A DNA stretch of 64,000 nt, taken from positions 1-64,000 of the forward strand of contig NZ_JAGHQU010000002.1 in assembly GCF_017744135.1 (NCBI RefSeq), written 5' to 3'. The position numbers and the translations under genes were made by a program. Shown piece after piece: positions 1 to 64,000 of the stretch. The notes beneath the pieces are model-generated. The model made no database searches, was not told where the DNA came from, and saw only the letters and a list, made by a program, of their open reading frames with translations. How positions within the stretch are numbered: the stretch's first letter is position 1; each line of letters opens with the position of its first letter. This DNA is from Endozoicomonas sp. G2_2 (lineage in GTDB: Bacteria > Pseudomonadota > Gammaproteobacteria > Nevskiales > Salinisphaeraceae).

Positions 1-109
1 GATAGAACAGATAATCGTCCGCCTCGAAAAAGCAGGCCTGACGATTGTTGCCACGCTGAATCACGTGTTGTGGCACATCAACGAGATTGAAGCGGGGCAG
101 GCGGGGCAT
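1..109 (-). CDS. REP-associated Y1 transposase, N-terminal part (runs off window)
   Basis: Read leftwards from the ATG at 109, this encodes the first 36 residues of a REP-associated tyrosine (Y1/HUH, IS200-like) transposase, starting MPRLPRFNLVDVPQHVIQRG, and it is still open at the window edge. Bases 1-170 are almost identical (one difference seen) to 586-755, so this is a second, very recent copy of the same gene start. The family nicks single-stranded DNA at REP-like hairpins; whether this copy is intact cannot be told from the window. Identification rests on the conserved N-terminus shared with the longer copy at 398-694. Confidence 0.6.
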   Translation of the reverse strand, partial: MPRLPRFNLVDVPQHVIQRGNNRQACFFEADDYLFY

Positions 110-887
110 GGTTATCGGGTTGTTTGTCTTGAGTTTTGATCCTAGCAGGAAATTGTGTCTGACCCCTTTTCTCTCGCTTTTCTCTTTTCTCTCGTCGACA
201 AGATTGACGCGTGGCAGGCGAGGCATTGGTACGTCCGGCGAGTGCTTGGCTATTGAGTAGCGATCCTAGCAAAAAACGTGTCTGACCCCTTTTATTGTCG
301 CATCAACGAGATTGAAGCGGGGCAGGCGGGGCATGGTTATCGGGTTGTTTGTTTTGAGTTTTGATCCTAGCAGGAAATTGTGTCTGACCCCTTTTCTCCA
401 GAGTGTGCCGGTCCGCTGATTTTTCCTATTGACGTATTGCACATACCGCCGACCGACTGACTGCATCATGCGTGAAACGGCATGGTCGCGACGTGGCGTG
501 GCGAGAATATGCACGTGGTTGGTCATCAGCACGTAGGCGTGAATATCGCACCCGGCGGATTTCGACGCCTCCTTCAAACATTCGAGATAGAACAGATAAT
601 CGTCCGCCTCGAAAAAGCAGGCCTGACGATTGTTGCCACGCTGAATCACGTGTTGTGGCACATCAACGAGATTGAAGCGGGGCAGGCGGGGCATGGTTAT
701 CGGGTTGTTTGTTTTGAGTTTTGATCCTAGCAGGAAATTGTGTCTGACCCCTTTTCTTCTCGTCGACAAGATTGAAGCGGGGCAGGCGAGGCATCGGCGG
801 GTCCGGCGAGTGCTTGAGGCTATTAAGCCGCAATCCTAGCAAAAACGTGTCTGACCCCTTTTCTCTAAAACGTGTCTGGCCCCTTTT
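76..887. repeat. Array of reiterated transposase 5' ends with GTGTCTGACCCCTTTT motif
   Basis: Three copies of a ~95-bp unit lie at 76-170, 301-395 and 661-755. Two copies of a diverged ~100-bp relative lie at about 192-293 and 759-862. Each unit, read on the minus strand, is an AAAAGGGGTCAGACAC motif, a ~45-60 bp spacer and the first ~11 codons of the Y1 transposase (MPRLPRFNLVD). The motif GTGTCTGACCCCTTTT is at 155-170, 278-293, 380-395, 740-755 and 847-862, with a one-base variant at 872-887. Short TC-rich stretches separate the units. The array looks like nested or repeated insertions of an element's left end; only one longer transposase body lies inside it. Confidence 0.8.
398..694 (-). 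pseudogene. REP-associated Y1 (HUH) transposase, 3'-truncated
   Basis: The reading frame starts at the ATG ending at 694 and keeps family sequence for 99 residues: the N-terminal MPRLPRFNLVD, the HUH metal/nicking motif NHVHILATP (residues 59-67), and YVQYVNRKNQRTGTLW (84-99), after which family members continue for tens of residues. Here the family sequence stops at GTLW, and the next bases are another copy of the element's own 5' end (GGGGTCAGACAC). The frame stays open through that repeat, giving a nonsense chimeric tail down to about 266. I read it as a transposase truncated by insertion of, or recombination with, its own left end. The helix that usually carries the nucleophilic tyrosine is present, but the C-terminal part is missing. 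Confidence 0.75.
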
Positions 888-923
888 CTTCGCAACTCTT
901 CCCACTAATCTGCGATGAACCAA

Positions 924-951
924 TAAAAAGCCCACCTCGGGAGGTGGGCTT
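924..951 (-). terminator. Rho-independent terminator of pilA
   Basis: AAGCCCACCTC pairs with GAGGTGGGCTT (stem about 928-938 with 941-951). On the minus strand it is followed by a U-rich run (complement of 924-929). It lies 37 bases past the pilA stop codon and is in the right orientation to end that transcript before the transposase repeats. Confidence 0.85.
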
Positions 952-987
952 GCTAGCTATTATATAATGCTTGCAGAAGGCAATTTT

Positions 988-1485
988 TTACAGCCCTGAC
1001 GTACAGCTCCCCGGGAGATATTTCGCTTCCGCGTCGCTTTTGCATTCCCACGTAATGGACCCTACCTCTGACGCAGTTGCTGAACTTAAGGCTGTGAACC
1101 CCGTCCCTGTGGTTACGCCCGGCGTAAGTTGAACTTTCTTGCCTTGGATAGCTGCACTCACGTCGCTGCCGGTACCACGAAGTGTTGCCGTAATAACACC
1201 ATCTGAGACAGCAACGTTATCAACGTAAGTGCCGCTAATTTGTGAAGACGGCGGGATTTGGCTGGCTGCAGAATCGGTACTGCTATCCGCCGAAGAAACC
1301 GAGCCTGTAGTGTTATAAATTTCTGCCACATCTGTTTTTACGCCGCTTGCAAGAGTCATTGCCTCAGACATCTGCGAGCGTGCGACATAATTCTGATACT
1401 GCGGGATAGCAATCGCCGCCAAGATGCCGATGATCGCGACGACGATCATCAGTTCGATGAGAGTAAAGCCTTGTTGCTTCTGCAT
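988..1485 (-). CDS. pilA: Type IV pilin major subunit
   Basis: A 165-residue type IVa pilin. The leader MQKQQG ends in the glycine cut by prepilin peptidase, and the mature protein begins [20 protein letters not shown] with the conserved Glu5. This is the hydrophobic helix that packs the pilus core and anchors unassembled pilin in the inner membrane. Cys148 and Cys161 near the C-terminus probably form the usual disulfide (D-region) loop. The ATG is preceded by a purine-rich GGGGGAA. The gene is monocistronic, between a sigma-54-type promoter and a strong terminator. Its base composition is visibly less GC-rich than the neighbouring housekeeping genes, and it abuts a transposase repeat patch, which fits the allele exchange known for pilin genes. 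The window also carries fimV and a FimX-like gene, both linked to type IV pili in other bacteria. Confidence 0.95.
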
Positions 1486-1542
1486 TGGGTTCCCCCGATT
1501 GAGCGTGAATTAGGACGCCGAGTGGTGACGCACCAGTGTTAT

Positions 1543-1558
1543 AGCACGTGGCGTGCCA
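1543..1558 (-). promoter_or_regulatory. Sigma-54 (-24/-12) promoter of pilA
   Basis: On the minus strand the sequence TGGCACGCCACGTGCT fits the sigma-54 pattern TGGCACG-N4-TTGC(A/T), with the diagnostic GG-N10-GC spacing and one mismatch in the -12 element. It ends 57 bases upstream of the pilA start. Sigma-54 control of the major pilin through PilS/PilR is established in Pseudomonas and relatives, so motif and position agree. No PilSR genes are in the window. Confidence 0.75.
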
Positions 1559-1629
1559 TCTTATAAATTCTTATTGAACGCGGGTTTGCGGTCGAAGTGA
1601 CGCGAGTGGGCACATCCGAATGCGTCAGA

Positions 1630-1650
1630 AGGTGACGCGAAACGTCACCT
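1630..1650 (-). terminator. Hairpin at the infA 3' end, possible terminator
   Basis: AGGTGACG and CGTCACCT form a perfect 8-bp stem with a CGAAA loop, overlapping the last bases of infA. The following minus-strand sequence has only two U residues, so intrinsic termination would be weak; it may instead stabilise the 3' end. Confidence 0.45.
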
Positions 1651-1867
1651 AGCGGCCGCGGTAGGTGATTCGACCCTTGGTGAGGTCGTACGGGGTGATC
1701 TGCACGGTGACCGTGTCGCCCCGCAAGATACGGATATAGTGCTTGCGCATCTTGCCGGAGATGTGCGCGGTCACGATGTGGCCGTTCTCCAGCTTTACCC
1801 GAAAAGTGGTGTTCGGCAACGTCTCGACGACGGTGCCTTCCATCTCGATGTGGTCTTCTTTTGCCAT
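1649..1867 (-). CDS. infA: Translation initiation factor IF-1
   Basis: A 72-residue S1-like OB-fold protein, the exact length of bacterial IF-1. It carries family sequence such as [20 protein letters not shown] and [20 protein letters not shown]-1 binds the ribosomal A site of the 30S subunit and helps IF-2 and IF-3 select the initiator tRNA. A clear AGGAG lies just upstream of the ATG. The aat-infA neighbourhood matches Escherichia and Pseudomonas. The gap to aat is 93 bases, so the two may be cotranscribed leftwards. Confidence 0.97.
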
Positions 1868-1960
1868 TGACTCCTGATCTCGATTCGGCGGTTAACCCGC
1901 GGATTATCGGTGATATGCGGCACGGGTTCAATCGTGACCGGCACGTCGGGCGTGGCGCCG

Positions 1961-2701
1961 TCAAGCGCCGATATGTTCTCGAGAGGCCGGAACCGCGATA
2001 TCGAACTGCCACGGTGCCCTGATTGACGGGCGCTGGGCGGCCTCGTTGACGATCTTGAGAAACTTGCTGCGCGGTAGATCGACCGCGCCCATGCGGTACA
2101 GATGATCCGAGCCGACCTGGCCATCGAGAATGGGAAATCCCCAGGCGTGTAGCTGGCGGGTGAGCCAGACCAGCGCGATCTTGCTGGCGTCGCGCTCGCG
2201 GCTGAACATCGATTCGCCGAAGAACATCCGACCGAGCGCCACGCCGTAGAGGCCGCCGATCAGGTCTCCATGCCGCCACACCTCGATTGAATGCGCGTCG
2301 CCCAGGGCATGCAGCTTCGCATAGGCGGCGCGCATTTCCGGGCCGAGCCAGGTGCCGGGATTGCCCTTGCGCACGCCCGCGCAGGCGCCGATCACGCTGT
2401 TGAAGTCTTCGTCCAGGGTCACCGCGTAGTCCGTTTTCGCGATGGTGCGTTTCAAGCGCCGGGAGACGTGCACGCTGTCCGTGACAAAGACGGTGCGCGG
2501 CTCGGGACACCACCAGAGTATGGATTCGTCCGGGTTGTACCAGGGAAATATGCCGTGCGCATAGGCGCGGCGCAGCCGCTGCGGGGACAGATCGCCGCCC
2601 ATGGCCAGCAGGCCGTTGGGCTCGTCCAGTGCGAGCGAGGGATCGGGGAAAGCGCCGTTCGGCGTATTCGGGTCCAGCCAGTACACGCGCAGGCCACTCA
2701 C
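1961..2701 (-). CDS. aat: Leucyl/phenylalanyl-tRNA--protein transferase
   Basis: A 246-residue L/F-transferase. This cytosolic N-degron enzyme moves Leu or Phe from aminoacyl-tRNA to proteins with N-terminal Arg or Lys, marking them for ClpS/ClpAP. Conserved blocks are visible: MGGDLSPQRLRRAYAHGIFP (about 35-54), the WWCPEPR block that follows, and GESMFSRERDASKIALVWL in the C-terminal half. The length is slightly above the E. coli protein. Its ATG overlaps the stop of the upstream GNAT/FemAB-like gene by four bases (ATGA), implying translational coupling, and infA lies just downstream. Confidence 0.96.
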   Translation of the reverse strand: MSGLRVYWLDPNTPNGAFPDPSLALDEPNGLLAMGGDLSPQRLRRAYAHGIFPWYNPDESILWWCPEPRTVFVTDSVHVSRRLKRTIAKTDYAVTLDEDFNSVIGACAGVRKGNPGTWLGPEMRAAYAKLHALGDAHSIEVWRHGDLIGGLYGVALGRMFFGESMFSRERDASKIALVWLTRQLHAWGFPILDGQVGSDHLYRMGAVDLPRSKFLKIVNEAAQRPSIRAPWQFDIAVPASREHIGA

Positions 2702-3840
2702 GAGGCGCGCAACGCGTCGGTGGGGAAATTGGAGCGATCCCGTTGTTCGGCATGAAACGAGCGCATCATTTGGGCTTCACGCAGGCAGAAGTTGTCGACT
2801 GCCGACGACAGGCGCGGATCGGCGATGACGTGATAAGACCAGGTGGCGACTGGCTCGAAGCCGCGGCGGATCTTGTGCTCGCCCTGCGCGCCGGCGTCGA
2901 AGCAGGCGAGGCCGTGTTCGATGCAGTAGTCGATGCCCGCGTAGTAGCAAGTTTCGAAATGCAGGCTGTGATAATCGGTCTCGCAGCCCCAGTGACGGCC
3001 GTATAGCGTGTCGTCGCCCTGCATCATGAAAGCCATACCGACAGGCGTCGTGTGGTGGTAGGCGATGAAAAAGAGCACCTGATCGCCCATGCGCGCGCCG
3101 AGTTCGTCGAAAAACCGCCGGGTGAGATAGGGCGCCTGGCCGCGAATGGCGTAGGTGCGCCCGTAGAAGGCGTAAAGCGTTTCCCAGAGTTCTTCGTCGA
3201 TCTCGTCCGGCCGGCGCGCGATGACGGTGACGCCGGCGTCGCGCATGCGCTTGCGTTCGCGACGGATCTCCTTGCGCCGCTTGGAAGATAGCCGGGACAG
3301 AAAGTCGTCGAAGTCACGATAGCCGCGGTTGAACCAGCGGTACTGGCAGCCGCGCCGTGCGATCGCGCCGGCTTTGCCAATGGCCTCGCCCGTGGCGTTG
3401 TCGGGAAACAGCGTATGCAACGACGAGCGTTCGAGCGCTTCAGGCAACGCGGTGAGATGCGTGGCCATTTGCTCGCGCGCCGCATCGGTACGCGCGATGA
3501 TTCTCGGGCCCGCAACTGGCGTGAACGGAACCGCGTTCAGCAGTTTGGGGTAATAGTCGAGCCCCAGCTGCGCATAGGCGTTCGCCCAGGCGAAATCGAA
3601 TACGAACTCGCCGTAGGAATGGTCTTTTTCGTATAGCGGGGCTGCGGCGATCAACGCGCCGTCGTCATCTTCCAGAAGACAGTGGGCCGGATGCCAGCCG
3701 TTCGCGGCACATACGCTGTGACTGGCTTCGAGCGCGGCCAGAAAACCGTGCCGGATGAACGGCTGGCGTGTGTCGCACAGCGCGTTCCAGGCATGGGCCG
3801 GCACGTCGAGCATGGAATCGACTTGGACGAGTCGGGGCAT
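2698..3840 (-). CDS. GNAT/FemAB-like acyltransferase family protein (DUF482)
   Basis: A 380-residue protein of the GNAT-like 'peptidogalycan biosynthesis' group (DUF482, PF04339), which is related in fold to FemAB aminoacyl transferases. Supporting sequence includes LSSKRRKEIRRERKRM (about 185-200), GRTYAIRGQAPYLTRRFF, and the C-terminal GCETDYHSLHFETCYYAGID and QGEHKIRRGFEP. Substrate and physiological role are not established for the family. Genes of this type often sit beside aat or clpS. Here it overlaps aat by four bases, so it is plausibly co-translated with it. There is no signal peptide, so it is probably cytosolic. Confidence 0.8.
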   Translation of the reverse strand: MPRLVQVDSMLDVPAHAWNALCDTRQPFIRHGFLAALEASHSVCAANGWHPAHCLLEDDDGALIAAAPLYEKDHSYGEFVFDFAWANAYAQLGLDYYPKLLNAVPFTPVAGPRIIARTDAAREQMATHLTALPEALERSSLHTLFPDNATGEAIGKAGAIARRGCQYRWFNRGYRDFDDFLSRLSSKRRKEIRRERKRMRDAGVTVIARRPDEIDEELWETLYAFYGRTYAIRGQAPYLTRRFFDELGARMGDQVLFFIAYHHTTPVGMAFMMQGDDTLYGRHWGCETDYHSLHFETCYYAGIDYCIEHGLACFDAGAQGEHKIRRGFEPVATWSYHVIADPRLSSAVDNFCLREAQMMRSFHAEQRDRSNFPTDALRAS

Positions 3841-3892
3841 GAAGCAATCAGAGCGCAGGTGGCAGGCGAATGCAATGCGTGAAAATAGCCAT

Positions 3893-3939
3893 ACGAGACA
3901 AGCCGGCCACGGCGTATGCTCGTGGCCGTGGTCTCTCGT
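3893..3939 (-). terminator. Long hairpin downstream of the unknown small gene
   Basis: ACGAGAC...CGGCCACG pairs with CGTGGCCG...GTCTCTCGT, with small bulges and a ~9-base loop. It begins about 30 bases past the stop of the leftward gene at 3968-4303 and is followed on the minus strand by a short U-rich stretch. It probably ends that transcript. Confidence 0.55.
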
Positions 3940-3967
3940 TCTGTGACTATACGCAGGGGCGTTGCAT

Positions 3968-4303
3968 TCAGTTCAAGGCGTAGCGCTGGCCAATCGTGTC
4001 CCGCAACGCGTACTGCACGCAGGCATCGTGTTCGAAGGCGTCTAGCTTGTCCTGCTCGTTTTCTGCCGTGCCGGCTTCCTTTAGACGGCCGGCATCGTCA
4101 AAACTCACGATGGCACCCAGCGTCTTCACGTGAATTTCGCCGTTTTCATTGGCCTGTTCCTCGTAGGACACCTGAACATAACGAAGCCGCTTCTCGGCGT
4201 ATTGCGGCAGCTCGCGTTTGCCTTCCGCCACGGCCGATGCCTCGGCTTCGCTGAATTCCTCGATTGCGCCGTCCTGCGTGAGCAGGAAATGATGTACCGA
4301 CAT
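3968..4303 (-). CDS. Conserved-looking small acidic protein, unknown function
   Basis: A 111-residue protein beginning MSVHHFLLTQDGAIEEF, with the start chosen at the ATG ending at 4303 rather than a longer upstream version. It is acidic and Glu/Ala-rich, with no signal peptide or membrane segment. It has several short beta-like stretches (RLRYVQVSYEEQ, HVKTLGAIVSFDDAGRL) and a helical C-terminus. I do not recognise the family. Codon use matches the surrounding genes and the frame is clean, so it is probably real. It is transcribed divergently from ftsK and followed by a hairpin terminator, so it likely stands alone. Confidence 0.6.
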   Translation of the reverse strand: MSVHHFLLTQDGAIEEFSEAEASAVAEGKRELPQYAEKRLRYVQVSYEEQANENGEIHVKTLGAIVSFDDAGRLKEAGTAENEQDKLDAFEHDACVQYALRDTIGQRYALN

Positions 4304-4492
4304 TGCGTACCCCAACTGCGTGGTGTTGCGGTTATATCTGGTGCATAAACCGCGCCAATTCAAGATCGTGCACGCGCATCTTCAAGACGTTAATCCGCTC
4401 GGGCCCTTCGCGTCGGGTACAATTCGGCGCATGAGGGCAGTACGTATCGTCTCGGCATGTCGCCTGTGCAGTGCGGCAGTGAAGGGCTATTG

Positions 4493-6958
4493 ATGGCAAA
4501 GGCAGTCGCCAAGAAAGGCAAGGCTACGAAAGCCGGTCCCCAGGCGGGTTCCCGGGCCGGCAGCAAGGCGCGCGCGCAGGACAAGAACGCCGCGCCGCCC
4601 AGTCGCTATCGTCAGCGCCTCGGCCGGCTCATGCGCGAGGCGGTACTGTTCGCGGCAGCCGCGATCACGCTTTTTCTGCTGGCCGCGCTCGTGTCCTACA
4701 GCCCGCGCGATCCCGGCTGGTCCGGCCTTGGGGACGGCACCGCGATTCGCAATCTGTTTGGCGTGCCCGGCGCGTGGTTTGCGGATGTGCTGCTCAGCCT
4801 GTTTGGCTATCTCGGTTTCATCTTTCCCTGGCTCGTGCTCTACGGCGGCTGGCTCGTGTTTGCCAATAGTGGGCGACCGGCGGGTGATGCATTCTCGAAG
4901 AGCGTACGCGCCGCGGCTCTGCTGCTCTGGCTCATCTCGGGCTGCGGTCTGGCCTGGCTCGCGCTGGGGGACCAGACACAGGTCATGCCACAAGGTAGCG
5001 GCGGCATTCTTGGCGCTGCCAGTGCGGGTGCGTTGGCCAGTGTGATCAACAACATCGGCGCGGCCTGGCTGTTGATCACCGTATTCGTGATCACGCTGTC
5101 GGTGGGCCTTGGGTTTTCCTGGCTGGTGGTGACCGAGCGAACCGGCCATTTCGTGCTGTCGCTCGTCCACGGCGGTTTCACGGGGCTGATCGATCGCGTC
5201 CGCGCCTGGCAGGCGACCCGCGCCGAACGCCGGGCCGCCGCGCCGCCCAAACCGGCGCCGGTGAAAAAGGAAAAGAAACGCGTGGCGCCGAGTCTCGGCA
5301 ACGGCGAGAGCAGCCCGCCGGTGGCGCCGGCCAACGCCGAGCCGCCGGCGAAAACCGGTGTACGGGTCAAGAAACCGAAGAAGACCCTGAAGGCGAACCA
5401 GCTCGATCTGCCGATCGAGGAACAGGTCGATGTGCCCACCTACGACCCCGAGCGCGACAGCCCGATCCCGCCCACCGCATTGTTGGACCCGGCGCGCGAG
5501 AGCAAGCACGACCAGGACGAGGCCGTGCTGCAGCACATGTCGGAAATGCTCGAGCAGCACCTGGCCGATTTCAACGTCCAGGCCAAGGTGGTTGCCGTGG
5601 AGCCGGGGCCGGTCATTACGCGCTTCGAGCTGGATCCGGCGCCGGGCGTCAAGGTCAATCAGATCTCGAATCTCGCCAAGGATCTGGCACGGGCCATGTC
5701 GACCACCAGCGTGCGCGTGGTCGAGGTCATTCCCGGCAAGTCGGTCGTCGGTCTGGAAATTCCGAATGCGGACCGCGAAATCGTGGCGCTGCGCGAGATT
5801 CTGGATTCACCGCGCTATACGGGAAACCACTCGCCGCTCACGCTGGCGCTGGGCAAGGATATCGGCGGCAACCCGGTCACCGCGGACCTGGGCAAGATGC
5901 CGCATCTGCTGGTTGCAGGCACCACCGGGTCGGGCAAGTCCGTCGCGGTCAATTCCATGATTCTGTCGATCCTGCACAAGGCGACCGCCGAGCAGGTCCG
6001 ATTGATCATGATCGACCCGAAAATGCTCGAGCTGTCTGTCTATGAGGGCATCCCGCATCTGCTCGCGCCGGTTGTGACCGACATGAAGGACGCGGCCAAC
6101 GCGCTGCGCTGGTGCGTCGGCGAGATGGAACGGCGCTACAAGCTCATGGCGGCGCTGGGCGTGCGTAACGTGGCGGGCTACAACGTGAAGGTGCGCAAGG
6201 CGATCGAGGCCGGCACACCGATCGAGGATCCGATCCTCAAGAACGCCCAGTCGAACGACGACGCCGAGGCGGGCGAAGAGGTGCCCACGCTGGAGCCCAT
6301 GCCGGCGATCGTGATCGTCGTCGACGAGCTCGCCGACATGATGATGGTGGTCGGCAAGAAGGTCGAAGAACTCATCGCGCGTATTGCGCAGAAAGCACGT
6401 GCTGCCGGCCTGCACATGATCCTCGCGACGCAGCGCCCGTCGGTGGATGTGATCACCGGCCTGATCAAGGCCAATATTCCGACCCGTATCGGTTTCCAGG
6501 TGGCGTCCAAGATCGACTCGCGCACGATTCTCGACCAGCAGGGCGCCGAGAGCCTGCTCGGCCACGGCGACATGCTCTACCTGCCGCCCGGCACCGGCTT
6601 TTCCACCCGCGTGCACGGCGCATTCGTGGACGACCACGAGGTGCACAAGGTCGTCGAATACCTGAAGCAGGTCGGCGAGCCGGACTATATCGAGGAAATT
6701 CTCGACGGCGGCGGCAGCGACGCCGAGGGCGGTGGCGACGACGGTGAGGATATCGAAGCCGACCCGCTCTACGATCAGGCAGTCGCGATCGTTCTCAAGA
6801 CCCGCAAGGCGTCGATTTCCTATGTCCAGCGCCGTTTGCGCGTGGGTTACAACCGCGCCGCGCGGCTGATCGAGCAGATGGAGAACGCTGGCATCGTCGG
6901 TCCGCTGGAAGGCAGCGGCGGACGCGACGTGCTGGCCCCGGCGCCGCCCGAGGATTGA
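4493..6958 (+). CDS. ftsK: DNA translocase FtsK
   Basis: An 821-residue FtsK with a short linker, closer to the SpoIIIE-type length than to E. coli. The ATG at 4493 is preferred over the one at 4457 because it follows GAAGGG and starts with the basic [11 protein letters not shown]. Residues about 45-220 contain the four-helix membrane anchor. A charged, Pro/Ala-rich linker follows to about 300. The motor has Walker A GTTGSGKS near 476-483 and Walker [14 protein letters not shown] near 604-616. The C-terminal gamma winged helix (about 757-803, [20 protein letters not shown]) reads KOPS sites. FtsK sits at the division septum, pumps chromosome termini and activates XerCD at dif. The order ftsK-lolA-rarA-serS is conserved in gammaproteobacteria. 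Confidence 0.97.
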
Positions 6959-7087
6959 ACTCGCGCCGGCAGCCGGCCTCCAACGGCTATCGATTGCCGG
7001 CGCGACAGTTCAGGGATGATTCATCGCCGGCGCTTAGCATCAGCGTCGTTTCATATCGACCGTTTTGGAATCCGAGGAGAGCGCTTC

Positions 7088-7735
7088 ATGCCGCTGCGCC
7101 GTATCTTTGCCGCCTTCGTTCTGTCTTGCGTCGCCATGGGTGCGCAGGCCGACGGCGTGGGCGATCTGGAAAGCTTCTATAACAATGTCGACAGTCTGTC
7201 CGCCGAATTCGAACAGGTGCAGCAGGACGACCAGGGCAATCGTCTGCAGGAGGCGTCCGGCACCTTCGATTTGTCCCGGCCGGACAGCTTCCGCTGGGAA
7301 TACACCGCGCCGTACAAGCAGGTCATCGTGAGTGACGGTGAGGTGTTTCGTTTCTACGATGTCGATCTCGCCCAGGTCACGATCCGCAGCATCGATGCCA
7401 CGCTGCGCGCCACGCCCGCGCTGCTGCTCACCGGCGGCGCGGCGCTGGAAGACGCCTTCAACATCGCCTCGGCAGGCCAGCGGGACGGCATGAGCTGGGT
7501 CAGGCTGACGCCCCGCGCGGACGATACCGACTTTCAGGAGGTGCGCCTGGGGCTGAAGGACCAGGTACCGAGCGTCATGGAGCTTGACGACAACCTCGGC
7601 CAGACCACGCGGATTCGTTTTACCGACGTCGAGCTCAATCCGTCGCTGGAGGATGCGCGCTTCACGCTCGACATTCCGGATGACGTCGAAGTCGTGGACG
7701 GCCGGGGCATGAACGAAGGCGGCGGCAGGCAATGA
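7088..7735 (+). CDS. lolA: Outer-membrane lipoprotein carrier protein LolA
   Basis: A 215-residue periplasmic chaperone that takes lipoproteins from LolCDE and hands them to LolB at the outer membrane. The chosen ATG follows CGAGGAGAGCGCTTC and opens a standard signal peptide (MPLRRIFAAFVLSCVAMGAQ, cleaved after AQA); a longer version from 7016 would bury it. Family sequence includes the early SLSAEFEQV, then RPDSFRWEYTAPYKQVIVSD and DLAQVTIRSI. Its stop overlaps the next start by four bases (ATGA), coupling it to the VanZ-like gene. It lies between ftsK and rarA as usual. Confidence 0.95.
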   Translation: MPLRRIFAAFVLSCVAMGAQADGVGDLESFYNNVDSLSAEFEQVQQDDQGNRLQEASGTFDLSRPDSFRWEYTAPYKQVIVSDGEVFRFYDVDLAQVTIRSIDATLRATPALLLTGGAALEDAFNIASAGQRDGMSWVRLTPRADDTDFQEVRLGLKDQVPSVMELDDNLGQTTRIRFTDVELNPSLEDARFTLDIPDDVEVVDGRGMNEGGGRQ

Positions 7736-8136
7736 ACCGCCGCGAGCGCGGCTACAAGATGTTTCGGGTCTGGATGACGCTCGGCTTTGTCGGCTGCGCG
7801 ATTCTGTTCTACGCGTGTCTCATGCCGAGCCCGCCGACCCTGCAGGTCAGCAATTTCGACAAGATCGAGCATTTCGCGGCCTTCGGCATACTGGGCGCCT
7901 GGTTCGCTGCGGTACTCGCGCCGCGCTATCTGCTGGTCTTTGTCGGGCTCGCGGTGTTCGGGGTGGTGATCGAGCTGGTCCAGGCGGCGACGACCTATCG
8001 CAGCGGTGACCCCTGGGATTTCCTCGCAGACGGTATTGGCCTGGTCGCGGGCATACTGTTCGCGCGGATCGGCGGGATGGACTGGCTGCGTTATATTGAT
8101 CGGCGTGTCGCAGCAGCAAGAAATCGCCCTGAGTAA
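7732..8136 (+). CDS. VanZ-like family membrane protein
   Basis: A 134-residue protein with about four transmembrane helices. It has the VanZ-family signature: the PSPP motif after the first helix (CLMPSPP), DKIEHFAAFGILGAWF, and the acidic E-to-D pattern VIELVQAATTYRSGDPWDFLADGIG. VanZ relatives are inner-membrane proteins; one confers low-level teicoplanin resistance, but most have no known role. It is translationally coupled to lolA (ATGA), and rarA starts inside its 3' end. The context does not point to antibiotic resistance. Confidence 0.85.
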   Translation: MNRRERGYKMFRVWMTLGFVGCAILFYACLMPSPPTLQVSNFDKIEHFAAFGILGAWFAAVLAPRYLLVFVGLAVFGVVIELVQAATTYRSGDPWDFLADGIGLVAGILFARIGGMDWLRYIDRRVAAARNRPE

Positions 8137-9502
8137 CGCCGGACCGGCGGCTGGCCGACCGCTGGCCGATCGCATGCGCCCTGCGCGTCTGGCGGATTAC
8201 GTCGGGCAGACTCATATTCTGGGGCCGGACAAGCCTCTGGCGCGCGCGCTGGCGGCCGGGCGTATTCATTCCATGATCCTCTGGGGGCCGCCGGGCACCG
8301 GCAAGACCACGTTGGCCCGGTTGCTCGCGGCGGCCGTCGACATCCGATTCGTGCAGATCTCGGCGGTGATGGCGGGCGTGAAAGACATTCGCGCAGCCGT
8401 TGCCGACGCCCGCGAAGCACGCGAGGTCCACGGGCAGGGCACCCTGCTGTTCGTGGATGAAGTCCATCGATTCAACAAAGCGCAGCAGGACGGTCTGTTG
8501 CCTTATGTCGAGGACGGCACGCTGGTGTTGGTCGGGGCGACGACGGAAAATCCGTCTTTCGAGGTCAATAACGCGCTGCTCTCGCGCACGCGAACCTACG
8601 TACTGCGCGCGCTCGATCAGGACGCGATCCGCGAGTTGATCGACCGCGCGCTCGCCGACGAGCACGACGGCCTCGGCGCCCAGGCGCTGTCGATGTCGGA
8701 CACGCTGCGCGATCAGCTTGCCGCCCGGGCGGACGGCGACGCACGCCGGGCCCTGAACCTGCTCGAGCTGGCCGCCGATATCGCGGCCGGCCGGGAGAGC
8801 GGCGAGGCACGCATCACCCAGGCCGATCTCGACGAAGTGCTGCGCGAGGGCCTGCGGCGTTTCGACAAGGGCGGCGATTACTTCTACGACCAGATGTCGG
8901 CGTTGCACAAGAGCGTGCGCGGCACCGACCCGGACGCCACTCTTTACTGGCTGTCTCGCATGCTCGAAGCCGGTTGCGACCCGCGCTATGTCGCCCGCCG
9001 TATTACCCGGATGGCCAGCGAGGATATCGGTAACGCCGATCCACGCGCGCTTCGCCTGGCTCTCGATGCGTGGGATACCTACGAGCGTCTCGGCACGCCG
9101 GAGGGGGAACTGGCCATTGCACAGGCTGCGGTTTACATGGCCTGCGCGCCCAAATCCAACGCGGTCTACTCGGCGTTCAATGCGGCCTGGCGTGATGCCC
9201 GCGAGCGGGGCACGCTCGAAGTGCCCATGCATATCCGGAATGCGCCGACCGCGCTGATGAAGGATCTCGGCTACGCCGAGGGCTATCGCTACGCGCACAA
9301 CGAGGCCGATGGCTATGCCGCCGGCGACAGCTATCTACCGGAAGAACTGGTGGGTACGCGCTACTACACGCCGGTGTCGCGTGGCCTGGAAATCAAGATC
9401 GGCGAAAAGCTTGCGCGGCTTCGCGAGCGTGACGCCGCAGCCGCGGCCGAGCGGCGGGTGACGCGCAGTCACCCCGACGCCGGAACCACCGACACGGGGT
9501 AG
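8105..9502 (+). CDS. rarA: Replication-associated recombination protein A (AAA ATPase)
   Basis: About 465 residues of RarA/MgsA, a clamp-loader-like AAA+ ATPase that acts at stalled replication forks with SSB and RecQ. The start is uncertain. I chose the GTG at 8105, because the conserved PLADRMRPARLADYVGQ then begins about as far in as in E. coli, although it overlaps the VanZ-like gene by 32 bases; ATG 8006 would overlap far more. Walker A GPPGTGKT is at about 60-67 and Walker B FVDEVHRF near 117-124. The sensor block is IGATTENPSFE-like (VGATTENPSFEVNNALLSR), and the C-terminal tetramerisation region contains MASEDIGNADPRAL. It converges on the HAD gene with only six bases between. Confidence 0.94.
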   Translation: MSQQQEIALSNAGPAAGRPLADRMRPARLADYVGQTHILGPDKPLARALAAGRIHSMILWGPPGTGKTTLARLLAAAVDIRFVQISAVMAGVKDIRAAVADAREAREVHGQGTLLFVDEVHRFNKAQQDGLLPYVEDGTLVLVGATTENPSFEVNNALLSRTRTYVLRALDQDAIRELIDRALADEHDGLGAQALSMSDTLRDQLAARADGDARRALNLLELAADIAAGRESGEARITQADLDEVLREGLRRFDKGGDYFYDQMSALHKSVRGTDPDATLYWLSRMLEAGCDPRYVARRITRMASEDIGNADPRALRLALDAWDTYERLGTPEGELAIAQAAVYMACAPKSNAVYSAFNAAWRDARERGTLEVPMHIRNAPTALMKDLGYAEGYRYAHNEADGYAAGDSYLPEELVGTRYYTPVSRGLEIKIGEKLARLRERDAAAAAERRVTRSHPDAGTTDTG

Positions 9503-9508
9503 GCGCGC

Positions 9509-10195
9509 TCAGTCGTGCGCCGCGGCGATCAGCTGCTCGGCCACGTCGGCCACGTCGGCCACGTCCGGGCCGATGACGTCCGGCGTTTCCCCTGCGCTGT
9601 TGAGCACGGCGCCGTCGCGCGCGACGAACGCGCCCTGGCAGCCGGCGCGCATCGCGCCCGTCACGTCCCAGTCGTGGGCGGCAATCAGGCGAAAGGCCGC
9701 GGGTTCGCAATCCAGCGCGTTCGCGGCGACGGCATAGGCCGCCGGATGAGGTTTGTAGCACTGGGCCTGGTCGACCGAGAGCACGTGCGTGAACAGCGAT
9801 GTAAGTCCGGCGTGGCGGAACTGCGCGTCGACCGTCTCCTGTGCCGAGTTGGTCAGCGCGACAAGCGTGAAACCGGCGGCCTTCAGCCGCTCCAGTGCAT
9901 CCGGCACATCGTCGTGAGGCGGCAGCGTGGCGATCGTGTCGAATATGCGCTGGCGATCCGCGGTCTCGAGTGAAATGCCGTCCTGGCGCGCCAGGGTGTC
10001 CAGACAATGCCCGGCTAGCGTGCCGAAATCGCGAAACTCGCCGGTCAGCGTGGTGACCGTCGACCAGTGCAGCAGGCTCGCGAACCAGCGTTTGCGGGCG
10101 GTCGCGTCGCCGAACGCGGCATCGAAACAACCGTCCAGGGGCGCGAGATCGAGCAGGGTTTCGTTGACGTCGAATACCAGCAGCGGTGTATGCAT
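9509..10195 (-). CDS. Haloacid dehalogenase-like hydrolase, type II (2-haloacid dehalogenase family)
   Basis: A 228-residue HAD-superfamily enzyme of the L-2-haloacid dehalogenase subgroup. Motif I is FDVNETLLD with nucleophile Asp9, motif II is LVALTNSAQ, motif III lysine is in CYKPHPAAY, and motif IV is IAAHDWDVTGAMRAG. The FDVNETL and AHDWDV sequences are typical of this subgroup, which hydrolyses short-chain 2-haloacids or, in many members, other small phosphorylated or halogenated compounds; the true substrate is unknown. There is no signal peptide. The gene stands alone, converging with rarA and divergent from the regulator at 10473. Confidence 0.88.
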   Translation of the reverse strand: MHTPLLVFDVNETLLDLAPLDGCFDAAFGDATARKRWFASLLHWSTVTTLTGEFRDFGTLAGHCLDTLARQDGISLETADRQRIFDTIATLPPHDDVPDALERLKAAGFTLVALTNSAQETVDAQFRHAGLTSLFTHVLSVDQAQCYKPHPAAYAVAANALDCEPAAFRLIAAHDWDVTGAMRAGCQGAFVARDGAVLNSAGETPDVIGPDVADVADVAEQLIAAAHD

Positions 10196-10472
10196 GATCG
10201 CGTTCGTGTCGGATGTGTAAGCCCGTCAGGCTAAGCCCCTGACGCAACGAATACGAGCGCGCGGCCGCCATTGCCGGCTCGTGCGCCCGCGCGACAATTC
10301 ACAGCGCCGCACTGCGGCGCATTCGATGGGCGCTCGGCCTCGCTTGCCGGCGGCCGCACCATGCGGTGGATGGCTAAGCCATAGGTATTAGTACGGTATG
10401 TCGTTTATGATTGCGGGTATCGATAGGCCCGAGGACACCGAGGCCATGCCCGCAGATCACGTTGAGGCGACG
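10196..10472. other. Divergent intergenic region upstream of the CrbR-like gene
   Basis: About 277 bases separate the HAD gene and the response regulator. The region holds a perfect hairpin GCGCCGC-ACT-GCGGCGC at 10304-10320 and a weaker one GTCAGG...CCTGAC near 10224-10242, and is otherwise GC-rich. It presumably contains promoters for both genes, but I could not identify convincing -35/-10 boxes. An in-frame ATG at 10398 would lengthen the regulator by 25 residues, without family support. Confidence 0.4.
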
Positions 10473-11138
10473 ATGAAGGTCGTAATTGCAGATGACCATC
10501 CCCTGTTTCGGTCGGCGCTGAGCCAGGCCGTCAATCAGTGTCTGGATTCACCGGAACTGCTGACCGTCGGCTCCTTCGACGAACTCAGCGATATCCTCAA
10601 GAGCGAAGCCGCGGCGGACCTGCTGCTGCTCGATCTCAACATGCCGGGCGCCCGCGGTTACTCCGCGCTCGTGCATGCACGTAGCGTGGCTCCGGCCCTG
10701 CCGGTGATCGTGGTGTCGGCCTACGAGGATGCGAGCGTCGCCCGGGCCGCTCTGGATCACGGGGCGTCCGGCTTCATTCCCAAGTCGTCCTCGCCGGAAA
10801 CCATGGCCGAGGCCATCGACACCGTCCTCGCCGGCGATCGCTGGGCACCGGAAGCGGTGGATCAGGTCGAAAACAGCGATAGTGCGTTTACCGACAAGCT
10901 GGCGCTGCTCACGCCGCAGCAGCAGCGCGTGCTGGTGATGCTGACCGACGGTCTGCTCAACAAGCAGATCGCGATCGACCTGGATATTTCCGAAGCCACG
11001 GTCAAGGCGCATATCACCGCGATCCTGCGCAAGCTAGGCGTGCATACCCGCACCCAGGCAGTGATCGCCGCGCGCAGTCTTGAAATCGACTGGGCCAGCT
11101 ACGGCCGTAGCGCGCCCGGCGCGCCCGAAAACGGCTAG
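10473..11138 (+). CDS. LuxR-type response regulator, CrbR/ErdR (AgmR)-like
   Basis: A 221-residue NarL/LuxR-type two-component regulator. The start MKVVIADDHPLFRSAL is preceded by TGAGG at good spacing. The receiver domain spans about 1-120, with acidic pocket Asp7/Asp8, phospho-acceptor Asp54 (LLLLDLNMPG), switch residues in VIVVSA, and Lys104. The GerE/LuxR HTH spans about 145-202 (LTPQQQRVLVMLTDGLLNKQIA, in which the DNA-reading helix follows at EATVKAH). The N-terminal ADDHPLFR and LDLNMPG pattern resembles the CrbR/ErdR/AgmR group, which activates acetyl-CoA synthetase and acetate or ethanol use in Vibrio and Pseudomonas. Its end faces, tail to tail, a hybrid kinase of the matching CrbS/MxtR type, so the two are very likely partners. 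Confidence 0.85.
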   Translation: MKVVIADDHPLFRSALSQAVNQCLDSPELLTVGSFDELSDILKSEAAADLLLLDLNMPGARGYSALVHARSVAPALPVIVVSAYEDASVARAALDHGASGFIPKSSSPETMAEAIDTVLAGDRWAPEAVDQVENSDSAFTDKLALLTPQQQRVLVMLTDGLLNKQIAIDLDISEATVKAHITAILRKLGVHTRTQAVIAARSLEIDWASYGRSAPGAPENG

Positions 11139-11148
11139 CAGCCTTCGA

Positions 11149-16117
<4,969 letters not shown>

Positions 16118-16149
16118 ATCGACCTCTATAGCCCGCGCCACGCGCACCG

Positions 16150-16209
16150 CTCGCGGCGCCGCGAGGCACAGCCGGCTGATCACGCGGCGTGTCGGCGCGA
16201 ACGCCGTGT
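16150..16209 (+). terminator. Palindrome and terminator after serS
   Basis: A perfect 16-bp palindrome CTCGCGGCGCCGCGAG lies at 16150-16165. A second hairpin follows at 16182-16209 (ACGCGGCGT with ACGCCGTGT, one G-U pair, 10-base loop) and runs directly into TTTTG. The second has intrinsic-terminator form for serS. It lies between the convergent serS and cysB genes. Confidence 0.6.
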
Positions 16210-16255
16210 TTTGTGGGTGTAGCGCGGCGGCGCGCCTATATGAACCTACCGGCGT

Positions 16256-17248
<993 letters not shown>

Positions 17249-17259
17249 CTAAGAACGGT

Positions 17260-17312
17260 CCGATATGCCGGAATCTTATTAAACTATAAATATATATTTC
17301 TATCGGATTTTA
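17260..17312. promoter_or_regulatory. AT-rich divergent control region, cysB / tauE-like
   Basis: This is a strikingly AT-rich block in otherwise GC-rich DNA, containing the perfect palindrome AAATATATATTT (17288-17299) inside the longer near-palindrome TATAAATATATATTTCTA. CysB operators are AT-rich and weakly conserved, so this is the natural place for CysB binding and for the promoters of both divergent genes. The assignment is inferred from position and composition. Confidence 0.5.
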
Positions 17313-17362
17313 AGACCCGCTGCTAGCCTGCGCTCTTTCTCGCGCAAGGAGTCGCTCAGGCG

Positions 17363-18175
17363 ATGTTAGCGTTCAGCGTTGCCGGTCTCGTGGTCGGTGT
17401 AGCGGTGGGTGTCACCGGCGTCGGCGGTGGGTCGTTGATGACGCCGCTGCTGATTCTCATCTTCGGATTCGCACCGTCGGCGGCGGTGGGGACCGACCTG
17501 CTGTATGCCGCCGGGACCAAGGGCTTCGGCACCTGGCTGCATGGCCGTCAGCAGACCGTGGACTGGCGTGTCGTCGGGCTCATGGCAGCCGGCAGCCTGC
17601 CGGCTGCGATCATCACCATCATCTGGTTGCATTACGTCGGACTGAACCCCTGGGTCGAGACGTTGATGACCATCACGCTGTGCGTGGCGATCATCGCCAC
17701 CGCCGTGCTTACCCTCGTACGCAAGCAGATCATGGCCCGCATGGACGTGACCGACGCCGAGGCGTCGGGTCTGCCGCCGGGGCTGCTGAAGCTGCGCGAG
17801 CCGATCACGGTCTTCGGCGGCGTCGTGCTCGGTATTCTGGTGACGCTGTCGTCCGTCGGTGCGGGCGTGCTGGGTACCACGATGCTGCTGCTGCTGTACC
17901 CGCGCCGCGCGGCCATTCGTATCGTGGGCACCGACATCGCCCATGCGGTGCCGCTCACGCTTGTCGCCGGCATCGGGCATCTGAGCCTCGGGACCACGGA
18001 TCTGCCGGTCCTCGGCTTTCTGTTGCTGGGGTCGCTGCCGGGCATCTATATCGGTACACGGCTGGGTTCGCGTTTGCCTGACGGGCTGTTGCGGCCGATC
18101 ATATCGGTGCTGTTACTCGTGATCGGCGCGAGCATGCTGTTCGACAGCGTGACGTCGCTGATGCACGCCGTCTAG
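17363..18175 (+). CDS. TauE/SafE family sulfite/organosulfur exporter
   Basis: A 270-residue inner-membrane protein of the TauE/SafE (DUF81) family with about eight helices in two repeated halves. The first half carries the family loop GVTGVGGGSLMTPLLI (about 19-34) and AAVGTDLLYAAGTK. The second has LSSVGAGVLGTTMLLLLYP and VGTDIAHAVPLTLVAG. Members export sulfite, sulfoacetate or related anions. Here the gene is divergent from cysB and 25 bases upstream of cysG, whose product makes sirohaem for sulfite reductase. A role in sulfite or sulfate balance under CysB control is therefore likely, though transport direction and substrate are inferred. Confidence 0.88.
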   Translation: MLAFSVAGLVVGVAVGVTGVGGGSLMTPLLILIFGFAPSAAVGTDLLYAAGTKGFGTWLHGRQQTVDWRVVGLMAAGSLPAAIITIIWLHYVGLNPWVETLMTITLCVAIIATAVLTLVRKQIMARMDVTDAEASGLPPGLLKLREPITVFGGVVLGILVTLSSVGAGVLGTTMLLLLYPRRAAIRIVGTDIAHAVPLTLVAGIGHLSLGTTDLPVLGFLLLGSLPGIYIGTRLGSRLPDGLLRPIISVLLLVIGASMLFDSVTSLMHAV

Positions 18176-18200
18176 CGCTTCCAAGCCCCAACGAGCGATC

Positions 18201-19619
18201 TTGTCGAATACCGTACCCAGCCTTCCTGTATTCCTGCGTCTTCTAGACCGCCCGGTTTTGGTTGCCGGCGCAGGGCATGTCGCAAGCCGGCGTGTCGACC
18301 GACTTCTGGCGGCCGGTGCGCGCGTTACCGTGGTCGCTCCGACGGCACAGGCGCGTATTCGTGAATGGGCCGATGCGGGCCGCCTGACCTGGCATGCCCG
18401 CGCGGCGGTCGCGGCGGATGTCGACGGGCAGCTGCTGGTGTTCGCGATCACCGACGATGGCGATACGAACGCGATGCTGGCCAAGGCTGCCGCCGCGCGA
18501 AACGTGCTGGTCCAGCGCGCGGACGACGCCGCCGGTTCGGATTTTCTCGTTCCGGCAGTGGTCCAGCGCGATGCGCTGCAGATCGCCATATCGAGCGACG
18601 GTCACGCGCCGACGCTGGCGCGCATCTTGCGCACCCGTCTCGATGCCTGGATACCGCGGGCCTACGGCGACCTGGCCCGGCTTGCCGGCGAATTTCGTGA
18701 CCGCGTCAAGACCCGTCTGCCGCGTCAGGCGAGGGCGCGCTTCTGGCTGCGCGTGCTCGACGGACCGATCGCCGAAAAGGTTTTTTCCGGCCGCATGACC
18801 GAGGCACGCGCCGATCTGGACGATGCGCTGAGTCATCCCGAAGCGGCCCTGCCCACGCGCGGCGAGGTCTATCTCGTCGGCGGCGGACCGGGCGATCCGG
18901 ATCTGCTCACCTCACGGGCCTTGCGGTTGATGCAACGCGCGGATGTCGTGCTCCACGACAGCCTGATCGCGCCCGCTATTCTCGAGATGGCCAATCCCGA
19001 CGCCGAGCGAATCCACGTCGGCAAGCGCGCGGCTCGTCATACGCTGCCGCAGGAGGATATCAACGCCCTGATGGTGCGCCTGGCCGGGGAGGGAAAGCGC
19101 GTGCTTCGTCTCAAGGGCGGTGACCCCTTCGTCTTCGGTCGCGGCGGTGAAGAAATCGCCCAGCTTGCGGAAGCGGGCATCGCGTTTCAGGTCGTGCCCG
19201 GCATTACCGCCGCGAGCGGTTGCGCCGCTTACGCCGGCATACCGCTCACCCATCGCGACTATGCGCAGTCGGTAACGTTCGTGACTGGCCATCTTAAGGC
19301 GGGCGAGCTCGAACTGCCCTGGGGGCAGTTGGCGCAGCGCGGCCAGACGGTCGTTTTCTTCATGGCAGTCAAGAGCCTGCCCATCATCTGCGAGAAGTTA
19401 CGCGCGCACGGGCTCGCAGCAGACTGGCCGGCGGCTCTGGTCATTGAAGGCACGACTGTACGCCAGCGTCTGATTGTGGGCTCGCTCACCGACCTGCCGG
19501 CACGGGTGGCGAGCGAGGTCGTCCAGGGGCCGGCGCTATTGATCGTGGGCGAGGTGGTGCGCCTTAACGAGACGCTGGGGTGGTTCCGCCCGGACTCGAA
19601 TACGGATACCCAGGCATAA
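18201..19619 (+). CDS. cysG: Siroheme synthase (trifunctional)
   Basis: A 472-residue CysG that converts uroporphyrinogen III to sirohaem, the cofactor of sulfite and nitrite reductases. The N-terminal dehydrogenase/ferrochelatase half (about 1-210) has an NAD-binding VAGAGHVASRRVDRLLAAGA and the ISSDGHAPTLARILR segment around the regulatory serine of the family. The C-terminal methyltransferase half has VYLVGGGPGDPDLLT, RLKGGDPFVFGRGGEE and PGITAASGCAAYAGIPLTHR. The frame begins at a TTG (18201) preceded by GAGCGATC; no better start lies nearby, so the TTG start is probable. It is likely cotranscribed with the upstream exporter and ends in a strong terminator. Confidence 0.95.
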   Translation: MSNTVPSLPVFLRLLDRPVLVAGAGHVASRRVDRLLAAGARVTVVAPTAQARIREWADAGRLTWHARAAVAADVDGQLLVFAITDDGDTNAMLAKAAAARNVLVQRADDAAGSDFLVPAVVQRDALQIAISSDGHAPTLARILRTRLDAWIPRAYGDLARLAGEFRDRVKTRLPRQARARFWLRVLDGPIAEKVFSGRMTEARADLDDALSHPEAALPTRGEVYLVGGGPGDPDLLTSRALRLMQRADVVLHDSLIAPAILEMANPDAERIHVGKRAARHTLPQEDINALMVRLAGEGKRVLRLKGGDPFVFGRGGEEIAQLAEAGIAFQVVPGITAASGCAAYAGIPLTHRDYAQSVTFVTGHLKAGELELPWGQLAQRGQTVVFFMAVKSLPIICEKLRAHGLAADWPAALVIEGTTVRQRLIVGSLTDLPARVASEVVQGPALLIVGEVVRLNETLGWFRPDSNTDTQA

Positions 19620-19654
19620 AAAAACCCGGCGCCGCATGGCGGGGCCGGGTTTGT
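19618..19654. terminator. Bidirectional terminator between cysG and the BI-1 gene
   Basis: AAACCCGGC pairs with GCCGGGTTT around an inner GCC-GCAT-GGC hairpin. A run of seven A residues precedes it, giving U7 for leftward transcripts, and TTT follows for rightward ones. It sits directly at the cysG stop and 29 bases past the stop of the leftward gene at 19683, so it serves both convergent genes. Confidence 0.85.
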
Positions 19655-19682
19655 CGCCGCGTTCAGGCGGCTTGGCAGTCGC

Positions 19683-20354
19683 TTACTCTTCGCCCATGAA
19701 CACGCCGAGCAGCTGCAGCAGGCTCAGGAAGAGGTTGTAGATGGTCACGAACAGGGTCACGGTCGCCGTGATGTAGTTCGTTTCGCCGCCGTGCACGATC
19801 TCGCCGGTCTGATAGACGATCAGTCCCGACATCAGCAGCACGAACAAGGCCGAGACGGCCATCGACAGCGCCGGGATCGAGAAGATCACCGCGACGATGC
19901 TCATCACGAAAGCGACCAGAATGCCCATGAACAGCATCCCGGCCCACTGGTTGAAGCGCTTGCCGGAGGCCAGCGCGTAGGCCGACATGCCCATGAAGAT
20001 CGTGCCGGTGCCGCCGAGCGCGAGCATGACGATCTCGCCGCCGTTCGAGAAGGCGTTGAGGTACATGTTCAGGATCGGGCCGATGGTGTAGCCCATGAAG
20101 CCGGTCAGCGCGAACACGCTGACGAGACCCATCGCGCTGTTTTTGGTCTTCTCGACCGCGAAGAGCAGGCCGAAGTAGCCCACCAGCGTGATGATCAGAC
20201 CCGGGTGCGGCGCGTTGAGCGCCATGGCGGTGCCGGCCACGGCTGCCGAGAACAGCAGCGTGAGCGACAGCAACATATAGGTGTTGCGCAGCACACTGTT
20301 GGTAGCCAGCGCGGTCTGCGCGCGGGAAGATTGGACGGTACGTTCCGCGTTCAT
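19683..20354 (-). CDS. Bax inhibitor-1/YccA family membrane protein
   Basis: A 223-residue inner-membrane protein with seven predicted helices, of the BI-1/TMBIM family (YccA/YbhL-like). The start MNAERTVQSSRAQTAL is preceded by GAGAG; a longer frame to 20537 lacks family support. Characteristic sequence includes LRNTYMLLSLTLLFSAAVAG, then GLVSVFALTGFMGYTIGPIL, and IVYQTGEIVHGGETNYI. E. coli YccA restrains FtsH proteolysis of membrane proteins, and other relatives act as pH-gated calcium leaks; which applies here is unknown. It is monocistronic, ending in the shared terminator beside cysG. Confidence 0.92.
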   Translation of the reverse strand: MNAERTVQSSRAQTALATNSVLRNTYMLLSLTLLFSAAVAGTAMALNAPHPGLIITLVGYFGLLFAVEKTKNSAMGLVSVFALTGFMGYTIGPILNMYLNAFSNGGEIVMLALGGTGTIFMGMSAYALASGKRFNQWAGMLFMGILVAFVMSIVAVIFSIPALSMAVSALFVLLMSGLIVYQTGEIVHGGETNYITATVTLFVTIYNLFLSLLQLLGVFMGEE

Positions 20355-20463
20355 TGATGCTCTCGGATTAATGACTGAGTTGAGGCTAGCACGGTTTGTC
20401 GGTGATGAAATCTTTGCTTGAACAATGCAGATAATCCGCGTGTTCAACGCGATTGTACGGTTA

Positions 20464-21327
20464 ATGCAAAGACCGTTCCGCGGGACGCGAGTTCCCACCG
20501 CGCTCTTGCTTTTAATGGGGGCGACGAGCGCCTGCACAACACCGGCTCAGGCACCGGAAATGGCATGGCCTACCGCTATCGGACCCCCGACAAGTACACA
20601 CCGGGATATACGCCATCTGGTTAATAACGGTTTCGTTGTCGGCTACGATCGCGACCGCGATGAAGCGGCGTGGGTCGCCTATCGGGCGCAGCCCGTCGCC
20701 GCATATCGCGCCATGCCCAGGCCGCCGTTTACTGCCGACCCGCGTCTGGCCGCGCGAAAGCCGTCGCCGCATTATGCCGGCCGCGATTACGATCGCGGCC
20801 ATCTGGCACCGAACTATCTGATCAGCCAGCTTTATGGGCGACAGGCACAGCGCCAGAGCTTCTACTACAGCAACGTCGCGCCGCAGCGGCCGCGCCTGAA
20901 TCAGCTCGTCTGGCAGCGTCTCGAGGAGATTGAGGCCGATGCGTTGGCCGCAAGGGCCGGCGCGCTTTGGGTCGTCCTGGGCCCGATTCCGGACACCGAT
21001 CCCTCGGCGCCACCCCAGGCTTTCTTTCGTCTCTGGATTGCACGTACGCCTTCGAACGACTGGGCATTGCTCGCCGTGCGCGTACCGCAATCGGTGCGCG
21101 GGGACGAGCGGCTCAGCGATTTCATCGTGTCCATCGACCGGATCGAGCAGGAGACGGGGCTGGACTTTCTCAGCGGGCTGAGTGCCGCGCGCCAGCGAGC
21201 GCTCGAATCGCGAGCTGCGCCGGCCACGACGCTCGACTTCGATGCGCACGCCTGCGAACCGGCGCGCTACGGGCGCCGCTGGCAGGGGCGCGATGGCATC
21301 GAACTGCGCTATGACCGCTGCGACTAG
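20464..21327 (+). CDS. Exported DNA/RNA non-specific endonuclease (NucA/NUC1 family)
   Basis: A beta-beta-alpha-metal (His-Me finger) nuclease of about 287 residues. The signature YDRGHLAPN contains the DRGH catalytic histidine, followed by YYSNVAPQ and the helix with the metal-binding asparagine ([11 protein letters not shown]). A hydrophobic export segment ends [13 protein letters not shown], resembling a lipobox with Cys as first mature residue. The protein would then be a lipoprotein; a plain periplasmic form is the alternative. The frame also allows a start at 20425, but ATG 20464 gives a normal short basic n-region ([11 protein letters not shown]). Relatives degrade extracellular or periplasmic nucleic acid. 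Its stop overlaps the convergent xseB stop by four bases. Confidence 0.85.
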
Positions 21328-21608
21328 GCGTCTGGTGTCGGCTCGCTCGGCGTGTCGAATGCGACCGGCTCGGCGTCTTCACCGTCGCCGAGCAGCTGGT
21401 CGACGCGCAGTTCCGCATGCTTGAGTGTCTGCTGACACTGGCGCGCGAGGGTAACGCCGCGTTCGAACTTGGCGAGCGCCTGTTCGAGCGAGACATCGCC
21501 GGTTTCCAGCGCCTCGACCAGGGCCTCGAGTTCGGAGACCGACTCCTCGAATTCGGCCAGACGGGGCTTGGCCTCGGTTTCGGCCGGCGCGTCGGATTTG
21601 CGGGGCAT
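21324..21608 (-). CDS. xseB: Exodeoxyribonuclease VII small subunit
   Basis: A 94-residue, mostly helical XseB, with core [47 protein letters not shown], which fits the family as a whole. XseB binds the XseA catalytic subunit to form exonuclease VII, a single-strand DNase acting from both ends in mismatch repair and damage tolerance. The start [10 protein letters not shown] is chosen over a longer frame to 21728. xseA is not in the window, and the ispA/dxs genes that often follow xseB are absent. The acidic C-terminal tail ([18 protein letters not shown]) is longer than in E. coli. Confidence 0.92.
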
Positions 21609-21802
21609 GCGCGTTGCTCGTGCTGATGAATGGCGGGGCCAGCCAGTGTAGCGACGTCGACACCCGGCGTCAGCGCCCGTCCATACTCTATTGCCAGCGG
21701 GGACGGCGTAGCTTAACGTGCCGCGCAACCGCCGGCAGGCATTCGCGCGGTGGCTTCTAGCGCCGCCGTGGATCGATCAACCTTTCCAGAAGACGAGGGC
21801 TC

Positions 21803-23713
21803 ATGGCCAGCCGCTACGACGCTGCCGATATCGAAGTACTGTCCGGACTCGACCCGGTTCGCAAGCGCCCGGGCATGTTCACGGATACCGCCCGGCCGAA
21901 CCATCTCGCCCAGGAAGTCATCGACAACAGCGTGGACGAAGCGCTGTCCGGCCATGCCAGCGAGATCGAGGTGGTCCTGCATGCCGACGGTTCGCTGTCG
22001 GTCACCGACAACGGTCGCGGCATGCCGGTGGATGTGCACCCCGAGCAGGGCGTGCCCGGCATCGAGCTGATCCTCACGCGTCTGCACGCGGGCGGCAAGT
22101 TCTCCAACAAGCAGTATCAGTTCTCCGGCGGCCTGCACGGCGTGGGCGTGTCGGTGGTCAACGCGCTTTCCACCTCATTGGTCGCCCAGGTGTGGCGCGG
22201 CGGCACGCATTACGAGATGCGTTTTGCCGGCGGCGAACTGGAAAGCCCGCTGACCGAGATTGGTAGCTGTGCCAAGAACAAGACCGGCACCAAGCTGCAT
22301 TTCGATCCGGACCCGCAGTATTTCGACAGCCCGCGTTTCGCCACTGCCCGCCTGAAGCATTTGCTGCGTGCCAAGGCGGTGCTGTGCCCGAACCTGAAGG
22401 TGCACTTCGTCGACGAGGCCGGCGAGGAAGACATTACCTGGCAGTATGCCGACGGCCTCGCCGACTACATGGCCGACGCGCTCGAAGGCATTGAATGCAT
22501 CATCCGCCCGGCATTTACCGGCAGTGAGGACGGCGGCAGCCAGACCGTGGACTGGGCGCTGACCTGGCTGGCCCCCGATCAGCCGGGCATGGACGGCGTC
22601 GCCGAAAGCTATGTGAACCTGATTCCGACGGCCTCCGGCGGCACCCATGTCAATGGCCTGCGCTCCGGTTTGACCGAAGCGGTGCGCGAGTTCTGCGAAT
22701 TCCGGAATCTGCTGCCGCGGGGCGTGAAGATCGCGCCGGAAGACGTCTGGTCCGGCTGTACCTATGTGCTGTCGGTGAAGATGAACGAGCCGCAGTTCTC
22801 CGGTCAGACCAAGGAACGGCTGTCTTCGCGCGATATCAGCGGATTTGTGTCCGGTGCGGTCAAGGACGCTTTCTCGCTGTGGCTGAACCGCCATGCCGAG
22901 ACCGGCGAACTGCTGGCCGCCCAGATCATCGGCAACGCCCAGGCCCGCGCGCGTACCGCCAAGAAGGTCAAGCGCAAGCGCGTGACCGCGGGGCCCGCGC
23001 TGCCCGGCAAACTCACGGACTGCGTGACCGACGACCCGGTTCGTTCGGAGCTGTTCCTGGTCGAGGGTGACTCGGCCGGCGGCAGCGCGAAGCAGGCGCG
23101 CGATCGCAACTTCCAGGCGGTGATGCCGCTGCGCGGCAAGATTCTCAACTCCTGGGAAGTCGAGCCGGCCGACATCATGGCCTCGAACGAGATTCACGAT
23201 ATCTCGGTCGCGCTCGGGCTCGATCCGTCCAGCGACAACTTCGAGCGCCTGCGCTATCACAAGATCTGCATTCTCGCGGACGCGGATTCGGACGGTCTGC
23301 ATATCGCCACGCTGCTGTGTGCGTTGTTCGTGAAGCATTTCCGGCCGCTGGTCGAGCACGGGCACGTATTCGTGGCCATGCCGCCGCTGTTTCGAATCGA
23401 CGCCGGCAAGGAAGTCTTCTATGCGCTGGATCGCGACGAGCGCGATGCCATCATGCGTCGGCTCGAGAACGAAAAGAAAAAGCGCAAGATCAGCGTCACC
23501 CGTTTCAAGGGCCTCGGCGAGATGAGCGCGCTGCAACTGCGCGAAACCACCATGGCGCCGGACACGCGCCGGCTGGTGCAGCTGGGGATCGAACCCGGCG
23601 CCGATACCGATACGAGCGTGGACGAGCTGCTGGACATGCTGCTGGCCAAGAAGCGCGCGAGCGACCGGCGCGCCTGGCTGGAAGAACGTGGCCACGAAGC
23701 CGAGGTCCAGTAG
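21803..23713 (+). CDS. parE: DNA topoisomerase IV subunit B
   Basis: A 636-residue ParE, the ATPase subunit of topoisomerase IV, which decatenates daughter chromosomes. The GHKL ATPase shows EVIDNSVDEAL (Mg-binding Asn), VTDNGRGMPVDVHPE, and the G-rich lid GGLHGVGVSVVNAL. The TOPRIM domain has ELFLVEGDSAGGSAKQARDR and the metal motif in ILADADSDGLHI. The length matches E. coli ParE rather than GyrB, which carries an extra ~170-residue insert. A good GAGGG lies before the ATG. parC follows after 74 bases, so the two form a parEC operon. Confidence 0.97.
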   Translation: MASRYDAADIEVLSGLDPVRKRPGMFTDTARPNHLAQEVIDNSVDEALSGHASEIEVVLHADGSLSVTDNGRGMPVDVHPEQGVPGIELILTRLHAGGKFSNKQYQFSGGLHGVGVSVVNALSTSLVAQVWRGGTHYEMRFAGGELESPLTEIGSCAKNKTGTKLHFDPDPQYFDSPRFATARLKHLLRAKAVLCPNLKVHFVDEAGEEDITWQYADGLADYMADALEGIECIIRPAFTGSEDGGSQTVDWALTWLAPDQPGMDGVAESYVNLIPTASGGTHVNGLRSGLTEAVREFCEFRNLLPRGVKIAPEDVWSGCTYVLSVKMNEPQFSGQTKERLSSRDISGFVSGAVKDAFSLWLNRHAETGELLAAQIIGNAQARARTAKKVKRKRVTAGPALPGKLTDCVTDDPVRSELFLVEGDSAGGSAKQARDRNFQAVMPLRGKILNSWEVEPADIMASNEIHDISVALGLDPSSDNFERLRYHKICILADADSDGLHIATLLCALFVKHFRPLVEHGHVFVAMPPLFRIDAGKEVFYALDRDERDAIMRRLENEKKKRKISVTRFKGLGEMSALQLRETTMAPDTRRLVQLGIEPGADTDTSVDELLDMLLAKKRASDRRAWLEERGHEAEVQ

Positions 23714-23787
23714 GCCGTAGCCGCGACACCACGCAAATGGCAAGAGCCGCCCGCGTGACGATCAACTGAAGAACAAGACGACTGCCC

Positions 23788-26013
23788 ATGGCGAGCACTT
23801 TCGAACACGACAGCGAGCGCATGCCGCTCAACGCCTTCGCGGAAAAGGCGTACCTCGACTACGCGATGTACGTCATCCTCGATCGCGCGCTGCCGCATGT
23901 CGGCGACGGCCTCAAACCGGTGCAGCGGCGTATCGTCTATGCCATGTCCGAGTTGGGGCTTTCGGCAGCGTCCAAGCCGAAGAAGGCCGCGCGTACCGTG
24001 GGCGACGTGATCGGCAAGTTCCATCCACACGGCGATTCGGCGTGCTACGAGGCCATGGTGATCATGGCGCAGCCGTTCTCGTATCGTTATCCGCTGGTCG
24101 ACGGCCACGGCAACTGGGGCACCGCGGACGATCCGAAATCGTTCGCGGCGATGCGCTATACCGAATCGCGCCTGACCGCCTATGCCGCCACGCTGCTCTC
24201 GGAACTGGGGCAGGGCACGGTCGACTGGCAGCCCAACTTCGACGGCACCCTCAACGAGCCGGTGACCATGCCGGCGCGCCTGCCGAATGTACTGCTCAAC
24301 GGCGGCACCGGCATCGCGGTGGGTATGGCCACCGATATTCCGCCGCACAACCTGCGCGAAGTCGCCGATGCCACGGTGCATCTGCTCAACAATCCGAAGG
24401 CTGATCTCGAAGCACTCTGCGAATACCTGCCGGCGCCGGATTTCCCGACCGGCGCGGAGATCATCACGCCGGCCGAGGAAATCCGTGAGCTCTATGCCAA
24501 GGGCAACGGCATCGTGCGCCTGCGCGCGACCTACACCGTGGACAACGGCGAGATCGTGATCGATGCGCTGCCGTACCAGACCTCCGGCGCGCGTATTCTC
24601 GAACAGATCGCCGGCCAGATGGCGGCCAAGAAGCTGCCCATGGTCTCGGATCTGCGCGACGAGTCGGACCACGAAAACCCGACCCGCCTGATCATCGTGC
24701 CCCGATCCAATCGGGTCGATATCGACGCACTCATGGCGCATCTGTTCGCGACGACCGGGCTGGAAAAGGGCATTCGCGTCAATCTCAACGTCATCGGTCT
24801 CGACGGCGCCCCTAGGGTCAAGAACCTGCGCGAAATTCTCGAGGAATGGCTGACCTACCGACGCCAGACGGTCACCCGTCGCCTCGAACACCGGCTCGAC
24901 GCGGTGCTCGACCGGCTGCATATCCTGGAAGGCCTGCTCGTCGCCTATCTGAATATCGACGAGGTCATCCACATCATCCGCACCGAGGACGAGCCCAAGC
25001 CGGTGATGATGGAACGCTTCGGGCTGACCGGTACGCAGACGGATGCGGTACTGGATCTGCGCCTGCGTCATCTCATGAAGCTCGAGGAGTTCAAGATCCG
25101 CGGCGAGCAGGAAGAGCTGGAAGCCGAGCGCAAGACACTGGAAGCCATCCTCGGCTCGCGCAAGAAGCTCGACAAGCTGATCGGCGACGAGATCATGGCC
25201 GATGCCGAAAAGTACGGCGACGATCGACGCAGCCGGCTGGTCGAGCGTGGTCAGGCTAAAGCGCTGTCCGAAGCCGACCTGCTGCCGAGTGAGCCAATCA
25301 CGGTCGTGCTGTCGCGCCAGGGCTGGATTCGCGCGGCCAAGGGCCATGACGTGGACGCGGCCGGCCTGAATTTTCGCAGCGGCGACGACTATCTCACGCA
25401 CGCGGCCGGGCGCAGCAACCAGACGCTCGTCGTGCTCGACTCGACCGGGCGTAGCTACACGCTCGCGGCGCACAAGCTGCCGTCCGCGCGCGGTCAGGGC
25501 GAACCGCTGAGCGGCAGTCTCAACCCGGCCGACGGCGCCCGTTTTGTCGGCGTTGCCCTTGGCGACGAGGGCACCCGCTGCGTGCTGGCAAGCTCCGCCG
25601 GTAACGCGTTTGCGACCACGCTGGGCGAGATCAGCAGCCGCAATAAATCGGGCAAGGCCGCGCTTGCACCGGGCAAGGGCGCCGACGCGCTCGCCCCGGT
25701 CACGATCGCCGGCGACGATCCGGAGGTCTGTGCAATCACGAGCAGCGGCCAACTGCTGTGTTTGCCGCTTGGCGAATTGCCGGTGCTCGCGAAGGGCAAG
25801 GGCAACAAGCTGATTTCACTCAAGAAGGATGAACAGGTCATCGCGCTCGCGGCCCTGCCGGCAAGCGCCGGCCTGACGATCTACAGCGGCAAGCGACACA
25901 TGACGCTGAAGTCCGGCGATCGCGATGCCTATCGTGGCCCGCGTGCCTCGCGCGGCAAACGTCTGCCGCGCGGCTTCACCCAGGTGCAGTCGGTGTCGAT
26001 CGAGGACAAGTAG
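23788..26013 (+). CDS. parC: DNA topoisomerase IV subunit A
   Basis: A 741-residue ParC, the DNA cleavage/religation subunit. The N-terminus has [20 protein letters not shown] and the breakage-reunion domain [20 protein letters not shown]; the catalytic tyrosine is Tyr124 in [10 protein letters not shown]. The quinolone-pocket residues equivalent to E. coli Ser80 and Glu84 are Ser84 and Glu88 here, i.e. the unmutated state. The C-terminal ~240 residues form a beta-pinwheel of degenerate blades (e.g. [17 protein letters not shown]). ParC rather than GyrA is supported by length, by lack of a clear GyrA-box, and by pairing with parE. No clear intrinsic terminator follows, but a long imperfect hairpin begins 13 bases past the stop. 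Confidence 0.97.
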
Positions 26014-26025
26014 CGCTGGGTGAAA

Positions 26026-26128
26026 GACGCGTTTCGCGCAAGGCGCTAAGCCTTAAAGAAAAATCACTAACCTTGAGTTGCGTCTCGCTTCGTTTTCTTC
26101 GCGGCTTGGCGTTTTTGCGTGAGGCGTC
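26026..26128. other. Long imperfect hairpin between parC and htpX
   Basis: Successive blocks pair in order: GACGC (26026-26030) with GCGTC (26124-26128), CGCAA with TTGCG, CGCTAAGCC with GGCTTGGCG (one mismatch), and AAGAAAA with TTTTCTT, enclosing a ~30-base loop. It is followed by two small hairpins, CACTTTGAAAGTG and GATC-CGAAAA-GATC. It could be an atypical parC terminator or processing site, a small RNA, or the remnant of a MITE-like element. No reading frame explains it. Confidence 0.55.
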
Positions 26129-26195
26129 ACTTTGAAAGTGCGATCCGAAAAGATCGTTAGCCGCACGGGGCTCGGAGAAAAATCCACGCGTCCAT

Positions 26196-26224
26196 CTTGA
26201 AACCTATTCGCGACTCCGCCATCT
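26196..26224 (+). promoter_or_regulatory. Sigma-32 (heat shock) promoter of htpX
   Basis: CTTGAAA (26196-26202), a 14-base spacer and CGCCATCT (26217-26224) match the RpoH consensus CTTGAAA-N13-17-CCCCATNT with one mismatch. It lies 32 bases before the htpX start. htpX is a known heat-shock gene in E. coli, so motif and target agree. Confidence 0.8.
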
Positions 26225-26256
26225 AAACGCTTGAACCCGTCACCGAAAAATCATCG

Positions 26257-27153
26257 ATGAAACGTATCGCCCTGTTTCTGCTGACCAACATCGCCATCAT
26301 GGTGGTGCTGTCGGTCATTCTTCAGCTGTTTGGCGTCACCAGCCTTCTGGACGAGCAGGGCGTCAATCTCGACTTGCCCTCGCTGCTGATCTTTGCGGCG
26401 GTGTTCGGCATGGGCGGCTCGCTGATCTCGCTGGCGCTGTCGAAGTTCATGGCCAAGCGCATGACCGGTGCGCAGGTCATCGAGCGGCCCTCGAACGCAA
26501 TGGAGAACTGGCTGGTCTCCACGGTGACGCGTCAGGCGCGCCAGGCCGGGATCGGCATGCCCGAGGTCGCCATCTACAACTCGCCCGACATGAACGCGTT
26601 CGCCACCGGCATGAGCCGCAACAGCGCACTCGTGGCGGTGTCCACCGGCCTGTTGCAGCAAATGAGTCAGGACGAGGCCGAGGCCGTGATCGGCCACGAA
26701 GTCACCCATATCGCCAACGGCGACATGGTCACGCTGGCGCTGATCCAGGGCGTGGTGAATACCTTCGTTTTCTTCTTCGCACACGTGATCGGGCACATCG
26801 TCGATCGCATGGTGCTGCGTAACGAACGTGGGCACGGCATCGGTTATTTCATGACCGTCATCTTCGCCGAGATGGTGCTCGGCGTACTCGCCAGCCTGAT
26901 CGTGTTCTGGTTCTCGCGGCGGCGCGAATTTTCGGCCGACGCGGGCGGTGCCCATCTCGCCGGGCGCGGCAAGATGATCGCCGCGTTGCGTCGACTGCAG
27001 GGCGGCGCCATCGCCACGGAACTGCCCGACCAGATTCAGGCGCTGGGTATTTCCGGCAAGAAGGGGCTGGGTATCAAGCGCTATTTCATGACCCATCCGC
27101 CGCTCGACGAGCGGATCGCCGCGCTCGAGAACGCGCGCGCCCAGCAGGCGTGA
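26257..27153 (+). CDS. htpX: Membrane zinc metalloprotease HtpX
   Basis: A 298-residue M48 protease with two N-terminal helices (about 5-28 and 42-62), the zinc motif HEVTH (His147, Glu148, His151) in [20 protein letters not shown], two further hydrophobic segments, and the third zinc ligand Glu in [13 protein letters not shown]. HtpX cleaves misfolded or FtsH-escaped inner-membrane proteins, with its active site on the cytoplasmic face. The C-terminal [22 protein letters not shown] is diagnostic. A sigma-32-like promoter precedes it. It stands alone and converges on the FimX-like gene. Confidence 0.97.
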
Positions 27154-27198
27154 ACCGAACGGTCCGGCGCCTATCCCGGGCCTTGGTGCGCGGTCGGA

Positions 27199-29316
27199 TT
27201 ACAGGTGGATGTCTTGCGACTGCGCGAGCGCTTCGGTGTCCGGTTCTTGGATGAAGTGGCCCTGGACGTAGTTCACGCCGGCCTGCCATAGACGCGCCAT
27301 GCTGTTGGCGTCCTCGATCTGTTCCGCGATCAGCGGAATCTCGCGTTCGCGCGCGCTCGAGATGATGTGCGCCAGGCGTTCGTCCTCCTCGCGGCCAAGT
27401 ATTTGACGCGCGAAGTCGGGGGCCAGCTTGATGAAGGATGCCGGCATGCGGTCGAGCACCTGAACGGCCTTCGGCGTGCTGCCGTAATGCGTGAGCGCCA
27501 CCCGAAACTCGGCCGCCTCCAGCTCGTCGGCGAGTTTGCGGGCAAGCCGGGTCTGATTGCGGACATCGTCCTCACGAAAGCTGAAGATCAGATTCCAGCG
27601 ACTGATCGGTTTCGCCTCGACCGCGGCGAGCAGCCAGGCCATGAAACGATCCGCGTCCTCGATGGTGGCTGACGACAGCTTGGCGAACAGCGCGATATGG
27701 GCATCCTTGGCCCGCTGTTGCCAGATCACGTCCAGGCAGCGCTGTACCACCCATCGGTCGATATCGGGCATGAGGCGCGCTTTTTCCGCGGCCGGCAGGA
27801 ATTCGCCGGGGCGCACGAGCGCACCGCGGTCGTCGACATAACGCAGCAGCGTGTCGAAATAGGGCTGACTGTCGCCCGCAAGGCTGGTAATGCCCTGATA
27901 GGCCAGGCTGAAGCGGTCCTGTGTCAGCGCTTCCCTGAGCCGGGTGGTCCACGCCTGATCGTCGGCGCTATCCATGGCGGGCGCTGTCTCGGACTGGCAG
28001 CGCCGCACGGCATTGCCGCCGTCGTCACGAATCTCGTAGACGGTGTCCATGAGCAGTTGCAGACGCGAGTCGTTCTGCGCGGCGCCGCCGGACAGCACGC
28101 AGTGCGCCATGCTCGCGGCCAGGCTCGCGCTGCGGCGTTCGTCGCCGAAGACTTCGTCGGACAGCGACTTGTGCAGGTTCTGCGCGAACTCCTCGATTTC
28201 GTTGGCCGAATGACGTTCGACGAGCATCACGTACTCGCCGGCACCGAAACGGAAGACGCGATCCTCGCCTCGAACCGCCTGCAGCAGGTACAGCCCGACC
28301 TCTTGAAGAAGCAGATCGCTTTCGGCGAGGCCGAGCTGGTCCTGGAGCGAAGAGATTTCGTCCACCGCCACGAACACGAGGCCGAGAATCCATTCCTTCG
28401 CGCGCGTGGTCGTCTGCGCGAGCACGCCATGCAGCGCCATGCGCCCATCCAGGGCGGGGCCGCGGGCCACGGCGCCGCTGGGCGCGTTCTCCGCAGGCTG
28501 CAGCACCAGGTTGGTGCGCTGTTCGTCGGACTTCTCGGCGACACCGGGTTTGAGCAGCGCCCGCAGGGATGTGCGGTGGTTGAGATGCGTGGTGATGTCG
28601 AACACGAGTGCCGTGTCCGAATGGGTGGTGGCGACCTGTTCGAGCGCATCCGCGAACCGGGTCCGGTCGTGCGGGGCGATCCGGTCCAGCAGGTCGATAC
28701 CGCGGGCGTCCTCGACGTCGTCCACGCCGATCAAGCGGGCAAAGGCGGGGCTCGGGTCCGCCACACGCCGGTCCACGAGCGTGGCGCGCGCGTCCTGGCT
28801 CTGGCTCAAGAGCACGTCCAGGCGGCGCTGTGTCTGATTAAGGCGCTGGGCAGCGTCGGCGATTTCGACGCGCGTGCGCCCGACTTCGAGCGCCTGGCGA
28901 AAACGCGTGCGGATATCCTGCTCGGATTCGACGCTCAGCAGGTCCCAGGCGCCGGCGGCAACGGCGGCGTCACGGTCGAGACCGGCATCGCCGGTGTTCA
29001 GCAGGATGACGGGTGCGGTGCCGGCCAGGCCCTGGACCAGCCCGAGTTCGCGCTTCGCGCGGGTGGGGTCGGCATGACAATGCAGACCGACCACGGCCAC
29101 CCCCGAAATCACGCCCTCGTCGGAGAGTTGCGTGGGGTCGTCCGAATGCACGATATCGACGGGATCGTTGCGATCGTCCAGGGCCTGGCGGATGGTTTCG
29201 AACACCGCCTGCTCGGCGGTCACCGCCAGCACGGCGAGCGTATTGGCGACCCCGGTGCCGTGCAGCGCCTGCGGCGCTGTCGTCTGCTGGTTCAATCCTG
29301 CCCCCTGTGCACTCAT
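27199..29316 (-). CDS. FimX-like protein with REC-like, PAS, degenerate GGDEF and EAL domains
   Basis: A 705-residue signalling protein. The start MSAQGAGLNQQTTA follows TTGAGGAATCT. Residues about 25-145 resemble a receiver fold without the usual phospho-acceptor context, followed by a coiled coil and a PAS-like domain (about 180-290). The GGDEF domain has GAGEY in place of GG(D/E)EF, so cyclase activity is unlikely. The EAL domain has DTL at the EAL position (YFDTLLRYVDD) and AEQIED for AEGVE, so phosphodiesterase activity is also doubtful. It ends YVQGHFIQEP. This layout is that of FimX, a c-di-GMP receptor controlling type IV pilus assembly and twitching. pilA and fimV in the same window support that role. 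The gene is 7 bases from epmB. Confidence 0.8.
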   Translation of the reverse strand: MSAQGAGLNQQTTAPQALHGTGVANTLAVLAVTAEQAVFETIRQALDDRNDPVDIVHSDDPTQLSDEGVISGVAVVGLHCHADPTRAKRELGLVQGLAGTAPVILLNTGDAGLDRDAAVAAGAWDLLSVESEQDIRTRFRQALEVGRTRVEIADAAQRLNQTQRRLDVLLSQSQDARATLVDRRVADPSPAFARLIGVDDVEDARGIDLLDRIAPHDRTRFADALEQVATTHSDTALVFDITTHLNHRTSLRALLKPGVAEKSDEQRTNLVLQPAENAPSGAVARGPALDGRMALHGVLAQTTTRAKEWILGLVFVAVDEISSLQDQLGLAESDLLLQEVGLYLLQAVRGEDRVFRFGAGEYVMLVERHSANEIEEFAQNLHKSLSDEVFGDERRSASLAASMAHCVLSGGAAQNDSRLQLLMDTVYEIRDDGGNAVRRCQSETAPAMDSADDQAWTTRLREALTQDRFSLAYQGITSLAGDSQPYFDTLLRYVDDRGALVRPGEFLPAAEKARLMPDIDRWVVQRCLDVIWQQRAKDAHIALFAKLSSATIEDADRFMAWLLAAVEAKPISRWNLIFSFREDDVRNQTRLARKLADELEAAEFRVALTHYGSTPKAVQVLDRMPASFIKLAPDFARQILGREEDERLAHIISSAREREIPLIAEQIEDANSMARLWQAGVNYVQGHFIQEPDTEALAQSQDIHL

Positions 29317-29323
29317 AGATTCC

Positions 29324-30388
29324 TCAAGCGGTCGTCGCGGCGTCGTGGCCGAGCACCTGCTTGGCCTGTTCGCCCGGGTTCTCGCGCGCCAGGCGTGGTA
29401 CGAGATACCCCGGCAGCCGGCTGGCAAGTGCCGTCATCAGCCGGCGCGCGACCGGCTCGGCGACCTCGAAATGGGCCGTGCCGGCGACGCGATCGAGCAG
29501 ATGCAGATAGTACGGCATCACCCCGATGGCGAAGAGCCGCTCGCTCAGCGCGGCCAGCGTATCCGCGTCGTCGTTGACGCCGCGCAGCAAGACCGCCTGG
29601 TTGAGTAGTGTTGCCCCCGCCTCGCTCAGCGCCGTCATGCGCGCGCCCAGATCGGCGTCGAGCTCCTGCGGGTGATTGGCATGGATCACCACCACGCATT
29701 GCTGCTTGCGCTGCGCAATCCAGTCGACAAACGCATCGTCGACGCGCTGCGGCAGCACGACGGCCGTGCGCGTGTGGATGCGCAGGCGCTGGACGTGCGC
29801 GATCGCATCCAGGCGCTCGCCGGTTACGGCCAGTCGGGCATTGCTTAGCGACAAGGGATCGCCACCGGAAAGAATGACTTCACGAATACTGGTATCGGCC
29901 GCGATGCGCTCCAGTGCAGTCTGGCCCTGTCGTGCGCCGGCGTGCTGGGCGGCGTAATCGAAATGGCGCCGGAAACAGTATCGGCAGTGCACCGCGCACG
30001 CGCCGGTGGTCACCAGCAGCGCGCGGCCGTGGTATTTGTGCAGCACGCCGTCGCCCAGCGCACTGGCGTGATCGCCCACGGCATCGATATCGAAGCCGGG
30101 TACGGTGTCGTTCTCGGCGTCGACCGGGAGCACCTGGCGCAGTAGCGGATCGTGGATATCGCCTTGCCGCATGCGCGCGACGTAGGCGCGGGGCACGCGC
30201 AACCCGAAGCCGGTCGCCGTACGCCGTGCCGGCTCGCGGTAATACTCGGGCAGGTCGAGCAGATCGAAGAGGGTGTCCACGTCGGTGACCGCCTCGCGCA
30301 TCGCCCGCTGCCAGCCGCCCTCGCTTTGCGATAGACTGGCGCGATCGACGGCGGAGGCGCGCAGGGATTCGGCGGTCGCGTGTTGCAT
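29324..30388 (-). CDS. epmB: EF-P beta-lysylation protein EpmB (lysine 2,3-aminomutase-like)
   Basis: About 354 residues of a radical-SAM, PLP-dependent aminomutase (KamA/YjeK type). It turns L-alpha-lysine into (R)-beta-lysine, the group EpmA attaches to elongation factor P. The radical-SAM cluster motif is [13 protein letters not shown], with cysteines near 131, 135 and 138. GGDPLSLSN follows, and the C-terminal [17 protein letters not shown] block helps bind PLP. ATG 30388 is chosen; an in-frame GTG at 30409 would add seven residues. The gene is divergent from efp, with epmA beyond it, so the whole modification module is together. Confidence 0.95.
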
Positions 30389-30475
30389 GTCCGCAGTGTA
30401 GAGCGCCACCCGCGCCGCGCCAACCGCAGGCCCCGCGCATTCGCGCGTCTTTCATCCACGCAAAAACAAGCTTCT

Positions 30476-31048
30476 ATGGCGACGTTCAATACCAACCAGT
30501 TCAAGGGCGGACTCAAGATCATCCTCGACGGCGACCCGTACAACATCGTCGAGAACGAGTTCGTGAAGCCCGGCAAGGGCCAGGCCTTCAACCGCGTCAA
30601 GCTGCGCAACCTCAAGACCAATCGCGTGGTCGAGCGGACCTTCAAGTCGGGCGATAGCGTGGAAGCGGCCGACGTGTTCAATCTCGATCTTCAGTTTCTC
30701 TATCACGATGGCGAGTTCTGGCACTTCATGGAGCCGAACAGCTTCGAGCAGTATCAGGCCGGCGAAGCCGCGGTGGGTGACTCGGCGCAGTGGATCAAGG
30801 CCCAGGATATGTGCAGTGTCACGTTGTGGAACGGCACGCCGTTGCAGGTCGACGCGCCCAACTTCGTGACCCTCGCGGTCACCGAGACCGACCCGGGCGT
30901 GCGGGGCGACACCTCGGGTGGCGGCGGCAAGCCGGCTACGCTGGAAACGGGTGCGGTGGTGCGCGTACCGCTGTTCATCGAAGAAGGCGAAGTCCTGAAG
31001 GTGGACACGCGCAAGGGCGAATACGTCTCGCGCGCCAACGAAAGCTGA
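30476..31048 (+). CDS. efp: Elongation factor P
   Basis: A 190-residue EF-P that relieves ribosome stalling at polyproline stretches. The domain I loop has VKPGKGQAF with Lys34 at the tip, the residue beta-lysylated by EpmA/EpmB; the two OB domains follow. The start [15 protein letters not shown] is chosen over an upstream frame from 30380 that overlaps epmB. A Gly-rich insertion ([15 protein letters not shown]) occupies the family's variable loop. epmA begins 15 bases after the stop, so efp-epmA are probably one transcript, divergent from epmB. Confidence 0.97.
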
Positions 31049-31063
31049 TCTCCGGCCGATCCC

Positions 31064-32014
31064 TTGGCCGATGACGACTGGCGGCCCGGGGCATCCCGGG
31101 CGACGCTCGAACGGCGGGCCGGTCTGCGCGCGGATATTCGCCACTTCATGGCGGCCGCCGGCGTGCTCGAGGTCGACACGCCGCTGATCAGCACGGCCGC
31201 GCCCGCGGAGCGCGGTTTGCAGTGCATGGCCGTCGAGCGCGGCGGCCACTTGGTGCCTTCGCCCGAGCACGGGCTCAAGCGCCTGCTCGCAGCCGGCGCC
31301 GGGCCGATCTATCAGATGGGGCCGGTGTTTCGCGCCGGTGAAGCGGGGCGCTGGCACAACCCCGAATTCTGCATGCTCGAGTGGTACCGTCCGCGTGCCG
31401 CGATCGACGACATCATCGAAGAGACCGAGGCGCTGCTTGGTGCAGTGACCGGTCTGGAATGTGCGCCGCGCACCTCTTACCGCGCTGTTTTCCTGTCGGT
31501 CACCGGCCTCGACCCGATCGAATGCGCGACCGACGCGCTGGCAGCCTGGGCACGGCAACGCGATCTCGCGCCGGCGAACATGGCCGATGAGCACGACCGC
31601 GCCTTCTGGCTGGATCTGATCATGAGCCTGGCGGTACAGCCGACGCTGGGCGAGTCCGCGCCGATTTGCGTGACCGATTTCCCCGCCGAGGACGCGGTGC
31701 TGGTCGAGACGCACCCCGACGACGACCGCGTGGCGCGGCGTTTCGAATGTTTCTGGCAGGGCGTCGAGCTGGCCAACGGGGCCCAGGAACTCACCGCCGC
31801 TGCCACGGCGCGTGAGCGCATGGCGCGCGAACAGAGGTTGCGTCGCGAGGCGGGCCGCGCCGTGCCGCCGCTCGACGAGAAGCTGCTGGCGGCGATGACG
31901 GCGGGGCTGCCGCCGTGCGCCGGCGTCGCGCTCGGCGTCGATCGGCTGCTGGCTCTGGTTTGCGGCTTCGACTCGCTAGCGCCTGTACTGGCGTTCGACT
32001 GGGCGCGACGCTGA
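31064..32014 (+). CDS. epmA: EF-P--(R)-beta-lysine ligase EpmA (GenX/PoxA)
   Basis: A 316-residue class II lysyl-tRNA-synthetase paralogue lacking the tRNA anticodon-binding domain, the normal form of EpmA. It adenylates (R)-beta-lysine and transfers it to Lys34 of EF-P. Motifs visible are DTPLISTAAPAERGL, motif 2 GPIYQMGPVFRAGEAGRWHN, LEWYRP, the substrate site ANGAQEL, and motif 3 GVALGVDRLLAL. The frame begins with TTG at 31064 (reading MADDDWRPG); the nearby ATG at 31071 is out of frame. It is tightly spaced behind efp and converges on psd with 24 bases between. Confidence 0.94.
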   Translation: MADDDWRPGASRATLERRAGLRADIRHFMAAAGVLEVDTPLISTAAPAERGLQCMAVERGGHLVPSPEHGLKRLLAAGAGPIYQMGPVFRAGEAGRWHNPEFCMLEWYRPRAAIDDIIEETEALLGAVTGLECAPRTSYRAVFLSVTGLDPIECATDALAAWARQRDLAPANMADEHDRAFWLDLIMSLAVQPTLGESAPICVTDFPAEDAVLVETHPDDDRVARRFECFWQGVELANGAQELTAAATARERMAREQRLRREAGRAVPPLDEKLLAAMTAGLPPCAGVALGVDRLLALVCGFDSLAPVLAFDWARR

Positions 32015-32038
32015 CCACGACGCGCCCCTGTCACCTTG

Positions 32039-32935
32039 TCAGGCGCCCGTACCCAGGCGTGCGATTGATTGGCCCAGTACAAGCTTCTGGCCGCTTGCGA
32101 GCTCGTCCTGCCAGTTCAGCGCGCCGGGGCCGAACAGCAGGATCACACTGGAACCGATCGAGAACCGGCCCATCTCGTCCCCGCGGGCGTAGTAGGCCTG
32201 CTCGAGCACGGTGTCCGAGAAGTTCTCGTCGCGCGGGGCGGGACGATGTGGCGGACAGATCTGGCCAGCCCAGCGGGTGTGAATGCCACCGACGATAAAC
32301 GCGCCGACCATCACCACGGCCATGGGCCCGACGGCCGTGTCGAACAATGTCACGAGCCGTTCGTTGCGCGCGAACAGCCGCGGTATCGATCGCACGCAGC
32401 GCGGATTGACCCCGAAAAGCCGGCCCGGCACGTAGCGCATTTCGCGCACGCAGCCATCCATCGGCATGTGCACGCGGTGGTAGTTGTCCGGGGCGAGATA
32501 GAACGTGGCATAGCGACCGCCGAGAAACGCGGCCGACCACGCTTCGCTGCCACCGAGCAGGGTGCGCAGGTCGTAGGCCATCCCCTTGGTCTGACAGATC
32601 GTGCCGGTACGGGCGTCGCCGAATGCGCCGAGCGTGCCGTCGACGGGGGATACGACGAGCTCGCGATCATCCGGCATCGGGCGCGCGCCCGGCGCGAGCG
32701 CGCGGGTGAAAAAGGCATTGAAGCTGGCGTAGGCGCGCGCATCCGGCTGGGCCGCCTCGGTCATGTCGATGCCGGGGTAAAGCCGCATGAACACGTCGAT
32801 GAGGCGTTGCTTGAGCCAGGGCATGCGCGCCCGCGCGAGCCCGTGGGCCGCGCGCGAAATCGCACGTGTGGGCAGGAACCAGAACAGGGCGGCGAACAGG
32901 CGGTCGCCGGCGCTGGCCGGAGAGGATGACATCAT
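32039..32935 (-). CDS. psd: Phosphatidylserine decarboxylase proenzyme
   Basis: A 298-residue type I Psd, an inner-membrane-associated enzyme that makes phosphatidylethanolamine. The self-cleavage motif (usually LGST) reads IGSS at about 260-263. Cleavage between Gly261 and Ser262 would give a ~37-residue alpha chain with the pyruvoyl group. Further family sequence is PVDGTLGAFG, APDNYHRVHMPMDGCVREMR and VMVGAFIVGGIHTRW. The N-terminal amphipathic region (LFAALFWFLPTRAISRAAHG) fits membrane attachment. The gene lies next to epmA, as in several gammaproteobacteria, but is transcribed towards it. Confidence 0.95.
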   Translation of the reverse strand: MMSSSPASAGDRLFAALFWFLPTRAISRAAHGLARARMPWLKQRLIDVFMRLYPGIDMTEAAQPDARAYASFNAFFTRALAPGARPMPDDRELVVSPVDGTLGAFGDARTGTICQTKGMAYDLRTLLGGSEAWSAAFLGGRYATFYLAPDNYHRVHMPMDGCVREMRYVPGRLFGVNPRCVRSIPRLFARNERLVTLFDTAVGPMAVVMVGAFIVGGIHTRWAGQICPPHRPAPRDENFSDTVLEQAYYARGDEMGRFSIGSSVILLFGPGALNWQDELASGQKLVLGQSIARLGTGA

Positions 32936-33143
32936 GCGCAGCGGTGGTCACTCGGTTGATGCGCGCAGCGTAGCGTCACCGCGACGGCACGCAAAGCGGT
33001 CAGGTGGTTTATCCTAGCTGCGCCGCTGCCCGACCGGTGGCCTGCGTGTGCGCGTTTTCGAAGTTCGCTACCTGCAACAGTGTGGCGGCACGCGCGCTGG
33101 CGCCGGGCGCGGGCGCACTCACGCCGTCGACAAACGAGCAGGT

Positions 33144-34079
33144 ATGACCGACAACGACAACAACGAAATCGCCAGCACGCTTACGCGGGTTCTCGACTAC
33201 ATCCGCTGGGGGGCGTCGCGTTTCGTTGCGGCCGAGCTCGCCTTCGGCCACGGCAGCGACAACGCCATCGACGAGGCCGCCCACCTGGTGCTCGATACGC
33301 TGCGCCTGGGCCCGGAAATGCCCGATGCCTATCTCGACGCCACGTTGACGCCCGCGGAGCGTGCCGCGGTGATCGCGATCATCGAGCGCCGTATCGAGAG
33401 CCGTCAGCCGGCGGCCTACATCACCCGCAAGGCCTGGTTTGCCGGGCTCGAATTCTTCGTCGACGAGCGCGTGATCGTGCCGCGTTCGCCCATCGCAGAG
33501 TTGATCGAAACCGAGTTCCAGCCCTGGCTGGGGCATCGCGAGCCGTTGTCGATTCTGGATCTGTGTACCGGCAGTGGCGCGATCGCCATTGCCTGTGCGC
33601 TGGCATTTCCAGAGGCGCGCGTGGTCGCCACCGACGCCAGTGCCGATGCGCTCGATGTCGCGCGCATCAACAGTGACAAGCACGATATCGGTCCCCAGGT
33701 CGAATACGTCGAGGCCGATCTGTTCGACGGGCTGCCCGCCGAGCGTTTCGACCTGATCGTGAGCAATCCGCCGTATGTCACCCGTGACGAGTGGGCGGGT
33801 CTGGCGCCGGAGTATCTGCACGAACCGGGCTTTGCCTTTCATGGCGATACCAATGACCTGTCGCTGGTTACCCGACTGCTGTTCGATGCCTGCGATTACC
33901 TGAGCGACGACGGGCTGCTGATACTGGAGGTCGGTTACAGCGCGTTCTTGCTGGAACAGACCCATCCGGATCTGCCGATAACATGGGTCGAACTGGAGCG
34001 CGGCGGGCTCGGCGTGGGCGTGCTCGAAGCCGAAGACTTGCGCGCCTGGGTCGATGCCCAGCGCGAAACCACGAGCTAA
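33144..34079 (+). CDS. prmB: Ribosomal protein L3 N5-glutamine methyltransferase
   Basis: A 311-residue class I methyltransferase of the PrmB/HemK group, which methylates the glutamine of a GGQ-like loop in ribosomal protein L3. The SAM site is ILDLCTGSGAIAIACA (about 134-149) and the glutamine-binding catalytic motif is NPPY (about 208-211, SNPPYVTRDEW). The N-terminal helical domain contains LGPEMPDAYLDATLTPAERA, typical of PrmB rather than PrmC. The start follows GAGCAGGT; a longer frame to 33048 is not supported. The stop lies three bases before the inverted-repeat element that fills the gap to aroC; prmB-aroC linkage is common in gammaproteobacteria. Confidence 0.93.
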   Translation: MTDNDNNEIASTLTRVLDYIRWGASRFVAAELAFGHGSDNAIDEAAHLVLDTLRLGPEMPDAYLDATLTPAERAAVIAIIERRIESRQPAAYITRKAWFAGLEFFVDERVIVPRSPIAELIETEFQPWLGHREPLSILDLCTGSGAIAIACALAFPEARVVATDASADALDVARINSDKHDIGPQVEYVEADLFDGLPAERFDLIVSNPPYVTRDEWAGLAPEYLHEPGFAFHGDTNDLSLVTRLLFDACDYLSDDGLLILEVGYSAFLLEQTHPDLPITWVELERGGLGVGVLEAEDLRAWVDAQRETTS

Positions 34080-34082
34080 TAT

Positions 34083-34368
34083 GGAACCTCTGATCTATTC
34101 CTCCGCGCATCGCGTTTGTGTCCCCAAAGGCGTTGATACAAGACGCAGAGCGCAGCGTCCGGGTCATTCCCGGAACAAGCTCTGCAACGCGGTTGCGGCG
34201 TCTTTGGGGCCAAACTTTTCTCGCAACGCGAGAAAAGCCGGGGCTTTGCGCGCGCCTGGACGGCGTCAGCGCTCGCTACCGTGCAATGAGCACGCTACGC
34301 TCGCGCTTCCTTGCCAGGCGCGCGCAAAGTCCTCCGGCGCGACCACGCAGGAATAGAGCAGAGGTTCC
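34083..34368. repeat. Structured element with 20-bp terminal inverted repeats, upstream of aroC
   Basis: The ends GGAACCTCTGATCTATTCCT (34083-34102) and AGGAATAGAGCAGAGGTTCC (34349-34368) are inverted repeats with one mismatch. Inside are a branched arm, CCCCAAAGGCG (from 34122) with CGTCTTTGGGG (to 34209), enclosing GCAGAGC/GCTCTGC and TCCGGG/CCCGGA; a perfect hairpin CTTTTCTCGC-AAC-GCGAGAAAAG (34215-34237); and a 16-bp perfect arm CTTTGCGCGCGCCTGG/CCAGGCGCGCGCAAAG (34244-34259 with 34314-34329) enclosing CGTGC/GCACG. The element fills the whole prmB-aroC gap. Its right end contains the AGAGG ribosome-binding site of aroC. It has no convincing reading frame. It may be a MITE-like element or a structured leader. 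Confidence 0.8.
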
Positions 34369-34369
34369 T

Positions 34370-35470
34370 ATGGCAGGCAATACCTGGGGCGAACGATTCA
34401 CGGTCACCACCTTCGGCGAAAGCCACGGTCCGGCGATCGGCTGCATTGTCGATGGCTGCCCGCCCGGGATCGAGATCAGCGAAACTGACTTGCAGACCGA
34501 TCTGGATCGCCGCAAGCCGGGCACATCGCGCTATGTGACCCAGCGTCGCGAGGACGACTGCGCGCGCATCGTCTCCGGTGTCTTCGAGGGCCGGACCACG
34601 GGCACGCCGATCGGTCTGATCATCGAGAACACCGACCAGCGCTCGCGTGACTACTCCAAGATTAAGGACGTGTTCCGCCCCAATCATGCGGACTATGCGT
34701 ACCTGCAGAAGTACGGCGTTCGCGACTATCGCGGCGGCGGGCGTTCCTCCGCGCGCGAGACGGCGACCCGCGTGGCGGCCGGCGCGATCGCGCGCAAGGT
34801 GCTCGCCGAGCGCTTCGGCGTGCGTATCCAGGGTTATCTCGCAGCGATGGGGCCGCTCACGCTCGCCTGCGAGGATCTGGATGCGGCCAATCACAACCCG
34901 TTCTTCTGCGCCGAGCCGACTCGGCTCGAAGAGCTGGAGAACTACATCAACGCGCTGCGCAAGGACGGCGATTCGATCGGCGCGCGTATCAACGTCGTCG
35001 CGACCGGCGTGCCGCCGGGGTGGGGCGAGCCGGTGTTCGACCGGCTCGACGCCGAGATCGCCAAGGCCCTGATGAGCATCAACGCGGTCAAGGGCGTGGA
35101 GATCGGCGACGGCTTTTCGGTGGTCAATCAGCGCGGCTCGGAACACCGTGACGAGATGGCGCCGGACGGCTTCGCCAGCAATCATTCCGGTGGTATCCAG
35201 GGCGGTATATCCAGCGGCCAGACGATCCGTGCGAGCATGGCGCTGAAGCCGACGTCGAGCATCATCATTCCCGGCGACACCATCGACACGCAGGGCAACG
35301 CCACGCAGATGCGCACCACGGGACGGCACGATCCCTGCGTCGGTCTGCGGGCGACGCCCATCGCCGAGGCCATGCTCGCGCTCACGCTGCTCGATCACGC
35401 GCTGCGCCATCGCGCGCAAAACGCGGACGTGCAGGGCACACTCGCGCCCATCGCCGCCGAGCGCGGTTGA
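34370..35470 (+). CDS. aroC: Chorismate synthase
   Basis: A 366-residue FMN-dependent chorismate synthase, the last step of the shikimate pathway (EPSP to chorismate). Signature segments are [19 protein letters not shown] (about 17-35), [17 protein letters not shown], the FMN/EPSP-binding [20 protein letters not shown] block followed by [14 protein letters not shown], and [17 protein letters not shown] near the C-terminus. The ATG follows AGAGGTTCCT, which lies in the terminal inverted repeat of the upstream element. Translation could therefore be blocked if that repeat pairs in the mRNA. A longer frame from 34118 reads through the element and is not credible. Confidence 0.96.
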
Positions 35471-35557
35471 GGTTTGGACTTTCGTTTACATCGCAAGTCG
35501 ATGACCAGACGGCATAATATGAACGCATCCGCACATTGCCCGGGGGATTCCGTTTCG

Positions 35558-37099
35558 ATGACCACCAAGATCAAGACCACCGCCGCCACGGCGCTCATCG
35601 TTTCCGCGCTCGCGGGCGGCGTCGCCCACGCCGACATGGACACGGCGCGCCAGGCGCTTTCGAACAACGACTTCCCGGCGGCTGTTGAGGCGCTCGACGA
35701 GGTGCTGGCGCAGTCGCCCAACGACGCCGAGGCACGTTTTCTCAAGGGGTTGGCGCTGGCGCGAAGTGGCGACACCGGCGGCGCGCTGGACGTGTTCAAT
35801 GCGCTGGTAAAGAACAACCCCGACATGGCCGAGGCCTGGAACAATCTGGGTGTGCTGCGTGCGCGCGACAACGATCTTGCCGGCGCCCAGACCGCGTTGG
35901 AAAAAGCGGTCGAGATCAATCCCGAACATGGGCCGGCGCAGGAAAATCTTGGTGATATCTATGTCGCCATGGCGCAGACTGCCTACAGTCGCGCGGGCGA
36001 ACTGGAAAGCGACAACGCCATCGCGCGCGCCAAGAGCCAGCAGCTGGCCGAATTCATCGGCGGCGGCATGAGCAGTGCGCCGGCCGCCGCGGGCCAGGGC
36101 ACGTCCACGCCGCCGGCAGTGCCGAATGTCACCCGCGGCGCGCAGGCACAGGTGGCCGTCGACACGAGCACGCCGCAGGCCACATTGCAGACCTGGGCGA
36201 AGCTCTGGTCGGCGCAGGACGTGCGCGGCTATCTGTCCATGTACGGCGATGCGTTCGTGCCGTCAGACGGCATGAGCCGCTCGGCCTGGGCTGCGCAGCG
36301 CCGCGACCGGGTCGGTTCACCCGCGCGCATCGATATCGGCTTGAGCAATACCCGGATCGACCGTCGCGGTGAGCAGGCGCTGGTGACCTTCACCCAGCGC
36401 TACGAGTCCAACACCTATCAGGACGAAGAGCGCAAGGCGCTGCTCATGGGTGAAACGGCCGATGGCTGGCAGATTCTGCGCGAAGGCGGGGCCGACGAGG
36501 TCGCCTTCACGGTTGCCGAAAATGCGACGCCGGCACAGACGGAAAGCGTCGATAGCCGCATCGTTGCGGACGACGCGTCCGGCGAGCTTGCCGATACGCC
36601 GCCCGCCGACGCCGAGGCAATGCAGGCACACGCGCAGTCCGAAGCGCCGCCGACCGACGAGAGCGCGTCGCAGCAGCCCGCCGGGCAGACAGCCGCTGGG
36701 CAAACGGCGAACAACGCGCCGGCGGGTTCGGCGCCCGCACAAATGCAGGCCGAAAGTCAGGCGCAGGCCCGTCAGGCCGTTGAACGTGCGCTGCAGGACT
36801 GGGCTGCGGCCTGGGCTGCACAGGACGTCGGGCGTTACCTGAACGCCTACAGCGACAACTACAAGCCGCGCGGCGGCGTGTCGCTGAGCGACTGGGTGCG
36901 CGGACGCCGCCAGTCGGTGAGTTCACCGGCCTGGATCAAGGTGGAGATCAGTGACCTGCAGGTCAGTCTGCTGGGCGATGATCGTGCGCAGGCCAACTTT
37001 AACCAGCATTACCACTCGAACACCTACGAAGATCGCGAGCGCAAGCGCGTGACGCTGGTTCGCGAAGACGGCGGCTGGCGGATCGTACGCGAAAGCTGA
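35558..37099 (+). CDS. Exported TPR protein with two tandem NTF2-like (Cds6-type) domains
   Basis: A ~513-residue exported protein. The start at 35558 gives a good signal peptide (MTTKIKTTAATALIVSALAG, cut after HA). Residues about 27-150 hold about three TPRs (e.g. NDAEARFLKGLALARSGDTG and MAEAWNNLGVLRARDNDLAG). Two homologous NTF2/SnoaL-like domains follow (about 205-310 and 410-513). Both share W-x-x-QDV-x-x-YL, a SxSxW-like turn, RRxxVxSPA, SNTYxDxERK and a final GWxIxRE. A low-complexity Ala/Gln/Pro linker (about 330-405) separates them. The NTF2 domains resemble those fused to L,D-transpeptidases (Cds6 family), but no transpeptidase domain is present. A periplasmic binding or assembly role is likely; its function is unknown. 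Confidence 0.75.
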   Translation: MTTKIKTTAATALIVSALAGGVAHADMDTARQALSNNDFPAAVEALDEVLAQSPNDAEARFLKGLALARSGDTGGALDVFNALVKNNPDMAEAWNNLGVLRARDNDLAGAQTALEKAVEINPEHGPAQENLGDIYVAMAQTAYSRAGELESDNAIARAKSQQLAEFIGGGMSSAPAAAGQGTSTPPAVPNVTRGAQAQVAVDTSTPQATLQTWAKLWSAQDVRGYLSMYGDAFVPSDGMSRSAWAAQRRDRVGSPARIDIGLSNTRIDRRGEQALVTFTQRYESNTYQDEERKALLMGETADGWQILREGGADEVAFTVAENATPAQTESVDSRIVADDASGELADTPPADAEAMQAHAQSEAPPTDESASQQPAGQTAAGQTANNAPAGSAPAQMQAESQAQARQAVERALQDWAAAWAAQDVGRYLNAYSDNYKPRGGVSLSDWVRGRRQSVSSPAWIKVEISDLQVSLLGDDRAQANFNQHYHSNTYEDRERKRVTLVREDGGWRIVRES

Positions 37100-37111
37100 T
37101 CGGCGTCGCGT

Positions 37112-37993
37112 TCACAGCGCCGGCGCTCGAACCCGGTCGAGCAGGGCGAGCAACGCGTCCGCGGCGTTGGAGAGCGTGCGCCGCGGATGCCGAATGGCGC
37201 CCAGTCGCCGCTGGATAAACAGCCCCGGTATGTTCAGGCGCACGAGCTCGGGGTGCTCCATCGACGTCGGCAGAACCGTCCAGCCAATGCCGACCCCCGC
37301 GAGCATGCGTAACGTCTCCAGATAGTGGCTGGTCATGCGCGGCGTGATACTCACGTCCAGTGTGCCCAAAGCGTGCGCGATGATCGCGTAGGTGTAGCTT
37401 TCCACCGGCGGTAGCACGCAGGCATGCGGTGCCAGATCCGCTGCCGTGATGTCCCGTTTGGCCGATAGCGGATGGTCGCGGCCGACGAAAACGCTCATTG
37501 GGTCCGGCCAGATGCAGTCCTCCACGAGTGCCGGGTGTGCCGGTGTGGGCAGCGTGATCACCGCGACCTCGCGCTCGCCGTTGGCAACGCTGCGACAGGC
37601 GGCCTCGGAATCCACGAACACGATCTCCGGCTCGACCTGCGGGTAGCGTTGCACGAACGTGCGCAGCACCGCCGGCATGCGGTGCAGCCCCACGTGATGC
37701 GACAGCGCCAGCCGCAGATTGCCCGCGACTTCGGCGCCGAGGTTGTCCAGCGCGCGTCCGCCGTCCTGCAATGCCGCGAGCAGTTCGCGGGCGTGCGGCA
37801 ACCAGGCCCGCCCGGCCTCGGTAAGTGCTACCCCGCGGCCGATGCGGTCGAACAGCGTATGCCCGAGGCGTTGTTCGAGGGTGGCCAGGCGCTTGCTGAT
37901 CGTGGGCTGGCTCAGATGCAACGCTTCGCTGGCTGCCTGAAACGAACCCAGGTCACAGACAGCCACAAACGCACGAATCGAGTCGGTCTGCAT
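37112..37993 (-). CDS. LysR-family regulator divergent from leuC
   Basis: A 293-residue LysR-type activator. The winged HTH occupies about 1-60 (FQAASEALHLSQPTISKRLA TLEQRL as family sequence), and a two-lobed effector-binding domain spans about 88-290. The start MQTDSIRAFVAVCDLGSF is chosen because family members begin the HTH there; the frame reaching 38083 would cross the leuC promoter. The gene is divergent from leuC with about 104 bases between. The same arrangement is found beside leuC in Pseudomonas, so it may regulate leuCDB, but its effector is unknown. Confidence 0.85.
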   Translation of the reverse strand: MQTDSIRAFVAVCDLGSFQAASEALHLSQPTISKRLATLEQRLGHTLFDRIGRGVALTEAGRAWLPHARELLAALQDGGRALDNLGAEVAGNLRLALSHHVGLHRMPAVLRTFVQRYPQVEPEIVFVDSEAACRSVANGEREVAVITLPTPAHPALVEDCIWPDPMSVFVGRDHPLSAKRDITAADLAPHACVLPPVESYTYAIIAHALGTLDVSITPRMTSHYLETLRMLAGVGIGWTVLPTSMEHPELVRLNIPGLFIQRRLGAIRHPRRTLSNAADALLALLDRVRAPAL

Positions 37994-38097
37994 GGCTTCT
38001 ACGCATGCGAAAAGGTAATTGATTATATCCGAAAGATTCACTTGAGTAATCGACGGCGCGACCGTAGTCTTGCGCCATCGCAAGTCAGGAGGCAGTG

Positions 38098-39507
38098 ATG
38101 GGTCAGACCCTCTACGAAAAACTCTTCAACGAACATCTGGTCCGCGAGGAGGACGGCAACGCGCTGCTCTATATCGACCGGCACATGGTCCACGAGGTGA
38201 CATCGCCACAGGCGTTCGAAGGCCTCACATTGGCAGACCGTCCGGTGTGGCGCGTGAACGCCAATCTGGCCGTGCCCGATCACAACGTGCCCACCGTCAA
38301 CCGCGACGGCGGTATTGCGGACACCATTTCGCGTGCCCAGGTCGACGCGCTGCTCAAGAACTGCAATACCCACGGCATCCGCCTGTTCGGGCTGGGTGAT
38401 CCGCGTCAGGGCATCGTGCATATCATCGGCCCGGAACAGGGTGCGACCCAACCGGGGATGACGATCGTCTGTGGCGACTCGCATACCGCCACCCACGGCG
38501 CCTTCGGCGCGCTGGCGTTCGGTATCGGTACCTCCGAGGTTGAGCACGTGCTGGCGACACAGACGCTGCCCCAGGCGCGTGCCAAGACCATGCTGGTGCG
38601 TGTCGACGGCCAGGTGGCGCCCGGCATCTCTGCCAAGGACATCATGCTCGCGATTATCGGCAAGATCGGCACCGCCGGCGGTACCGGCTACGTCATCGAG
38701 TACGGCGGCGAAGCGGTACGGGCGCTGTCGATGGAAGGACGCATGACCATTTGCAACATGTCGATTGAAGCGGGCGCCCGTGCCGGCATGGTGGCGGTCG
38801 ACGACACCACCGTGGAATACATGCGTGGACGCACCTACGCGCCTGATGGGGCGCAGTGGGATGCCGCTGAGGCCTACTGGCGTACGCTGGTTTCCGACGA
38901 CGACGCGACGTACGACGAGGTCGTGGTGCTCGACGCTGCCGAAATCGCGCCCCAGGTCACCTGGGGCACCTCGCCCGAGATGGTCGGGCCTGTCACCGAC
39001 CGCGTGCCGTCTCCCGATCAGGCGGCCAGCGACACGCAGGCTGAAAGCTGGCGAGCCGCGCTCGAGTACATGGATCTCACGCCGGGCGTGCCCATGACCG
39101 AAATCATGCTCGACAAGATCTTTCTTGGCTCATGCACGAACGCGCGCATCGAGGATCTGCGCGTTGCGGCGAAGTATCTCGAAGGCCGGCGCATCGCGCC
39201 GAATATCGAGCTCGCCATGGTGGTGCCCGGTTCCGGCCTCGTGAAGCAGCAGGCCGAAAAGGAAGGTCTGGACGAGATATTCAAGGCGGCCGGGTTTGAA
39301 TGGAGAGACGCCGGTTGTTCGATGTGCCTGGGCATGAACGACGACAATCTGTTGCCCGGCGAGCGTTGTGCATCGACTTCCAATCGCAATTTCGAAGGCC
39401 GCCAGGGCAAGGGTGGGCGAACCCATCTGGTCAGCCCGGCGATGGCCGCCGCCGCGGCCGTGTACGGGCACTTCGTGGATATCCGCGAGCTCGGCATCGC
39501 CGGCTGA
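38098..39507 (+). CDS. leuC: 3-isopropylmalate dehydratase large subunit
   Basis: A 469-residue LeuC, an aconitase-family enzyme that with LeuD isomerises 2- to 3-isopropylmalate in leucine synthesis. The [4Fe-4S] ligands are Cys346 ([14 protein letters not shown]), Cys407 and Cys410 ([12 protein letters not shown]). [19 protein letters not shown] and [20 protein letters not shown] are diagnostic. A strong AGGAGG (38087-38092) sits five bases before the ATG at 38098. The stop TGA overlaps the next start by one base (TGATG). It heads the leucine operon, divergent from the LysR regulator. Confidence 0.97.
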
Positions 39508-40283
39508 TGAGCGCAAGCGACGACGTTTCAGCGCCCGAGGACTGGGATGCGGGCCAATACGCCCGGCATGCCCGCTTCGTGCCCGAGCTGGCCCGCTCGC
39601 TCGTCGACTGGCTCGCCCCGGAAGCCGGCGAACGGATTCTGGATCTGGGCTGTGGCGACGGTGTGCTCACGCAGGCGATCGCCGCTCGCGGCGCACGTGT
39701 TCTCGGCGTCGATCGCAGCCCGGCGTTCGTGACCGCGGCTCGTGACCGCGGCGTCGAGGCGATTGTCGGCGACGGGCACGAATTGCAATACGAGCAGTGT
39801 TTCGATGCCGTATTTTCCAATGCGGCGCTGCACTGGATGATCACCGACCCGCAGGCCGTGATTCGCGGTGTCGCGCGCGCCCTGCGTACCGGCGGGCGGT
39901 TCGTCGCGGAATTCGGCGGCGAAGGCAATATCGCGCCCATTCATGCCGCGCTACGTGACGAGGCGGCGGCACGCGGGCGTGATCCCGATCAGCTCGACCC
40001 CTGGTACTTTCCGTCGCTGGAAACCTATATGGATCAGCTGGAAAGCGGCGGTTTCTCGATTGTGCGTAAAGAGTGTTTCGAGCGTCCGACGCCACTGCCG
40101 GGCGATGTCTCGAACTGGCTGCAAACGCTGGCGGGGCCTTTTCTCCAGGCGTTCGAAATCGGCACGGCGCGCGAGGCATATGTCGCGGCGGTACGCGCGC
40201 GTCTGATCCCGGAACTGTGTGACAACAGCGGCCAATGGATCGCGCCCTATGTGAGGCTGCGTTTCGAAGCACGCAAGAACTGA
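39507..40283 (+). CDS. Class I SAM-dependent methyltransferase within the leu operon
   Basis: A 258-residue Rossmann methyltransferase. SAM motif I is ILDLGCGDGVLTQAI (about 44-58), followed by VLGVDRSPAFVTAARDRG, GDGHELQYEQCFDAVFSNAALHW and LRTGGRFVAEFGGEGN, which resemble trans-aconitate methyltransferase (Tam)-like or UbiE-like small-molecule enzymes. It is translationally coupled to leuC (1-base overlap), and leuD begins 37 bases downstream. The same kind of gene lies in the leu cluster of Pseudomonas between leuD and leuB. A carboxylate such as an isopropylmalate or aconitate analogue is a plausible substrate given the operon, but this is unproven. Confidence 0.85.
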   Translation: MSASDDVSAPEDWDAGQYARHARFVPELARSLVDWLAPEAGERILDLGCGDGVLTQAIAARGARVLGVDRSPAFVTAARDRGVEAIVGDGHELQYEQCFDAVFSNAALHWMITDPQAVIRGVARALRTGGRFVAEFGGEGNIAPIHAALRDEAAARGRDPDQLDPWYFPSLETYMDQLESGGFSIVRKECFERPTPLPGDVSNWLQTLAGPFLQAFEIGTAREAYVAAVRARLIPELCDNSGQWIAPYVRLRFEARKN

Positions 40284-40320
40284 TTGACGATAAAAATATT
40301 TTCGACACCGAGAACGAATC

Positions 40321-40965
40321 ATGCAGGCATTTACCGTTCACGAAGGCATCATCGCGCCGCTCGACCGGTCCAACGTCGATACCGACGCCATCATCCCGAA
40401 GCAGTTCCTCAAGTCGATTCGGCGTACCGGGTTCGGCCCGCATCTGTTCGACGACTGGCGGTATCTCGATCAGGGCGGGCTGGAGACGGAGATAGCCAGT
40501 CGACGCGAGAACCCCGAGTTCATTCTCAACACCGCGCCGTATCGCGATGCGAGCATCCTGCTCGCGCGGGAGAACTTCGGCTGCGGTTCGTCCCGCGAGC
40601 ACGCGGTGTGGGCGCTGGAGGACTTCGGTTTCCGGTGCGTGATCGCACCGAGTTTTGCCGATATCTTCTACAACAACTGCTTCAAGAATGGTGTGTTGCC
40701 GGTTGTTCTTGAAGCTGCGGAGGTCGATGCCTTGTTCAAGGCCGCCGAAGCCGAGCGCGGACTGAGCGCGCGGGTCGATCTCGTCGAGCAGCGAATCGTG
40801 CTGCCCGGCGGCCAGACGTACGACTTCGATATCGACGCCTATCGGCGCAAGAACATGCTCGACGGTCTGGACGACATCGGTCTGACGCTGCAGCATGCCG
40901 ACGAGATTCGCGCTTTCGAGGCGCGGCGCGCTCAGGAAAAACCGTGGCTGTTCCGCGATCTATAA
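40321..40965 (+). CDS. leuD: 3-isopropylmalate dehydratase small subunit
   Basis: A 214-residue LeuD, the swivelling domain that completes the LeuCD isomerase active site. [20 protein letters not shown] opens the protein. Conserved blocks are [39 protein letters not shown] and [20 protein letters not shown]. It is separated from leuC by the methyltransferase gene and followed after 46 bases by leuB. The length is typical of the LeuD1 type. Confidence 0.97.
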
Positions 40966-41011
40966 GCGAATTCTCAGCCGGTAACTGAAACCATAAGGAC
41001 ACCCTGGATTC

Positions 41012-42088
41012 ATGACTGCACGTATTCTTGTGATGCCCGGCGACGGCGTCGGCCCGGAAATCTGCCGCGAAGCGGTTCGCGTGCTCGATGCGCTGGCCAG
41101 CGATCACGGCCTGGACATCGAACTCGAGGAAGCGCTGGTCGGCGGTGCCGCCATCGACGCCGAGGGCGAGCCGCTGCCGCCGGCATCGCTCGATGCGGCG
41201 CGCGCTGCCGATGCGATTCTGTTCGGTTCGATCGGCGGGCCGGCGTGGGACGATCAGCCGCGCGAGAACCGGCCGGAGTCCGGGCTGCTGCGGCTGCGCA
41301 GCGAGCTGGGGCTGTTCGCGAATCTGCGTCCGGCGATTCTGTACCCGCAGCTGGCGCATGTCTCGGCGCTCAAGCGCGACATCGTGTCCGGGCTCGATAT
41401 CATGATCGTGCGTGAGCTGACCGGCGGGATCTACTTCGGTAAGCCCTCCGGCATGCACAAGAACGCGAACGGCAAGCGCGAAGCGTTCAACACCATGCGC
41501 TACGACGAGGGCGAGATCGAGCGCATCGGCCGTACCGCCTTCGATATCGCCCGAGCGCGCGGCGGGCGTTTGTGCAGTGTGGACAAGGCCAACGTGCTCG
41601 ACGTCTCCCAGCTTTGGCGGGACGTGATGAACGAGATCGGCCGTGAATACGACGACATCGAACTCACGCATATGTATGTCGATAATGCCGCCATGCAGCT
41701 GGTGCGCGCGCCCAAGCAGTTCGATACCGTCGTGACCGGCAACCTGTTCGGCGATGTGCTTTCCGACGCCGCGGCCATGCTCACGGGCTCGATCGGCATG
41801 CTGCCCTCGGCATCGATGGACGCCAACGGTAAGGGGCTCTACGAGCCGGTGCATGGCAGTGCGCCGGATATCGCGGGCCAGGATGTCGCCAACCCGCTGG
41901 CCGTGATCCTCTCGGTGGCGATGATGCTGCGCTATACGCTCAAGCGGCCGGACCTGGCCAAGAAGGTGGAGAGCGCGGTGGGCTACGCGCTCGATCGGGG
42001 GCTGCGCACGCGCGATATCATGGACGACGAGAAACAGATCGCGAGCACCCAGGAGATGGGTGGCGCGATTGTCGATATGCTACGCTAA
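41012..42088 (+). CDS. leuB: 3-isopropylmalate dehydrogenase
   Basis: A 358-residue NAD-dependent beta-decarboxylating dehydrogenase that oxidises 3-isopropylmalate to 2-oxoisocaproate. It has the substrate loop of LeuB ([20 protein letters not shown]), the tyrosine and lysine regions [11 protein letters not shown] and [13 protein letters not shown], the metal aspartates in [20 protein letters not shown], and the NAD site [20 protein letters not shown]. Third in the leu operon, it is followed after 43 bases by asd. Confidence 0.97.
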
Positions 42089-42131
42089 CGCCCATTCCCA
42101 CTTACTTTCCGGAACCAGATCAGGTACCTAA

Positions 42132-43157
42132 ATGGCCAAGGAATATGATGTTGCCGTCGTTGGCGCCACCGGCGCGGTCGGCGAGACCATGCTCAAGATT
42201 CTCGAGCAGCGCGATTTCCCGATTCGCAATATCTATCCGCTAGCCAGCGAACGCTCGGCCGGCAAGAAGATCCAGTTCAAGGGCAAGACCGTCACCATTC
42301 AGAACCTTGCGGAATTCGATTTCTCGCAGGTTCAGATCGGCCTGTTTTCGGCCGGCGGTTCGATCTCCGAAGAGTTCGCGCCCAAGGCGGCCGAAGCCGG
42401 TTGCGTGGTCATCGACAACACGTCGCATTTTCGCCAGGCCGAGAACGTGCCGCTGGTGATTCCGGAAGTGAACCCGGACGCGATCGCGGATTACACCAAC
42501 CGCGGCATCATCGCCAATCCGAACTGCTCCACCATTCAGATGGTGGTCGCGCTCAAGCCGATCCACGATTTCGCCTATATCGAGCGTATCAACGTGGCGA
42601 CCTATCAGGCCGTGTCGGGCAGCGGTGCGTCCGCGATCCGCGAGCTGGCCGACCAGAGCGCGCGCCTGCTCAACGGCAAGGAAATCGAAAAGCCGGCGGC
42701 GTATCCGAAGCAGATCGCTTTCAACGCGCTGCCGCATATCGATGTCTTCCTCGACAACGGCTATACCAAGGAAGAGATGAAGATGGTCTGGGAGACGCGC
42801 AAGATCCTGGGCGACCAGAACATCCGCATCAATCCGACAGCCGCGCGCGTGCCGGTGTTCTTCGGCCACTCCGAAGCGGTTCATATCGAAACCCGCGACA
42901 AGGTGACGGCGGAGAAGGCGACCGAACTGTTCCGCTCGGCGCCGGGTGTCACCGTGCTCGATACGCGTGAGCCGGGGGGCTACGCGACGGCGGTGACCGA
43001 GGCCGCGAACGAGGACGACGTCTTCGTCTCGCGCATTCGTGAAGATATTTCGCACGAAAACGGTCTGGATTTCTGGGTCGTTGCCGATAACGTACGCAAG
43101 GGTGCTGCACTCAACAGCGTGCAGATCGCCGAGAAGCTGATCGAGAAGTACATCTAA
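42132..43157 (+). CDS. asd: Aspartate-semialdehyde dehydrogenase
   Basis: A 341-residue enzyme that reduces aspartyl phosphate to the semialdehyde feeding Lys/DAP, Met and Thr synthesis. The NADP site is VVGATGAVGETMLKILEQR (about 9-27), and the nucleophile Cys132 lies in NPNCSTIQMV. The substrate residues follow in YQAVSGSGASAI and in RVPVFFGHSEAVHIE. Its length, and the second-group (Pseudomonas Asd2-like/usg-related) sequence, suit the leuB-asd-fimV-truA context. A hairpin GGCCGCC-GACT-GGCGGCC (43172-43189) follows but lacks a U-run, so transcription may continue into fimV. Confidence 0.95.
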   Translation: MAKEYDVAVVGATGAVGETMLKILEQRDFPIRNIYPLASERSAGKKIQFKGKTVTIQNLAEFDFSQVQIGLFSAGGSISEEFAPKAAEAGCVVIDNTSHFRQAENVPLVIPEVNPDAIADYTNRGIIANPNCSTIQMVVALKPIHDFAYIERINVATYQAVSGSGASAIRELADQSARLLNGKEIEKPAAYPKQIAFNALPHIDVFLDNGYTKEEMKMVWETRKILGDQNIRINPTAARVPVFFGHSEAVHIETRDKVTAEKATELFRSAPGVTVLDTREPGGYATAVTEAANEDDVFVSRIREDISHENGLDFWVVADNVRKGAALNSVQIAEKLIEKYI

Positions 43158-43255
43158 AAAACCAAGGGCATGGCCGCCGACTGGCGGCCGTGTCGGTTCG
43201 CCGGCGTGCACATGGGGCTGCGCGGCGGACCGAGTCAGGGGGATACGAAGGCGTC

Positions 43256-45775
43256 GTGCTCGAATCAAGCCCGTTTATCAGGCGCAGGCTGCGGCGTGCG
43301 GCCGTTGCCGTTCTGCTTTGCCATGCCGGCGCTGCCTCCGCCCTGGGTTTTGGCGCCATACGCGTCCACTCCGCGCTCAATGAGCCGCTGGATGCGACCA
43401 TCAATCTGGTCGCGGTCACCCCGGAAGAAAGAGCCGTGCTCGACGTGCAGATGGCCAGCGTGGACATGTTCCAGCGCTTCGGCATCGAGCGCACGGCGCT
43501 GGCCGATCGCATTCGTGTATCCGTGGCGGAGGGCGCGGGCGCCGGCCAGGTTCAGGTCCGGCTGACGACCCGCGGGGTCGTACGCGAGCCGTTCCTGCGC
43601 TTTCTGATCGAGGCCGATACAGGCGCGGGGCGCGCGTTGCGTGAATACACGGTGCTGCTCGATCCGCCCGGCCGTGCGCCGGCTGCACCGACAACCGCCG
43701 CGCAGCCGTCGGCGGCCCCGTCGCAGGCCGCGCCGGCGCAAACCGCAGAAGTCACCGCGCCGCGTGCTACGCCTGCCCGCGCTTCCGCGGAGCCGGCAGG
43801 CCCGGCAAGCAACGAGTACGGGCCGGTGCGCGCGGGCGAAACACTCTCGCGGATCGCGCGCCAGGTCCGTCGCCCGGGCGCAACGCCCGAGCAGATGCAG
43901 GTGGCGATCTATCGCAACAACCCGCAGGCGTTCAGCGACAACATGAACGTTTTGCTGCGCGGAGCCATGCTGGCCATCCCGCCGGTGGAGCGCATCCGCG
44001 CGATCGCATCGGACGTCGCGCGTGCCGTTGTGGCCGAGCAGCGTGAGCAGGCCGTGGCGAGCATCGCCGCCGAGAATCAGGCCACGGCGACAAGCACGCT
44101 GGCGCGCGCCGAGGCGCCGCCAACCACCACCCAGGCGCGTCTGCGTCTGGAGGCGCCGCGGGCGATCGGAACGCGAGGCGACGGTGGCGGCGCCGTGGGT
44201 ACCGCCGGTTTCGGGCGTCTGCTGATGCCGGAATTCCCGGCCAGCGACGATAGCGTTGCGGCGGCCGACGCCGTCGACAACGCACAACAGCCGGCAGCCA
44301 CCGACGCGACGCCTGCAGAACCTGCTGTCGGCGGCGGCGCGGATACAGCGACCGAGGGCGCGACATCGAGCGCAGCCGACGAGGTCGACCCCATGGTGTC
44401 GGATGGCAATAGTGTCGCCGAGGGCGGTGACGCCGTCGACGCCAGCGAGAACGTCGGCAGCGATCCGAACCAAGCGACAGAAGGCGCCGCGCCCGATGCG
44501 ACGCTCTCGGCCGATGCCCCGTCCGCAGAAGCGGAACCGGTGGCTCCCGCCTCGGATACGGCCGAGGCCTATCAGCCCTTGCCGAGCGAGAATCAGGACG
44601 TCGCCTACAGTGGCGGCTCGAACAGCCTGCTGCATCCGCGCAATCTGTTGCTGCTTGCGGCCGGCCTGCTGCTGCTCGTTGCGCTGCTGATCTGGAACCG
44701 TCGCCGTCAGTACACGCCGGTGACGCTCGATTTCAACGACGTCGATACGGAGAGCGCCCCCGGCGCGGCCGTCGAAAACGAGCAGGGCGAGGCGCCGTAC
44801 TACGAAGCACCGGCCGCCGAGCCTGTGCCCGCCGACGAAGCGCTCGCGCCGTCCCTGCGGGTACAGGAAGCCGACCGGCAGATGAAGGTTGGTCTGTTCG
44901 ATGAGGCGCGTGCCGGTCTCGAGGAAGGGCTCGCGCACTATCCGGACGACAGGGGCCTGCAGGACAAGCGCCTGGAGCTGGATTATGTCGCCGGCGACAG
45001 CGCGGCATTTTCGGCAAACGTCGAACGTTTTGGCAGCCAGTTGAGCACCGACGGTGTCCGCTGGGCCGGTGTGGCGACCATGGGCCGCGTACTCCTGCCG
45101 CAGGATCCGCGTTTCGGCTTTACCGACCGTCAGGAAGACCGCGAGACCGCGCCCGTCGAAGCGCCGGCGCCGCAGCGCGAGTCCGCCCAGTCGATCATCG
45201 AGCGCTTCGAGGCAGGCGTCGAGGACGACAGGGCCGATCCACTCGACGCCATCGCCGAAAGCGACGACAGCGATCGCTATTTCTCGCTCGACGACGATAC
45301 CCCGGCCGATACCGCAGGCGACGCCACCGATACACTCGACGGGCGCGATATCCCCGCGCACACGCTCGACGACGAAGCGTCCGCGGGCCGCGATTCGAGC
45401 GCCTACGATCTCGGCAGCGACGGCGGCTTCGAATGGCAGGATCAGGAAATCGATACCAGCGGCACCCGCGAGCATGATCTCGGCGACGATCCGGGCATGG
45501 CTTTCGACCTGGATACATCGTCGTCCGATACGCCGGCGGAGCCCGACAAGCCTGCGTATATCAAGCCGATCGACACCAGCGAGTTCGATCTCGGCGACGA
45601 CGAGGCGCCGGCGAGCGACGACGCAGCGGACCCGGTCGAGGTACGCCTGGACCTGGCGCGCATGTATATCGACATGGAAGACCACGCCGCCGCACGCGAG
45701 TTGCTCCAAGAGGCCGTGAACGACGGTACCGAAGCACAGCGCGCGACCGCGCAAGAGTTGCTGAACAGCCTCTAG
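43256..45775 (+). CDS. fimV: FimV/HubP polar hub protein
   Basis: About 839 residues. The start is uncertain: GTG 43256 follows GAAGG and gives a usable signal sequence (RRLRRAAVAVLLCHAGAASA), while GTG 43190 would add 22 residues. The order is: a FimV N-terminal domain (ALGFGAIRVHSALNEPLDAT and following), a LysM peptidoglycan-binding domain (about 186-243, YGPVRAGETLSRIARQV), a long Ala/Asp/Glu-rich region, one membrane helix (about 462-482), a cytoplasmic Asp-rich stretch, and the conserved C-terminal TPR-like cap (about 794-839, RLDLARMYIDMEDHAAAREL). FimV/HubP organises cell poles, c-di-GMP/cAMP signalling and type IV pilus function. asd-fimV-truA order is as in Pseudomonas. Its stop overlaps the truA GTG by one base. 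Confidence 0.92.
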   Translation: MLESSPFIRRRLRRAAVAVLLCHAGAASALGFGAIRVHSALNEPLDATINLVAVTPEERAVLDVQMASVDMFQRFGIERTALADRIRVSVAEGAGAGQVQVRLTTRGVVREPFLRFLIEADTGAGRALREYTVLLDPPGRAPAAPTTAAQPSAAPSQAAPAQTAEVTAPRATPARASAEPAGPASNEYGPVRAGETLSRIARQVRRPGATPEQMQVAIYRNNPQAFSDNMNVLLRGAMLAIPPVERIRAIASDVARAVVAEQREQAVASIAAENQATATSTLARAEAPPTTTQARLRLEAPRAIGTRGDGGGAVGTAGFGRLLMPEFPASDDSVAAADAVDNAQQPAATDATPAEPAVGGGADTATEGATSSAADEVDPMVSDGNSVAEGGDAVDASENVGSDPNQATEGAAPDATLSADAPSAEAEPVAPASDTAEAYQPLPSENQDVAYSGGSNSLLHPRNLLLLAAGLLLLVALLIWNRRRQYTPVTLDFNDVDTESAPGAAVENEQGEAPYYEAPAAEPVPADEALAPSLRVQEADRQMKVGLFDEARAGLEEGLAHYPDDRGLQDKRLELDYVAGDSAAFSANVERFGSQLSTDGVRWAGVATMGRVLLPQDPRFGFTDRQEDRETAPVEAPAPQRESAQSIIERFEAGVEDDRADPLDAIAESDDSDRYFSLDDDTPADTAGDATDTLDGRDIPAHTLDDEASAGRDSSAYDLGSDGGFEWQDQEIDTSGTREHDLGDDPGMAFDLDTSSSDTPAEPDKPAYIKPIDTSEFDLGDDEAPASDDAADPVEVRLDLARMYIDMEDHAAARELLQEAVNDGTEAQRATAQELLNSL

Positions 45776-46554
45776 TGCGGTGGGCGGCCTGTGTCGAATA
45801 CGACGGCTCGGGCTATCACGGCTGGCAGAGCCAGCCGCATGCCTCGAGTGTTCAGGACACTCTCGAGGCCGCGCTCGCGCGCCTTGCCGATCGCCCGGTA
45901 CGCACCGTCTGCAGCGGACGCACCGATACCGGCGTGCATGCCCAGGGCCAGATCGTGCATTTCGATACCGACGCGAAGCGCAGCGAGCGTGCCTGGCTGC
46001 TGGGCACCAATCGCTATCTTCCCGACGATATCGCCCTGCAGTGGGTGATCCCCGTGCCGGAGACGTTTCACGCTCGATTCGGGGCGGTGTCCCGCGAGTA
46101 TCGCTACTGGATTCTGGATCGCACGCCGCCCAGTGCGCTGTGGCGCAATCGTGCCTTTCATTCGCACAATCGGCTGGACGCCGACGCGATGCATATCGCC
46201 GCACAGCATCTGGTCGGCCGTCATGACTTCAGCGCATTTCGGGCCGCCGCCTGCCAGGCGAAGACGCCCTGGCGCGAGGTCAGCCGCTGCGACGTGAGTC
46301 GGCACGGCGACTGGGTGCGGCTCGACGTGCAGGCGAATGCCTTTCTGCATCACATGGTGCGCAATATCGTCGGCAGTCTTCTGCCCGTGGGGCGCGGGCT
46401 GTGCGGCGACGACTGGATCGCGCAGCTGCTTGCGCTGGGCGATCGACGCCGGGCCGGTATGACGGCACCCGCTCAGGGACTGTCGTTGCGGCGCGTGCAC
46501 TACGGGCCGGATTTCGACCTGCCGCCGCCGGCGCTGGATGACGACGGCTGGTAA
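45775..46554 (+). CDS. truA: tRNA pseudouridine(38-40) synthase
   Basis: A 259-residue TruA that isomerises uridines 38-40 in the anticodon arm of many tRNAs. The catalytic Asp51 lies in SGRTDTGVHAQGQIVHF. Other conserved runs are EYDGSGYHGWQSQP at the start, LGTNRYLPDDIALQW, and FLHHMVRNIVGSLLPVGRG near the end. The GTG start at 45775 shares its first base with the fimV stop (TAGTG). trpF begins 44 bases downstream. Confidence 0.95.
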   Translation: MRWAACVEYDGSGYHGWQSQPHASSVQDTLEAALARLADRPVRTVCSGRTDTGVHAQGQIVHFDTDAKRSERAWLLGTNRYLPDDIALQWVIPVPETFHARFGAVSREYRYWILDRTPPSALWRNRAFHSHNRLDADAMHIAAQHLVGRHDFSAFRAAACQAKTPWREVSRCDVSRHGDWVRLDVQANAFLHHMVRNIVGSLLPVGRGLCGDDWIAQLLALGDRRRAGMTAPAQGLSLRRVHYGPDFDLPPPALDDDGW

Positions 46555-46598
46555 ACTGTCGTATTGGCGTAGCAGTCGCTCGACGGGCGCAACGGCGG

Positions 46599-47264
46599 AT
46601 GAAACGAGTACGGGTCAAGATTTGCGGCATCACGCGAAGCGAGGACGCGGCGGCAGCCGTGGCCGCGGGCGCGGATGCGATCGGGCTCGTGTTTCATGCC
46701 GACAGCCCGCGTGCGATCTCGATCGACCAGGCGCGTCGCATCAGCCGCGAACTGCCGCCATTCGTGGCCCGGGTGGCGTTGTTTCTGGAGCCCGCCGCCG
46801 CGGACGTTCAGGCGGTTCTCGATCAGCTGCGCCCGGATGCCCTCCAGTTTCACGGACGCGAAACCGTCGAATTCTGTCGACGCTTTGCCTGGCCGTACAT
46901 GAAGGCCGTGCCCATGGGCGAAGACGCGGTCGACCTCGGCGCGTGGGCAGACCACTACGATGACGCCCAGGGGCTGTTGCTCGACGCCAATCGCGCGGGT
47001 GCGGCTGGCGGTAGCGGCAAGACGTTCGACTGGGACGACCGCATTGAACTGCCTGGCATGCCCACCATCATTGCCGGCGGGCTCGACGCCACCAACGTGG
47101 GTGAAGCCATTGCGCGTTTCGCGCCGTATGCAGTGGATGTCAGCAGCGGCGTGGAAAGCGCACCCGGCATCAAGGACGCCGAGCGGATCAGGTCTTTCAT
47201 GACCGCCGTCGATCGCGCCCAGCCCGGCGGCAAGGCGCGTCGCGAAACTGTCGCGCGGCGATGA
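46599..47264 (+). CDS. trpF: Phosphoribosylanthranilate isomerase
   Basis: A 221-residue TIM-barrel TrpF that performs the Amadori rearrangement of PRA to CdRP in tryptophan synthesis. The general base Cys9 is in [11 protein letters not shown], and the general acid is the aspartate of [20 protein letters not shown]. The phosphate-binding end is [15 protein letters not shown] and [15 protein letters not shown]. It is free-standing rather than fused to trpC, as in Pseudomonas, and lies between truA and trpB. A 127-base gap without clear signals separates it from trpB. Confidence 0.95.
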
Positions 47265-47391
47265 CGGCACTGGCGCGCACGGCGAGCGTTTCCGTAGGCG
47301 AGCGGCGGGCAAGAGACAAGACGATTTAGACACGAAGATCATCGATCGAGTCGCCGCAGCCAGCGGCCGGTCGACCAGAGGTTCAAACGAT

Positions 47392-48635
<1,244 letters not shown>

Positions 48636-48639
<4 letters not shown>

Positions 48640-49472
48640 CCCGTCTGGCGACCCGATTTGACACGCTGCGCGAGCAGGGGCGTACCGCACTTATCCCGTA
48701 CATCACTGCCGGCGATCCGGCGCCGGATGCGACGGTCGGTTTCATGCATGCGCTGGTCGAGGCCGGCGCAGACGCGATCGAGGTCGGCGTGCCGTTTTCC
48801 GACCCGATGGCCGACGGGCCGGTGATCCAGGGCGCCTGTGAGCGCGCGCTCGCGGCGGGTACGAGCCTGTCGCGCGTGCTTGACATGGTGGCCGAGTTCC
48901 GCGAGCGCGATGCGCAGACTCCGATCGTGCTCATGGGCTATCTGAACCCGATCGATCGGCTGGGCCTGGACACTTTTTCAGAGCGCGCGGCAGCCGTCGG
49001 TGTCGATGGCGTGCTCATCGTGGACATGACCGCCGAAGAGGCGCCCGAAGTCGCGCCGACGCTGCAGGGCGCGGGGCTCGATGCGGTCTGTCTGATCGCG
49101 CCCACCACCGGCGATGCGCGTATCGAGCGGATCTGCGCCAACGCGGGTGGGTTCATCTACTACGTGTCGTTCAAGGGCGTGACCGGTTCGTCGAGCCTCG
49201 ATGTGTCGTCGCTCGCCGAGAAGATCGAACGCATCCGCGCGAAGAGCGCGCTGCCCGTCGCGGTCGGCTTCGGCGTGAGCACGCCCGACAATGCAGCGGA
49301 TGTCTCGCGGGTGGCAGACGCCGTGGTGGTCGGCAGTGCCCTCGTGCGCCAGATTGCCGAACACGGCACCGATCGATCCGCCACCGAGGCGGCTTTACGC
49401 GATACGCTGTCGGTCATGCGTCGAGCGATCGATGAACAGGACAACAGTACAGGGGAGGCACGCCGCGCATGA
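48636..49472 (+). CDS. trpA: Tryptophan synthase alpha chain
   Basis: A 278-residue TIM-barrel subunit that cleaves indole-3-glycerol phosphate. Catalytic Glu49 ([17 protein letters not shown]) and Asp60 are present. The phosphate-binding strands include [13 protein letters not shown] and [20 protein letters not shown]. The start ATG overlaps the trpB stop, and the TrpA stop overlaps the accD ATG by four bases. Tryptophan and fatty-acid genes are thus translationally linked, an arrangement also known from several proteobacteria. Confidence 0.96.
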
Positions 49473-50356
49473 GCTGGCTCGAAAAACTGATGCCGTCGCA
49501 GATGCGCAACGATTCCGCGGCGAAGAAAAGCACCGTCCCGCAGGGACTCTGGACCAAGTGCAGCAATTGCGGCGCGGTCCTCTACAGCGCCGAAATGGAA
49601 CGTTCGCTCGAGGTTTGCCCGAAGTGCAATGCCCATCAGCGGCTGCGCGCGCGCAAGCGTCTCGATCTGTTTCTTGATCCGGACAACCGCGAGGAACTGG
49701 CGCTGGGCATCGAGCCGCGTGATCCGCTCAAGTTCCGCGACAGCAAGAAGTACCGCGATCGCCTGAGTCAGGCGCAGAAGGATTCCGGCGAGCGCGAGGC
49801 CGCGCTCGCGATGGCCGGAACGCTCAAGCAGATGCCGGTGGTCGCCGGGGCGCTGGATTTCCGCTTCATGGGCGGCTCGATGGGCAGCGTGGTCGGTGAG
49901 ACCTTCGTGCGCGGCGTGGATGCCGCGCTCCAGCGCGGCTGCCCGTTCATCTTCTTCTCTGCCAGTGGCGGTGCGCGCATGCAGGAGGGCCTGTTCTCGC
50001 TGCTGCAGATGGGCAAGACCAGTGCGGCACTGACACGACTGGCCGATCATGGCCTGCCGTTCGTTTCGGTGCTCACCCACCCGACCATGGGCGGGGTGGC
50101 AGCGAGCTACGCCATGCTCGGCGATATCAACGTGGCCGAGCCGGAGGCGCTGATCGGCTTCGCCGGGCCGCGCGTGATCGAACAGACCGTGAAACAGACG
50201 CTGCCCGAAGGCTTCCAGCGCAGCGAGTTCCTGCTCGAACACGGGGCCATCGACATGATCGTCGAGCGCAAGGACCTGCGCGATCGTATCCACCAGGTGG
50301 TTTCGGTGTTCATGCACCAGGAGGCCGCGGCACCGGCTCCGACCGGCGAGGCGTGA
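49469..50356 (+). CDS. accD: Acetyl-CoA carboxylase carboxyltransferase subunit beta
   Basis: A 295-residue AccD. The N-terminal zinc ribbon has Cys31, Cys34, Cys50 and Cys53 ([21 protein letters not shown]), a fold that also binds accD/accA mRNA in E. coli. The crotonase-like carboxyltransferase core has [37 protein letters not shown] and [16 protein letters not shown]. With AccA it transfers carboxyl from biotin to acetyl-CoA. Both ends overlap neighbours by four bases (trpA ATGA, folC GTGA). Confidence 0.97.
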
Positions 50357-51609
50357 GCGCCGCCGCACCGCTCGACGGCAGCGTCGACGACTGGCTGGCA
50401 TGGCAGCTCACGCTGCATGCCACCGAAATGGACCTCGGGCTCGAGCGTGTCGGGCAGGTGGCCGATACGCTCGGTGTGCGCGCGCCGGCCGCGCGTACCG
50501 TGGTCGTTGCCGGCACCAACGGCAAGGGCAGTTGCGCGTCGCTGATCGAGTCGATGCTGGGCGAACACGGGCGTGTCGGCACGTATACCTCGCCGCATCT
50601 CTGGCGCTACAACGAGCGTTTTCGTGTCGACGGCGCGCCGGTCACGGACGACGCGCTCTGCGCCGCGTTTCGTGCCATAGAGCAAGCCCGTGGCGATATC
50701 TCGCTGACCTTCTTCGAGTACGGCACGCTCGCCGCGCTCTGGCTGTTTGCCGATCAGCAGGTGGACTACGCCATTCTCGAAGTAGGCCTCGGCGGGCGAC
50801 TGGATGCGGTCAATATTGTTGATGCCGACGTGGCACTGATCACCAACATCGGGCTGGATCACGTCGACTGGCTGGGTTCGGACCGGCAGAGCATCGGTTT
50901 CGAGAAGGCCGGCGTCATGCGGGCAGGGCGCCCGGCAATCTGCTGCGATCGCGACCGGCCCGCTTCGATCGATACCGTCGCTGCACGAACGGGCGCGGAT
51001 CTGCGCGTCATTGGCGAGGCTTTCGACGTGAGCCTGCAGGCCGGCCGGTGGCGGTTCGTCCACGACGAGAACACGATCGACATACCCGCGCCGCAAGGGG
51101 TGATTGCCGAAAACCTGGCCGGTGCGCTGGCCACGGTACAGGCCTTGACCGGGCGCTGGCCATCGGTCGCGACCATACAACGGTCGTGTCGCATACAGGC
51201 CGGGCTGATCGGTCGACGCGAGCGTGTCGACGACATACTGCCGATCATCTACGATGTCGGCCATAACGTCGAAGCCGTCGCCGCACTCGTGCGCGACCTC
51301 GTCAGCCAGCCCGTGTCGGGCCGTACGCATATCGTGTTCGGAATGCTCATCGACAAGCCCGTGGAAACGGTAGCCGCCTGCCTTGAAAAGGTTGCCGATC
51401 GCTTCTATCTAGCGGGTCTGGACGGTCTCGGCACACGCGGACTCGATGCTGCGGCACTGGCACGGCGCAGTGGTATCGACGGGCCCTGTTTCGACCATCC
51501 GCGTGCTGCGCTCGAGGCGGCGCTCGAAGCCGGCGAGGCGGGCGACCGCGTTGTGGTCTGTGGTTCCTTTCTCACCGTGGCCCACGCCCGGAGGCAATTG
51601 CCGTCATGA
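50353..51609 (+). CDS. folC: Bifunctional dihydrofolate/tetrahydrofolate (folylpolyglutamate) synthase
   Basis: A 418-residue Mur-ligase-like enzyme that adds glutamate to dihydropteroate and to folates. The ATP P-loop is [19 protein letters not shown], followed by [19 protein letters not shown], the [20 protein letters not shown] block, and [13 protein letters not shown]. The C-terminal domain carries [14 protein letters not shown]. The GTG start sits in a GTGA overlap with accD, and the stop overlaps the SPOR gene (ATGA). The accD-folC-dedD-cvpA-purF order is classical. Confidence 0.96.
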
Positions 51610-52277
51610 AGGATGTGATGAAAAAACGAGTCGTAGGGGCTGTGGTCCTGGTGATTCTCGGTATCGCGCTGCCGTTGATGCTCGCCCGTTGCATGCAGGG
51701 CGGCGGTGAGGAACAGTCGTCGATGCGTGTCTATGAAGTCGCGCCGGACGGCCAGGCGCGGCCCGCCTCCGGCCAGGACGACTCGCAGCAGGCCCAGGCC
51801 ATCGATGGCTCGAGCGGTGTCGGCGCAGATCGCGAAGCGTCGGCGCAATCGCCGGACACGCCGGATCTGCCCGAGGCGGTCTCGCCGTCCAGCGAGCCGG
51901 ACGCGCCGCAGGCGGCGGCTTCGGAATCCACGCCGGAGCCGGAACCGGCCCCGGAACCGCGCGAGACCCAGCAGCCGAGGGGCGCATCGACGGCTGCGGC
52001 GCCCAACGAGAGCGAAAACGGCGGCAGCCTGCGTCAGCGCCAGAGCTTGTCGGGCTATGTGGTGCAGGTTGCGAGTTTCGGTGACGAAGCCAATGCCGAG
52101 CGTCTGGCCCGCGAGCTCAACAGTGAATTCAAGGCGTTCTATCGCGCCGGCGACGTGAACGGCAAGACCTACTACCGCGTACGGGTCGGCCCGTTCGAGA
52201 ACGAGGCGAGCGCCAACGCTGCTGCCGAACGGCTGCGCAGCAGCGGCCGAGCGACCCTGGTACGGCGCGCGGAATGA
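51606..52277 (+). CDS. DedD-like SPOR-domain cell division protein
   Basis: A 223-residue bitopic inner-membrane protein: a short basic cytoplasmic tail (MKDVMKKR), one helix (about 9-27, VVGAVVLVILGIALPLMLAR), a Pro/Glu/Ala-rich periplasmic linker, and a SPOR domain at about 148-222 (GYVVQVASFGDEANAERLAR, YYRVRVGPFENEASANAAAE). SPOR domains bind denuded septal glycan, so the protein should localise to the division site like E. coli DedD. Its position between folC and cvpA is that of dedD. Sequence outside the SPOR domain is too variable to prove orthology. Confidence 0.88.
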   Translation: MKDVMKKRVVGAVVLVILGIALPLMLARCMQGGGEEQSSMRVYEVAPDGQARPASGQDDSQQAQAIDGSSGVGADREASAQSPDTPDLPEAVSPSSEPDAPQAAASESTPEPEPAPEPRETQQPRGASTAAAPNESENGGSLRQRQSLSGYVVQVASFGDEANAERLARELNSEFKAFYRAGDVNGKTYYRVRVGPFENEASANAAAERLRSSGRATLVRRAE

Positions 52278-52344
52278 CGCGCGCCGGCCGCGCTGGCGGG
52301 CGGTTTGCTAGACTTGGTGCGTCCGGCCGGCGCGAGCGAGTGCA

Positions 52345-52878
52345 ATGATCTGGGTCGATTTAGCCATAGTTGCGGTGATCGCGCTGTCTGCGATCATCGG
52401 CTTCTTTCGCGGTTTTCTGCGCGAGTCCATCGGGCTTGCGACCTGGATACTCGCGTTCTATCTCGCCTTCGTGTGCGCCGATGCCGGGGCGGTGTTTCTG
52501 GAACGCTGGATATCGGTCGCCTCCGCGCGTCTCGCCGTGTCGTTCGGCGTCATCTTCATCACGATCCTCGTGCTCGGCGCCATCGCCAATTACATCATCG
52601 GACGCTTGGTGAATCAGACCGGCTTTGCGGGCACCGACCGGGCCATCGGCGGGCTGTTCGGCGTGCTGCGCGGTGTCGCGGTGCTGGTGGTGCTCGTCTT
52701 GCTGGCGGGCGTGACGCCGGTACCCCGCGATGCGTGGTGGCAGCAATCCATCTTCATCGGCCACCTGCAGGACGGCGCGGTCTGGGTTCGCGGCTTTCTG
52801 CCGCCCGACCTCGCCGGCGCGGTGACCTATCCGGGCGTGCCCGACGCGCCGTCCTCGCCCAAGACATCCTCTACTTAA
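52345..52878 (+). CDS. cvpA: CvpA family membrane protein
   Basis: A 177-residue inner-membrane protein with four helices and the CvpA pattern: MIWVDLAIVAVIALSAIIGF, then FFRGFLRESIGLATWILAFY, and GTDRAIGGLFGVLRGVAVLV. E. coli cvpA was found through colicin V production and is needed for resistance to bile salts and envelope stress; its biochemical activity is unknown. It lies directly upstream of purF (21-base gap) as in most gammaproteobacteria, and 67 bases after the SPOR gene. Confidence 0.93.
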   Translation: MIWVDLAIVAVIALSAIIGFFRGFLRESIGLATWILAFYLAFVCADAGAVFLERWISVASARLAVSFGVIFITILVLGAIANYIIGRLVNQTGFAGTDRAIGGLFGVLRGVAVLVVLVLLAGVTPVPRDAWWQQSIFIGHLQDGAVWVRGFLPPDLAGAVTYPGVPDAPSSPKTSST

Positions 52879-52899
52879 ACCTCGCTTTCGGACTCCTCT

Positions 52900-54411
<1,512 letters not shown>

Positions 54412-54429
54412 CCAGCCGCTTTGGTGCAC

Positions 54430-54461
54430 GGGCCCGGCGATCGCGGTTGATCGCCGGGCCC
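54430..54461 (+). terminator. Hairpin after purF
   Basis: GGGCCCGGCGATC and GATCGCCGGGCCC form a perfect 13-bp stem with a six-base loop (GCGGTT), beginning 19 bases after the purF stop. The downstream AGTCGTTTC is only modestly U-rich. It is probably a terminator or 3'-end stabiliser for the accD-to-purF run. Confidence 0.65.
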
Positions 54462-54513
54462 AGTCGTTTCATACTGCATCTGCGCCGATTTGGAACAGCT
54501 TGCGGGCGCCCTA

Positions 54514-54782
54514 GGGCCTGCCAATATTTACGTGCATCGCCGCGTTGCTGTTCAAAATCGCGCCAAGCAAGGCGGGAGGAGCGAAGTTGGGTTTATACCC
54601 AATGAGCGACGACCAACGCCGCTTGGCGCGATTTTGAGCGCAACCCTTCGGGACGCATGCGATTTTCCTGCAATCCCGCGTTACGGCTCGCTAATGTAGC
54701 GCAGCTACACAGCGCTCGCCGCGCCTTGGCTTGCAACAAAATCGCATGTGGCGCGACGATTCAGGTAAGTATTGGCAGGCCC
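54514..54782. repeat. Structured element with 26-bp terminal inverted repeats, upstream of metZ
   Basis: GGGCCTGCCAATA... (54514-54539) and ...TATTGGCAGGCCC (54757-54782) are inverted repeats over 26 bp with three mismatches. One arm is the perfect 16-bp pair at 54553-54568 and 54621-54636 (CAAAATCGCGCCAAGC / GCTTGGCGCGATTTTG), extended by GTTGC/GCAAC and enclosing hairpin TTGGGT-TTAT-ACCCAA (54587-54602). The second arm is CATGCGATTTT/AAAATCGCATG with TGCAA/TTGCA, enclosing hairpin TGTAGC-GCA-GCTACA (54695-54709). There is no coding potential I trust. The architecture matches the element upstream of aroC although the sequences differ. The remaining gap sequence to metZ holds a terminator. 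Confidence 0.8.
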
Positions 54783-54812
54783 GAAATTCCGCTAAACGGG
54801 TCGAGGGACGGC

Positions 54813-54846
54813 AAGCCTGGTTCGCAACGCGATAGCGGGCTTTTTT
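54813..54846 (+). terminator. Terminator or attenuator just upstream of metZ
   Basis: AAGCCTG pairs with CGGGCTT (one T-G pair), with an inner CGC-AAC-GCG, and is followed by a run of six T residues (54841-54846). It lies only 30 bases before the metZ ATG and downstream of the structured element. It is an odd place for a plain terminator of purF, which already has its own hairpin, so attenuation of metZ is possible. Confidence 0.65.
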
Positions 54847-54876
54847 GTGTCCGCGATCCAACGCCTGGAGATTTTT

Positions 54877-56064
54877 ATGACCGACGATTTCGACGAAAGC
54901 TGGGGCACCGCCACGCGCGGCGTGCGCGCCGGCACCCATCGCACGCCCGAAGGCGAGCACAGCAGCGCGATCTACATGACCTCGAGCTTCGTGTTCGACT
55001 CCGCGGACGCGGCCGCCGCGCGCTTCGCGGGCGAAGAACCGGGCAATATCTATTCGCGCTTCACCAATCCCACGGTCGACGCCTTCAGCAAGCGGCTTGC
55101 CGCCATGGAGGGTGGCGAATGCTGTGTCGCGACCGCGTCGGGCATGTCGTCGATTCTGGCCACCTGTCTGGCTACACTGGAAGCGGGCGACCATATCGTG
55201 GCCGCGCATACGCTGTTCGGTTCCACCATCGGGCTGTTCAACAACTATCTGGGCAAGCTGGGCATCACCACGAGCTATGTCGCGCCCGATGATCTCGACG
55301 CCTGGAAGGCGGCCATCACGCCGGCCACGCGCATGCTGTTCGTGGAGACGCCGTCCAACCCGCTGACCGAAATCGTGGACATGGCAGCACTCGCCGAGCT
55401 CGCGAACGAAAACGATGCGCTGCTGGTGGTCGACAACTGTTTCTGTACGCCCGCGCTGCAGCGCCCGCTGGATTTCGGCGCGCATGTGGTCATCCATTCC
55501 GCGACCAAGTTTCTGGATGGGCAGGGCCGTGCGCTTGGCGGTGCGGTGATCGGCGATGCGGATACCGTCGGCGACAAGGTATTTCGTTTTCTGCGCACCT
55601 GCGGCCCGACCATGAGCCCGTTCAACGCCTGGGTGTTCTACAAGGCACTCGAGACGCTGGAAGTACGCATGCGCGCGCACTGCGAGGCCGCCCAGAAGGT
55701 TGCCGAATGGCTGGAACAACAGCCCGCGGTCGAGCATGTCTACTACCCCGGGCTGACGTCGCATCCGCAGCACGAACTGGCCGCCCGGCAGCAGCCGGCC
55801 GGTTTCGGCGGCATCCTGTCGCTACGCCTGGCCGGCGGGCGCGAGGCTGCGTTCAAGCTCATCAACGCCACGAACATGATCTCGATTACCGCCAATCTCG
55901 GTGATACGCGCACGACGATCGTGCACCCGGCGAGTACCACCCACGCACGCATTTCGGCAGATGAGCGCGCGCGGGCCGGCATTACCGACGGCGTGGTACG
56001 CATTTCGGTCGGGCTCGAGAACGTCGAGGACATCATCGCCGATCTCGAGCCGGGGCTGGCGTGA
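54877..56064 (+). CDS. metZ: O-succinylhomoserine sulfhydrylase
   Basis: A 395-residue PLP enzyme of the Cys/Met-metabolism family that makes homocysteine directly from O-succinylhomoserine and sulfide. The PLP lysine is Lys211 in IHSATKFLDGQGRALGG. Other blocks are YSRFTNPTVDAFSKRLA, TASGMSSILATCLATLEAGD and FVETPSNPLTEIVDM. Position after purF and the GDTRTTIVHPASTTH end favour MetZ over MetB or MetY. The ATG at 54877 follows CCTGGAG; the in-frame 54847 start overlaps the terminator run and is less likely. It connects with the sulfur genes cysB/cysG elsewhere in the window. Confidence 0.92.
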   Translation: MTDDFDESWGTATRGVRAGTHRTPEGEHSSAIYMTSSFVFDSADAAAARFAGEEPGNIYSRFTNPTVDAFSKRLAAMEGGECCVATASGMSSILATCLATLEAGDHIVAAHTLFGSTIGLFNNYLGKLGITTSYVAPDDLDAWKAAITPATRMLFVETPSNPLTEIVDMAALAELANENDALLVVDNCFCTPALQRPLDFGAHVVIHSATKFLDGQGRALGGAVIGDADTVGDKVFRFLRTCGPTMSPFNAWVFYKALETLEVRMRAHCEAAQKVAEWLEQQPAVEHVYYPGLTSHPQHELAARQQPAGFGGILSLRLAGGREAAFKLINATNMISITANLGDTRTTIVHPASTTHARISADERARAGITDGVVRISVGLENVEDIIADLEPGLA

Positions 56065-56864
56065 GCATGACGCCGGACGACGTTTTCGCCGCGCTGATGA
56101 CGCGCGACCCGGCCGAGAAGTGCGCCGCAGCGAGAGCGCTGCACGCGGCCGACAGTGCACCGCTGGCGGAGGCGAGCGGCGAACCCGAAGACGTGGTCGT
56201 GCCCGGTCGCCCCGATGCGCCTGCACTCGTGCACCCGGCGAAGCTGTCGAAACGTGGGCTCGGCAAGCCGGAAGGGCGCGCAGCGCTCATTCATGCCATC
56301 GCGCATATCGAATTCAACGCCATCAATCTGGGCCTGGACGCGGCCTATCGTTTTCGCGACATGCCGGCGGATTTCTATGCCGACTGGCTGCGCGTGGCGG
56401 CCGACGAATCCCGACACTTCGAGCTGTTGAACAATCGCCTCGCCGACTACGGCTTCACCTACGGCGATTTCGATGCCCACAACGGCCTGTGGGAGATGGC
56501 GGTCAAGACTGCCCATGACGTGATGATTCGCATGGCGCTGGTGCCGCGCGTACTCGAAGCGCGCGGGCTGGACGTCACGCCCGGCATGATCGAGAAATTG
56601 CGTCAGGCGGGGGATGCCGAAACGGTGACGATCTTCGAGATCATCCTCGAAGAAGAGGTCCCGCATGTGGAGATCGGTACGCGCTGGTTTCGCTACTGCG
56701 CCGAGCCGCGCGGCCTCGATCCGGACACCACTTTTACCCAGCTGCTCGACGAGTACATGAACGGCGGCCCGCCGGGGCCGTACAACTTTCCCGCGCGCCG
56801 CGAGGCGAAGTTCTCGGAAGACGAACTCGACTGGCTGGCCACGCGCCACTCGAAGAGCGGCTGA
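56061..56864 (+). CDS. Ferritin-like domain protein, DUF455 family
   Basis: A 267-residue four-helix-bundle protein of the DUF455 (ferritin-like) family. Two carboxylate/histidine helix motifs suggest a di-iron site: HIEFNAINLGLDAA and DESRHFELLNNRLAD, later EEEVPHVEIGTRWF. Relatives include MiaE-like tRNA hydroxylases in structure, but the function of this group is not established. The GTG at 56061 overlaps the metZ stop (GTGA); the ATG at 56067 is an equally possible start. It converges on lpxH with 15 bases between. Confidence 0.85.
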   Translation: MSMTPDDVFAALMTRDPAEKCAAARALHAADSAPLAEASGEPEDVVVPGRPDAPALVHPAKLSKRGLGKPEGRAALIHAIAHIEFNAINLGLDAAYRFRDMPADFYADWLRVAADESRHFELLNNRLADYGFTYGDFDAHNGLWEMAVKTAHDVMIRMALVPRVLEARGLDVTPGMIEKLRQAGDAETVTIFEIILEEEVPHVEIGTRWFRYCAEPRGLDPDTTFTQLLDEYMNGGPPGPYNFPARREAKFSEDELDWLATRHSKSG

Positions 56865-56879
56865 CGCGCGATCTCCCGT

Positions 56880-57620
56880 TCAGGCCGGAATCGGCGCCGC
56901 CAGCAACGAACGCCGTTCGATACCGTCGGCATCGACCGTGAGTATCTCGGCCTGATCCGGGCGCCAGTCCGCGAGGACGATGCGCTCGGCGGTTTCGCCC
57001 TGAACCTCCAGCGTATGCGTGGCCGGGCGGTGCGTATGACCGTGGATCAATCGACGCACGCCGTGGTGCGCCATGGCTTCGCGAACGGTTTGGGCGTTCA
57101 CGTCCATGATATGCGCCGGTTTGATCGCCTTGCCCTCGGTACTGCGCCGGCGTGCGCGCCGCGCCAGGCGGCGTCGTAGCCAGAGCGGCAGCTTCATCAT
57201 GCGCCCGCGCCAGCGCGGGTCGGTATAGCGGGCACGAAATTTCTGATGTGCCGTGTCGTCGGTACAGAACACGTCGCCGTGCGAGAGCAGGGTGGGCGTG
57301 CCGTGCAGATCGACGACCACCGGGTCGTCGAGAATCTGCATGTGGCTGGCCGCTACGAATGCCTCACCGACCGCGAAGTCGCGATTGCCGCGCATGAAAT
57401 ACAGCGGCACGCCACTGCGCGCGAGTGCGGCGAAACGCGCGATGACCGCGTCGTGGGTTTCGAGCGATCCATCGTCGCCAATCCACACGTCGAACAGATC
57501 GCCCAGCACATAGACGGCCTCGGCCGCACGGGCCGGGCCGTCCAGATAGGCGATCAGACGCGCGACATTCGGGTCATCGGCGCCGCGCAGATGCACATCG
57601 GCGAGCAGATGCGTCGCCAT
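56880..57620 (-). CDS. lpxH: UDP-2,3-diacylglucosamine diphosphatase
   Basis: A 246-residue calcineurin-like phosphoesterase acting in lipid A synthesis, hydrolysing UDP-2,3-diacylglucosamine to lipid X and UMP. The metal motifs are in order: LLADVHL, LGDLFDVWIGDD, MRGNRDFAVG, LSHGDVFCTDD and LIHGHTHRPATH. The Arg/Lys-rich segment LWLRRRLARRARRRS is the lid/membrane-contact region of LpxH. It starts 16 bases after the stop of the cyclophilin gene, and the two overlap in transcription direction with dusA, forming dusA-ppi-lpxH. Confidence 0.95.
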   Translation of the reverse strand: MATHLLADVHLRGADDPNVARLIAYLDGPARAAEAVYVLGDLFDVWIGDDGSLETHDAVIARFAALARSGVPLYFMRGNRDFAVGEAFVAASHMQILDDPVVVDLHGTPTLLSHGDVFCTDDTAHQKFRARYTDPRWRGRMMKLPLWLRRRLARRARRRSTEGKAIKPAHIMDVNAQTVREAMAHHGVRRLIHGHTHRPATHTLEVQGETAERIVLADWRPDQAEILTVDADGIERRSLLAAPIPA

Positions 57621-57636
57621 GAGCTGCGTTCCGCGG

Positions 57637-58227
57637 CTATTGGCCGCTGACCTCGGCCGATTCGATCACCACCTGCTCCTGCGGCGCATCCTGGCGGAAA
57701 GGCCCAGCGCGGCCGGTCTGCACGTCGGCGATCTGGTCGACCACGTCCATGCCGTCGGTCACCTTGCCGAACACCGCGTAACCGGCGTTGCCCCGGCTCG
57801 GGTTCAGCGGCGCGTTATCGGAGAGATTGACGAAGAACTGCGAGGTAGCTGAGTTCGGATCGCTCGTGCGCGCCATCGACAGCGTGCCGCGGTCGTTCTT
57901 CACGCCGTTGTCGGCTTCGTTGGTGATCGGGTCACGCGTCTTCTTCTGCTGGTAGCTCTCGTCGAAGCCACCGCCCTGGATCACGAAGCCGGGGATCACG
58001 CGGTGAAAGATGGTGCCGTCGTAGAAACCGTCCTGCACATATTGAAGAAAATTGGCGGCGGTTTTTGGCGCCTCGTCTTCGAAGACCTCGATCGTGATAT
58101 CGCCGAGGTTCGTATGCATGACAACCATGGGGGCTTCCTTGCTGGCGTTGCCAGCGGCAAACGCGGTGGACGCGCAGAGCGCGAGAGTGAGACAAACGAC
58201 AAGACGCAGAATACGCAGGGATTTCAT
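57637..58227 (-). CDS. Periplasmic peptidyl-prolyl cis-trans isomerase (cyclophilin)
   Basis: A 196-residue cyclophilin with a signal peptide (MKSLRILRLVVCLTLALCAS, cut after FAA), so it is a periplasmic PpiA-type foldase. The core has GDITIEVFEDEAPKTAANFL, the catalytic FHRVIPGFVIQGGGF, ARTSDPNSATSQFFVNLSDN and YAVFGKVTDGMDVVDQI. The ATG shares one base with the dusA stop (TGATG). Cyclophilin next to lpxH is a recurrent arrangement in gammaproteobacteria, although there it is usually the cytoplasmic PpiB. Confidence 0.93.
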   Translation of the reverse strand: MKSLRILRLVVCLTLALCASTAFAAGNASKEAPMVVMHTNLGDITIEVFEDEAPKTAANFLQYVQDGFYDGTIFHRVIPGFVIQGGGFDESYQQKKTRDPITNEADNGVKNDRGTLSMARTSDPNSATSQFFVNLSDNAPLNPSRGNAGYAVFGKVTDGMDVVDQIADVQTGRAGPFRQDAPQEQVVIESAEVSGQ

Positions 58228-59234
58228 CAGGCAACGGCCTCCAGGGGTTCGACACGGGCCAGGGCCGCGTCCAGTACATCCAGGCCGGCATCCGGCTTGT
58301 ACGCCTGCTCGGAAAGCACGCGCCGCCAGGCGCGGCCGCCCGGCTGACCATGATACAGACCGAGCATGTGGCGGGTAACGTCCTTGAGTGCGCCGCCCGC
58401 GGCGAGGTGATCGGCGATGAAGCCGCGCATCGCGCCGACAATCTCGTGCCGCGTCGGTGCCGGGGCTTCGGCTGCGAAAAAGCGCCGATCCACCTCGGCC
58501 ATCACGTACGGGTTCTTGTACGCCTCGCGGCCGATCATCACGCCATCGACGTGTTCGAGCTGCGCGGCTGTCGTATCGAGATCGACGATGCCGCCGTTGA
58601 TGCTCATCGGCAGGGCGGGGAAATCGCGCTTGAGCGCATGCACGCGCGGATAGTCCAGCGGCGGGATCTCGCGATTCTCCTTCGGGCTCAGGCCGGACAG
58701 CCAGGCCTTGCGCGCATGCACGATCAGCTGGTCGGCGCCGGCGGTGTCCACGGCATGCGCAAAGGCATGCAGGAATTCATAGCTGTCCTGATGATCGATG
58801 CCGATTCGCGTTTTCACCGTCACCGGAATCGACACGCGCGCCTTCATCTCGGCTACGCAGTCTGCCACGCGCACCGGCTCGCCCATCAGGCAGGCGCCGA
58901 AGGTACCGTTCTGCACGCGGTCCGACGGGCAGCCGACGTTGATATTGACCTCGTCGTAACCGTATTCCTCGGCCATAACGGCACACTGCGCCATCGCCGC
59001 CGGATCGCTGCCGCCCAGCTGCAGCGCGATCGGATGCTCGTCGGCGTGATAGGCCAGAAGACGGGCCCTATCGCCATGAATCAGCGCGCCCGTGGTCACC
59101 ATCTCGGTATACAACAGCGCATGGCGCGTGATCTGGCGCATGAAATAGCGCTGCTCGCGCGTGGTCCAGGCCATCATAGGGGCGACCGATATGCGCGAAG
59201 CGGTCAAGGCGCGTTTTTCGGCGTCACTTTTCAT
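58227..59234 (-). CDS. dusA: tRNA-dihydrouridine(20/20a) synthase
   Basis: About 335 residues of an FMN-dependent Dus enzyme that reduces D-loop uridines. VAPMMAWTTREQRYFMRQIT opens the barrel, NINVGCPSDRVQNGTFGACL contains the catalytic cysteine (in GACLM), and VKTRIGIDHQDSYEF and SINGGIVDLDTT follow. VAPMMAWTTRE.RYF is the DusA type rather than DusB or DusC. ATG 59234 (MKSDAEKRAL) is chosen; 59255 would add seven residues. It leads a leftward group dusA-ppi-lpxH with 1-base coupling to ppi. Confidence 0.95.
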   Translation of the reverse strand: MKSDAEKRALTASRISVAPMMAWTTREQRYFMRQITRHALLYTEMVTTGALIHGDRARLLAYHADEHPIALQLGGSDPAAMAQCAVMAEEYGYDEVNINVGCPSDRVQNGTFGACLMGEPVRVADCVAEMKARVSIPVTVKTRIGIDHQDSYEFLHAFAHAVDTAGADQLIVHARKAWLSGLSPKENREIPPLDYPRVHALKRDFPALPMSINGGIVDLDTTAAQLEHVDGVMIGREAYKNPYVMAEVDRRFFAAEAPAPTRHEIVGAMRGFIADHLAAGGALKDVTRHMLGLYHGQPGGRAWRRVLSEQAYKPDAGLDVLDAALARVEPLEAVA

Positions 59235-59358
59235 GCGCGGCATTATCGCAGACACGCCCGTCGGTTGGGACCATGGGCGCCACGCCCGATGTCGCAGTGC
59301 CGCAGACGCATCGGCACAATGGGGCAGACACGCGCTTTCGCTGCTTTAGAGGACCGCC

Positions 59359-60441
59359 ATGTATTCCTTCGCCCGGGATGCGCTGTTCGCGCTCGAACCG
59401 GAAACCGCCCACGACGTGACGCTGCGCACGCTGGCGCGCACGGCGCCGTTGGCGCGGCGAATTTACGGGCGGCATGTGCCGCATGCGCCGGTCGACCTGA
59501 TGGGTATGCAGCTGCCGAACCCGATCGGCCTCGCGGCGGGGCTGGACAAGGACGGCCGCTGTATAGACGGATTGGCCGCGCTGGGTTTCGGGTTCGTGGA
59601 GATCGGTACCGTTACCCCCGAGCCGCAAGCCGGTAACGCGCGGCCGCGCCTGTTTCGCCTGCCGCAACAGCGCGCGCTGCTCAACCGCATGGGATTCAAC
59701 AACGACGGCGTCGAGGCGCTGGTCGCGCGGGTGAAAGCGAGCAGGCGAACGGGCGCGCTGGGCATCAATATCGGCAAGAACGCCGTCACGCTCGCAGACC
59801 GGGCCGTCGACGATTATCTGACCGCGTTGCGCGCGGTCTACGCGTTCGCGTCTTACGTCACCATCAACATCTCCTCGCCCAACACGCAGGGTCTGCGCGA
59901 CATGCAGGGCGGTGACAGCCTCGACGCGCTGCTCGAACAGCTGCGAGCCGAGCGCGACCGGCTGGCCGACGCGCACGACCGGTATGTACCGCTGGCCGTG
60001 AAGATCGCGCCGGACCTGGATGGCGAGCAGCTGGACACCATCGCCGATCGGTTGCTGCATCACGGTATCGACGGGGTGATCGCGACGAACACGACGATCA
60101 GCCGAGAAGGCCTGGCGCCGCGCTGGTGGCAGGAGGCCGGGGGACTGAGCGGCGTGCCGGTGCGCGATGCGGCCACGCGGGTGATCGCCGCGCTGCATGC
60201 GCGTCTGGGCGATCGGATCCCCATCATCGGCGTCGGCGGCATCCAGAGCGCGCGGGACGCCACCGAGAAACTGGAAGCCGGCGCCACCGCGCTACAGATC
60301 TACACCGGCCTGATCTACAAGGGCCCGGCGCTGGTACGCGAATGCGCCGAAGCGGCGGCGCTGGTGCGTGCCGGCCAGCGTGCGAATGCGCTCAAGGACC
60401 TGGTCGGGCGCGATCGAGCGCGCGCTTCAACTGACGGTTGA
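59359..60441 (+). CDS. pyrD: Dihydroorotate dehydrogenase (quinone)
   Basis: A 360-residue class 2 DHODH, which attaches to the inner membrane and passes electrons to quinone in pyrimidine synthesis. The N-terminal helices [20 protein letters not shown] are the membrane/quinone tunnel typical of class 2. The FMN barrel has [51 protein letters not shown] and the base-containing [17 protein letters not shown] good GAGG precedes the ATG. Its last 50 bases overlap the 3' end of the opposite-strand hydrolase gene. Confidence 0.96.
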
Positions 60442-60910
60442 ACAACGCACCGATGAGGTCGATGGAATCGGCCAGGCGATGGCCGTCGTCGAGAACATGC
60501 AGGGCGGCCCGGCGTTCGCGGGCAAACCGCAGGCTCGAATCCAGCGGCACGATATCGTCGCCCCAGCCGTGCACGACCATGCTGTCGGCCGGGCAGCCCT
60601 CGGGTTCGCCCGGATACCCGTCGAGATAGAGCGCCGGCGCGAGCAGCAGCAGGGCGTCGGGCTTGAGTGCGCTACAGGCCATGGCCGATACATAGCCGCC
60701 CATGCTGGAGCCCACCAGTACCAATGGCGCGCCCACGGGCGCATGCGCGGTCAGACGATCGACACGAGCGGTCGGATCCATGAGATCGCTGTAGTTGAGG
60801 CTTTCGACAGCGAAGCCGAGCGACTCGGCCACACCCGCGAGATGCTGGATCTTGCTGCCCCAGGGGCCGCTTTCCTTGCCGTGGGCGAAGACAACGCGGG
60901 GTTCGGACAT
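60392..60910 (-). CDS. Small alpha/beta hydrolase (YqiA-like)
   Basis: A 172-residue minimal alpha/beta hydrolase. The oxyanion loop is FAHGKESGP (about 8-16), the nucleophile elbow GSSMGG has Ser69, the acid is the aspartate of [10 protein letters not shown], and the catalytic histidine is in DDGHRL. Small esterases of this kind (YqiA, RsbQ-like) have no assigned substrate. There is no signal peptide. The 3' end overlaps pyrD tail-to-tail by 50 bases. Confidence 0.85.
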
Positions 60911-61062
60911 GGGGCGAGGCCTCGAATGGACGATGATCGAAAAGCCGGCGTACTATGCCATGACGCACGGTCTGATCGTGCGCTGGACGTTATTCTTCGC
61001 GGGGATCTGCTCTGAAATTCCTGGCTTTTCTGAACTGGGTCGCACTCGGCGTCGGTGCGCTC

Positions 61063-61302
61063 ATGACGCTGCTCTATGCCGTTGTGTGCCTGATGATGCT
61101 GCCGTATCCCCAGCTGGTCTCCGATGCCGGCGGCGGGTTCGATCACGTCGTTCGTATCACGATCGTCATGACCTCGTTCACGGCCGTGGCGGGTCTGGCC
61201 ACATGGCTGTTGCAGAAACGCCATCGCGCGCTGTGGCTTGGCCAGGCGGCCCTGGTGGTGGCTTTGGCGGGTGTGGTCGTGTTCGCCGTCACCCAGCGCT
61301 AG
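61063..61302 (+). CDS. Small membrane protein, unknown function
   Basis: At least 79 residues with two to three hydrophobic helices (MTLLYAVVCLMMLPYPQLVS, ITIVMTSFTAVAGLATWLLQ, ALWLGQAALVVALAGVVVFA). The frame is open upstream, and a CTG at 61012 preceded by GGGGAT would add 17 residues forming a complete first helix (KFLAFLNWVALGVGAL), so the ATG may not be the true start. I recognise no family. It lies upstream of, and slightly separated from, the larger hydrolase gene, with which it may be transcribed. Confidence 0.55.
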   Translation: MTLLYAVVCLMMLPYPQLVSDAGGGFDHVVRITIVMTSFTAVAGLATWLLQKRHRALWLGQAALVVALAGVVVFAVTQR

Positions 61303-61351
61303 TGCACCGCTTGCGTTGCCAGCGGACGACTGGGCGCCCGTGAGCGAGACG

Positions 61352-62773
61352 ATGCGCGTACAGCCACGCTGGTCGCTCGACGCGCTCGCGCCGCTCGCGA
61401 CCGGTCTGCTGTGGTTGCTGACGGGTTTTTCCGAGGGCGCACTGCTATCGATCGTGGCCTGCGTGATCGGTGTGCCGCTGCTGGCCACGGCCACCGCGTT
61501 GCTGCTTTGGCCGGGCGATCGCCAAATCACCCATTATCTGGCCCTGATCGCGCTGCCAAGCCCCGTGGTCGCGCTGCTGGTGGCGCCGTGGTTCGGGTTT
61601 GCGAGTCTGGCGCTCGTCGCCGGCGGACTGTTGTCTTTTCTCGTGGCGGGTCGCGTGGCGACGCGCCAGATGGTTCTGCCCGAGGGGGTGCCGCCCGCGC
61701 CGTTGTCCTTCGGTGTGTGTCGCAAGGTGGCGACCGACGAGGCGTTGCTCGGCTTCTTTGTCAGCTTCGCGCATATCCCGCGCGATCGCGCCGTCGCACG
61801 GGACGTCACGGATCTGCGCGCGCTGCGCGCCTATGCCGATGAAAACGACTGGGCCGCGGCGCCCGAGGCGTTGCACCGAACGCCGGTCGCCCCGGTCGAT
61901 TTCAGGCTTGCGCCGAAAAAGTCGCAGGGCTGTCGTTTCGAATGGCTGCGCTTCGACAGCGGCTTCGAGCCGGCGCCGGACCTGCCGGGCGTCGCGCGCT
62001 GGCAGGCGCACGGCTCGAATCGCCGCATGGCGGCCCGGATATTTCGGCATCCGGGCGGGCCGCGACCGTGGCTGATCTGTATTCACGGTTATCGCATGGG
62101 CCTGGACGGGCTCGATCTGTCGCTGTTTCGCGCCAACCGCATGCACCACACGCTGGGCCTTAACGTCGCCATGCCCATTCTGCCGCTGCACGGCGCACGC
62201 AGCATCGCGCGCATCACCGGCGGACATTTCCTGGACGGCCCGCTCGCCGACCTCGTCCATGCGCAGGCGCAGGGACTGTGGGATCTGCGTCGGCTCAAGG
62301 CCTGGATCGCGGCGCAACAGCCCGGCATGCCGATCGGTGCGCTCGGCTATAGCCTGGGCGGCTACCATGCCGCGCTGCTCGCGGCCTTCGAGGCGGACCT
62401 GGCCTGCGTGATCGCCGGTATTCCGTTGACCGATATTCCGGCCGCGCTATGGCGACACATGCCCGGGCTGCATCTGCGCTACATGGAAGCCCAGGGTATC
62501 TCGCAGGCCGAGCTCGGCGCGCTCATGGCCCCGGTTTCGCCACTGCATCTGGCCCCCGTGGTGCCGCACGAGCGGCGCTATATCTTTGCTGCCACCGCCG
62601 ACCAGCTCGTGGACCCGGCACAGCCGTATCGCCTGTGGGAACACTGGGGACGGCCGGCAATGCACTGGTATCACGGTTCGCATCTGTCGGTGCGGCGCGA
62701 AACCGACCTGCTGCCGTTCGTGGAAAACGCGCTGCGGCGCCACGGGCTGCTTGGCAATCGCGATGCCGGCTGA
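61352..62773 (+). CDS. Membrane-anchored alpha/beta hydrolase
   Basis: About 473 residues. Residues 1-105 contain three to four hydrophobic helices (e.g. LAPLATGLLWLLTGFSEGAL). The rest is an alpha/beta hydrolase with oxyanion segment WLICIHGYRMG, the nucleophile elbow GYSLGGYHAALLA (Ser near 335), and a C-terminal acid/histidine region ATADQLVDP and YHGSHLS. It resembles ABHD18/DUF2048-like hydrolases of unknown substrate. The start is uncertain: GTG 61340 and ATG 61352 are both reasonable, while the longer frame to 61238 overlaps the small membrane-protein gene. Confidence 0.78.
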   Translation: MRVQPRWSLDALAPLATGLLWLLTGFSEGALLSIVACVIGVPLLATATALLLWPGDRQITHYLALIALPSPVVALLVAPWFGFASLALVAGGLLSFLVAGRVATRQMVLPEGVPPAPLSFGVCRKVATDEALLGFFVSFAHIPRDRAVARDVTDLRALRAYADENDWAAAPEALHRTPVAPVDFRLAPKKSQGCRFEWLRFDSGFEPAPDLPGVARWQAHGSNRRMAARIFRHPGGPRPWLICIHGYRMGLDGLDLSLFRANRMHHTLGLNVAMPILPLHGARSIARITGGHFLDGPLADLVHAQAQGLWDLRRLKAWIAAQQPGMPIGALGYSLGGYHAALLAAFEADLACVIAGIPLTDIPAALWRHMPGLHLRYMEAQGISQAELGALMAPVSPLHLAPVVPHERRYIFAATADQLVDPAQPYRLWEHWGRPAMHWYHGSHLSVRRETDLLPFVENALRRHGLLGNRDAG

Positions 62774-62867
62774 GGCGACGCTGAATGTTGCCCGGTTGTG
62801 ACGCGGGCGCTCGCGCGCGAGAATGCCGCGCACTGCTTGATTTGTCGGTCATTGAAGGGGAATACAG

Positions 62868-63989
62868 GTGAACAACGTCGTCATATCGGCCTCCGGGCTC
62901 TATACACCGCCGGAATCGGTTTCCAACGAGGAGCTGGTCACCGCCTTCAACGCCTATGTCGAGAACTTCAATCGCGACAATGCGGATGCGATCGAGGCCG
63001 GCGAGCTCGAGGCGCTGACGCCGTCGAACGCCGACTTCATCTACAAGGCCTCGGGCATCAAGAGCCGCTACGTGGTCGAAAAGAGCGGCATTCTCGACCC
63101 CGAGGTCATGCACCCGTGGATTCGCACCCGCGGCAACGACGAACCATCGCTGCAGTGCGAGATGGCGATCGCCGCGATCGAACCCTGCCTGGAACGCGCC
63201 GGCAAGCGCCCTGAGGATATCGATGCGGTGATCGTGGCCTGCTCGAACCTGCCGCGCCCGTATCCGGCGCTGGCGGTCGAGGTGCAGAAGTATCTCGGCG
63301 CCGGGCGTTTCGGTTTCGATATCAACGTCGCCTGTGCCTCGGCGGCCTTCGGCATTCAGACCGCGGCCGACATGATCAAATCCGGCAGCGCGCGTACGGT
63401 GCTCATGGTCAACCCGGAGATCTGCTCGGCGCATCTGAACTTTCGCGATCGTGACAGCCATTTCATCTTCGGCGACGTCTGCACCGCGGCGCTCATCGAA
63501 CACGCCGACGATGTCGCCGAGGGGCAGGGCTTCGACGTGCTCGGCACCAAGCTCAAGACCGAGTTCTCCAACAACATCCGCAACAACTTCGGTTTCCTCA
63601 ATCGCGCCGAGCAGGACGAGCGTACCGACGCCGACAAGCTGTTCGTGCAGAACGGGCGTCGCGTGTTCAAGGATGTCGCGCCGATGGTCGCGGAGATGAT
63701 CGTCGAGCATGCCAACGAGCTCGACCTCAGCGCCGCGGATATCAAGCGGCTCTGGCTGCACCAGGCCAACATCAACATGAACACGCTCATCAGCAAGCGC
63801 GTGCTGGGCCGTGACGCCGAAGCCGAGGAAATGCCCTCCGTACTGGCCGAGTACGGCAATACCAGTTCCGCCTCGCCGGTGATCGTGTTCCACAAGTTCT
63901 CGGACGACATGGCCGCCGGCGACGTCGGCGTGCTCTGTGGGTTCGGGGCCGGCTATTCGGCCGGCAGTGTCGTGACCCGCAAGCGCTAG
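62868..63989 (+). CDS. Beta-ketoacyl-ACP synthase III family protein
   Basis: A 373-residue thiolase-fold KAS III relative. The catalytic triad is visible: Cys156 (DINVACASAAFG), His298 (LWLHQANINM) and Asn331 (YGNTSSAS). It is longer than FabH (about 317) because of an N-terminal insertion (EELVTAFNAYVENFNRDNAD). That makes it like the PA3286-type enzyme of Pseudomonas, which primes fatty-acid synthesis from medium-chain acyl-CoA. GTG start after GAAGGGGAATACAG. It stands alone here, without other fab genes, which argues against the housekeeping FabH. Confidence 0.85.
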   Translation: MNNVVISASGLYTPPESVSNEELVTAFNAYVENFNRDNADAIEAGELEALTPSNADFIYKASGIKSRYVVEKSGILDPEVMHPWIRTRGNDEPSLQCEMAIAAIEPCLERAGKRPEDIDAVIVACSNLPRPYPALAVEVQKYLGAGRFGFDINVACASAAFGIQTAADMIKSGSARTVLMVNPEICSAHLNFRDRDSHFIFGDVCTAALIEHADDVAEGQGFDVLGTKLKTEFSNNIRNNFGFLNRAEQDERTDADKLFVQNGRRVFKDVAPMVAEMIVEHANELDLSAADIKRLWLHQANINMNTLISKRVLGRDAEAEEMPSVLAEYGNTSSASPVIVFHKFSDDMAAGDVGVLCGFGAGYSAGSVVTRKR

Positions 63990-64000
63990 TCACGGCAGCA

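Follow-up and report, generated by a model that had tools for sequence, protein, structure and literature searches.

The metZ leader and the element within it

The window, that is, the whole 64,000-nucleotide stretch of DNA that was analysed, contains the gene metZ on the + strand (54877-56064). The coding sequence starts at the ATG at 54877, and the open reading frame is listed from an upstream GTG. The gene name is taken from a preliminary description of this DNA, and the product is presumably O-succinylhomoserine sulfhydrylase. Homologues of metZ are present in all 14 genomes of the genus, which is inferred to be Salinisphaera and in which the genome of the window is designated G000.

The leader of metZ, also on the + strand, opens with a putative promoter (54447-54475; TTGATC, 17 nt, CATACT) recognized by eye; a consensus promoter scan found none at these positions. 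Of the 14 genus leaders, all but that of G002 have a CATAMT box ahead of P1. Immediately upstream lies a perfect 13-nt inverted repeat (window positions 54430-54461), which overlaps the putative -35 box. The promoter is followed by the 5' half of a candidate SAM-II aptamer (54482-54511), composed of the P1 5' strand (54482-54486), GATTTG, GCTTGC and the P1 3' strand (54505-54509). This half is near-identical in the metZ leaders of the 14 genomes. The 3' half (54783-54802) carries the AAAT strand, part of loop L3, and the pseudoknot/ligand strand GCTAAACGGG, the core motif of RF00521; it is identical in G003 and one indel apart in G007. Further downstream, a terminator-like hairpin (AAGCCTG/CGGGCTT, 54813-54846), deduced from folds and sequence, runs into T6 and is not among the results of a terminator scan. 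All 14 genus leaders read CGCCGATTTG..ACAGCTTGCGGGCG, then GCTAA at variable distance, then a run of 4 to 7 T at the terminator position.

The two aptamer halves are separated by an element of 269 bp (54514-54782, + strand), whose start lies 4 nt beyond the end of P1 (54509) and whose end lies 8 nt before GCTAAA (54791). The dinucleotide TA, which typically flanks the family described below, precedes it (54512-54513, + strand), and the right flank is GA. The limits given in the preliminary description are exact, and the element folds as a sharply bounded three-way junction. The junction is closed by the left (54514-54544) and right (54752-54782) terminal inverted repeats of the + strand, which are 31 nt long and 87% complementary, with 4 mismatches. 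The 26-bp closing repeat with three mismatches reported earlier was close to this measurement. Two long arms lie inside, each closed by a small hairpin as had been described. Arm 1 (54552-54637, + strand; cap TTGGGT..ACCCAA; helices 3-5 of the family alignment) pairs 54552-54568 with 54621-54637 (17 nt, 100%), and arm 2 (54648-54756, + strand; cap TGTAGC..GCTACA; helices 7-10) pairs 54648-54676 with 54728-54756 (29 nt, 79%).

The RNA fold of the + strand of the element has an energy of -159 kcal/mol, against a mean of -98.2 (sd 5.2) for shuffled sequences (z -11.7; none of 200 shuffles equals it), and the fold of the - strand has a z of -10.4. The element comes first in the list of inverted repeats of the 64-kb window (25 of 35 pairs). 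Within the folded metZ leader, each of its 18 closing pairs (54514-54531/54765-54782) has a probability of at least 0.996. Shuffling, covariation and the presence of relatives in all 14 genomes of the genus rule out a chance inverted repeat.

The best reading of the metZ leader, judged from its sequence, is a SAM-II riboswitch aptamer split by the element. The P1/GATTTG/GCTTGC/GCTAAA core is present and the gene downstream, metZ, functions in methionine synthesis. This riboswitch context, missed in the preliminary description, is what links this copy of the element to metZ. The relevant part of Corbino et al. (PMC1273637) places the SAM-II promoter just before P1 and the terminators after P2, and the portion of PMC9373788 on the metZ SAM-II switch of S. 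meliloti predicts that it controls termination. The leader resembles this switch and RF00521, as far as those sections present them, in the downstream metZ, the GATTTG/GCTTGC/GCTAAA core, the AAAT strand and the terminator-like hairpin before the open reading frame. Unlike RF00521, it holds a 269-nt putative MITE between P1 and the 3' strand of the pseudoknot.

Rfam at the gathering threshold detects no known family in the window, and the segment 54400-54900 gives no Rfam match at E <= 5, which the long insert alone could cause. The insert-free leaders of three sister species score under the RF00521 cut-off of 36, with 34.7 bits in G009 (E 3.7e-4), 33.7 in G005 (6.7e-4) and 29.4 in G013 (0.0099). 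In these leaders, the loop with the 5' strand of P2 falls 3 nt short of the RF00521 consensus. The inner P2 strands UUGC/GCUAA are kept in the printed genus leaders, in which outer P2 pairs were not found by eye. When the genus is searched with RF00521 at E <= 10, every genome and all 14 controls match, and below 0.001 only the metZ leaders of G009, G005 and G013 remain. Across the order, RF00521 is detected at E <= 0.01 in 24 of 85 genomes, 10 of them over the cut-off, and in none of 14 controls; a metZ homologue accompanies 19 of the 20 SAM-II loci examined. The inserts create a blind spot for such searches: at E <= 1 the model finds the three insert-free metZ leaders of the genus and none of the 11 with an insert, despite their core.

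The repeat family and its candidate mobiliser

Relatives of the element occur in each of the 14 genus genomes, and the outcome considered in the preliminary description, that no other example would exist, did not occur. The genome of the window holds 10 further matches. The ten other copies of this genome with inspected flanks lie in varied places with no common pathway visible in those flanks, and the earlier idea that the family is in essence a structured RNA linked with amino-acid or aromatic biosynthesis is not supported. In G010, a genome assembled as a single contig, the terminal-repeat pattern is matched 113 times and its reversed control never. In a DNA search across the order, 30 of 85 genomes, belonging to 8 of 21 genera, contain relatives. 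Among named genomes, exact terminal-repeat matches are found in S. japonica, in a Salinisphaera MAG and in one MAG labelled Lysobacterales, from which the genus of the window is taken to be Salinisphaera. The latter (PBAO01000003/15/25/31/55) has Salinisphaera terminal repeats and may be mislabelled.

End-finding was carried out on 51 stretches, seven of which (L065, L066, L069, L072, L079, L080 and L087) were dropped with absent or spurious ends. The 44 copies kept are mostly 264-272 bp long (range 204-282 after trimming), and S. japonica additionally has terminal-repeat pairs of 280-309 bp. The copies end in near-perfect repeats, typically start with GGGCCTGTTG and are mostly flanked by TA. 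The target-site duplication, for which the preliminary description had proposed to look together with empty sites, is TA: a copy in S. japonica is flanked by TA on both sides and the empty site in G008 has a single dinucleotide (TG). This duplication is read from one resolved empty site, away from the metZ locus. In a search with L090 for a site that is polymorphic between G003 and G004, only its first 210 bases aligned apart from element matches.

At L014:1003-1005 a copy starts at the apparent stop codon of the preceding frame (GAC TAG), where the CTAG target seemingly supplies or keeps the stop. Many matches in G006, as well as G008:C48, lie at contig base 1; several draft contigs start or stop inside this element, which suggests assembly breakage. 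Among the matches listed for G010, two long terminal-repeat pairs (L166 and L167) enclose ordinary-looking genes.

The candidate mobiliser is a transposase of the IS5 family. The genus contains 17 loci with a PF13340 transposase, and six of these are IS of 855-860 bp that lie between TA dinucleotides and have GGGCSTGTTG-type ends; the IS ends of L191 and L197 are one or two bases off this type. Three other loci (L182, L189 and L192) have different ends and eight yielded no end pair. In G001, the ends of the IS (GGGCGTGTTGAGGTTTC) equal those of the MITE copy L086 of the same genome over 17 bases. The intact open reading frame of L186 matches the IS5-family transposase model NF033580 at 1.8e-79, as well as PF13340 and DDE_Tnp_1. 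A search of G000 for PF13340 gave no match, so the copies in this genome may be stranded or moved by another enzyme. An IS630-type mobiliser, an idea that came from the TA target, was set aside on the evidence of one gene in G010, which we take to be IS630-like and which has different ends.

The evidence supports a non-autonomous IS5-type MITE as the probable identity of the metZ element. Like IS5-family MITEs, it has terminal inverted repeats, a length of about 270 bp, a TA target and too little room for a transposase, and IS with similar ends are present in sister genomes. It differs from them in its interior, which in the metZ type consists of two long covarying hairpin arms. Of the two identities offered in the preliminary description, the MITE family, undescribed and split into diverged subfamilies, is the one that agrees with the multiple copies, the terminal inverted repeats, the single TA duplication, the IS5-family partners and the relative at aroC.

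This relative (34083-34368, 286 nt, z -12.4) has the same general fold layout as the metZ element, and the earlier remark on their likeness holds for this layout. A profile of the metZ family recovers it over positions 12-255 of 266 with 41.7 bits. Of eight aroC-type loci, seven exceed the inclusion threshold of the profile and L027 does not; the E-values derive from a search of about 27 kb. Since the profile recovers the aroC element, the two are taken from their sequences to be distant relatives with different ends. At window positions 34083-34370 the aroC element abuts the start codon of aroC, and both its flanks are TAT. Its right end supplies AGAGG, which could serve as a ribosome-binding site. 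None of the remaining 13 genomes of the genus has an element within about 70 bases before aroC, and the element at this site may be specific to the species of G000.

Insert states at metZ across species

The space between P1 and the AAAT strand is occupied differently among the 14 species. A hairpin of 7-9 bp, with variable sequence, is present in seven, a relic in two (G003 and G004) and a full element in two (G000 and G007), so that 11 of the 14 genus leaders are interrupted here by one insert or another. The relic is a 35-nt hairpin, whose ends GGCCGG/CCGGCC match the ends of the G007 element. The three remaining species have nothing, and their leaders read CCTATAAATTCC or CCTATAAGTACG at the insertion point. 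No hairpin occurs at this point in 16 RF00521-positive loci of other genera, a biased sample, as it was found with an insert-free model. The 7-9 bp hairpins of the seven species may be further-worn relics of the element.

In the tree of element copies (44 entries, L146 replacing L056 of the same locus), the two metZ copies form a clade with support of 100/99, and for this reason a single insertion at metZ is favoured for G000 and G007. Two independent insertions are opposed by this clade and by the common right junction GAAATTCC. The tree of metZ and purF places G007 as sister to the element-free G009, followed by the element-free G005. This patchy distribution could reflect clean losses or an exchange of leaders by recombination, both of which are possible. 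An interpretation of CCCTATAAATTCC as an excision scar was dropped, given that most of the 16 loci of other genera with an RF00521 match have loops of the TATAAAT/TAATAAAT type, in a sample biased to insert-free leaders. An extra open reading frame between purF and metZ, presumably encoding an NYN-domain protein, is present in G005, G009 and G010 (L145, L147 and L152) and absent in G007 and the other printed leaders. It may mark recombination at the locus.

Covariation and the state of the probable split riboswitch

The structure of the family was analysed in an alignment of 24 of the 44 copies, chosen by hand for length and diversity. RNAalifold predicts 92 pairs, 55 of which have changed on both sides, contrary to the absence of covariation that the preliminary description had allowed for. 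In this alignment 96.0% of the cells are paired, compared with 82.6% in shuffles and 33-41% in slid versions. At metZ, the comparison of G000 with G007 gives 11 pairs changed on both sides, of which 10 are still standard pairs (10,000 permutations gave a mean of 1.4 and never 10), and 15 pairs changed on one side, of which seven are still paired.

Template switching in the course of replication corrects long imperfect palindromes. The covariation could be a by-product of this process in DNA, which would make RNA-level selection unnecessary anywhere in the family, and we give this explanation a substantial chance, somewhat short of even. It concerns the structure of the family and is compatible with an insertion in a riboswitch, so its likelihood is not set against those of the other readings. 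Compensation is family-wide, wherever the 24 aligned copies sit, and where pairs are recovered from both strands, G-U cells outnumber A-C cells only slightly (25 against 14). On the other hand, correction would turn persistent G-U pairs into Watson-Crick pairs, and such pairs persist at columns 33/244 (24 of 24 copies), 52/120 (15 copies) and 54/118 (15 copies), yet these columns were picked by an RNA fold of the same strand. Because the G-U excess is weak, the evidence does not choose between RNA-level selection and palindrome correction as the process that keeps the arms matched. As compensation occurs throughout the family, the compensated changes at metZ may likewise come from template-switch correction rather than from selection on the leader.

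The switch probably remains functional and tolerates the element as an insertion domain of the SAM-II riboswitch; this is a prediction from sequence comparison. The MITE would have inserted at a TA within loop L3 of the riboswitch in the metZ leader. In the RNA, its terminal repeats would pair as a long helix, inside which the two arms fold. This closing helix would join the ends of the element and bring P1, on the 5' side, to within a few bases of AAAT-CCGCTAAA, on the 3' side, much as a closed hairpin does. Short hairpins in the leaders of sister species would bring the flanking strands together in the same way. Binding of SAM would then form P1 and P2 and favour the terminator before metZ. 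The split RNA is thus modelled as one that could bind SAM and terminate transcription, and the insertion would be tolerated rather than beneficial. The apparent preservation of both aptamer halves seems to be owed to the fold of the element, a self-contained knob that joins them.

The main rival to a working switch is that the MITE broke it, leaving metZ constitutive or permanently terminated and the halves as a decaying pseudo-riboswitch. The 269 nt that part P1 from the ligand strand, and the lack of an Rfam match at E <= 5 in 54400-54900, which the long insert could also explain, are in line with such a loss. So is the low probability of P1 (about 0.07) in a nested-only fold of the leader, where another helix competes with it; nested tools cannot score the pseudoknot. 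The halves, however, are almost unchanged: the comparison of G000 with G007 shows one changed site among 51 aligned and one indel in the halves, whereas the element differs at 50 of 271 sites (18.5%), and the probability of this if the halves changed at the rate of the element is 4e-4. The 3' half is also identical in the relic-bearing G003, the terminator-like hairpin with its T-run is kept, and 11 of the 14 genus leaders carry some insert at the same place. A broken switch is considered unlikely on this account.

A non-mobile identity, in which the element serves the riboswitch as a dedicated functional RNA domain or belongs to a class of regulatory RNA for biosynthesis genes, is very improbable: the strong covariation of the family and the compensated changes at metZ would fit, but many copies per genome in varied places, terminal repeats, TA flanks, the empty site in G008, IS5-family partners with similar ends and the element-free leaders of three species do not.

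The preferred reading, a tolerated insertion in a working switch, combines a known kind of MITE with a known kind of riboswitch. The open-access PMC texts contain, among the matches listed, no MITE within a riboswitch aptamer and no Salinisphaera MITEs. Stem-forming MITE transcripts are known in general, and a review, in the part bearing on this point, notes that MITEs fold as stable RNA and speculates that they could form riboswitches (PMC10969869). The BOX repeat in the pneumococcal trp leader is similarly a small mobile repeat within a riboswitch-bearing leader, judged by its authors, in the passage concerned, to be still functional (PMC3049150). As described there, BOX sits between two T-box riboswitches, whereas the metZ element lies within one aptamer, between pseudoknot strands. 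The 'variable insertions' of riboswitches, in the portion of PMC2258182 that deals with them, are likewise stem-loops at set sites that leave the core undisturbed and have no stated origin; compared with that account, the metZ insertion is identified as a mobile element and has a relic stage in sister species. The tolerance of riboswitches for stem-loops (PMC2258182) and the folding of MITE RNA (PMC10969869), as far as these sections of the two sources go, meet in one RNA.

MITE insertion may be a route by which riboswitches gain their variable-insertion hairpins, with the states coexisting at metZ in Salinisphaera and the element of G000 and G007 as a compensated structural part of the aptamer. 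We offer this as a tentative and rather doubtful proposal. With sister species that lack the element, have it at full length or keep a relic of it, the origin and tolerance of insertions in pseudoknot aptamers become directly testable.
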